A stretch of DNA of 32,761 nt from Candidatus Dadabacteria bacterium (lineage in GTDB: Bacteria; Desulfobacterota_D; UBA1144; Nemesobacterales; Nemesobacteraceae), in the NCBI GenBank assembly GCA_009837205.1, contig VXTZ01000016.1:1-32761 (forward strand). Reading direction: 5' to 3'. A program made the translations under genes and the position numbers. The notes below the pieces were generated by a model that was given only the letters and a program-made list of their open reading frames with translations, searched no databases and had not been told where the DNA came from. Each line of letters opens with the position of its first letter. Within the stretch, counting starts at the first letter, position 1. This document shows positions 1 through 32,761 of the stretch, one piece after another.

Positions 1-1833
1 AGAATCCTCCGGGCGCCGGGGGGGAACGTGATAAAGGTTGTCTGGGGAGGGACCTGGGATCCGATTCTGGCGCAGGACAAAGACGGATTTCTGGTCGAGA
101 GGATGGAAGCGGCCCTTGACGGGGATTACCAGAGGTACACCATCTCTCCTGGGGAGTATATAAGGGAGCATTTTTTCGGCACCCGCCCTGAAATCCAGAA
201 GATGGTCGAGAACCACACAGACGAGGAACTTGAGAAGCTCGCAAGGGGAGGCCACGACTCAGAGAAGGTCTACGCCGCCTACAAGGCCGCCGTTGAGAAC
301 ACCGGTTCTCCCACGGTGATTCTCGCAAAGACCATAAAGGGTTACGGCCTCGGGGAAGCGGGGGAGGGCAAGAACATAACCCACCAGCAGAAAAAACTTA
401 ACGAAGAGGAACTCAAGCGCTTCAGGACCCGCTTTTACATACCGATTACGGATCAGGAAATAAGAAGAGCTCCCTTCTACAGGCCCGCTCCCGACAGCCC
501 GGAGATGAAGTATCTGCGCGAGAGAAGGGATGCCCTCGGCGGAACCATCCCGAAACGGACCGTACGGGCAAAGCCGCTTCGGAAGATCCCGGAGCGAGTG
601 TTCGAGGAGTTTAAAAAGGCTTCCGGATCCAAGAGAAAAGTGGCTACTACCATGGTGATAGTCCACATGCTCTCAAGACTCATGCGGGACAGGGATATAG
701 GAGATCTGATAGTCCCCATAGTCCCGGACGAGGCGAGAACTTTCGGGATGGAGTCGCTTTTCCGCCAGGTGGGCATCTATTCAAGCGTTGGACAGCTCTA
801 CGAACCCGTTGACGCTGACACCCTTCTTTACTACAAGGAGGCAAAGGACGGACAGATTCTCGAAGAGGGCATAACCGAGGCGGGCAGCATGTCTTCCTTC
901 ATAGCGGCCGGCACGGCCTACTCGACACACGGCATAAACACCATCCCTTTTTTCATTTACTACTCGATGTTCGGCTTTCAGAGGATAGGAGACCTCATCT
1001 GGGCCGCCGCCGACATGAAATGCAGGGGTTTCATGGTGGGAGGCACGGCGGGGCGGACCACCCTTGCGGGCGAAGGTCTTCAGCACCAGGACGGAAACAG
1101 CCATCATTTCGCCTACGCCTATCCGAACCTAAAGGCCTACGACCCTGCTTTTTCCTACGAGATAGCCGTGATAGTCAGGGACGGGATAAAGAGGATGTAC
1201 CAGGACGGGGAGGAGATATTCTACTACATAACGGTGATGAACGAGCGCTACGTGCAGCCCGCCATGCCTGAGGGGGTCGAGGAAGGTATAATAAAAGGGA
1301 TGTACAGGTTTGCGTCTTCTTTGCTCAAGGACTCGGGGAAGAAGGTACATCTTTTCGGAAGCGGCGCCATCATGAACGAGGTTCTCTGGGCGAGGGAGGT
1401 TCTTGAGAGCGGCTACGGCGTCCCGACTGACGTCTGGAGCATCACGAGCTACAAGGAGCTTTACCAGGACGCGAAGGAGGCGGAAAGATGGAACCGCCTA
1501 AATCCCGGAGAGAAGAGAAGAAAAAGCTACATTTCAGAGTGCATGGAAGGGGAAGACGGGGTATTTGTTGCCGCGACCGACTATCTTAAGAGTCTTCCCG
1601 ATTCGATTTCCGCCTATTTTCCCAAGCCTCTTGTGTCTCTCGGCACCGACGGGTTCGGGAGAAGCGACACCCGGGAGGCGCTCCGCGACTTCTTCGAGGT
1701 CGACTACCGCCACATCGCGATCGCGGCGCTCCATGAGCTTGCGAGGGAAGGCAGGATTGATGAAGAGACCGTCAGCGAGGCGATAAGCGAATTTGGAATC
1801 GACCGGGGGAAGCCCAACCCCGCGGTCACGTGA
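1..1833 (+). CDS. aceE: Pyruvate dehydrogenase E1 component, AceE type (5' end cut by window)
   Basis: Thiamine-diphosphate-dependent E1 of the pyruvate dehydrogenase complex; it decarboxylates pyruvate and acetylates the lipoyl arm of E2 in the cytoplasm. The frame is open from base 1, so the start lies upstream; about 610 of the usual 880-890 residues are visible, covering the end of the N-terminal ThDP domain, the middle domain and the C-terminal transketolase-like domain. Diagnostic stretches match E. coli AceE closely: NVIKVVWGGTWD, GGHDSEKVYAA, TIKGYGLGEAGEGKN, DEARTFGMESLFRQVGIYS, IPFFIYYSMFGFQRIGDL, GEGLQHQDGNSHH and LGTDGFGRSDTREALRDFFE. This is the homodimeric E1 class, not the alpha/beta heterotetramer. 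It is followed 13 nt later by aceF and then lpdA, so the complex is one operon. The product is certain. Confidence 0.97.
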   Translation, partial: RILRAPGGNVIKVVWGGTWDPILAQDKDGFLVERMEAALDGDYQRYTISPGEYIREHFFGTRPEIQKMVENHTDEELEKLARGGHDSEKVYAAYKAAVENTGSPTVILAKTIKGYGLGEAGEGKNITHQQKKLNEEELKRFRTRFYIPITDQEIRRAPFYRPAPDSPEMKYLRERRDALGGTIPKRTVRAKPLRKIPERVFEEFKKASGSKRKVATTMVIVHMLSRLMRDRDIGDLIVPIVPDEARTFGMESLFRQVGIYSSVGQLYEPVDADTLLYYKEAKDGQILEEGITEAGSMSSFIAAGTAYSTHGINTIPFFIYYSMFGFQRIGDLIWAAADMKCRGFMVGGTAGRTTLAGEGLQHQDGNSHHFAYAYPNLKAYDPAFSYEIAVIVRDGIKRMYQDGEEIFYYITVMNERYVQPAMPEGVEEGIIKGMYRFASSLLKDSGKKVHLFGSGAIMNEVLWAREVLESGYGVPTDVWSITSYKELYQDAKEAERWNRLNPGEKRRKSYISECMEGEDGVFVAATDYLKSLPDSISAYFPKPLVSLGTDGFGRSDTREALRDFFEVDYRHIAIAALHELAREGRIDEETVSEAISEFGIDRGKPNPAVT

Positions 1834-1846
1834 CGAGGAAAGTAAG

Positions 1847-3148
1847 TTGATAGAATTCAGGCTTCCCGAACTTGGAGAAGGAATTGAATCCGGACAGGTG
1901 ATAGAGGTTTTCGTTTCGCCCGGAGACAGGGTCGCACTCGAGCAGCCCCTGCTCGAGGTGGAAACGGACAAGGCCGCCGTTGAGATTCCTTCCCCGGCCG
2001 ACGGAACAATTGTCGACGTGTGCGTAAGCGCCGGGGATACGGTCGAGATAAGCCAGGTGCTAGTGAGAATGAACGGGGACGACGAGGGCGGAGAACCCCC
2101 AGAGGATGCTCCTGCGGCCGAAGAAGAGGAAAAACCCGCGGCGACGCAAGCGCCCCTCCCTGAAAAAGAACCCGAGGAAGAGAAAAAACAGACCACACCA
2201 CCCGAAAGCGCGCCCGCGGACAATATCGCCCCGTCGGGACCCCTCGCCGTGGCGGCGGCACCTTCCGTGAGGCGTCTTGCGAGGGAGCTCGGCGTAGAGC
2301 TTTCATCCGTTTCAGGAACGGGTCCCCGCGGGAGAATACTTGAGAGAGACGTAAAGGCTCACGCAAAGGCCATAATAAGATCTGCTTCATCCGCCCAGCC
2401 GGCGGCGCCCGAGGAACCCGAGCTTCCCGATTTCTCAAGATGGGGAGAGACTGTTACCGAGAGTTTTTCGACCGTGAGGAAGCTTACGGCCGAGCGCCTT
2501 TCCCAGGCGTGGGCGGCCCCGCACGTAACGCAGTTTGACAAGGCGGACGCCACGCGGCTTGAGGAGCTCAGAAGATTTAACAGGGACAAGGTGGCGGAAG
2601 CCGGGGGGAACCTTACCGTAACCGCGATTCTGGTAAAAGCCCTTTCCCGGGCGCTTTCTGAGTTTCCGAAGTTTAATTCAAGCATACACATGGGCAGCCG
2701 CACGATCGTTTACAAAAAATACATAAACATAGGGGTCGCGGTTGATACGGAAAGAGGACTTCTTGTTCCGGTGATAAGGGATGTCGACAAAAAAGACATA
2801 ACGCAGATATCGATTGAGTTAACGGAGATATCTTCTGCGGCGAGGGAGAAAAAGCTCTCTCCTGACAGGCTCAAGGGAGGAAGCTTCACCATAACCAATC
2901 TCGGGGGAATAGGGGGGACCTTCTTTACCCCGATTCTCAATCCGCCCGAGGTGGCCATACTGGGAGTCTCAAGATCATCCTTTGAGACCGCGTATGTTGA
3001 CGGGGAGTTCGTGCCGAGGTTCATGCTCCCGCTGTCGCTTTCCTACGATCACAGGATTATAGACGGGGCGGAAGCCGCTAGGTTCCTCAGGTGGCTATGC
3101 GAAATGCTTGAGCGCTCTCCCGAGAGCATATTCGAAGGGGTGGTGTAG
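1847..3148 (+). CDS. aceF: Dihydrolipoamide acetyltransferase, E2 of pyruvate dehydrogenase (TTG start)
   Basis: E2 core of the pyruvate dehydrogenase complex; it transfers the acetyl group from lipoamide to CoA. The start is taken as TTG at 1847, preceded by GAGG at 1835-1838 with 8 nt spacing; the longer reading from 1793 would overlap aceE and has no support. The 433-aa protein has a single N-terminal lipoyl domain (about residues 2-75, lipoyl Lys42 in VETDKAAVEI), an acidic Pro/Ala/Glu linker (80-130), a peripheral subunit-binding domain (about 136-172, PSVRRLARELGV...GPRGRILERDV) and a catalytic domain ending in DHRIIDGAEAARFL with catalytic His402 and Asp406. Only one lipoyl domain is present, where E. 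coli has three. It lies between aceE and lpdA with short gaps (13 and 6 nt). Confidence 0.95.
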   Translation: MIEFRLPELGEGIESGQVIEVFVSPGDRVALEQPLLEVETDKAAVEIPSPADGTIVDVCVSAGDTVEISQVLVRMNGDDEGGEPPEDAPAAEEEEKPAATQAPLPEKEPEEEKKQTTPPESAPADNIAPSGPLAVAAAPSVRRLARELGVELSSVSGTGPRGRILERDVKAHAKAIIRSASSAQPAAPEEPELPDFSRWGETVTESFSTVRKLTAERLSQAWAAPHVTQFDKADATRLEELRRFNRDKVAEAGGNLTVTAILVKALSRALSEFPKFNSSIHMGSRTIVYKKYINIGVAVDTERGLLVPVIRDVDKKDITQISIELTEISSAAREKKLSPDRLKGGSFTITNLGGIGGTFFTPILNPPEVAILGVSRSSFETAYVDGEFVPRFMLPLSLSYDHRIIDGAEAARFLRWLCEMLERSPESIFEGVV

Positions 3149-3154
3149 CAGACG

Positions 3155-4585
3155 ATGGAGAGAGTGGTAACGGAAGTAGCGGTAATAGGGGCGGGCCCCG
3201 GGGGATATCCCGCGGCGTTTGCCCTCGCCGACAAGGGAAAGAAAGTAACGCTTATAGATCCTGAGCTAAACCCCGGAGGAGTCTGTCTCTACAGGGGATG
3301 TATACCTTCAAAGGCCCTTTTGCACGCGGCGAAGGTGGCCGAGGAGGCTAGGGACGCGGCGGATTTCGGCCTTAGCTACGGAGAACCGGAGATCGACCCC
3401 GAGAAGCTTTTTTCCTGGAAAGACGAGGTGGTCTCCAAGCTAACGGGCGGGCTCAGGACGCTTGTTAAGGCCAGAAAAGTGAATTACCTGCGGGGAAGGG
3501 CGTCTTTTACCTCTTCCGGCACCCTTCGCGTTGTAACGGCTTCCGGCGAGGAGCGGGAAGTAGTGTTCGAAAATGCCATTATCTCCACAGGTTCCGTTTC
3601 GAGGAGAATACCGGGAGTGGATTTCGGTTCCCCGAACGTGGTCGATTCCGACGGCGCTTTGTCCCTAGGGGAGATTCCGAAAACCCTGCTTGTGGTGGGC
3701 GGAGGTTACATAGGCCTTGAGCTTGGAACGTTTTTCTCTTCTCTCGGCACCGAGGTCACGGTTGTCGAGATGCTTTCCGGGCTCGTACAGGGGGTTGACA
3801 GGGATCTTGCGGTGGTGCTTAAAAAGAGGCTCGATCGGAAATTCCGCTCTATAATGCTTGAAACAAAAATAGTTTCTATAAGTGAGTTAGACAACGAAGT
3901 TCAAGTTTCATTTGAAGTCGATGGGAAAAGCTTCCAGGAGAAATACGAAAAGGTCCTGATCTCGGTCGGAAGAGTACCGAACACGGAAGGTCTCGGCCTT
4001 GAAAACACCCGGGTCGAGGTGGACGGGAAGGGCTTTATAGAGACGGACTCCCAGAGAAAAACGGCCGATCCGGCGATTTTTGCAATCGGGGATGTTGCCG
4101 GGGAACCCATGCTTGCCCACAAGGCGACGTATGAAGCCAAGATCGTGGCCGAGGTCATAACCGGGGCCAAGACCCACTATGACCCTAGGGCCGTTCCGGC
4201 GGTAATCTTTACCGATCCCGAAATCGCCTGGTGCGGGATTACCGAAAGCGAAGCCAGGGAAGCAGGGATGGAAGTGAATGTGTCTAAATTTCCGTGGGCT
4301 GCATCGGGCAGAGCCCTTACGCTTAACAGGACCGATGGCCTGACGAAGCTTATAACCGATAAGGGGACCGGGAGAGTGGTCGGCGTCGGAATTGTCGGAC
4401 CGCAGGCGGGGGAGTTAATATCGGAATCCGTGCTGGCAATTGAAATGGGCGCGACTGCTGAGGATATAGCTTTTTCAATACATCCTCACCCAACCCTGAC
4501 CGAGACCATTATGGAAGCGGCAGAAGGCATATACGGGGCAAGCACTCACATTATGAAAAGGCGTCCGAGAAAGAAGTCACGGTAG
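3155..4585 (+). CDS. lpdA: Dihydrolipoamide dehydrogenase (E3)
   Basis: FAD-dependent E3 that reoxidises dihydrolipoamide with NAD+. The 476-aa length is normal for the family. The FAD-binding GAGPGG motif is at residues 12-17 and the redox-active disulfide is C44-LYRG-C49 followed by IPSK; the usual filler is LNVG or LNRG, so Tyr-Arg here is a little unusual. A second nucleotide-binding GGGYIGLELG follows (NAD), then the FAD-contacting AIGDV, and the catalytic His445/Glu450 pair in HPHPTLTE. It is the third gene of the PDH operon, 6 nt after aceF, so it is most likely the E3 of this complex and may also serve other 2-oxoacid dehydrogenases. About 100 bp with no recognised gene follow before the convergent acetyltransferase. 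Confidence 0.96.
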   Translation: MERVVTEVAVIGAGPGGYPAAFALADKGKKVTLIDPELNPGGVCLYRGCIPSKALLHAAKVAEEARDAADFGLSYGEPEIDPEKLFSWKDEVVSKLTGGLRTLVKARKVNYLRGRASFTSSGTLRVVTASGEEREVVFENAIISTGSVSRRIPGVDFGSPNVVDSDGALSLGEIPKTLLVVGGGYIGLELGTFFSSLGTEVTVVEMLSGLVQGVDRDLAVVLKKRLDRKFRSIMLETKIVSISELDNEVQVSFEVDGKSFQEKYEKVLISVGRVPNTEGLGLENTRVEVDGKGFIETDSQRKTADPAIFAIGDVAGEPMLAHKATYEAKIVAEVITGAKTHYDPRAVPAVIFTDPEIAWCGITESEAREAGMEVNVSKFPWAASGRALTLNRTDGLTKLITDKGTGRVVGVGIVGPQAGELISESVLAIEMGATAEDIAFSIHPHPTLTETIMEAAEGIYGASTHIMKRRPRKKSR

Positions 4586-4688
4586 GCATAACACAGAAAA
4601 GCACCCCGACATTATCAATCCTGGAATGCAGGGAAGACGCCGCGGCGGGACTTCTGGCGCGAACCAGAGGCGGATAAACTGACCTTTT

Positions 4689-5177
4689 TCACGACAGCTT
4701 TGAGAAGGCGGGTGCGTATTCGATACGCGCTCCCTCGAAGCCTCTTCCCGCGAGAGCCAGTCCCATCAGGTAAGGTCCGGCATATCGGCAAGACATACCC
4801 TCCACGGTTTTTTGGCTGAATCCAAAACGCCGGTAATAGGGCGGATCGCCAAGTACTGCGACCGCCGTCCAGCCATCATCCCTTGCCCGTTTGAGCCCGT
4901 CCTCGATCAGGGTAGCGGCAATTCCTTGGCGGCGTCTGCTTTCTGTAACTGCGACCGGACCCAGGGCCAATGAGCCGGACGGCGCGAGCAGTCTGGAGAA
5001 AAGGGCTTGGCCGATGACTTTCCCACCTTCTACGGCGACCAGGGAGAACACCACATCGCCGTCTTCCCGCAACTGTCGTACGAGTTCCGCTTCAGAAGGA
5101 GAAGGGAAGGCCTCAAGCAGAAGTTCTTCGACCCCCTCCCGGTCACTCTCTGTCTCAATCTGTATATCTGTTATCAT
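4689..5177 (-). CDS. GNAT family N-acetyltransferase (YhbS-like)
   Basis: A 162-aa single-domain GNAT acetyltransferase that would use acetyl-CoA; its substrate is not known. The core is visible: beta strand LALGPVAVTESRRRQGIAATLIEDGLKRA contains the acetyl-CoA pyrophosphate loop (RRRQGIA, the Q/RxxGxG/A motif), followed by VAVLGDPPYYRRFGF, typical of the YhbS/predicted N-acetyltransferase subgroup. The start has no evident Shine-Dalgarno; a possible 37-codon ORF (5155-5268) overlaps it in another frame and could couple translation. It converges with lpdA and sits at the border of an AT-richer patch. Confidence 0.88.
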   Translation of the reverse strand: MITDIQIETESDREGVEELLLEAFPSPSEAELVRQLREDGDVVFSLVAVEGGKVIGQALFSRLLAPSGSLALGPVAVTESRRRQGIAATLIEDGLKRARDDGWTAVAVLGDPPYYRRFGFSQKTVEGMSCRYAGPYLMGLALAGRGFEGARIEYAPAFSKLS

Positions 5178-5268
5178 TTGGAGATAGGGCGCCAGGGTCT
5201 GCTCGCCTTATTGAAAGAAGTTCTTCATATTCCAGTCTAAGTTGTTTCTTGCTCATTTTGTGGTTCAT
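5155..5268 (-). CDS. Possible small ORF (37 aa) overlapping the GNAT start
   Basis: A short reading frame begins with ATG at 5268 (second in-frame ATG at 5256), reads MNHKMSKKQLRLEYEELL and ends at 5155, overlapping the start of the acetyltransferase by 23 nt. Its charged helical composition and the overlap with a gene that lacks its own ribosome-binding site suggest translational coupling. The ribosome-binding signal is weak (GGTGA close to the ATG), and no family is recognised. It could equally be a chance frame or a remnant. Confidence 0.25.
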   Translation of the reverse strand: MNHKMSKKQLRLEYEELLSIRRADPGALSPNDNRYTD

Positions 5269-5472
5269 CGTCACCGTTTAATAATAACATACCTGAAAAT
5301 TGAAGGAATCTCAATGGGTTATATTAATTTAAGACAATGAAATAAAAAAGGCATTTTTCCTCTTTATTGCCTAAAACCCTGCCTAATCCTGACTATAGAA
5401 CCTACTAGACATCACTATAACAGAGCAGGATAATTACAATGCTTTTGATTCGGAATCTAAAGAGAAGATAGA
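5269..5472. other. AT-rich intergenic region, no gene seen
   Basis: This gap between the GNAT gene and the PD-(D/E)XK-like gene is clearly richer in A and T than the PDH operon before it. It contains runs such as TAATAATAACATA and AATAAAAAAGG. No convincing ORF, RNA gene or terminator was found. It probably carries the promoter of the downstream gene, but no single -35/-10 pair stands out. Confidence 0.4.
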
Positions 5473-6348
5473 ATGAGTTTATCGGAAACAGAGAACTGGG
5501 ATTCGGAGAAGGTGTATCGTACTGATTCCGGCGATATGGTTCGGAGCAAGCAAGAGAGGTTTGTTGCCAATCTTCTTATCTCAGAGGGTATTTCCTTTGA
5601 ATATGAGAGGAAACTGTCTAGCAGGGATGGATCTTTCCGTTACCCAGACTTTACCCTCTTTATTAACGGTGAACAGTATTACTGGGAACACTGGGGAATG
5701 GTTGATGATTACTCTTACAGACAATACATTGCCAAGAAGGTCAACTGGTATCGTGAGCATGGCTACTATGACTATTTGATTCAGACATGGGGAGGGGGCG
5801 ACAGAGACTTGAGAGGACAGGTTTTAGCCGAGTTGTACAAGTTGAGGAAACCTAAACGCAGGAAAATTGGTTACAAGCCTGTTTCCGATTCCCATGTTGA
5901 CTGGAAAACGGGACATGAACGCTTGACGGAAAAGTTAGAACAGACGGTTAGGCGTAAAATGCTTCGGCCCAAGGCTGGGAAGAAACTTAGGGGCAAAGCA
6001 ATACCAAAGTCTCCCCGTGACCAACAACTTGAAACAGCCCGTAGGCCTGAAGAAGAGGACTTTATTAGTGAAGATAGCGGACAGAACACGCGGGGATGGG
6101 TCATACCCGTTGCTATAATCTTAACACTTTTTCTTCTCGGTGCTTTCTTTGGTTCTCTACAAGTGCCTGCACCCATTACTAAATCGGAAGTGCCGGAAGC
6201 CGTTTCACAGAAGCGAGAATCGGAGAAAGAGTTGCAACTAGCAAAAAGACCTAATTCAATTACCCGAGAGATTAAGACTGAGAAGCCGATAACGGAAAAG
6301 AAGGAAAAAAAAGAGATGTTTTATATGGGAATCAAGATATCTCAATGA
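5473..6348 (+). CDS. Predicted PD-(D/E)XK nuclease-like protein with a transmembrane segment
   Basis: A 291-aa protein with no named family recognised. Residues 1-125 look like the compact PD-(D/E)XK endonuclease domain found alone or attached to helicases: VRSKQERFVANLLISEGI with Glu28, YPDFTL with Asp59, then YYWEHWGM with Glu72, and a KKVNWYREHGYY helix (Lys88/Lys89) that may supply the lysine. A basic linker follows (about 120-205, many Lys/Arg), then a hydrophobic segment of about 22 residues near 207-230 (WVIPVAIILTLFLLGAFFG), then a Lys/Glu-rich tail. A membrane-tethered nuclease domain is odd. AAGAGAAG precedes the ATG as a possible RBS. The gene is AT-richer than its neighbours and stands alone, which suggests horizontal transfer. 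The nuclease fold is inferred from motif order only. Confidence 0.7.
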   Translation: MSLSETENWDSEKVYRTDSGDMVRSKQERFVANLLISEGISFEYERKLSSRDGSFRYPDFTLFINGEQYYWEHWGMVDDYSYRQYIAKKVNWYREHGYYDYLIQTWGGGDRDLRGQVLAELYKLRKPKRRKIGYKPVSDSHVDWKTGHERLTEKLEQTVRRKMLRPKAGKKLRGKAIPKSPRDQQLETARRPEEEDFISEDSGQNTRGWVIPVAIILTLFLLGAFFGSLQVPAPITKSEVPEAVSQKRESEKELQLAKRPNSITREIKTEKPITEKKEKKEMFYMGIKISQ

Positions 6349-6430
6349 AAATCTAACTGTTTCGCCGTTTTCCCTGCCTCTTTTCACGGAATTCTTGGCT
6401 AGCATCCTATGTTACTCCTCACCGTTTTTA

Positions 6431-6458
6431 TTGACAATGTGGAGAGAAGGTGTAAAAT
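6431..6458 (+). promoter_or_regulatory. Promoter of rpsT
   Basis: A perfect -35 TTGACA (6431-6436) and -10 TAAAAT (6453-6458) are separated by 16 bp. Transcription should begin near 6465, about 28 nt before the rpsT start, whose RBS GGAGG lies at 6482-6486. Confidence 0.75.
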
Positions 6459-6492
6459 TTGACCTTCATTTTTTAAACCCCGGAGGAATTTT

Positions 6493-6774
6493 ATGGGCCT
6501 TAGAACAAAATCGGCGCAGAAAAAGCATCGCCAGAACCTGAAAAGACGGGAGAGAAACAGGTTCGTAACGTCCACCCTTAAAACCAAGATAAAGCGTTAC
6601 TCGGAAGCTATTGGAAGCGAGGATCTCGAGAAATCGCAGGCTCTTCTCAAGGAACTGGTTTCCCTTACCGACAAGGCCGCCACGAAAGGGGTTATCCACA
6701 AGAAAAAAGCCTCAAGATACGTATCGAGGTTCTCAAAGAAGCTTTCAGATCTCAGCCAGAGCGCTGGCTCCTAG
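6493..6774 (+). CDS. rpsT: 30S ribosomal protein S20
   Basis: Small basic protein that binds 16S rRNA early in 30S assembly. The 93-aa product has the family's character: KSAQKKHRQNLKRRERNRFVTS at the N terminus, then helical LKTKIKRYSEAI, and a C-terminal AATKGVIHKKKASRYVSRFSKKL. The ATG follows GGAGG with 6 nt spacing and is preceded by a strong promoter. Its TAG stop overlaps the stop of the convergent holA by 3-4 bp, so there is no room for a terminator between the two. Confidence 0.97.
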   Translation: MGLRTKSAQKKHRQNLKRRERNRFVTSTLKTKIKRYSEAIGSEDLEKSQALLKELVSLTDKAATKGVIHKKKASRYVSRFSKKLSDLSQSAGS

Positions 6775-7733
6775 GTTTCCCGCGAGCAGATTCCAAGAAG
6801 GAGTTTTTCAAGAAGTACGTAGTTATCCCCGGAACTGTTCTTGATTCCGAAGTCCGTTTCCTCTATGAGCCCAAGTATCCTGCCGAAATCGTTTTCCCTG
6901 AAGTTGCGCACGCTTTTTTTAAGGTAAAAGACGGCCCCGCGGGACGTTTTTATGGCCTTGGCGATGGCTTCATCGGATTTCCCTTCCCGAAGATGCTGCG
7001 ACACCTTGAATATCTGGCGGAATCTCCAGGCTATCATATAGAGTATGGAGAGGGGGTCCTCCCTGTTTCTCTCAAGTTCCCGCAGTATCCTGAGAGACCC
7101 CTTGAGGTCCCTGTTTGAAAGAGCGGTCGAGAGGGAAAACACGTTCTCGGTGCTGCGTTTCTCGATAAGCCCCCTTAACTCCTTCTCGCCTACGGGTTTT
7201 TTCCCGTCAACGTAGAAGGATATTTTCCCAAGCTCGTTCTTAATCATGTTCATGTCTTCGCCGAGCATGGTTTTTACGAAACTCACCGCCCCGGGAGTAA
7301 GGGAGATCCCGAGTCTTTGCCCGAGGCGTCTTATTTCCTGCTCGGGTTTGCTCCCGCCGTCAAGATCGACAAGCTTTATACCTTTTGCGGGCTTTGTCTT
7401 GGCCTTCCGGGTCCCCCCGGAGAGCAGGACCAGCACGGAGGAAGAGGCCGGGGCCCCGGCGTATTCGTTTAGAAGATCGAGATCGTCTTTTTTAAGGTCG
7501 TCATATCCCTTCGCCACGATCAGCTTTTTCTCGTGGAACATGGGGAGAGTCCTCGCGTCCTCGACTATTTCCTGAAGGGACGTATCGTCGAGGTTTTTGC
7601 TCTCAACCAGCAGCTTGGGAGAGTCCGCCGAGAGTTCCTTCTTAAGCTCCTCGATAAAGTCCTCGACGAGAAGAGTCTGCGTGCTTTTAAGTACGGTGAC
7701 CGGATGGATGTCGATGCTTTTCCCAGAAGGCAC
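6771..7733 (-). CDS. holA: DNA polymerase III delta subunit (GTG start)
   Basis: Delta subunit of the clamp loader, which opens the beta sliding clamp. The 320-aa protein shows the expected order: an N-terminal nucleotide-binding-like fold (TLLVEDFIEELKKEL, then ARTLPMFHEKKLIVAKGYDDL), a middle part (QEIRRLGQRLGISLTPGAVSFVKTMLGEDMNMIKNELGK) and the C-terminal collar domain (NVFSLSTALSNRDLKGSLRILRELER...ILYMIAWRFRQIFKV). Start is GTG at 7733 with AGGGAG about 11 nt upstream. The N terminus lacks the usual hydrophobic YLLxGxE strand in clear form, so it is slightly divergent. It lies 43 bp downstream of ndk and is probably cotranscribed with it. Confidence 0.88.
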   Translation of the reverse strand: MPSGKSIDIHPVTVLKSTQTLLVEDFIEELKKELSADSPKLLVESKNLDDTSLQEIVEDARTLPMFHEKKLIVAKGYDDLKKDDLDLLNEYAGAPASSSVLVLLSGGTRKAKTKPAKGIKLVDLDGGSKPEQEIRRLGQRLGISLTPGAVSFVKTMLGEDMNMIKNELGKISFYVDGKKPVGEKELRGLIEKRSTENVFSLSTALSNRDLKGSLRILRELERNREDPLSILYMIAWRFRQIFKVSQHLREGKSDEAIAKAIKTSRGAVFYLKKSVRNFRENDFGRILGLIEETDFGIKNSSGDNYVLLEKLLLGICSRET

Positions 7734-7776
7734 GACCTGTTTTTCTCCCTGGCCGAGGGGGCTTGCGGGCGGGACC

Positions 7777-8196
7777 CTATCGGCTGTTTATTTCAAGCTC
7801 GCTGAAAAAATATCTTATTTCGTAGGCGGCCGATTCCGGAGAATCTGACCCGTGCACTATGTTCTTTTCTATGCCAGACGCGAAATCCTTTCTTATGGTT
7901 CCAGGGTCCGCCTGCTCGGGGTTCGTGGCGCCCATGATCGCTCTTGCCCTGGATATGGCGTCTTCCCCCTCAAGAACCATTACCACGCACGGTCCCGAGG
8001 ACATAAAGTCCGTGAGGCTTGAGAAAAAAGGTCTTTCCCTGTGCACGTTGTAGAACCCCTCTGCCTGTTTTTTTGAAAGGTGTATCATCCTGAGCGCGAC
8101 GACGCTTATCCCCTTCTCCTCGAACCTTCGAAGAACTTCACCGATGAGGTTCGCTCCGACTCCGTCAGGCTTTACTATTGACAATGTTCTTTCCAT
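7777..8196 (-). CDS. ndk: Nucleoside diphosphate kinase
   Basis: Transfers the gamma phosphate between nucleoside triphosphates and diphosphates through a phosphohistidine. The 139-aa protein begins [21 protein letters not shown] and has [34 protein letters not shown] and the catalytic His115 in [12 protein letters not shown], all canonical. The ATG is preceded by GGAGG with good spacing. It is followed by holA. Confidence 0.97.
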
Positions 8197-8292
8197 CTCT
8201 TGCCTCCGTGTTTATGTGGTTCTAGTGACTGTCTGATTATCAGCTTTGCGGCGGGGGTTAGAACGGCACACGCCGCTTCAAGTGGACTATAT

Positions 8293-8724
8293 CTAGTATT
8301 CCTTCTCAAGCTTCCCTACCAGGTTTTTCCTTCTCCTGCGGCTTTTTATCCTGAGATACACCTTGTGCTTCAGATCAAGAGTGATCGGCAGATGAAATTC
8401 CTTGCTTACCATCTCGCAGAGTTCTTTTCCCTTGATGCCGGGCTTCTGGGAGATCGCATCGTTTATGAAAGATCTTATTTTCCTTTTCCGGGCACCCTCC
8501 GCCTTGTCTATGATCTCGTCTCTTTCCGAGGCGCTTAGGTTTTTCAGATAAGCGATTACCTCGGACCTGGTAGGTTCGCTGCTTTCGCTCCGAAACTTTT
8601 CTATCGCTATTCTTATAACTTCGCTTGAGCTTACGTCCTTGCTGTCCGCGGTGGAGCATACGTAGTCATAATCACTTTCGGGAATCCTGAAACTCACAAG
8701 CTTGTCTTTAACTTTGGAAGCCAT
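8293..8724 (-). CDS. Ribbon-helix-helix domain protein, possible transcription factor
   Basis: A 143-aa protein of no named family. The first 45 residues fit a ribbon-helix-helix DNA-binding fold: a short strand KLVSFRIPESDYDYV followed by SSSEVIRIAIEKFRSE. The rest is highly charged with predicted helices (SASERDEIIDKAEGARKRKIRSFINDAI) and a second part (KPGIKGKELCEMVSKEFHLPITL) that could be a winged-helix-like segment, ending in a very basic patch LRIKSRRRRKNLVGK. The RBS GGAGTGA (8728-8734) fixes the ATG. A promoter lies at 8804-8832 and a 9-bp inverted repeat sits in its leader. The inferred role is DNA-binding regulator, perhaps of itself and of the divergent metalloprotease. Confidence 0.75.
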   Translation of the reverse strand: MASKVKDKLVSFRIPESDYDYVCSTADSKDVSSSEVIRIAIEKFRSESSEPTRSEVIAYLKNLSASERDEIIDKAEGARKRKIRSFINDAISQKPGIKGKELCEMVSKEFHLPITLDLKHKVYLRIKSRRRRKNLVGKLEKEY

Positions 8725-8741
8725 AAGTCACTCCGGAAAAC

Positions 8742-8769
8742 CGGATTCCGGGCCATTAAGCGGAATCCG
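8742..8769. promoter_or_regulatory. 9-bp inverted repeat in the leader of the RHH gene
   Basis: CGGATTCCG (8742-8750) and CGGAATCCG (8761-8769) are perfect inverted repeats with a 10-nt spacer, just upstream of the RBS of the RHH gene and downstream of its promoter. Related CCGG-containing words flank it (CCGGAAAACCGG at 8733-8744 and CTCCGGTTTCGG at 8786-8797). It could be an operator for the RHH protein or an mRNA hairpin. Confidence 0.5.
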
Positions 8770-8803
8770 CAACAGGTAATCCCGCCTCCGGTTTCGGAAC
8801 TAG

Positions 8804-8832
8804 ATTCTAATTATTACGGTATTAAGAATCAA
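8804..8832 (-). promoter_or_regulatory. Promoter of the RHH gene
   Basis: On the minus strand TTGATT (8832-8827) and TAGAAT (8809-8804) are 17 bp apart. The predicted start is near 8797, giving a leader of about 70 nt that includes the inverted repeat. Confidence 0.55.
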
Positions 8833-8953
8833 GTATTATATAGTTTTCAATGCATGTTTGGAATTCCGTCTTTGGTCTGTGGAGATTAACTGCTCTTCTC
8901 TGACAAAAGAAACAAGGACTTCCCTGCAGGCGAAACAAAGGAGCGGTCTGATT

Positions 8954-10591
8954 ATGACGCTGAAATCGGGACTACACTTCACTGAGCGAAACGGGACGAA
9001 CAAGTTTCCCATCGGAGTTCTTTTCTTTCTGCTGACCGTTTTTCCTGCGGTTTCCTATAGCGGGGCGGTTACGATCAAGGCGATATACGCCGACGTTCCC
9101 GGAGTGGGGTTTAATGATGCGGCAGGGTTTACGGATGAGGAAAGGGCGCTGCTCGCCGATAACGGCAATAACGCGAGCACGCTCGGGGAAGCGAGAAAAA
9201 ACGCCTTTGAGCACGCCGCCGGTCTGCTTGAACGGAAGTTGCCGGGTCAGAACACGATCCGGGTCGAGGTGTCGTTCGGGTCCTTTGAGGATGAAAACAC
9301 GGTTGCCACGACTTATATGAGAAACCCCGTAAGCTTCGGTCCCGAAGAGCTGTTGCACATAGCGTACCCGCCGGCGCTTGCGGAGAAAATCGCGGGAAGG
9401 GCTTTAATAGATGAATCTGTGGCTCACTTTATAGTGAAATTCTCAAGGCGCTTGGACTTCCACTACGGCTTTCGCGGGGAGGTGTCGCCGTTTTCAATAG
9501 ATTTCGTCGCCCTAGTCACACACGAAATTATTCACGGGCTCGGCTTTCATTCCTCCCTTGAGGAAGATGGCTCTTTTCCAAGCGCAACCCTTGATGTGAC
9601 TGGCGGAACCCGGAGTTTTTCGCTTGACGTGCCGGAGTGGCAGAGAATCTACGACGTACAGATGTATTCGGAGGAAGACGGTGAACTTATCGTTGATCTT
9701 CCGCCGCGGGACAGGGAGCGGGCCATTACTTCTGACACCGGTCTTCTGTGGGACGGAACCGCGCGGCCCGGAGCGGAAAATTCGTGCAGCTACGGACAGC
9801 GCATGGCCGAACTTAAATCTACGGGCGTAGCCCCGGACGGAAAACCCCGGCTCTACGCTCCCCCGACTTTTGAAGAGGGCAGCTCCATAACCCACGTTCA
9901 TACGGACGCGGAGGATATCATGGAATACCTCTACCCCTTTCCCGTGGACATGGACCTGAGTCTTGCCATGCTTAAGGACATGGGCTGGGAAGTAAGCGAC
10001 GGAGGCTTTCCGCCTTCCTGCGTGCCGACCGGAATAAGCGTTACGCCGACTTCTGGACTTGTGACCACGGAAGGGGGCGGGACGGCCGCGTTTCAGGTGA
10101 AGCTTGAATCAGAACCGATAAGCGACGTCATAATTCCCCTGCGAAGCAGCTATCCGTCTGAGGGAACGGCCGACACCCGGGCGCTTTCGTTCACGCCCGA
10201 TGACTGGGAGGTTGCGCAGACCGTGATGGTAACCGGCATGAACGACAGCGAGGAGGATGGCGCCAGGCGCTACGCTATTGTGCTTGAGCGGGCGCAGAGC
10301 AGGGACAGATTCTATGACGGCTTTGACCCTGACGACGTGTCGTTAATCAATCAGGACAATGATCCGGAACCGGATACCCCTTCGCCGGGTCCCATGCCGC
10401 CACAGGGAGAGGAGGCGGGACAAGGCGGCTCCGGGTGCGCAATCGCCGCGGAAGAGCCGGTGCGAGATACGTCTCGAAGCGGGGTGCTTGCCCGGTTTTT
10501 GCCCGCTGCGCTCCTTGTTTTCGCAATTTGGTGCAGAAGCCTGCGAAGAGAAAAGCGGCACCTCATCTGGGGGAATTCTTTTTCTGATTAA
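8954..10591 (+). CDS. Secreted zinc metalloprotease-like protein with C-terminal sorting-type tail
   Basis: The start is ATG 8954, preceded by AAGGAG (8938-8943); the longer frame from 8858 adds only a hydrophilic stretch. The 545-aa protein has a signal peptide (PIGVLFFLLTVFPAVSYSG, cleavage near residue 36) and a metalloprotease region with HEIIHGLGF (His190, Glu191, His194), the HExxHGLGF zinc motif of uncharacterised secreted proteases. A later Met-turn-like LKDMGWEV follows. Residues about 357-475 form a beta-sandwich repeat (GISVTPTSGLVTTEGGGTAAF...VMVTGMNDSEEDG) common in surface proteins. The C terminus has a Pro-rich spacer, GSGCAIA, a hydrophobic helix (LARFLPAALLVFAIWC) and basic residues RSLRREKR: a tripartite tail like JDVT-CTERM/Cys-type sorting signals. 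Predicted location is the cell envelope. Substrate unknown. Confidence 0.82.
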   Translation: MTLKSGLHFTERNGTNKFPIGVLFFLLTVFPAVSYSGAVTIKAIYADVPGVGFNDAAGFTDEERALLADNGNNASTLGEARKNAFEHAAGLLERKLPGQNTIRVEVSFGSFEDENTVATTYMRNPVSFGPEELLHIAYPPALAEKIAGRALIDESVAHFIVKFSRRLDFHYGFRGEVSPFSIDFVALVTHEIIHGLGFHSSLEEDGSFPSATLDVTGGTRSFSLDVPEWQRIYDVQMYSEEDGELIVDLPPRDRERAITSDTGLLWDGTARPGAENSCSYGQRMAELKSTGVAPDGKPRLYAPPTFEEGSSITHVHTDAEDIMEYLYPFPVDMDLSLAMLKDMGWEVSDGGFPPSCVPTGISVTPTSGLVTTEGGGTAAFQVKLESEPISDVIIPLRSSYPSEGTADTRALSFTPDDWEVAQTVMVTGMNDSEEDGARRYAIVLERAQSRDRFYDGFDPDDVSLINQDNDPEPDTPSPGPMPPQGEEAGQGGSGCAIAAEEPVRDTSRSGVLARFLPAALLVFAIWCRSLRREKRHLIWGNSFSD

Positions 10592-10608
10592 ACGAATTCC
10601 CGCTAGTG

Positions 10609-10638
10609 TGGACAACCCTTGTTTCCGTGCTGTATAAT
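10609..10638 (+). promoter_or_regulatory. Promoter of cysC
   Basis: TGGACA (10609-10614) and a perfect TATAAT (10633-10638) are separated by 18 bp. The predicted start near 10645 leaves a leader of about 115 nt with a small CCCAA/TTGGG hairpin; no known riboswitch was recognised in it. Confidence 0.65.
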
Positions 10639-10760
10639 GTTGCCCCAAGAGCTTTGGGAAGAAAGAGGAATTAGCACGAAAAGCTTGGCTGTATTAACCT
10701 GCTTTCCCCTTCTCTTTTTTAAATCATATCCGCATCTTACAATCATTGGAGGCAACATAA

Positions 10761-11363
10761 ATGGAAAGGTTTGTTATTCCCCATCAGCATGAAATCACTA
10801 AAGAGGACAGAAGAAGGCTGAACGGCCACGGTTCTCTGATTCTATGGTTCACCGGGCTTCCGAGTTCCGGAAAATCCACTCTTGCCAACGAAATCGAAAA
10901 AGAACTCATACAGCGAAACCACCGCACCTACATACTGGACGGAGACAATGTCAGGATGGGCCTCTGCAAGGATCTTGGTTTTTCCGCCGAGGACCGCGAG
11001 GAGAATATAAGGAGAATAGGGGAGGTGTCGAAGCTTTTCATGGACGCGGGAGTTCTTGTCCTCTCCGCCTTTGTTTCTCCTTACCGCGCCGACCGTGACG
11101 CGATAAGGGAGCTTGTTGAGGAAGGAGAGTTCGTCGAGGTATTTGTCGACTGCTCCGTTGAGCAGTGCGAGCAGCGGGACGTAAAGGGGCTTTACAAGAA
11201 GGCGAGAGAGGGTGTTATAAAGGGATTTACGGGAATTGACGATCCGTACGAGGAGCCCTCAAGCCCAGAAATCGTGGTCGATACGGAGAAACACACAATC
11301 GAGGAGTGCAAGCAGCAGATACTCAATTACCTGGTCGCGCGCGATGTGGTGAACATGGGATAA
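10761..11363 (+). CDS. cysC: Adenylylsulfate (APS) kinase
   Basis: Phosphorylates APS to PAPS with ATP in sulfate activation. The 200-aa length is right for a stand-alone CysC. The P-loop is TGLPSSGKST (residues 31-40); DGDNVRMGLCKDLGFSAEDREENIRRIGEVSKLFMDAG is the APS-binding and conserved central region, and FVSPYRADRDAIREL holds the conserved serine loop. The RBS GGAGG precedes the ATG. No sulfate adenylyltransferase or PAPS reductase is nearby, so in this window the gene is separated from its pathway; PAPS could also serve sulfation of glycans. Confidence 0.95.
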   Translation: MERFVIPHQHEITKEDRRRLNGHGSLILWFTGLPSSGKSTLANEIEKELIQRNHRTYILDGDNVRMGLCKDLGFSAEDREENIRRIGEVSKLFMDAGVLVLSAFVSPYRADRDAIRELVEEGEFVEVFVDCSVEQCEQRDVKGLYKKAREGVIKGFTGIDDPYEEPSSPEIVVDTEKHTIEECKQQILNYLVARDVVNMG

Positions 11364-11460
11364 GGGGAGTCCGGGCACCGTCTCTGTCTGGCCGCTTCTT
11401 TTATTCGCGGTTATAGATCATAATAATAGGATTGAGTTAAAGTTTTTCTCGGAAACACGG

Positions 11461-12756
11461 ATGTCTGTTTCAAACAATGAATCGGGGTCTTCTCCCTCAA
11501 TGAGTCCTGCCGAGCTGATCTGCGGTATTGCGGAGAATTCAAGAAAAGCCTCAAGAACCCTGGCTTCCGCCCCGTCTTCCCAGAAAAATGACTTTCTCCT
11601 GCGCTTCGCGGAACTTCTGGTAAAGGAAACCGATAATCTGCTCTCTGAGAACGCGAAGGACGTTTCCGACGCCGAGGAAAAAGGTCTCTCGGCCGCCCTC
11701 GTGGACCGCCTGAGGCTTAACCCCTCGAGGATAAGTTCCCTGGCCGACGGACTGCGGGAGATAGCGGAGCTTCCCGACCCCGTGGGCAAGATATCGGCAA
11801 AGTGGGACAGGCCGAACGGGCTTTCCGTCGAGAGAAAAAGGATTCCCCTGGGCGTTATAGGAATTATCTATGAGTCAAGGCCGGGCGTTACGGCCGACGC
11901 CGCGGGACTCTGCGTTAAATCCGGCAATTCCGTAATTCTCCGCGGCGGCTCTGAAACGATAAGATCGAACCTCGCCATTTCCCGGCTCATGGCCGATTCC
12001 CTCTCCCAAAGCGGTCTTTCGCCGTACACAGCCCAGGTCGTCCCGGTCGCCGACAGGAATGTCGTGACCGAAATGCTCAAGCTTGAGGACAAAATAGATC
12101 TCATTATTCCCAGGGGAGGGGAGGGGCTTATAAGGTTTGTCGCGGAGAACTCAAGGATTCCGGTTCTTAAGCACTACAAGGGGGTCTGCCACGTTTACGT
12201 GGACGAGCATGCGGATCTCGGGATGGCCGAGGAGATCTGCCGGAACGCGAAGGTCCAAAGACCCGGAGTGTGCAACTCAATGGAGACAATGCTTGTGCAC
12301 TCCTCCGTGGCGCGTGATTTCCTGCCGGCCGCAATAGAGAGGCTTGAGGAAGAAGGAGTCACAATAAAGGGTTGCGAGAACACCAGGAAACTTGTTCCCC
12401 ACGTGGCTCCGGCGGAAGAAGAGGACTGGTACGAGGAGTATCTTGACCTTGTCCTTAACGTAAGAGTCGTTTCGACGATTGACGAGGCTATAGACCACAT
12501 ACAGACTTACGGCTCCATGCATACTGACGCCATAGTTACGAAACACGCTGAAAACTCTTCGAAATTCATAAAAGAAGTGGACTCCTCCGCGGTCATGGTC
12601 AATACGTCGACCAGGTTCAATGACGGTTTCCAGCTGGGTCTTGGCGCTGAAATAGGCATAAGCACTTCAAAACTGCATGCGTTCGGCCCAATGGGGCTTG
12701 AGGAACTGACCACTTCGAAATTCGTGGTAACGGGAACTGGTCAGGTAAGAAACTGA
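11461..12756 (+). CDS. proA: Glutamate-5-semialdehyde dehydrogenase (gamma-glutamyl phosphate reductase)
   Basis: NADPH-dependent reduction of gamma-glutamyl phosphate to glutamate semialdehyde, the second step of proline synthesis. The 431-aa protein shows ALDH-superfamily features: the conserved ERKRIPLGVIGIIYESRPGVTADAAGLCVKSGNSVILRGGSE block, PRGGEGLIRFV, VLKHYKGVCHVYVD and catalytic Cys271 in KVQRPGVCNSMET, ending in LGAEIGISTSKLHAFGPMGLEELT. The first ATG is used; a second in-frame Met at 11500 is possible because the first about 13 residues are Ser-rich and poorly conserved. No proB is adjacent. Confidence 0.96.
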   Translation: MSVSNNESGSSPSMSPAELICGIAENSRKASRTLASAPSSQKNDFLLRFAELLVKETDNLLSENAKDVSDAEEKGLSAALVDRLRLNPSRISSLADGLREIAELPDPVGKISAKWDRPNGLSVERKRIPLGVIGIIYESRPGVTADAAGLCVKSGNSVILRGGSETIRSNLAISRLMADSLSQSGLSPYTAQVVPVADRNVVTEMLKLEDKIDLIIPRGGEGLIRFVAENSRIPVLKHYKGVCHVYVDEHADLGMAEEICRNAKVQRPGVCNSMETMLVHSSVARDFLPAAIERLEEEGVTIKGCENTRKLVPHVAPAEEEDWYEEYLDLVLNVRVVSTIDEAIDHIQTYGSMHTDAIVTKHAENSSKFIKEVDSSAVMVNTSTRFNDGFQLGLGAEIGISTSKLHAFGPMGLEELTTSKFVVTGTGQVRN

Positions 12757-12831
12757 ACCTTTCGGTAGCTCGGGGGGATTTTCGCGGATTTGCCCGTTCC
12801 GCGAAGCTATGGCTGGGGGTTTTGGAAACAG

Positions 12832-14508
12832 ATGCTTGTTGAACTCAGGCTTAAGAATTTTGCCATAATAGACGAAATTTCGATCAATTTCGGGGCAAAT
12901 CTGAACATAATTACCGGAGAGACGGGCACGGGGAAATCCCTGATTGTCGATGCCATAAACGTAATCCTCGGTGACAAGTTTACTGCGGACCACGTAAAAT
13001 CAGCCGACAGGCAGACATCGGTAGAAGCCCTTTTCGAGGTTCCCGGCGATTGCGGTATCGGGGAGAAGCTTGAGCAGCTGGGTATCGGGGACCAGGAGGG
13101 CGAGCTTGTCATAAAAAGGGTTTTTAACCCGGGCGGGAGGAACAGGATTTATATAAACGGTTCGATGGCGACGCTCGGGACGCTCTCTCGGGTGACCGAC
13201 GGGCTTGTTAACATGTTCGGTCAGCATGAACACCAGAGTCTTCTTAAGAAAAGCAATTATTTAAGTTATATAGACGCTTTTTCTCAACTTGAACATGAAG
13301 TCTACGCATACAAAGCCTCCTACGCAGAACTCGTGCGCGCGGAGAATGAGCTTGAGGCACTCAAGAAAAAAGAACAGGAGGGGGCGGAAAAAGAGGATTA
13401 TCTGAGGTTCCAGGCTGAAGAGATAAAAAAGGTATCCCCGGCGCCGAACGAGGATTCCGAGCTTGAGGCGGAGAGGGTAAGGCTTGAGAACTCAGAGAAG
13501 TTCTCATCTTCGCTCACAAGCGCGACCGGGCTTGTGTACGAGGGAGAGAGCTCGGCGGTTGGTTTTCTAAAGCAGGCCCTTTTGGATCTTGAGCGGGTTT
13601 CAGACCTTGATTCATCTCTCGGAGAACTTCGCGACAGGATCGCGGCCATACTTATAGAAACCGAAGATGTTTTCTACGGTCTGAGTGAATTCGCGGGAAA
13701 GATAGAACACAACCCCCAGAGGCTTGAAGAGGTGCTCTCGAGGCTTGAAGAGATAAGCAGGCTTAAGAGGAAGCACGGGGATTCGATCGAGGAGATAATA
13801 AAAAAGCAGCACGAGATCGAATCCGAGCTTGAAGGCCTTGAGAATTCGGCCGAGATGCTTGAGGAAATTGAGAGAAGAAGGGATTCCCTGAGGGAGAAGG
13901 TTTCCGCTGTCGCCTCTTCGATTTCGGCCGCAAGAAAAGCGGGAGCCGGGCGGCTTCAGGAACTTTTCTCCGGGCAGGCCGAGTCGGTCGGGCTTAAAAA
14001 CGCCCGTTTCGAGGTGGAATTCTCGGAAAAGGACCTCTCGGGGGACGGCAAGGACAGCGTGCAGTTTCTTTTCTCCGCCAACCCGGGCCAGACTCCGAGG
14101 CCCGTTAACAGGGTCGCTTCCGGAGGAGAACTCTCAAGAATAATGCTTCTGTTTAAAAGCTTTGTTTCCACCGGCGATGCCGGCTCGATCTTCATATTTG
14201 ACGAGGTGGATGCCGGCATAGGGGGAGTTGTGGCCGAGAGCATAGGGGAGAAAATAAGGAGTCTCTCCAATGAAAGCCAGGTAGTGTGCATAACGCATCT
14301 GCCTCAGGTCGCGAAATTCGCGAACACCCACCTGCTTGTGGCGAAGGAGTTTGGCGAGGGCGGTACGGATGTCTCTGTTAATGCGCTTGGTGAAGAGGAG
14401 AGGGTCTTGGAAATTGGCAGGATGCTTGCAGGGAAAAGTGTGTCCGAAAAGACCTTTGAAGTTGCCCGCGAACTCATAAAAGAAGCCGCTCGAGGTTCCC
14501 TGCCGTAA
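12832..14508 (+). CDS. recN: DNA repair protein RecN
   Basis: SMC-like ATPase that holds broken DNA ends during recombinational repair. The start is set at ATG 12832 (MLVELRLKNFAIIDEISI), where family similarity begins; the frame runs 14 codons further up without support. The 558-aa product has Walker A GETGTGKS (29-36), the ABC signature NRVASGGELSRIML and Walker B IFIFDEVDAGIGG in the C-terminal half, joined by two long coiled-coil arms rich in Glu, Lys and Leu (about 150-370). The final VVCITHLPQVAKFAN motif is typical. The gene ends 15 bp before the left inverted repeat of the neighbouring unit. Confidence 0.96.
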   Translation: MLVELRLKNFAIIDEISINFGANLNIITGETGTGKSLIVDAINVILGDKFTADHVKSADRQTSVEALFEVPGDCGIGEKLEQLGIGDQEGELVIKRVFNPGGRNRIYINGSMATLGTLSRVTDGLVNMFGQHEHQSLLKKSNYLSYIDAFSQLEHEVYAYKASYAELVRAENELEALKKKEQEGAEKEDYLRFQAEEIKKVSPAPNEDSELEAERVRLENSEKFSSSLTSATGLVYEGESSAVGFLKQALLDLERVSDLDSSLGELRDRIAAILIETEDVFYGLSEFAGKIEHNPQRLEEVLSRLEEISRLKRKHGDSIEEIIKKQHEIESELEGLENSAEMLEEIERRRDSLREKVSAVASSISAARKAGAGRLQELFSGQAESVGLKNARFEVEFSEKDLSGDGKDSVQFLFSANPGQTPRPVNRVASGGELSRIMLLFKSFVSTGDAGSIFIFDEVDAGIGGVVAESIGEKIRSLSNESQVVCITHLPQVAKFANTHLLVAKEFGEGGTDVSVNALGEEERVLEIGRMLAGKSVSEKTFEVARELIKEAARGSLP

Positions 14509-14523
14509 AGTGGTATGGAAAAA

Positions 14524-14570
14524 CCGGCTGAATTCAGGGAATTACCGTTTTAAGTAACCGGCACTCCTAA
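14524..14570 (+). repeat. Left copy of a 47-bp inverted repeat
   Basis: This sequence is repeated in inverse orientation at 15950-15996 with 45 of 47 bases identical (differences at two positions near the outer end). It contains GAATTCAGG and CGTTTTAAGTAACCGG. The copies lie just outside the stop codons of recN and fic and bracket the AT-rich unit. No flanking target-site duplication was found. Confidence 0.85.
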
Positions 14571-14627
14571 AATACTCCTGTGAGTAACTTGTAATGGTTT
14601 TCTGAGTATGGGAGACTTTATGTAAAA

Positions 14628-14700
14628 GGCCCCAACGGCTTTCGAGACCGTGTCTCTGGTGTTGCCGTCACCAGCGCTTGACCATCTCAACTATGGGGCT
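14628..14700 (-). ncRNA. tRNA-like RNA, 73 nt, with enlarged anticodon loop
   Basis: Read on the minus strand, this folds as a cloverleaf. The acceptor AGCCCCA/TGGGGCC gives 6 pairs plus an A-C mismatch at 1:72. U8 and A9 are present. The D arm GTTG-AGATGGTC-AAGC has canonical 4+8+4 geometry with A14 and G18G19 but a poorly paired stem. The anticodon arm CTGGTG/CACCAG has 6 pairs around ACGGCAA. A 4-nt variable region follows, then the T arm ACGGT-CTCGAAA-GCCGT with T55, C56 and A58. The anticodon loop is either 9 nt or has an extra stem pair, and U33 is replaced by C. Four Ts follow. It may be a degenerate or mobile-element tRNA, or a tRNA mimic; if the 6-bp stem is used the triplet would be GGC. 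Confidence 0.45.
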
Positions 14701-14756
14701 TTCTCTTTATCCTACTTGACGTGATTCTTTAGCTGTCAATAGCATTTCCAAGGGTT

Positions 14757-14768
14757 TTTTGTTATAAT
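14757..14768 (+). promoter_or_regulatory. Extended -10 promoter of the four-cysteine gene pair
   Basis: TGTTATAAT (14760-14768) is a perfect TATAAT with an upstream TGn extension, which can act without a -35 box. No good -35 hexamer lies at the right distance. The predicted start is about 14775, exactly at the foot of the long leader stem. Confidence 0.6.
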
Positions 14769-14775
14769 CATTTCC

Positions 14776-14900
14776 GTTCGTAGTGCAAAGAGTACCCGCT
14801 AGGTCGGGTCTCTGTGAATACAAAACCCATCTGGGAAATAAGCAGAAAGCCAAATCTCTTTGTGCTACGAACAAGGCCCGACGCCTATGTGTCGAGTCAA
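14776..14900 (+). ncRNA. Structured leader RNA with a 17-bp stem, upstream of the first four-cysteine gene
   Basis: GTTCGTAGTGCAAAGAG (14776-14792) pairs without a gap with CTCTTTGTGCTACGAAC (14856-14872), 17 pairs including two G-U wobbles. The wobbles lie side by side where an exact DNA repeat would be complementary, so pairing is kept at the RNA level. Inside are hairpins ACCCG-CTAGGT-CGGGT (14794-14809) and CCC-ATCT-GGG (14826-14835). Downstream CGAC/GTCG (14879-14894) forms another hairpin just before the RBS GGAG (14901-14904). No known riboswitch class, retron or ribozyme was recognised. It may control translation of the first gene or be a free small RNA. Confidence 0.55.
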
Positions 14901-14912
14901 GGAGTAATTAAT

Positions 14913-15212
14913 ATGAATTTTGGTGTGGGTATTATGGCTTTACCGCTTTTGTTGGCTACTTCTCTTATGGCTGGTGTGGATTCGAGAGCAGCTACTTGTA
15001 GCGATAGAGAATACTCTGTGTTCATAGAGTGTCTTAATATGGGTAAACAATACAAAGAAGCGCAAGAAAAGCCTTGGTTATACGAGGAATGGGAAATTGA
15101 CAGTCTTGAAAAAAAGGGTGCAGAAAAGTGTGTACCGTTCTCACGTTTCGACATATTTGAAGCTTGTATGGATAGAATGTTTAGAGAAAACTTACCAATT
15201 GCGCCAGATTAA
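14913..15212 (+). CDS. Small secreted four-cysteine protein, first of a tandem pair
   Basis: The start is ATG 14913, with RBS GGAG at 14901-14904; the frame is open from 14814 but that part is the structured leader. The 99-aa product has a signal peptide (MALPLLLATSLMAGVDSRA, cleavage near residue 26) and a mature part of about 73 residues with Cys29, Cys40, Cys73 and Cys85. It aligns with the next gene along its whole mature part: CSD at the first Cys, a C-x10-C pair, an acidic/aromatic YEEWEIDSLEKK block (LYSDWEVQNLTN in the partner), then the third and fourth Cys. The four Cys could form two disulfides in the periplasm or outside. No family is recognised. It is AT-rich and sits in the inverted-repeat-bounded unit. 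Confidence 0.75.
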   Translation: MNFGVGIMALPLLLATSLMAGVDSRAATCSDREYSVFIECLNMGKQYKEAQEKPWLYEEWEIDSLEKKGAEKCVPFSRFDIFEACMDRMFRENLPIAPD

Positions 15213-15243
15213 AAAAAGATCAAAGGGAGGTGTAGTTTGGCGT

Positions 15244-15543
15244 GTGACATTACTCACCCTCACCATACTTCTCTTACTCGATCTAATAAGACCACTACAC
15301 ACTAATGCCGAAACAACAAAGTGTAGCGATAAAGCACTCGCTATCTACGAGGATTGCTTAACCGTAGAAGAGGAACTAATTGAAATGTACTACGACTTAG
15401 ACTTGTATAGCGATTGGGAAGTTCAAAATTTGACTAATCGCTATCAGAAATGTGAAAGCTTCAAGCAGAAAGAGTCTAGATATGCGGATTGTGTAGGAAG
15501 ACACACTTTTGGGGATAAGTGGTATAAAATGTTTCCTGAATAA
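15244..15543 (+). CDS. Small secreted four-cysteine protein, second of a tandem pair (GTG start)
   Basis: The likely start is GTG 15244, after GGGAGGTG (15225-15232); the open frame extends to 15097 inside the first gene but has no other signal. The product is again exactly 99 aa: a hydrophobic signal sequence (LLTLTILLLLDLIRPLHTNAE), then Cys27, Cys38, Cys70 and Cys83, spacing C-x10-C-x31-C-x12-C against x10/x32/x11 in the first copy. The signal peptides are unrelated while the mature parts align, so this is an old duplication, not a recent copy. It lies 31 nt downstream and is surely cotranscribed. Function unknown. Confidence 0.72.
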   Translation: MTLLTLTILLLLDLIRPLHTNAETTKCSDKALAIYEDCLTVEEELIEMYYDLDLYSDWEVQNLTNRYQKCESFKQKESRYADCVGRHTFGDKWYKMFPE

Positions 15544-15549
15544 AAAAGT

Positions 15550-15620
15550 GGGGTTCAACATAAAACAGCACTTCGCCGTAATCGGAAGCGGATGAAGTAA
15601 GCTAACACTTGGTTGACCCC
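15550..15620 (+). other. Structured 3' region: nested hairpins after the four-cysteine genes
   Basis: GGGGTTCAAC (15550-15559) pairs with GTTGACCCC (15612-15620) with one bulged base. Inside, ACTTC (15570-15574) pairs with GAAGT (15594-15598), enclosing CCG-TAAT-CGG. There is no T-tract, so it is not a standard terminator. It runs directly into the tRNA-like element at 15629. Confidence 0.4.
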
Positions 15621-15628
15621 TAAATCCC

Positions 15629-15720
15629 GGTTCCTAGGGCACTGAACGCAGTTAGCGAGAACTGGTAGAATCCTGATTCTATGACCTAACTGGTGGGTTT
15701 GAATCCCACTCCTAGGAACC
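15629..15720 (+). ncRNA. Second tRNA-like element with a clear T arm and acceptor-like stem
   Basis: GGTTCCTAGGG (15629-15639) pairs with TCCTAGGAACC (15710-15720), an 11-bp closing stem. Directly inside its 3' side is a textbook T arm: GTGGG-TTTGAAT-CCCAC (15693-15709). The middle can fold as CAGTTAG (15649-15655)/CTAACTG (15686-15692) enclosing TAGAAT-CCTG-ATTCTA, or as two separate hairpins; no normal D and anticodon arms can be drawn. Acceptor, a D-loop-like single strand, one long arm and a T arm resemble the tRNA-like domain of tmRNA or a decayed tRNA. No CCA is encoded. Confidence 0.4.
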
Positions 15721-15727
15721 GGTTTTA

Positions 15728-15785
15728 ATTTCTATAAATGATAGAAATGGACGATCTGAGGGTGGTTTTTCCTGCCGTGAGGCAG
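15728..15785. other. Two short perfect hairpins
   Basis: ATTTCTAT-AAATG-ATAGAAAT (15728-15748) is a perfect 8-bp hairpin, and CTGCC-GTGA-GGCAG (15772-15785) is a 5-bp hairpin with a GNRA loop. ACCGGTTTTAAT (15718-15729), at the edge of the tRNA-like element, recurs inverted as ATTAAAACCGGT at 15842-15853. No ORF of note is present. The block may be the end of a mobile element joined to the tRNA-like 3' end. Confidence 0.4.
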
Positions 15786-15813
15786 ATTCTTTACACCCGA
15801 CGAGCAAGTGCGT

Positions 15814-15888
15814 ATTCTCATGATTTCGGATGCCAATTCTCATTAAAACCGGTCGGTGATTCTCACTGAATTCGGACATCCGGTTCTC
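15814..15888. mobile_element. Tandem 22-23-bp repeats resembling an IS21-family end (relic)
   Basis: ATTCTCA begins at 15814, 15836 and 15859, and each copy is followed by a similar YTGAtTTCGGa or TTAAAACCGG stretch; a degenerate fourth copy (GGTTCTCTC) lies near 15882. Serial direct repeats of about 20 bp at the termini are a feature of IS21-family elements, and the wording (TGAGAATC...TGTCCGAATTCAG on the minus strand) recalls such ends. No transposase is present, so it would be a solo relic. The resemblance is from memory. Confidence 0.4.
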
Positions 15889-15949
15889 TCTTTTTTTCTT
15901 CTTCAAAACAGACTTTACCACGTCAGTAATTTTCAGTAGAGTGGGGGTC

Positions 15950-15996
15950 TTAGGAGTGCCGGTTACTTAAAACGGTAATTTCCTGAATTCAGGCGG
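15950..15996 (-). repeat. Right copy of the 47-bp inverted repeat
   Basis: Inverse copy of 14524-14570 with two mismatches. This copy contains the perfect palindrome CCTGAATTCAGG (15982-15993). It ends 2 bp before the fic stop codon. Confidence 0.85.
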
Positions 15997-15998
15997 CT

Positions 15999-17546
15999 TC
16001 ACTCTTGGTCGAAACCGGCGAACCCCTCTGCCACTATAGTTTCAAGTGTGGCAACCTGGCCTTCGGTAAGCTCTGGGAATTCTTTTTTGCGGCGTTTCTT
16101 GGGAAAGATGCCTCCGTTTTGGCGAATGAACATGATGATGTCTTCCGCTGTCCGGTTCGACACATCAAAGGCGTTTATGATCCGCCTCGCGGTGGCATCA
16201 TGGCGTTTCAGATAGTCAATTTCGCGCGGCAGGTCGGATTCTATCGTTTGCAGGATACAGCCGTAGAGAAATTCCGCTTCGTTCGTGCAGTCGTAATAGC
16301 GGTAGAGATCCAAGGTATCGTTTGTTACTTCCACATTACCGTCCGGCAGCGCCCTCCAGTCTATGAACTGCATCAGGGGGCCCGAATGCGCCCGCAACGC
16401 AGCTCCGTAGTCGTCTATACGGTTCAGCATTACCGATGAGACGGGAAATACCATCCGTGGAGGCGTGAATCTGCGCTCCGCGAGGACTTGATGAATCAGG
16501 CAGCGGTGCAGGCGCCCGTTTCCGTCGGTAAACGGATGGATATATATAAACCCGAACGCCACGCAGGCGGCATGAAGAACGGGGTTGACGCCTGAGTTGC
16601 GCATACGGTCTCCGCATTCGTTAAGTGTGGTCATTACACGCTCGACATCGTCGTGACGCGCGCCGATAAACTCGGGCAGGGGTTCATAGTTGCGGTTGCG
16701 ACCGCCGAGAAACACCTCTTCGGTTCTGTATCCCGTGGTTCTTCTGGATTGATCGTTGCCGATCAGGATGCTGTGGAGGCGATAGATTTCCGTATGCCGA
16801 AGGGGCCTCTTCCCAGCCTCCATAACCGCGCGTCCCCATCCCTCGAGGCGATTGACCGGCGGACGTTCCCCCTCGATCTCAAAGCTTGCCCGGCTGTCTT
16901 CAAGCAATACGAAGCTTGCGGCGCGAGCGGTGAGTTGCGCGCCAGCTTTCCCGATTGTGTCCCGGGTTTTTGCTGAAAGGTCGAGAGCAATCATTTTTTC
17001 AAGCTTCGGAGTTCGCCTTATGACAGGACACAGCTCCCCGGTACCCAGAAGATTGTCACGGACGCGGTGTCGTGGTGAAATCAGCCTCTCGCCCGTATAG
17101 TAGCGGTCCGGGTCGATGGCTTCGACGGCCGTGGCCGCCGGGGCGTCTGCAATGTCAAGGCGCCTGCCGGTCAGAGTCTCAAAGAAGAACCATATCCTCC
17201 GTGTGGTGATCCCCCTCGGTTTAGCGCGGATCATTTTGACAAGTGCGGTTTCGGGAACCGCCTGGAGAATTCTTTTAAGGACCAGAAGATCGATCGTTTC
17301 ATGTCGCATTGCGAAGGTCAGGTGTCCTTCGAGCGTCGACTCCGGGCGATACCTCTTGTCATAGATATTCCAGGCGCCGTCGCTTCGTCTGTTTCCTCGA
17401 ACGTGCCTTTGCGAAACGCAGGAGAGATTGCGGACTGGCGCGGCGACGTCAAGCGAGTGGACCAAGGCGGACCAGCCGACCAGCTCTGTACCCTGTGGAA
17501 GGGGACTGCCCTGAAAGAAATCCGGTGTTACGCTCTGTATTCGCAT
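15999..17546 (-). CDS. Fic family protein, class II, predicted AMP-transferase
   Basis: A 515-aa Fic protein. The catalytic motif is HPFTDGNGRLHR with His337 to Arg345, a full HxFx(D/E)GNGRxxR, so it should adenylylate a hydroxyl side chain of a target protein. The inhibitory motif lies N-terminal to the Fic core: Ser221-FEI-Glu225-Gly226, fitting (S/T)xxxE(G/N), which defines class II self-inhibited Fic proteins. YRTEEVFLGG and the substrate flap region precede the motif. The C-terminal about 90 residues (RRIINAFDVSNRTAEDIIMFIRQNGG, then KKRRKKEFPEL) look like a helix-turn-helix-type module. The ATG has AAAGGA upstream. The promoter carries a phased TCGA operator array, suggesting self-regulation. 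No antitoxin partner is present, as expected for class II. Its target is unknown. Confidence 0.9.
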   Translation of the reverse strand: MRIQSVTPDFFQGSPLPQGTELVGWSALVHSLDVAAPVRNLSCVSQRHVRGNRRSDGAWNIYDKRYRPESTLEGHLTFAMRHETIDLLVLKRILQAVPETALVKMIRAKPRGITTRRIWFFFETLTGRRLDIADAPAATAVEAIDPDRYYTGERLISPRHRVRDNLLGTGELCPVIRRTPKLEKMIALDLSAKTRDTIGKAGAQLTARAASFVLLEDSRASFEIEGERPPVNRLEGWGRAVMEAGKRPLRHTEIYRLHSILIGNDQSRRTTGYRTEEVFLGGRNRNYEPLPEFIGARHDDVERVMTTLNECGDRMRNSGVNPVLHAACVAFGFIYIHPFTDGNGRLHRCLIHQVLAERRFTPPRMVFPVSSVMLNRIDDYGAALRAHSGPLMQFIDWRALPDGNVEVTNDTLDLYRYYDCTNEAEFLYGCILQTIESDLPREIDYLKRHDATARRIINAFDVSNRTAEDIIMFIRQNGGIFPKKRRKKEFPELTEGQVATLETIVAEGFAGFDQE

Positions 17547-17549
17547 TGT

Positions 17550-17688
17550 TCGAAGATCCTTTATGCCTGTCGAAATATGCTATATAAATTCCAATTATGT
17601 CGAGTTTCCATATTTTATCTTTCATAATGTCGAAAATCAAGGATTTATGTCGAAAATTATATTATTGATGTTAGAAATGTCGAAAACC
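17550..17688 (-). promoter_or_regulatory. fic promoter with six phased TCGA-centred operator sites
   Basis: On the plus strand (A/T)TGTCGAAAA-like words have their TCGA at 17570, 17600, 17630, 17650 and 17680, and a sixth, TGTTCGAAG, has TCGA at 17550, next to the fic ATG. The spacings are 20, 30, 30, 20 and 30 bp, all whole helical turns. A promoter on the minus strand, TTGATT (17640-17635), 17 bp, TAAAAT (17617-17612), has one site inside its spacer, two upstream and three downstream. This is the arrangement of a cooperative repressor or autoregulator array. Which protein binds is not shown by the sequence. Confidence 0.7.
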
Positions 17689-17759
17689 GATGTTCAGGTG
17701 AAATCCAGAATCTGGTCTCGCAGAACTCTTCTGCTCTGCCTTTCTATGTGGAATGGGAG

Positions 17760-18323
17760 TTAGCTGATCGTCTTCGTCTCATAGGAGCAGAAAACCACCG
17801 CGGTGAGAACCGTTGTCCAGAGCCCGTTTTTATCTCCCACTGCAGTCTGCGTTACGTTTCTGCTTTTTACCTTGTGCCCGCTTATCTCCCATATGTCCTT
17901 CTGCTCGTCGTAACTTTTATCGGGATCAAAGGGGGCGTTAAGCGTGGTGGCGAGCATGTAGGCGGCAAGATCTTCGGCGTATTCTCCCGCGAGGGTCTCT
18001 TTCTGCCCGTAGCTGTGGTGTTCAGATATGTATCCGTAGCGCGTTTTGTCCTTCGGGATCGCGAGGCCGGTGGACGCGGCGATAAGCCTGCTGGGTTCGT
18101 TTGTGGAATTCTCGCTCATTACCACAAACGTTATCTGCCCGGGGGAGAGCATGGTGAGTCCCTGGTTTCTGCTTACCAGCTGACAGCCCGGGGGAAATAT
18201 GCTTGAAACCTTGACCAGGTTGAACTGCGCGATACCCGCGTTCCTTAAGGCGAGCTCGAAGCTTGAGAGCTTTTCCTTGTGCTTGCCCACGCCCTTGGTT
18301 ACAAAAGCTTTTGTCGGGGTCAA
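17760..18323 (-). CDS. pdaD: Pyruvoyl-dependent arginine decarboxylase (TTG start)
   Basis: Converts arginine to agmatine for polyamine synthesis, using a pyruvoyl group made by self-cleavage in place of PLP. The 187-aa protein has [14 protein letters not shown]: cleavage is expected between Ser40 and Ser41, leaving pyruvate on the larger chain. The downstream [21 protein letters not shown] and [19 protein letters not shown] blocks are typical of the family. The start is TTG 18323, with AAGGAG 7 nt upstream; no ATG fits. A TTGACA promoter lies in the 72-bp gap shared with divergent nfo. The fic operator array is downstream. No agmatinase or agmatine deiminase is in the window. Confidence 0.93.
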
Positions 18324-18350
18324 CCCACCACTCCTTATAAACCTGCATTC

Positions 18351-18379
18351 AAGTTATATTTACTAGGTGAATTTGTCAA
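18351..18379 (-). promoter_or_regulatory. Promoter of pdaD
   Basis: On the minus strand a perfect TTGACA (18379-18374) is followed 17 bp later by TAACTT (18356-18351). Transcription would start near 18345, giving a leader of about 20 nt with AAGGAG. Confidence 0.5.
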
Positions 18380-18395
18380 ACGGGGGCAAACCGCG

Positions 18396-19232
18396 ATGAA
18401 ATTCGGAGCGCATGTTTCAATAGCCGGCGGGATTGAGAATGCCCCGCTTAGGGCGAGGCAGCTTGGATGCGAATGCTTTCAGATGTTCACCCGCTCTCCA
18501 AGAGGCGGCAGACCCCCGGAACTTGAAGATCGCCTGCTCGAAGCCTTTTTTCTTAACTGCTCCGAGGTCTCCATAAGCGATTACTACGTTCACACCCCTT
18601 ATTTCATAAACCTGGCTTCCGGAAAAGAGGACCTGAGGGAAAAAAGCGTGGCTCTGGTAAGAGAGGAGCTTGAAAGATCAAGCGCCCTGGGGGTGAAATA
18701 CATGATGACCCACATAGGAAGCGCCAAAGATATCCAAAGAGATACAGCGATAAACAATGTGGTTGACTCCCTTTTGAGGGTTCTCGAGAACTACAGCGGC
18801 ACAACTCATCTTCTGCTTGAGAACACGGCGGGCCAAGGGCATACCATAGGTGCTAGCTTCGAGGAGATCTCGCTCATACTGCGACGCGTTACATATGACG
18901 ATCTCGGAGTCTGTATAGATACCGCCCATATGTTCGCTTCCGGCTACGATATAAGGACCCGCGAGGGCGTAGAGGAGCTGGTAGAGAGCCTCGGTGCCGC
19001 GTTTGCCCCCGAAACGGTGAGACTTGTTCACGCGAACGATTCCAAGGTCGAATTCAATTCCGGCAAGGACCGTCACGAACATCCGGGGGAGGGGAAGATA
19101 GGAATTGACTGCTTCAGCGCTATGATCGGGAACCCGTTTTTCGAGGATCTTGATATGATAGTGGAAATGCCGCCCCCCGAAGTGGCAAAGGACGTCGCGC
19201 TTCTTAAGAGACTGAGAGACGGAAATACGTGA
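18396..19232 (+). CDS. nfo: Endonuclease IV (AP endonuclease)
   Basis: Zinc-dependent apurinic/apyrimidinic endonuclease of base excision repair. The start is set at ATG 18396 (MKFGAHVSIAGGIENA), where family similarity begins; the frame runs 39 codons further upstream into the pdaD gene without support. The 278-aa length is close to E. coli Nfo (285). Metal-binding and signature regions are visible in order: GAHVSIAGG, YVHTPYFINLAS, LLLENTAGQGHTIG, VCIDTAHMFASGYD, LVHANDSKVEFNSGKDRHEHPGEGKIG, and IVEMPPPEVAKDVALLK. It is divergent from pdaD and converges with the PurN-like gene, 2 bp apart. Confidence 0.95.
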   Translation: MKFGAHVSIAGGIENAPLRARQLGCECFQMFTRSPRGGRPPELEDRLLEAFFLNCSEVSISDYYVHTPYFINLASGKEDLREKSVALVREELERSSALGVKYMMTHIGSAKDIQRDTAINNVVDSLLRVLENYSGTTHLLLENTAGQGHTIGASFEEISLILRRVTYDDLGVCIDTAHMFASGYDIRTREGVEELVESLGAAFAPETVRLVHANDSKVEFNSGKDRHEHPGEGKIGIDCFSAMIGNPFFEDLDMIVEMPPPEVAKDVALLKRLRDGNT

Positions 19233-19234
19233 TC

Positions 19235-19954
19235 TCAAGGCTGGAGAGAAAAACCGCTTTCACCTGTCCGTTGACCGTCAACGTAAATACTGTTCTCCTC
19301 GTCAATCGCGACCCTCCCGTTTGCGATCAGGTCATGGATCACGAAGGGAAACAGCTTCCATTCGCCTTGTTCTCTGATTTTCTCTTCCATTGCCTCCACG
19401 TCCCCGACGGCAAAGCCCTCAAGCGATATGTCGGCTGACTGGGCGATCACGGTTCCGAACCTTGTTTCGGGGTTGTTTTCAAGGTAGACGGTACATCTTA
19501 TGGTTTTCTCCCTGTTCTCTAATGCTTGGACGCACGCGCTTTTGCCTCTTACGAGGTAGTTCTTTGTTGTGTCTCCCGGGTAGAGGTTTAAGATCCTGTT
19601 TGCGAATCTGTCGGTAAACATGCGGCTTAATCTCCTCCGGTAGCCCGCCAATACCACGAGATCGGGCTCAAAAAGCCTTTCGATATGGGAAATCACTGCC
19701 GAATCGTAAAGAATCCGTCCGCCTTCATCCGAAGGGGGCTTACCAAGATCTGCGAAGAATTTCTCGGAACCTATGGATGAAGTTTCGATCTTAAGCCTTT
19801 TCGCCTTTGCGAGAACCGGGGCCTCGGGGTCATTTGAAAACACATGCTCTATAGTTCCATAGTTTTTTCCGCCGTTTTGCTCAAGCTTCCTCTGCCTTGA
19901 GTGTATTTTCTCGAAGTTTGTTCCTCTGCCCGAGGCAAGAACGAGAATTTTCAT
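19235..19954 (-). CDS. PurN-like formyltransferase with altered catalytic residues
   Basis: The fold is that of phosphoribosylglycinamide formyltransferase: MKILVLASGRGTNFEKI at the start, VFSNDPEAPVLAKAKRL, PDLVVLAGYRRRLS, then a C-terminal WKLFPFVIHDLIANGRV...VDGQR region that aligns with PurN to its end. However, where PurN has NIHPSLLP the protein reads NLYPGDTTKNY: Asn123 is kept but the catalytic His is Tyr125, and the later DELDGGPVI with the catalytic Asp is NNPETRFGTVI. It may be a repurposed or inactive relative acting on another substrate. Start chosen at the family-matching ATG 19954; an ATG at 19993 adds 13 residues. About 239 aa. Confidence 0.75.
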   Translation of the reverse strand: MKILVLASGRGTNFEKIHSRQRKLEQNGGKNYGTIEHVFSNDPEAPVLAKAKRLKIETSSIGSEKFFADLGKPPSDEGGRILYDSAVISHIERLFEPDLVVLAGYRRRLSRMFTDRFANRILNLYPGDTTKNYLVRGKSACVQALENREKTIRCTVYLENNPETRFGTVIAQSADISLEGFAVGDVEAMEEKIREQGEWKLFPFVIHDLIANGRVAIDEENSIYVDGQRTGESGFSLQP

Positions 19955-20045
19955 CGGGCGGGTGGTGTCTGAGTAAAGTGGCGTTATTTGCATTGATTGC
20001 TTTATCGTTTAATTTTTATGCAATTTCACGTAAGTGTGACGCAGT

Positions 20046-20927
20046 ATGACAGAAAGCAGAAACTTGATCATGAGAATCGCTACGGCCGTTGTGGCCGTAC
20101 CTATACTTCTTCTCATATTCTACCACGGGGGAGTGTACTATCTCGCCTTGATCTGTCTGATAGGGGCCTTGTGCTCTCTTGAGTTCTTCCTGCTTGCGGG
20201 CCCGGACATACGGAAGACGAGAAAGATTTATATTACGGCCATCTCCCTGCTTCTGATCGTGAGCGCGTTTTTCGACTTCAGGCTTATGAGTCTTTTTTTC
20301 ACCTTCCTGATATTTCTCTCCATAATACTCGAATTCCGCAAAAAGGATTTCAGCGACTGCCTGCGGGATCTGGGCATGACCCTTCTGCCGCTTGTATATT
20401 TCGGCTGGATGCTTGCCCACGGGGTGTTGCTTAGAAATATCCCGGGCGGCGTGGACGTGGGGGACTACGGTTTCTTCAATGGAGGTTCCGGGGATGTCGG
20501 TTTTTTCCTCGTGGTGCTTGCGGTTTCATGCACTTTTCTTAACGACGCCGGAGCGTATTCCTTCGGAAAAGCTTTCGGGAAAAAGAAGCTTGCCAGTCAT
20601 ATAAGTTCAGGCAAGACCGTGGTGGGGCTCATCGGGGGATTCTTTGTTTCGGTCGTAAGCGCCTTCGTGGTGAATTTCATATTCAGCAATCCCCTTCCTT
20701 CTCTCTGGGTGGTTCTTTACGCGGTAATAATAGCCGCGGCCGCGGTTGCGGGAGACCTTTTCGAATCCACCATAAAAAGGGGGGCGGGGGTAAAGGATTC
20801 AGGCTCCCTGATCCCCGGACATGGCGGGGTGCTTGACAGGTTCGACAGCCTGATATTCGTCTTTCCCTGCACATATTATACTTCCCTGATTTTCTTTCGC
20901 CTGAGCGAGACAGGCGCCGTCCTGTAA
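20046..20927 (+). CDS. cdsA: Phosphatidate cytidylyltransferase (CDP-diglyceride synthase)
   Basis: Inner-membrane enzyme that makes CDP-diacylglycerol from phosphatidate and CTP, the branch point of phospholipid synthesis. The 293-aa protein has about eight hydrophobic segments and the full CDS signature near the C terminus: STIKRGAGVKDSGSLIPGHGGVLDRFDS. The SGKTVVGLIGG loop before it is also conserved. ATG 20046 has no clear RBS; the in-frame ATG at 20070 (MRIATAVVAVPI), directly before the first membrane helix, is an alternative. It overlaps no neighbour and leads into ybeY. The usual upstream uppS is absent. Confidence 0.95.
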   Translation: MTESRNLIMRIATAVVAVPILLLIFYHGGVYYLALICLIGALCSLEFFLLAGPDIRKTRKIYITAISLLLIVSAFFDFRLMSLFFTFLIFLSIILEFRKKDFSDCLRDLGMTLLPLVYFGWMLAHGVLLRNIPGGVDVGDYGFFNGGSGDVGFFLVVLAVSCTFLNDAGAYSFGKAFGKKKLASHISSGKTVVGLIGGFFVSVVSAFVVNFIFSNPLPSLWVVLYAVIIAAAAVAGDLFESTIKRGAGVKDSGSLIPGHGGVLDRFDSLIFVFPCTYYTSLIFFRLSETGAVL

Positions 20928-20939
20928 GGAGGGGTGAAA

Positions 20940-21374
20940 ATGGAAATATCCATAGTGGACAGGGAGGAATTCATTGACGCCCCCGCCAAGGAAGAACTTG
21001 TGTCCCTGATTGAAAAAGTGCTCGCGTATCTTGATCTCTCCGCCCGAAGCGAACTCTGCGTCTCGCTTGTGAGCGACGTGGACATGAGGGAGCTTAACCG
21101 GCGTTACAGGCAGATTGACACAACTACGGATGTTCTCTGTTTTCCGCAGAAAAGTGATGTAAACCCCGATCTTCTGGGCGATATAGTGATATCCTACCAG
21201 ACGGCCCTCCGCCACTCCCGGAGGTTTGAGATCACGGTTGAAGAAGAACTGCGGTTGCTTATAGTCCATGCGGTCCTGCACCTGCTGGGGTTTGATCACA
21301 AGAAGAAAAAAGAAAGAGAGACAATGCGCAAGAAAGAGAAAGAGGTGCTTAGCTACCTTGCTGAGGCTGGGTAG
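20940..21374 (+). CDS. ybeY: Endoribonuclease YbeY (rRNA maturation factor)
   Basis: Metal-dependent RNase for 16S rRNA 3' end maturation and ribosome quality control. ATG 20940 is favoured (GGAGG at 20928-20932, 7 nt spacing); a GTG at 20934 is in frame. The 144-aa protein shows NRRYRQIDTTTDVLCFPQ, LLGDIVIS and the zinc motif HAVLHLLGFDH with His110, His114 and His120; the family more often has HGxLHLLGYDH, so Ala replaces Gly. A Lys/Glu-rich tail follows. It is 12 bp after cdsA and converges with scpB. Confidence 0.94.
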   Translation: MEISIVDREEFIDAPAKEELVSLIEKVLAYLDLSARSELCVSLVSDVDMRELNRRYRQIDTTTDVLCFPQKSDVNPDLLGDIVISYQTALRHSRRFEITVEEELRLLIVHAVLHLLGFDHKKKKERETMRKKEKEVLSYLAEAG

Positions 21375-21385
21375 GGGGTTTCCGG

Positions 21386-21937
21386 TCACCCCGGTTCCTT
21401 AAGATCCTCTTTAATCTTCTCGATTTCCTTTACTGTAGGCAGGTCCTTAAGGCTCTTAAGACCGAATGTCTCAAGGAAAAGATTTGTGGTTTTGTAGAGA
21501 AAAGGCTTTCCCGGAACTTCCTTTCTTCCCGCGATCTCGATGAATCTTCTATCAAGTAGCATGCTTACGCTGCTTGAGCAGTCCACCCCTCTTATTTTTT
21601 CAACCTCGATCTTCGTAACGGGCTGCTCATAAGCCATTATGGCAAGCACTTCGAGGGAGGCCTTGGAGAGCCTGAACTTCTTTATTTCCTTGTTAAACTC
21701 GACTATGTATTGCGAATACTCGGGACGGGTTCTGAACTGATATCCCTCGGCGACGCTGCTTAGAATGAAACTTCGCCCCATCTCCTCCCAGCGCCCCTGG
21801 AGTTCGCTTATGGCGTCGGTTATCTCTTTTTTCTCGACGTCCTTCAGGAACTCGGAAATTTCCTGAATGGTTAGGGGCTGTTTCGAAACGAATATCAAGC
21901 ATTCTATTATATTTTCAAGAGAACTTCTATCGTCCAT
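21386..21937 (-). CDS. scpB: Segregation and condensation protein B
   Basis: Winged-helix partner of ScpA in the SMC-ScpAB condensin. The 183-aa protein has ENIIECLIFVSKQPLTIQEISEFL (first winged helix) and LSKASLEVLAIMAYEQPVTKIEVEKIRGVDCSSSVSMLLDRRFIEIAGRKEVPGKPFLY (second), followed by LFLETFGLKSLKDLPTV, all typical. The start overlaps the end of scpA by 11 bp, so translation is coupled. It is the last gene of the metK-to-scpB run. Confidence 0.94.
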   Translation of the reverse strand: MDDRSSLENIIECLIFVSKQPLTIQEISEFLKDVEKKEITDAISELQGRWEEMGRSFILSSVAEGYQFRTRPEYSQYIVEFNKEIKKFRLSKASLEVLAIMAYEQPVTKIEVEKIRGVDCSSSVSMLLDRRFIEIAGRKEVPGKPFLYKTTNLFLETFGLKSLKDLPTVKEIEKIKEDLKEPG

Positions 21938-22676
21938 TTTCCTCCCTCAGAATCATCTTTATGGGTTCTTCGAAGGTCGGCTGAAAAACATCCAGGATGC
22001 CGTCTTTCAGCAGCTCCAGTATCGAGAGAAAGGTTACCACGAGTTTCATGCGGTTTTTATCCCCTTCGAAAAGATCCTCGAAGAGAACCTCTTTTTCCTT
22101 TCTCATTATTTCGATTACCTGGTTTTTTCTTTCATCAACGGTGTAAGTCTGCGGGGCTAGGGATATTTCCCTTGTCTCGGCCTTCTCTATGTCCTCGCAT
22201 ATCTTAGAGAAGGTGTCCACTAGGGACCAGAGGTCGAATTTCACGAATTCCGTCTCTTCTTCCGGTTCTCCAAACATTTCCCTGCGGTCGTAACCCGCCA
22301 GGAAAACGTCTTTTCCGAGAATTTCCATCCCCCCGAGCTCCGCCGCCGCGCTTCTGTACTTCTCATACTCAAGCAGGCGCCTTACGAGTTCCTCCCTGGG
22401 GTCCTCTTCCTCCTCTTCGCCTTCCTCCTTTATCCTGGGAAGAAGCATGCGCGACTTTATGTACCCCAGTTCGGCCGCCATGGCCATGTAGTCCCCGACG
22501 ATCTCGAGGTTCACGTCCTTTAGGAACTCAAGATATTCAAGGTACTGCTCGGTTATGAGCGCGATGGGTATGTCGTAGATGTCCACCTCGTGTTTCTTTA
22601 TGAGGTGAAGCAGCAGGTCAAGCGGGCCGTTGAATATCTCGAGCTGTACGCTGTAGGCTGATTGAGGGTCTTCCAT
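21927..22676 (-). CDS. scpA: Segregation and condensation protein A
   Basis: Kleisin subunit that bridges SMC heads. The family core begins SVQLEIFNGPLDLLLHLIKKHEVDIYDIPIALITEQYLEYL, with MAAELGYIKSRMLLP, an acidic linker, and a C-terminal winged helix (VTFLSILELLKDGILDVFQP). The start is placed at ATG 22676 (MEDPQSAYSVQ), with GAGAG upstream, because the longer frame to 22754 overlaps the protease gene by about 55 bp and is poorly conserved. About 249 aa. SMC itself is not in this window. Confidence 0.93.
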   Translation of the reverse strand: MEDPQSAYSVQLEIFNGPLDLLLHLIKKHEVDIYDIPIALITEQYLEYLEFLKDVNLEIVGDYMAMAAELGYIKSRMLLPRIKEEGEEEEEDPREELVRRLLEYEKYRSAAAELGGMEILGKDVFLAGYDRREMFGEPEEETEFVKFDLWSLVDTFSKICEDIEKAETREISLAPQTYTVDERKNQVIEIMRKEKEVLFEDLFEGDKNRMKLVVTFLSILELLKDGILDVFQPTFEEPIKMILREENGR

Positions 22677-22699
22677 TTCTTCGTTTCTCTCGGCAATCA

Positions 22700-23362
22700 C
22701 TACGGGTTCATCGCCCGGATCACGATCTCGAGTTCGCTCGGGCTGAAATTGCACATTTGTATAAAGATAACCACAGGAACGCGTATGAAGTAACCCAGGA
22801 ACTGCCCGCCGAACAGGAAAAAGGCGAAAAGAATGAATATTCCGTAAGTTTCAAATCTTGCGTACCTGTAGGCGAGGCTGTCGGGAAGCAGCCCGTAAAG
22901 CACCCGCGAGCCGTCAAGCGGCGGAACGGGGATCATGTTGAAAACGGCAAGCACTATCCCTATGTACATGAACCACACGAGCATCCGCGCTGCAACGTCG
23001 GCCCCGCTTCCCGGGGGTATGGCCGCGAAGTTCTCAAATAAGGCCTTTAGAATCACAGCCGCCGCAATCGCGGTCAGAATGTTGGATATGGGGCCCGCAA
23101 TCGCGACCATAAGCATGTCTTTTTTCGGGTTCCTGAAGTTCCTCGGGTCAACGGGAACCGGTTTCGCCCATCCGAAATGCACGATGAAAAGCAGCAGGGT
23201 TCCTAGGACGTCAAGGTGTACAAGAGGGTTAAGCGAGAGTCTTCCCTGCCTCTTCGCCGTGTCGTCTCCTAGCCTGTAGGCCACAAGCGCATGGGCGTAC
23301 TCATGTATGGTAAGGGAAAAAAGGATTACGGGGACCAGTATTATGAGAAATTCGTAGTTCAT
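22700..23362 (-). CDS. Site-2 protease family (M50) membrane metalloprotease
   Basis: An integral membrane zinc protease, 220 aa, of the small rhomboid-sized M50 type that is often next to scpA. The zinc motif HEYAH has His20, Glu21 and His24 in the first helix; the third ligand region is FNMIPVPPLDGSRVLYGLLPD (the NPxPPLDG-like motif, here NMIPVPPLDG). RLGDDTAKRQGRLSLNPLVHLDVLG between them is strongly conserved in this subfamily. Four or five membrane helices are visible. No PDZ domain is present, so it is not RseP. Substrate unknown. It sits 9 bp after xerD. Confidence 0.9.
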   Translation of the reverse strand: MNYEFLIILVPVILFSLTIHEYAHALVAYRLGDDTAKRQGRLSLNPLVHLDVLGTLLLFIVHFGWAKPVPVDPRNFRNPKKDMLMVAIAGPISNILTAIAAAVILKALFENFAAIPPGSGADVAARMLVWFMYIGIVLAVFNMIPVPPLDGSRVLYGLLPDSLAYRYARFETYGIFILFAFFLFGGQFLGYFIRVPVVIFIQMCNFSPSELEIVIRAMNP

Positions 23363-23371
23363 ATCGATAGT

Positions 23372-24265
23372 TTACGCTCTTGGATGAGATTTTTCGTGTA
23401 TGCGTTTAAGCCTCTCCTTTTCGACATAAGTGTATATCTGGGTCGTGGATATGTCCGAGTGACCGAGCATGGCCTGTATGGACCGCAGGTCGGCCCCCCG
23501 CTCAAGCAGGTGCGTGGCGAAGGAGTGGCGAAGCACGTGGGGGGTTATGTGGGAGTGTATGCCCGCCGCGAGCGCGTAGTTCTTTATCATGCGCCAGAAG
23601 CGCTGGCGGCTCATCTTGGAGCCGGTTCTGGAGGTAACGAAAAGGTACTCCGAACTCCTTTCGCGAAGAAGTTTTGGTCTTGAGTCTGAAAGATAGTCCC
23701 TTGCTTTCCTGATGGCGGCGTCGCCTATGGGAACTATCCTCTCCTTGCTTCCTTTGCCGAGGGTGATGACGTAGCCGTGATCAAGATTGACGCGGTTGAG
23801 CTCAAGTGAGATCAGTTCCGATACCCTGACCCCGGTGGCGTAGAGAACCTCGAGCATCGCGCGGTCCCTGAGCGCCTCTGCGGACTTGCCTTTCTCGGGC
23901 TCCCGGAGGAGCCTCTCGACCTCTTCAAGCGAGAGAGTGTGGGGGAGGGTTTTCGCGGGCTTGGGAGAGACGGTGTTTCTTAGCGGATCCTCGGTTATGA
24001 CGCTTTCTGTGAGAAGGAACCTGAAGAACTGCTTTATGGAAACTATGTTTCTCGCCACGCTTCTCGGGGAGAGCTTCTTTTCCCTCAGGTGGTCGAAAAA
24101 AGCAGCTATTTCGTCTTCGCTTACAGCGGCGGGGTCGGATATACCCCTTTTGTCTAGAAAGGCCACGAGGGATGATATGTCCCTTGAATATGACTGAATG
24201 GTGTTTTTCGAAAGGCCCCTGTTCATCGTAAGATATACAAGGAACGAATCGAGGTACTCATCCAT
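23372..24265 (-). CDS. xerD: Tyrosine recombinase XerD-type
   Basis: Site-specific recombinase expected to resolve chromosome dimers at dif. The 297-aa protein has an N-terminal SAM-like core-binding domain (1-100, NRGLSKNTIQSYSRDISSLVAFL) and a catalytic domain with Arg147 (ATGVRVSEL), Lys171/Lys174 (GKGSKER), His243 and Arg246 (HVLRHSFATHLL), His269 (LGHSDISTTQIY) and nucleophile Tyr278. Length and motifs fit XerC/XerD and not phage integrases; XerD over XerC is a preference, not a proof. It is 5 bp after ahcY. Confidence 0.9.
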   Translation of the reverse strand: MDEYLDSFLVYLTMNRGLSKNTIQSYSRDISSLVAFLDKRGISDPAAVSEDEIAAFFDHLREKKLSPRSVARNIVSIKQFFRFLLTESVITEDPLRNTVSPKPAKTLPHTLSLEEVERLLREPEKGKSAEALRDRAMLEVLYATGVRVSELISLELNRVNLDHGYVITLGKGSKERIVPIGDAAIRKARDYLSDSRPKLLRERSSEYLFVTSRTGSKMSRQRFWRMIKNYALAAGIHSHITPHVLRHSFATHLLERGADLRSIQAMLGHSDISTTQIYTYVEKERLKRIHEKSHPRA

Positions 24266-24270
24266 TAATC

Positions 24271-25527
24271 TTATGTTCCGACCTGCCAGGAACTCAGATA
24301 TTTCTTCTGTTCGGCCGTCAGGGTGTCTATGGTGACTCCCAGGGTTTTAAGCTTTATCTTGGATATCAGGCTGTCTATTGTCTCCGGGACGTCGTGAACG
24401 TCGTTCTCAAGTGTCCCTCCGTTTTTCACCATGTACTCGCAGCAGAGCGCCTGGTTGGCGAAGCTCATGTCCATCACGCTTGAAGGATGCCCCTCGGCCG
24501 CGGCGAGGTTTATGAGCCTTCCTCCGCCGAGAACGTTGATCCTTCTTCCGTTTTTAAGCGTATGTTCCTCAACGTATTCCCTTATGACTCTTTTCGAGGT
24601 CGTTATCTCGCCAAGGGCGTCGAGATCAAGTTCCACGTTGAAGTGTCCTGAATTGGCTACGATCGCCCCGTCTTTCATTCTCTCAAAATGCTTTTTCCTT
24701 ATGACGTGTATGTTGCCCGTAACGGTGCAGAAGAAGTCTCCAAGCGGCGCTGCCTTCTCCATCGTCATTACCCTGAATCCGTCCATGGTGGCCTCAAGTC
24801 CCGCAAGCGGCTCAACCTCGGTCACGATGACGTTCGCTCCCAGTCCCCTGGCCCTCATGGCAAGTCCTTTTCCGCACCAGCCGTATCCTGCGACTACGAA
24901 GGTCGTGCCGGAGACAAGCCTGTTGGTGGCGCGTATGATTCCGTCAAGGGTGCTCTGCCCCGTGCCGTAGCGGTTATCGAAAAGGTGTTTGGTATCTGCG
25001 TTGTTAACGGCGATTATCGGATACTGAAGCACTCCGTCATCCGCCATGCTCTTGAGTCTTATCACTCCGGTCGTGGTCTCCTCGGTTCCCCCGATTACGT
25101 CGTCTATCAGGTCTTTTCGGTCCGTGTGCAGCGTTGATACCAGGTCTGCCCCGTCATCCATGGTTACGTGCGGGCGGGCGGCCAGAACGGCGTTTATGTG
25201 CTTGTAGTAGGTTTTGGTGTTTTCCCCTTTTATCGCGAAAACGGAGATTTTATGGTTCTTTACGAGGTGGGCGGCGACGTCATCCTGAGTGCTTAGGGGA
25301 TTTGACGCGCAGAGGTAGGCTTCTGCTCCTCCGGCCTTAAGGGTGGTCATGAGGTTCCCGGTTTCCGTGGTAACGTGAAGGCACGCGGCGACCCTTACTC
25401 CCTTAAGCGGCTTTTCCTTCTTGAATCTTTCCTCTATCTGCTTTAGAACGGGCATTTCCTGTGCGGCCCATTCGCTTCTCAGTTTCCCCTCGCGGGCAAG
25501 CTTTAAGTCTTTTACGTGGTAATCCAT
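24271..25527 (-). CDS. ahcY: Adenosylhomocysteinase (SAH hydrolase)
   Basis: NAD-dependent hydrolysis of S-adenosylhomocysteine to homocysteine and adenosine. The 418-aa length fits the shorter bacterial and archaeal type. Seen: [71 protein letters not shown], the NAD-binding [42 protein letters not shown] and the closing [10 protein letters not shown]. It lies 50 bp after metK and 5 bp before xerD. The leader to metK is too short for an SAH riboswitch. Confidence 0.97.
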
Positions 25528-25577
25528 TCTTTCCTCCGTTGCTTTTTCGCGGTCAGAAGCCCCGAGCGTGTTTTGGC

Positions 25578-26744
25578 TCAGACATTTTTCAAGGCTTTTT
25601 TAAGTTCCGCCTTTTTATCCGTTTTCTCCCACGAGAAAGTCTTTTCGTTTCTCCCGAAATGTCCGTAAGAGGCGGTTTTTCTGTAAATAGGTCTTTTGAG
25701 ATCTAGGTGCGAGATTATCCCCCCGGGAGTAAGGTCAAAGACTTTCCTTGCGGCTTTCGAGATCTTCTCTTCGGGTATTTTCGATGTGCCGAAGGTATCG
25801 ATCATTACCGAAACCGGTTCCGCAACCCCTATGGCGTAGGCAAGCTGCACCTCGCAGCGCTTGGCCAGTTTGGCCGCGACTATGTTTTTCGCCACGTACC
25901 TTGCCATGTATGCCGCGCTTCTGTCGACCTTGGAGGGGTCTTTTCCAGAAAACGCCCCGCCGCCGTGTCTTGACCATCCGCCGTAGGTGTCGACTATGAT
26001 CTTTCTTCCCGTGAGGCCTGTGTCCGCCACGGGACCCCCGATCACAAACCTGCCTGTGGGGTTTATATGGATTTTCGTATTTTTCGAAATAAGGTCTCCC
26101 ATGCAGTGGTTTATTACTTCCTGCCTGATTTCTTTTCTAAGGGTCGCAGTCGAGACGTTCGCTGAGTGCTGCGATGATACGACTACCGCGTCCACTCCGA
26201 CCGGTTTCCCGTCTTCGTACCTGAAGGTGACCTGGCTTTTTCCGTCCGGTCTTAAAAACGGCAGAATCCCCTTTTTTCTTACTTCGGAGAGACGCTTTGC
26301 CAGTCTGTGAGCGTAGAGTATGGGGGAGGGCATGCGTTCCCGGGTTTCATCGCACGCGTAGCCGAACATGAGTCCCTGGTCTCCGGCTCCTTGCTTGCTC
26401 TTGCCCCCTTTTTTGTTGACTCCACGTGCTATGTTCGCGGACTGCTCGTCTATTGCTAGGAGAACCGAACAGGTGTTCGCGTCAAAACCCATTTCGCTGT
26501 CCGTGTAGCCGATCTCTTTTATCGTGTCTCTTACCACCTTCTGTATGTTGACCTGGGCTTCTGTAGTTATCTCTGCGGAGATCACTACGAGTCCGGTTGT
26601 GATCAGTGTTTCGCACGCGACCCTGCTATCGGAGTCCTTCTTGATCATGGCGTCGAGTATCGCGTCTGATACCTGATCCGCAATCTTGTCCGGGTGGCCT
26701 TCCGTTACGGATTCTGACGTGAATATGAAGTTTTTAGGGGACAT
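25578..26744 (-). CDS. metK: S-adenosylmethionine synthetase
   Basis: Makes SAM from methionine and ATP. The 388-aa protein has the canonical [21 protein letters not shown] start, [12 protein letters not shown], and [27 protein letters not shown] signature. The first gene of a minus-strand run: metK, ahcY, xerD, M50 protease, scpA, scpB. The RBS GAGGT is close to the ATG. The leader is only about 17 nt, so there is no SAM riboswitch. With ahcY it forms two steps of the activated methyl cycle. Confidence 0.97.
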
Positions 26745-26767
26745 TAAGTGACCTCAAAAGTCCAAGT

Positions 26768-26795
26768 AATATAATTATTCTGGTTTTCCTGTCAA
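26768..26795 (-). promoter_or_regulatory. Promoter of the metK operon
   Basis: On the minus strand a perfect TTGACA (26795-26790), 16 bp, then TATATT (26773-26768). The predicted start near 26761 gives a very short leader. Confidence 0.65.
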
Positions 26796-26978
26796 ACAGG
26801 GCCGTTGCCTTGCTGCCGCGGGTTCCTTGGGGGTGTGTTGCTGTGGCCGGTTTTTCAACTGAACAGGGTGCTTGGATTGGTATTATGGCTGCCTGATCCA
26901 TGTAGGGGCGCGTGGGTTTTTGCCGTTGTTCGGGTAAAATACAAAGGAATCCCACTTGCACCCTGCGGAGAAAATGAA

Positions 26979-27659
26979 ATGAAGAAACTCCTGGCTCCTT
27001 CGATACTCTCGTGTGACTATCTTCGTCTTGAAGACGAGGTGACCGCCGTCTGCGAGGCGGGCGCCGATCTAATACACGTGGACGTGATGGATGGGCATTT
27101 CGTTCCGAACATAAGCATAGGAATACCCATAGTGGAGGCGATTGCCCGGATGGAATCGCCGCCCCAGATGGATATACACCTGATGATTGATAGTCCCGAG
27201 AAATTCACGGAGAAATTCATAGACGCGGGTTCTCCTCACGTGAAAATTGTCACGGTCCAGATGGAGGCCTGCAACCTTCTCTACAGTGCCCTCTCATCCA
27301 TAAGGTGGAGAGGGGTTATGACCGGGGTGGCCCTTAACCCCGCAACCCCGATCGGCGTGATCGAGGAAAAGCTGATGGAGCTTATAGACGTGATAGTGAT
27401 AATGACCGTGGAGCCGGGGTTCGGGGGTCAGAAATTCATTCCCGAGATGCTGTCGAAAATAAGAGACCTGAGGTCTCTTCTTGACAGGATGGATGGAGAT
27501 GAAAAGAAGCCGCTTATTGAAGCTGACGGCGGGATAAATCTCGGGAACATAAGGGAAGTTATCGAAGCCGGAGCGGACATAGTGGTAACGGGATCCGGAA
27601 TATACAAGACGGAAAACTACGCCGATACGATGTCGGCCATGCGCGAGATGATGGAGTAG
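26979..27659 (+). CDS. rpe: Ribulose-phosphate 3-epimerase
   Basis: Interconverts ribulose 5-phosphate and xylulose 5-phosphate. ATG 26979 is chosen: GGAG at 26967-26970, and the family begins LLAPSILSCDYLRLEDEV here; the frame upstream to 26805 is spurious. The 226-aa TIM barrel shows HVDVMDGHFVPNISIGIPIVEAI, MDIHLMIDSPEKF, VALNPATPI, VIIMTVEPGFGGQKFIPEML and EADGGINLGNI...ADIVVTGSGIYK, with the metal-binding His and Asp residues in place. Two uncharacterised genes follow on the same strand. Confidence 0.97.
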   Translation: MKKLLAPSILSCDYLRLEDEVTAVCEAGADLIHVDVMDGHFVPNISIGIPIVEAIARMESPPQMDIHLMIDSPEKFTEKFIDAGSPHVKIVTVQMEACNLLYSALSSIRWRGVMTGVALNPATPIGVIEEKLMELIDVIVIMTVEPGFGGQKFIPEMLSKIRDLRSLLDRMDGDEKKPLIEADGGINLGNIREVIEAGADIVVTGSGIYKTENYADTMSAMREMME

Positions 27660-27679
27660 GGGCCAGACCCGAGGGCTGC

Positions 27680-28354
27680 GTGTTTTTCCGGGGGAAGATG
27701 AAGTCTCAAGAGCGAAACTACATAGCCGACATAGAGCGGTATTTTCTCGGGCTTGCGGGAAAGGGCCTGATGCTTTCGGCCAGGGACTACAGTTTTATAA
27801 GGGAACTTGGCGAAAGATCCGTCTCAAAGGAAATGGTAATTAAGGCTATAGCCTACGGCTTTGAGCAGAAGAGGCAGAGGGGAGCCCAGGAGCCGAGGGG
27901 GCTTTTTAACATAAGGCATGAAATTGAAGATTACTTGAGAACGCATTCGGTAGAACGGGAATCGAAGCAGGCAACACCCCGGAACGCCGCTTTTACGAGA
28001 AGCAGTATAATAGAACAGGTCCTAAAGAGGCTTGATAGGATCATAGTTGAGGAAAAAAGAGAGGATATACGGGGGAAATACGAGGAACTCAGGCGCAGGG
28101 TTGGAGAGACGGACGGCGCGGGGTCCGCTAACATATACAAACAGTTTGATTTGTTGTGGCGGGATTTCATGGGGGATGTTTTCTCAGGTCTTTCCACGGA
28201 GAGGCAAAAGCAGATAACCGATACTGCGCTGAGCAGGATCCCCGCCAAGGCGAAACTCTACGACGAGGATGCTAGGAGAAAAACCCTTAACGCCTTCAGG
28301 GATGAAATCGTATGCGAGACTCTCGGCATAAATAATGTTTTCACGATGAAGTAA
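27680..28354 (+). CDS. Uncharacterised protein upstream of a DnaC-like ATPase
   Basis: A 224-aa soluble, charged protein with no recognised family. The N-terminal about 60 residues (NYIADIERYFLGLAGKGLMLSARDYSFIRELGERSVSKEMVIKAIAYGFE) have the look of a helical DNA-binding domain such as those that open phage replisome organisers; the middle is rich in Arg and Glu (KRLDRIIVEEKREDIRGKYEELRRRV), probably coiled, and the end is helical. The start is a GTG at 27680 with GAGGG upstream; an ATG at 27698 is an alternative. The next gene begins 1 bp after its stop, so the two proteins are likely partners. Confidence 0.75.
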   Translation: MFFRGKMKSQERNYIADIERYFLGLAGKGLMLSARDYSFIRELGERSVSKEMVIKAIAYGFEQKRQRGAQEPRGLFNIRHEIEDYLRTHSVERESKQATPRNAAFTRSSIIEQVLKRLDRIIVEEKREDIRGKYEELRRRVGETDGAGSANIYKQFDLLWRDFMGDVFSGLSTERQKQITDTALSRIPAKAKLYDEDARRKTLNAFRDEIVCETLGINNVFTMK

Positions 28355-28355
28355 C

Positions 28356-29180
28356 ATGGCCAGAAGAAAACGGATCATTATGGATTGTCGAAAATGTTCC
28401 GGCGGTGGGTACATGATCTCACCTGAGAACGGTCAGTACGCCCGCGCGGAGGTCTGCGACTGCGTTTCCGAATGCAGTGACTGCGGGGGGACCGGAACGG
28501 TATTTTTGGTGAACGAAAGGGGCTACAGGTATCTTGAGCGCTGCGGGCTCTGCGGAATGGTGAGGCTTAAGGTCAGAAGGTACAACAACGCGAAGATTCC
28601 ATCGAAGTACGCAGGCGTTCTTCAGTCAGACGATATAGACCCCCGTGACAACAGCCAGTTTGAGGCAATGACCTACGTGAAGTCGTTTGTCGACAAGTAC
28701 CCGGAGGAAAAAGGCTTTCTGCTTATGGGAGGTCCCGGGCTTGCCAAAACACGCCTGGCAGTAGGGGCCATAGCGGAGCTTACGCTTCAGAAAGCCGTTG
28801 AATGCGTGTTTACCGATTTCTTCTTTCTGCTTGGAGACCTGCGGAAGGCGTATTCCGAGGGAATTCCCGAAAACGAGATAATAGGACCGCTAATAAGCGC
28901 GGAAATTCTGGTTATAGACGAGATGGGAAAAGGCAAGAGTTCCGAATGGGAGCAGAACATCCTCGATCAGCTCATCTCCAAGCGTTACAACTCCTCAAAG
29001 AAGACTCTTGTTACCACCAACTATGTGGCCAGGGAGTCACTGCCCAATAAATCCAGGAATAAAAAAACGGAAATACTTGAGGACAGGGTGGGGGAGAGGA
29101 TAGCTTCAAGGCTTTATGAGATGTGCACCCCGCTTTTCATCGAGGGAAGCGACTACAGGAAAAGCGAAATCTCCTCGTAA
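28356..29180 (+). CDS. DnaC/IstB-like AAA+ ATPase with N-terminal cysteine clusters
   Basis: A 274-aa protein of the DnaC/DnaI/IstB helicase-loader group. Residues 11-66 hold eight Cys in DnaJ-like pairs (CRKCSGGG, CDC, CSDCGGTG, CGLC), enough for two zinc sites. The AAA+ core follows: Walker A GGPGLAKT (125-132), where Ala stands in place of the Gly before Lys; Walker B LVIDEMGKG (Asp188, Glu189); sensor 1 TLVTTNY; and DRVGERIASRLYEMC, the arginine-finger box of DnaC-like proteins. No IstA transposase is adjacent, so a chromosomal helicase-loader role is more likely than a transposon one. It is translationally linked to the preceding gene. Function is inferred. Confidence 0.85.
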   Translation: MARRKRIIMDCRKCSGGGYMISPENGQYARAEVCDCVSECSDCGGTGTVFLVNERGYRYLERCGLCGMVRLKVRRYNNAKIPSKYAGVLQSDDIDPRDNSQFEAMTYVKSFVDKYPEEKGFLLMGGPGLAKTRLAVGAIAELTLQKAVECVFTDFFFLLGDLRKAYSEGIPENEIIGPLISAEILVIDEMGKGKSSEWEQNILDQLISKRYNSSKKTLVTTNYVARESLPNKSRNKKTEILEDRVGERIASRLYEMCTPLFIEGSDYRKSEISS

Positions 29181-29187
29181 GATGTCG

Positions 29188-29202
29188 CCCGGTTCAACCG
29201 GG
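29188..29202 (+). terminator. Possible hairpin terminator after the ATPase gene
   Basis: CCCGGT-TCA-ACCGGG is a perfect 6-bp GC-rich hairpin 8 nt after the stop codon. No T-run follows, so it may only stabilise the 3' end. Confidence 0.3.
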
Positions 29203-29297
29203 AGATTGGAAGCTATTGTCACTCCTGCATGGTTTCAATAAGAATTTATTGTGGGGATTATTGATGTTTGTTTTTCTTTAGTGGCGGAGGTGATGTT

Positions 29298-29564
29298 ATG
29301 GGAAAGGTGAAGGACAGGTCATCAGGCATGGTAAATATCTCCGTGAAAATTCCTGCTGAAATTGCCGAAATATTGGGCAAGGTATCGAAAGCGGAGGAAA
29401 GGCCAAAAAGCTATTACGTAAGGAAGGGATTGGAACTGTTTTTGATGGCTAAGCTGGAGAATTTGGAGGACCACGAAGAGGCTGCCGAAGCTTACAAGGA
29501 ATTTATGGCCTCAGGGGAAAAATCGGTTTCCTTTTCTGAACTCAAGGAAGAACTGAACCTTTAG
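29298..29564 (+). CDS. RelB-like ribbon-helix-helix antitoxin, orphan
   Basis: The start is ATG 29298, preceded by GGAGGTGA (29286-29293). The 88-aa protein has an N-terminal ribbon-helix-helix (MVNISVKIPAEIAEILGKVSKAEERPKSYYVRKGLELFL) and the C-terminal tail of RelB/RHH antitoxins (EEAAEAYKEFMASGEKSVSFSELKEELNL), the part that wraps around a RelE/ParE-type toxin. No toxin gene is next to it: the following gene is convergent and 25 bp away, and the preceding space is short. So it is either an orphan antitoxin left after toxin loss or a stand-alone regulator. Confidence 0.82.
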   Translation: MGKVKDRSSGMVNISVKIPAEIAEILGKVSKAEERPKSYYVRKGLELFLMAKLENLEDHEEAAEAYKEFMASGEKSVSFSELKEELNL

Positions 29565-29589
29565 AGTTATACCACTGCCTCTGCCTGAT

Positions 29590-30624
29590 CTAAAAGTTCC
29601 AATATTTCGAATAAATCCTTCTGATTTCCGAGACGGTATGTTCGCAGGTTGTCCGCTTGGGATTAAAACCGGTATCCGACACCTTAAGATCAAGTATCTC
29701 CTCGATGACCGACTTCATGATCAGTCCCATCTCCGCCGTGTTATAGCCGCCCTCGAGCAAAAAGGCGATATTTCCGCGGCAGTGTCTCTCGGCGAGTCGC
29801 ATAACGAATCTTGTAAGCCTGGCGAAACCTTCTGAGGTAACCAGCATTCCTCCCAGCGGGTCGACCTGGTAAGCGTCAAAGCCCGCGGATATGAGAATGA
29901 ATTCCGGGGAGTACTGCTCCACCACGGGTTCGAGTATCTCGGCGAAGATTCTGAGGTAATCTTCATCTCCCAGCATCGCGGGGCAGGGGACGTTAACCGT
30001 GTACCCGAGCCCGTCTTTGTATCCTAGTTCCTTAAGGCTTCCTGTGCCGGGGTAAAACGGGAACTGGTGCACTGAGAAGAAGAGCACGCTGCTTGAATCA
30101 TAGAAGATGTGCTGGGTGCCGTTTCCGTGGTGCACGTCCCAATCTATGATCAGGACTCTCTCAAGGCCGCAGTTGGCCAACAGGTGGGCCCCGGCGACCG
30201 CCACGTGATTAAACAGGCAGAACCCCATCGCCCTGTCGTGTTCGGCGTGATGTCCGGGAGGGCGGGGGAGTACGAACGCGGTATCGATTTTCCCTGAAAG
30301 AATATCGTTTACAGAGCATATAAGCCCCCCGGAACCCGCAAGCGCGGCGTCAAAAGAAACTTCGCACGTAGAGGTGTCGGCATCAAGCTGCGAGAACTCC
30401 TTGCCGGAGGTGCTTTTGACCATATCGAAATAGGGCTTGCTGTGTACGAGGGTGATCTCTTCCTCCGTCGCGGGCCTTGTGTCGATGGGAACCGTTTTCT
30501 CCATAAGACCCGAACTCTCAAGTGCTCCCAGAATGCTGGTCAGTCTCTCCGGACACTCCGGATGTCCGGGAGGGTTCTGGTGAGCCAGGAAAAGATCGTT
30601 ACTTACTATCGAGAGTCTCTTCAT
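29590..30624 (-). CDS. Histone deacetylase family protein (acetylpolyamine/acetoin-type amidohydrolase)
   Basis: A 344-aa zinc amidohydrolase of the arginase/deacetylase fold. Seen: HPECPERLTSIL at the N terminus, RPPGHHAEHDRAMGFCLFNHVAVAG with the His125/His126 pair, DWDVHHGNGTQ with zinc ligands Asp163 and His165, SAGFDAYQVDPLGG with the third ligand, and FLLEGGYN. The sequence is closest in style to class II-like bacterial HDAC proteins. The likely substrates are acetylated small amines or protein lysines; the arginine decarboxylase in this window makes polyamine precursors, but that link is speculative. It overlaps folC by 26 bp. Confidence 0.92.
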   Translation of the reverse strand: MKRLSIVSNDLFLAHQNPPGHPECPERLTSILGALESSGLMEKTVPIDTRPATEEEITLVHSKPYFDMVKSTSGKEFSQLDADTSTCEVSFDAALAGSGGLICSVNDILSGKIDTAFVLPRPPGHHAEHDRAMGFCLFNHVAVAGAHLLANCGLERVLIIDWDVHHGNGTQHIFYDSSSVLFFSVHQFPFYPGTGSLKELGYKDGLGYTVNVPCPAMLGDEDYLRIFAEILEPVVEQYSPEFILISAGFDAYQVDPLGGMLVTSEGFARLTRFVMRLAERHCRGNIAFLLEGGYNTAEMGLIMKSVIEEILDLKVSDTGFNPKRTTCEHTVSEIRRIYSKYWNF

Positions 30625-31873
30625 TTTGGATCACATCTTTAAGATAACCTATGAGATAAAAGGAACCACAAACACAAGCTGCTTCTCCGTAACCAAGAAG
30701 TTTTTCATATGCCTCCCGGGGGTCTTTTACCGTCTCGACCGAGTCGAATTGTCCCCGGGCAAGCGCCAGAATTTTTTCCGTTCCCAAAGACTTCTTGACT
30801 CCGGCAAGTTCCGTTATGATCAGTTTTCCCGAAACGCGGGAGAGCGTTTCGGTGAACCCTCCGATGTCTTTGTTCTCAAGCATCGTTATCAGGAAATTGA
30901 ATTTTTTCCCCGGATGATAAAACTCAAGGGACTTAACAAGGTTCTCCCCCGCGGCGAGGTTGTGCGCGCCGTCGATTATAACGGGAGTTTCCCTGTTTAA
31001 GTATTCCATTCGCCCCCCCAGACTGACTTCCGCAAGAGCCTCTTTTATCTTTTCCGGGTCCGTTTTGTAGCGGGTATGCATTGTCAGCAACTCGGCCGCC
31101 GCTATGGACATAACGGCGTTTTCCACCTGGTGCGTGCCCGCGAGAGAAATTCTGAGTCCCGGAATGTTCCACCTGGGCCCCATGTAATCGAAGCTCAGAT
31201 CTTCTTTTTCCCCGTAAGTGAACTCCGCTCCGATTCTGTGGCATGTTGAGGAGTTCTCACGGACCCTGCGCTCGATTACCGAGAGGGCCTCGCCCGTGCA
31301 TCCTGTCACCACGAGGCCGTTTTTTTTGATTATTCCGGCTTTTTCCCCGGCAATCTCACCCAAAGTGTTTCCCAGGTATTCGGTGTGGTCAAAGGACACG
31401 TTCGTTATGACGCCTGCCAGATGGTCGCATACGTTTGTCGAGTCCCATCTCCCGCCCATTCCCACTTCAAGCACGCCTACATCTATTGACTTGGCGTTGA
31501 AGTGAAGAAATGCGGCTGCGGTGAGCGTTTCGAAATAACTGAGCTCCACGCCAATCCTGGCGCAGGCGGCAAAAACCGTGCCGAGGGTTTCTTCAAGCTG
31601 CTCCCAGGTTATTTCCTCTCCGTCTACTTTTATTCTTTCCGTGAGGTTGATCAGATGAGGGGAGGTAAAGAGACCTGCGCGATAGCCGTTCACCTCGAAT
31701 ATTGACGCGATACAGGCCGCCACGGACCCCTTGCCGTTAGTTCCGGCAACGGCGACGTAATCCTTTTTCCTGTGAGGAAACCCCAGTTCTTCAAGAACCG
31801 CGGTGATTCTGCCGAGCCCCGGTTTTACGCTGTCCACTCCCTTTAGGCAGAGTCTTTTCAGATTCTCAGACAT
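30599..31873 (-). CDS. folC: Dihydrofolate synthase / folylpolyglutamate synthase
   Basis: Adds glutamate to dihydropteroate and to folates. The 424-aa Mur-ligase-type protein has the P-loop AGTNGKGSVAA (residues 43-53), TSPHLINLTERIKVDGEEIT, EVGMGGRWDSTNV, ITNVSFDHTEYLGNTLGEIAGEKAGIIK and DGAHNLAAGENLVKSL, all family landmarks. The start ATG at 31873 lies at the edge of an AT-rich region. It is followed by the deacetylase gene in an overlapping arrangement. accD, a frequent neighbour, is absent. Confidence 0.95.
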   Translation of the reverse strand: MSENLKRLCLKGVDSVKPGLGRITAVLEELGFPHRKKDYVAVAGTNGKGSVAACIASIFEVNGYRAGLFTSPHLINLTERIKVDGEEITWEQLEETLGTVFAACARIGVELSYFETLTAAAFLHFNAKSIDVGVLEVGMGGRWDSTNVCDHLAGVITNVSFDHTEYLGNTLGEIAGEKAGIIKKNGLVVTGCTGEALSVIERRVRENSSTCHRIGAEFTYGEKEDLSFDYMGPRWNIPGLRISLAGTHQVENAVMSIAAAELLTMHTRYKTDPEKIKEALAEVSLGGRMEYLNRETPVIIDGAHNLAAGENLVKSLEFYHPGKKFNFLITMLENKDIGGFTETLSRVSGKLIITELAGVKKSLGTEKILALARGQFDSVETVKDPREAYEKLLGYGEAACVCGSFYLIGYLKDVIQNEETLDSK

Positions 31874-32459
31874 TTTGGGTTTCCTAGGTAAAAGATAGTA
31901 CCTGCTGATTTAGGATCCTCGCTTGCCTTGCAAGAACTGGGTCCATTTTCTTCATGATCAAGAGATTCTGGCATGTTTAGATAGTTCTGTTGCATCGTTG
32001 CAACTGGATATTCTTCTATTCCCTGAAGAAATGGGTAGCAAACCACAAACAATTACTCGCGGAATATCTGTGTCTAGAAGTAGCGAAGTAAGAGAACTTG
32101 ATTTTCAGCGAAACTCAAGACGTTACATAGTATTCTGTGAAGAGCTAACACGGTTTTCAGGGAATCTTCTGGGCAGATAAAAATGCTAGAAATATAAAAC
32201 CGACTAAAGCTGAAGTGGAATTAGGTTCAAGTGTTAACGAATAGGATTGAGTTAGATGGATTAATCAGGAAAACAAAAAAACGTCCTCTCACATACGAGT
32301 TGTCTCACACCCGATAGATTAAGCTTCTTTCAGATGCCATCTTCGGTAAAGTATCTTTTCGCATGTGACAAGCAGAAAAATCAGGTGGTATGTTAGTTTC
32401 TTCTAGGATAATTCTGGTGTTATAGTTAGTTGTCGACAAATGAATTTTTGGAGGTGCCC
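31874..32459. other. AT-rich stretch without a supported gene
   Basis: This 586-bp stretch between folC and the broken DUF4145-like gene is AT-richer than its left neighbour. Open frames of 64 codons (-, 31858-32052) and 85 codons (+, 31923-32180) exist but match nothing recognised, lack RBS signals and overlap each other. It may hold decayed coding sequence. A promoter for the downstream gene probably lies near its right end (TATAGT at about 32421), but no convincing -35 was seen. Confidence 0.4.
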
Positions 32460-32761
32460 ATGTCTACATATTTTCCACCCCAGTACAAAAGCAGAGGTTT
32501 CCACTGCCCTTATTGCAACGTCAAAGCAAATCAATCATGGTATGATACTTATTATCAGAATGGGGGCTACTATTATCCACTTGGCATTGAACAAGAGTCT
32601 GTGGAAATTTCTTTTTGTTCACATTGTTCTCAACCGACACTTTGGTTATTGAAAAAATTATTTATCCACTTGTTCAAACATTTCCGTCACCCAATAACGA
32701 CTTAGATAAAGATATTAAAAAAGTTTATAACGAGGCAGCGGCAATTGCGGATAAATCCCCC
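32460..32761 (+). pseudogene. DUF4145-like protein, frameshifted and cut by the window end
   Basis: The start is ATG 32460 with GGAGG at 32450-32454. The first about 65 codons encode a zinc-ribbon-like start: FHCPYCNVKANQSW and then ISFCSHCSQPTLWL, as in DUF4145 proteins. In this frame the protein ends at 32705 in a run of unlike residues. From 32648 another frame continues with the family-like sequence IEKIIYPLVQTFPSPNN and DIKKVYNEAAAIADKSP up to the end of the window. One missing base near 32646-32648 would join the two. It is either a pseudogene or an assembly/sequencing error; the 3' part lies outside. Confidence 0.7.

Follow-up and report, generated by a model that had tools for sequence, protein, structure and literature searches.

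The window analysed here is a stretch of 32,761 bp of Candidatus Dadabacteria DNA (contig VXTZ01000016.1). Just outside the stop codons of recN (14508) and fic (15999) lie the arms of an inverted repeat (14521-14570 and 15950-15999), which are complementary at 47 of 50 positions; the chance expectation for such arms is about 1e-18 in 2.5 kb. A preliminary description made from the letters alone had reported 47-bp inverted repeats at this place. The repeats and their position are real, but the repeat proper is 34 bp long and is followed by an 8-bp palindromic target duplication. The true element extends from 14537 to 15983 (1447 bp). Its terminal inverted repeats, GGGAATTACCGTTTTAAGTAACCGGCACTCCTAA on the left (14537-14570, forward strand) and, read inward, GGAAATTACCGTTTTAAGTAACCGGCACTCCTAA on the right (15950-15983, reverse strand), pair with one another and are identical at 33 of 34 positions (23 of the first 24). 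They are flanked by the target-site duplication TGAATTCA, which matches exactly between 14529-14536 and 15984-15991. A scan for 8-bp direct repeats around inverted repeats gave this as its single solution here, with the ends GGGAATTACCGTTTTAAGTAACCG and GGAAATTACCGTTTTAAGTAACCG. The target is palindromic, so a duplication length of 8-10 bp is possible, and this is also why the repeat seemed to run about 13 bp beyond the 34-bp ends. The GC content of the unit is 42%, compared with 53% on both flanks.

The forward strand of the unit carries a structured leader RNA (14776-14890) followed by two small ORFs. A TATAAT sequence at 14763-14768 (forward strand) is the probable -10 box of the leader RNA; a similar box lies upstream of most better-scoring copies of this RNA, at roughly equal spacing, and a consensus promoter scan did not list the box in the window as a full promoter. 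The two ORFs (14913-15212 and, with a GTG start, 15244-15543) each encode a probably secreted protein of 99 aa with four cysteines. The two proteins are paralogous (26% identity, with the four cysteines conserved in a shared pattern) and both have signal-peptide-like N-termini. Pfam, NCBIfam and PHROG contain no match to them. Relatives occur in five of the 14 genomes of the genus and nowhere else in the order. The second protein is modelled as a short helical hairpin with moderate confidence (mean pLDDT 72.6), and no significant sequence match for the small protein came up among solved structures. Our guess is that these proteins have a secreted binding or inhibitor role.

Several other features accompany the operon. 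A strong hairpin follows the second ORF (15549-15620, forward strand; z -4.3) and is attC-like with an imperfect right core box. Two tRNA-like folds, one at 14631-14702 (reverse strand) and another with a 10-bp outer stem at 15629-15720 (forward strand), fold better than their shuffles (z -3.0 and -3.5, respectively), but neither is recognized by ARAGORN or the Rfam tRNA model, and tRNA genes in the unit were rejected. A truncated IS21-family end (15809-15933, reverse strand) is 96% identical to IS ends located at contig ends of the sister genome G010, and a related IS21-type end adjoins istB/istA-like ORFs in L052. The presence of this relic at the right end indicates that the unit was rearranged. 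The preliminary description had thus been right about the AT-rich interior, the two small secreted genes and the long RNA stem, which is the conserved leader RNA; its IS-like repeats are the IS21 remnant, and its tRNA-like folds survive as folds only.

The empty form of the recN-fic junction is present in three sister genomes that have fic at this place (G002, G010, and G008). The bare junction reads ...CCGGC(C/T)TGAATTCA(A/G)GCG... with TGAATTCA in single copy, while the window has it on both sides of the unit. The whole interior and both repeats are missing from these empty sites. The unit was inserted between recN and fic with duplication of its target. Such empty sites had been named in advance as proof of mobility, and conservation in place in all relatives as its refutation; the region is not conserved in place. 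Elsewhere in the genus, recN directly adjoins an arginine decarboxylase-like gene or has unrelated DNA behind it. Hence, this junction varies among the genomes, and fic counts as an accessory gene. The interval between recN and the decarboxylase gene (14508-17760 in the window; also L018 and L023) holds fic, unrelated inserts, or nothing.

Copies elsewhere with the same ends had also been anticipated. Neither the same genome nor the genus yielded a second copy that has both ends, in collections that consist mostly of MAGs, which often lose IS copies at contig ends. When the ends were searched for in the genus and the order, the matches were the window's own ends, a relic beside acnA and weak scattered matches, and the weak matches in the rest of the order were no more frequent than in the control. 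The exact end pattern is absent from viral and GTDB genome contigs, and plasmids gave no match. The relic is one decayed 57-bp left end beside acnA in G000 (G000:C27:36278) and G012 (G012:C5). A full element at this site was rejected, as the end is single and decayed and no partner or duplication was seen. The acnA/fabF insertion in which it lies (L011; G000:C27:36278-38500) also contains a small membrane protein and a hipBA-like pair and is absent from the other genomes examined.

The class of the element was recognized by way of its cargo. Other Dadabacteria contain complete IS1595-family transposons with a transposase that matches DDE_Tnp_IS1595 and Zn_ribbon_IS1595, exact 8-bp duplications and, in several cases, ends starting with GGGAAYTAY (GGGAATTAY-type). 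In four of them the passenger module is that of the window unit, consisting of a structured leader RNA and a gene for a secreted protein or lipoprotein. These are L092 (G008:C2; 3082 bp, duplication TAAATTTT, ends GGGAATTAC), L180 (G008:C1; 5028 bp, duplication TAAATTTG, ends GGGAATTAT), L183 (G001:C137; 2461 bp, duplication CTTTTTTT, ends GGGGATAAT, GGGGATAATA), and L090 (G006:C8; 2464 bp, duplication TAGTTTTA, ends CGYAATTAT, CGYAATTATCCC). The gene in L183 encodes a 135-aa homologue of the window proteins. L180 also includes a methylase-like gene (4009-5178), and another DNA methylase-like gene lies downstream of the leader RNA in L079. In 7 of 22 cases, an IS1595 transposase is no more than 3 kb away from the leader RNA, compared with 0.29 expected. 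The first eight bases of the window ends, GGGAATTA, are common to L092, L180, and the right end of L164; the similarity of the window ends to those of autonomous elements is confined to these bases, plus TTAAGT in one element. The genome of the window itself has five IS1595 transposase matches at four places. No transposase ORF is found within 14537-15983 among the ORFs or by profile searches, as the preliminary description had noted, and the unit is therefore not an autonomous IS1595 element. The end sequence that would be expected to flank a partner transposase gene is GGGAATTACCGTTTTAAGTAACCGGCACTCC, and neither an autonomous element nor a transposase with the full 34-bp window ends was found in the genus and order searches. 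IS1595 elements are known to generate 8-bp, AT-rich target duplications (PMC8101967; PMC7835479), as seen for the window unit, and both IS copies that carry passenger genes and cassettes without a transposase are recognized categories (PMC3129680). Two transposon ends stand back to back in L084 (about 1391-1420; GGGAATTACCAAGTTAAGTTGATAATTCCC) and, directly behind the leader RNA, in L106, forming a near-minimal relic beside truncated leader-RNA genes.

The leader RNA is a divergent relative of sRNA-Xcc1 (RF02221). The segment 14803-14890 matches the Rfam model of this family with E=0.0028 and 32.3 bits, which is below the gathering threshold of 53 bits. Four relatives match sRNA-Xcc1 only among the Rfam families (E=8.6e-4 to 0.011, 35-40 bits). 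In the reverse direction, the Dadabacterial model (R1) was run against ten phage and plasmid copies of sRNA-Xcc1; the best match had E=5e-11, nine were at 0.0012 or better and the tenth was at 0.37. The leader RNA is homologous to sRNA-Xcc1 in its core and helices, and is regarded here as related to the family without being filed as a member. Its outer P1 helix (14776-14792/14856-14872, forward strand) is 14-23 bp long across copies, many of which form the helix from different letters. The mean duplex energy of P1 is -23.7, compared with -8.1 when partners are swapped (0 of 20000 permutations), although the copies are related and such figures overstate their independence. The pairs of P4, P2, and P3 hold in 99% of cells, and three have changes on both sides. 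In most well-preserved copies P1 starts at a G about 7 nt after the TATAAT-like box, and the RNA itself therefore probably begins with P1. The P4 pseudoknot pairs GTCGGGT (14803-14809) with GCCCGAC (14876-14882) on the forward strand. Because a local hairpin can form instead on each side, the RNA may adopt alternative states.

The R1 model, built from nine copies, located the leader RNA at 31 places in 15 of the 44 genomes of the order, namely in 13 of the 14 genomes of the genus to which the window belongs and in the two genomes of a second genus. Across 58 genomes of the phylum, it occurs in these two genera only, out of 22. Most other copies have no inverted repeats around them within 1.5 kb. 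One contig labelled Poribacteria (L104, VXXH01000007.1) contains the same copy as Dadabacteria G006:C6; horizontal transfer to Poribacteria was rejected, and the contig is probably misbinned. In L010, a gene for a secreted metalloprotease-like protein (4649-6022) stands in an apparent operon behind a leader RNA copy, and its product is similar to another secreted metalloprotease-like protein, encoded elsewhere in the window (8858-10591).

sRNA-Xcc1 is reportedly a trans-acting sRNA. Five phages and five plasmids (L145-L149, L134-L138) make up the set of sRNA-Xcc1 copies that we compared. In all ten, the RNA lies shortly upstream of an ORF, and its 3' segment ends 50-71 nt before the start codon. 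The downstream genes are mostly of antirepressor type. They encode Ant in Aaphi23, Pmp3, and Rac-SA53, KilA-N in phage 4316, and BRO, Rha or Bro-N-linked proteins on plasmids; the remaining downstream ORFs are hypothetical. The 3' segment shows complementarity to the sequence immediately preceding the start codon (as in CCUCUGCUUGG/CCAAGCAGAGG of the Pseudomonas copy). Pairing with the own target exceeds pairing with swapped targets in the ten copies (p=4e-5), two of which rank low individually. These comparisons of sequence support antisense pairing in the phage and plasmid copies. Several Dadabacterial copies have 7-10 nt of complementarity between the 3' arm of P1 and the ribosome-binding site (CUCUUUG/CAAGGAG in the window), and the Dadabacterial copies as a set do not reach significance (p=0.15). 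A pooled test that includes the plasmid copies is significant, and it is the plasmid copies that drive it. Antisense control by the leader in Dadabacteria is therefore offered as a hypothesis. Nothing in the literature searched links sRNA-Xcc1 with antirepressors; the single paper there that mentions both sRNA-Xcc1 and the C4 RNA lists them next to each other. The arrangement and mechanism of the C4 antisense RNA have been described (PMC5320573).

The unit 14537-15983 is likely a non-autonomous IS1595-type element, that is, a mobile insertion cassette that would have been mobilized in trans, and its cargo appears to be an operon led by a leader RNA that probably controls cargo translation. Since the sister IS1595 transposons share its cargo, its 8-bp duplication, and its kind of ends, the unit is read as their transposase-less relative. 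A transposase supplied in trans by an IS1595-family transposon would have acted on the particular 34-bp ends of the unit, which start with GG, and would have inserted it at the 8-bp target TGAATTCA. The cargo would be self-promoted, with the TATAAT box driving a leader of about 115 nt of the sRNA-Xcc1 kind and the two paralogous secreted cysteine-rich proteins. The 3' arm of P1 may pair with the 5' arm of the helix or, alternatively, with the downstream ribosome-binding region, and this alternative pairing would control translation of the cargo by the logic of the phage C4 antisense RNA.

Other explanations of the unit were weighed against these observations. It could be a MITE or mobile cassette of another DDE transposase family that makes 8-10-bp duplications, in which case the resemblance to IS1595 would be coincidental. 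The missing autonomous partner with identical ends and the ambiguous duplication length at the palindromic target leave room for this, but GGGAATTA, the 8-bp duplication, and the cargo are all as in IS1595 elements of the same genus, and we consider it unlikely. A further candidate is an integron gene cassette, or a pair of cassettes, in which the hairpin at 15549-15620 would serve as attC. This reading is suggested by that hairpin and by the occurrence of sRNA-Xcc1 in Xanthomonas integron cassettes beside symE (PMC12444791). It is very improbable, as the genome has no integron integrase (TIGR02249 matches XerC/D-like genes only, below cut-off), the right core box departs from attC and the unit ends in terminal inverted repeats and a target duplication, which cassettes lack. 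The preliminary description had offered, besides a passenger element, a 47-bp repeat inserted twice in inverted orientation; the two insertions would be independent and would bracket unrelated intergenic DNA by chance. The solitary relative of the repeat near acnA fits such a history, but the two ends share one duplication and the empty sites lack interior and repeats alike, which leaves it the least probable of these explanations. The passenger element, non-autonomous as had been proposed, accords with the empty sites, the single duplication, and the transposase-bearing relatives with similar ends and cargo.

For the family as a whole, a broader reading stands at roughly even chances. The sRNA-Xcc1 family would be a C4-like antisense leader of mobile genes (phage antirepressors, plasmid BRO/Rha, and integron-cassette symE) and, in one genus of Dadabacteria, a recurrent control leader of IS1595 secreted-protein cargo that includes the window unit. 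The findings suggest that, in an uncultured bacterial lineage, regulatory RNAs of a class associated with phage antirepressors move together with transposon cargo. sRNA-Xcc1, so far taken as a trans-acting regulator, thereby gains a testable local function, translational control of the neighboring gene. The small, probably secreted four-cysteine proteins would form an unclassified family carried by mobile elements.

The element class is already known, while transposon cargo led by a structured leader RNA, of the sRNA-Xcc1 type or otherwise, was not found described in the literature searched. The window unit differs from the IS1595 "transporter IS" in having no transposase and in its 34-bp ends without an identical autonomous partner. 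It resembles these elements and mobile insertion cassettes in its 8-bp duplication, GG-starting terminal inverted repeats, and passenger genes, and in its transposase-bearing relatives in the same genus with the same kind of cargo. The leader shares with sRNA-Xcc1 (RF02221) the core AAUACAAnACCC..GGGAAUAA, the inner stems, and the GUCGGG/CCCGAC outer pairing, and the models match both ways. It differs in its sub-threshold score and in its 14-23-bp P1, which begins at the predicted transcription start and replaces a short antisense hairpin. The C4 antisense RNA of phages P1 and P7 (RF01695) is a different Rfam family, its covariance model has no match at E<=1 in either the window or the phage loci, and pairing of the C4 kind is a hypothesis for Dadabacteria. 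The phage sRNA-Xcc1 copies, like C4, lie upstream of antirepressor genes and have a loop that is complementary to the ribosome-binding region of the gene behind them.
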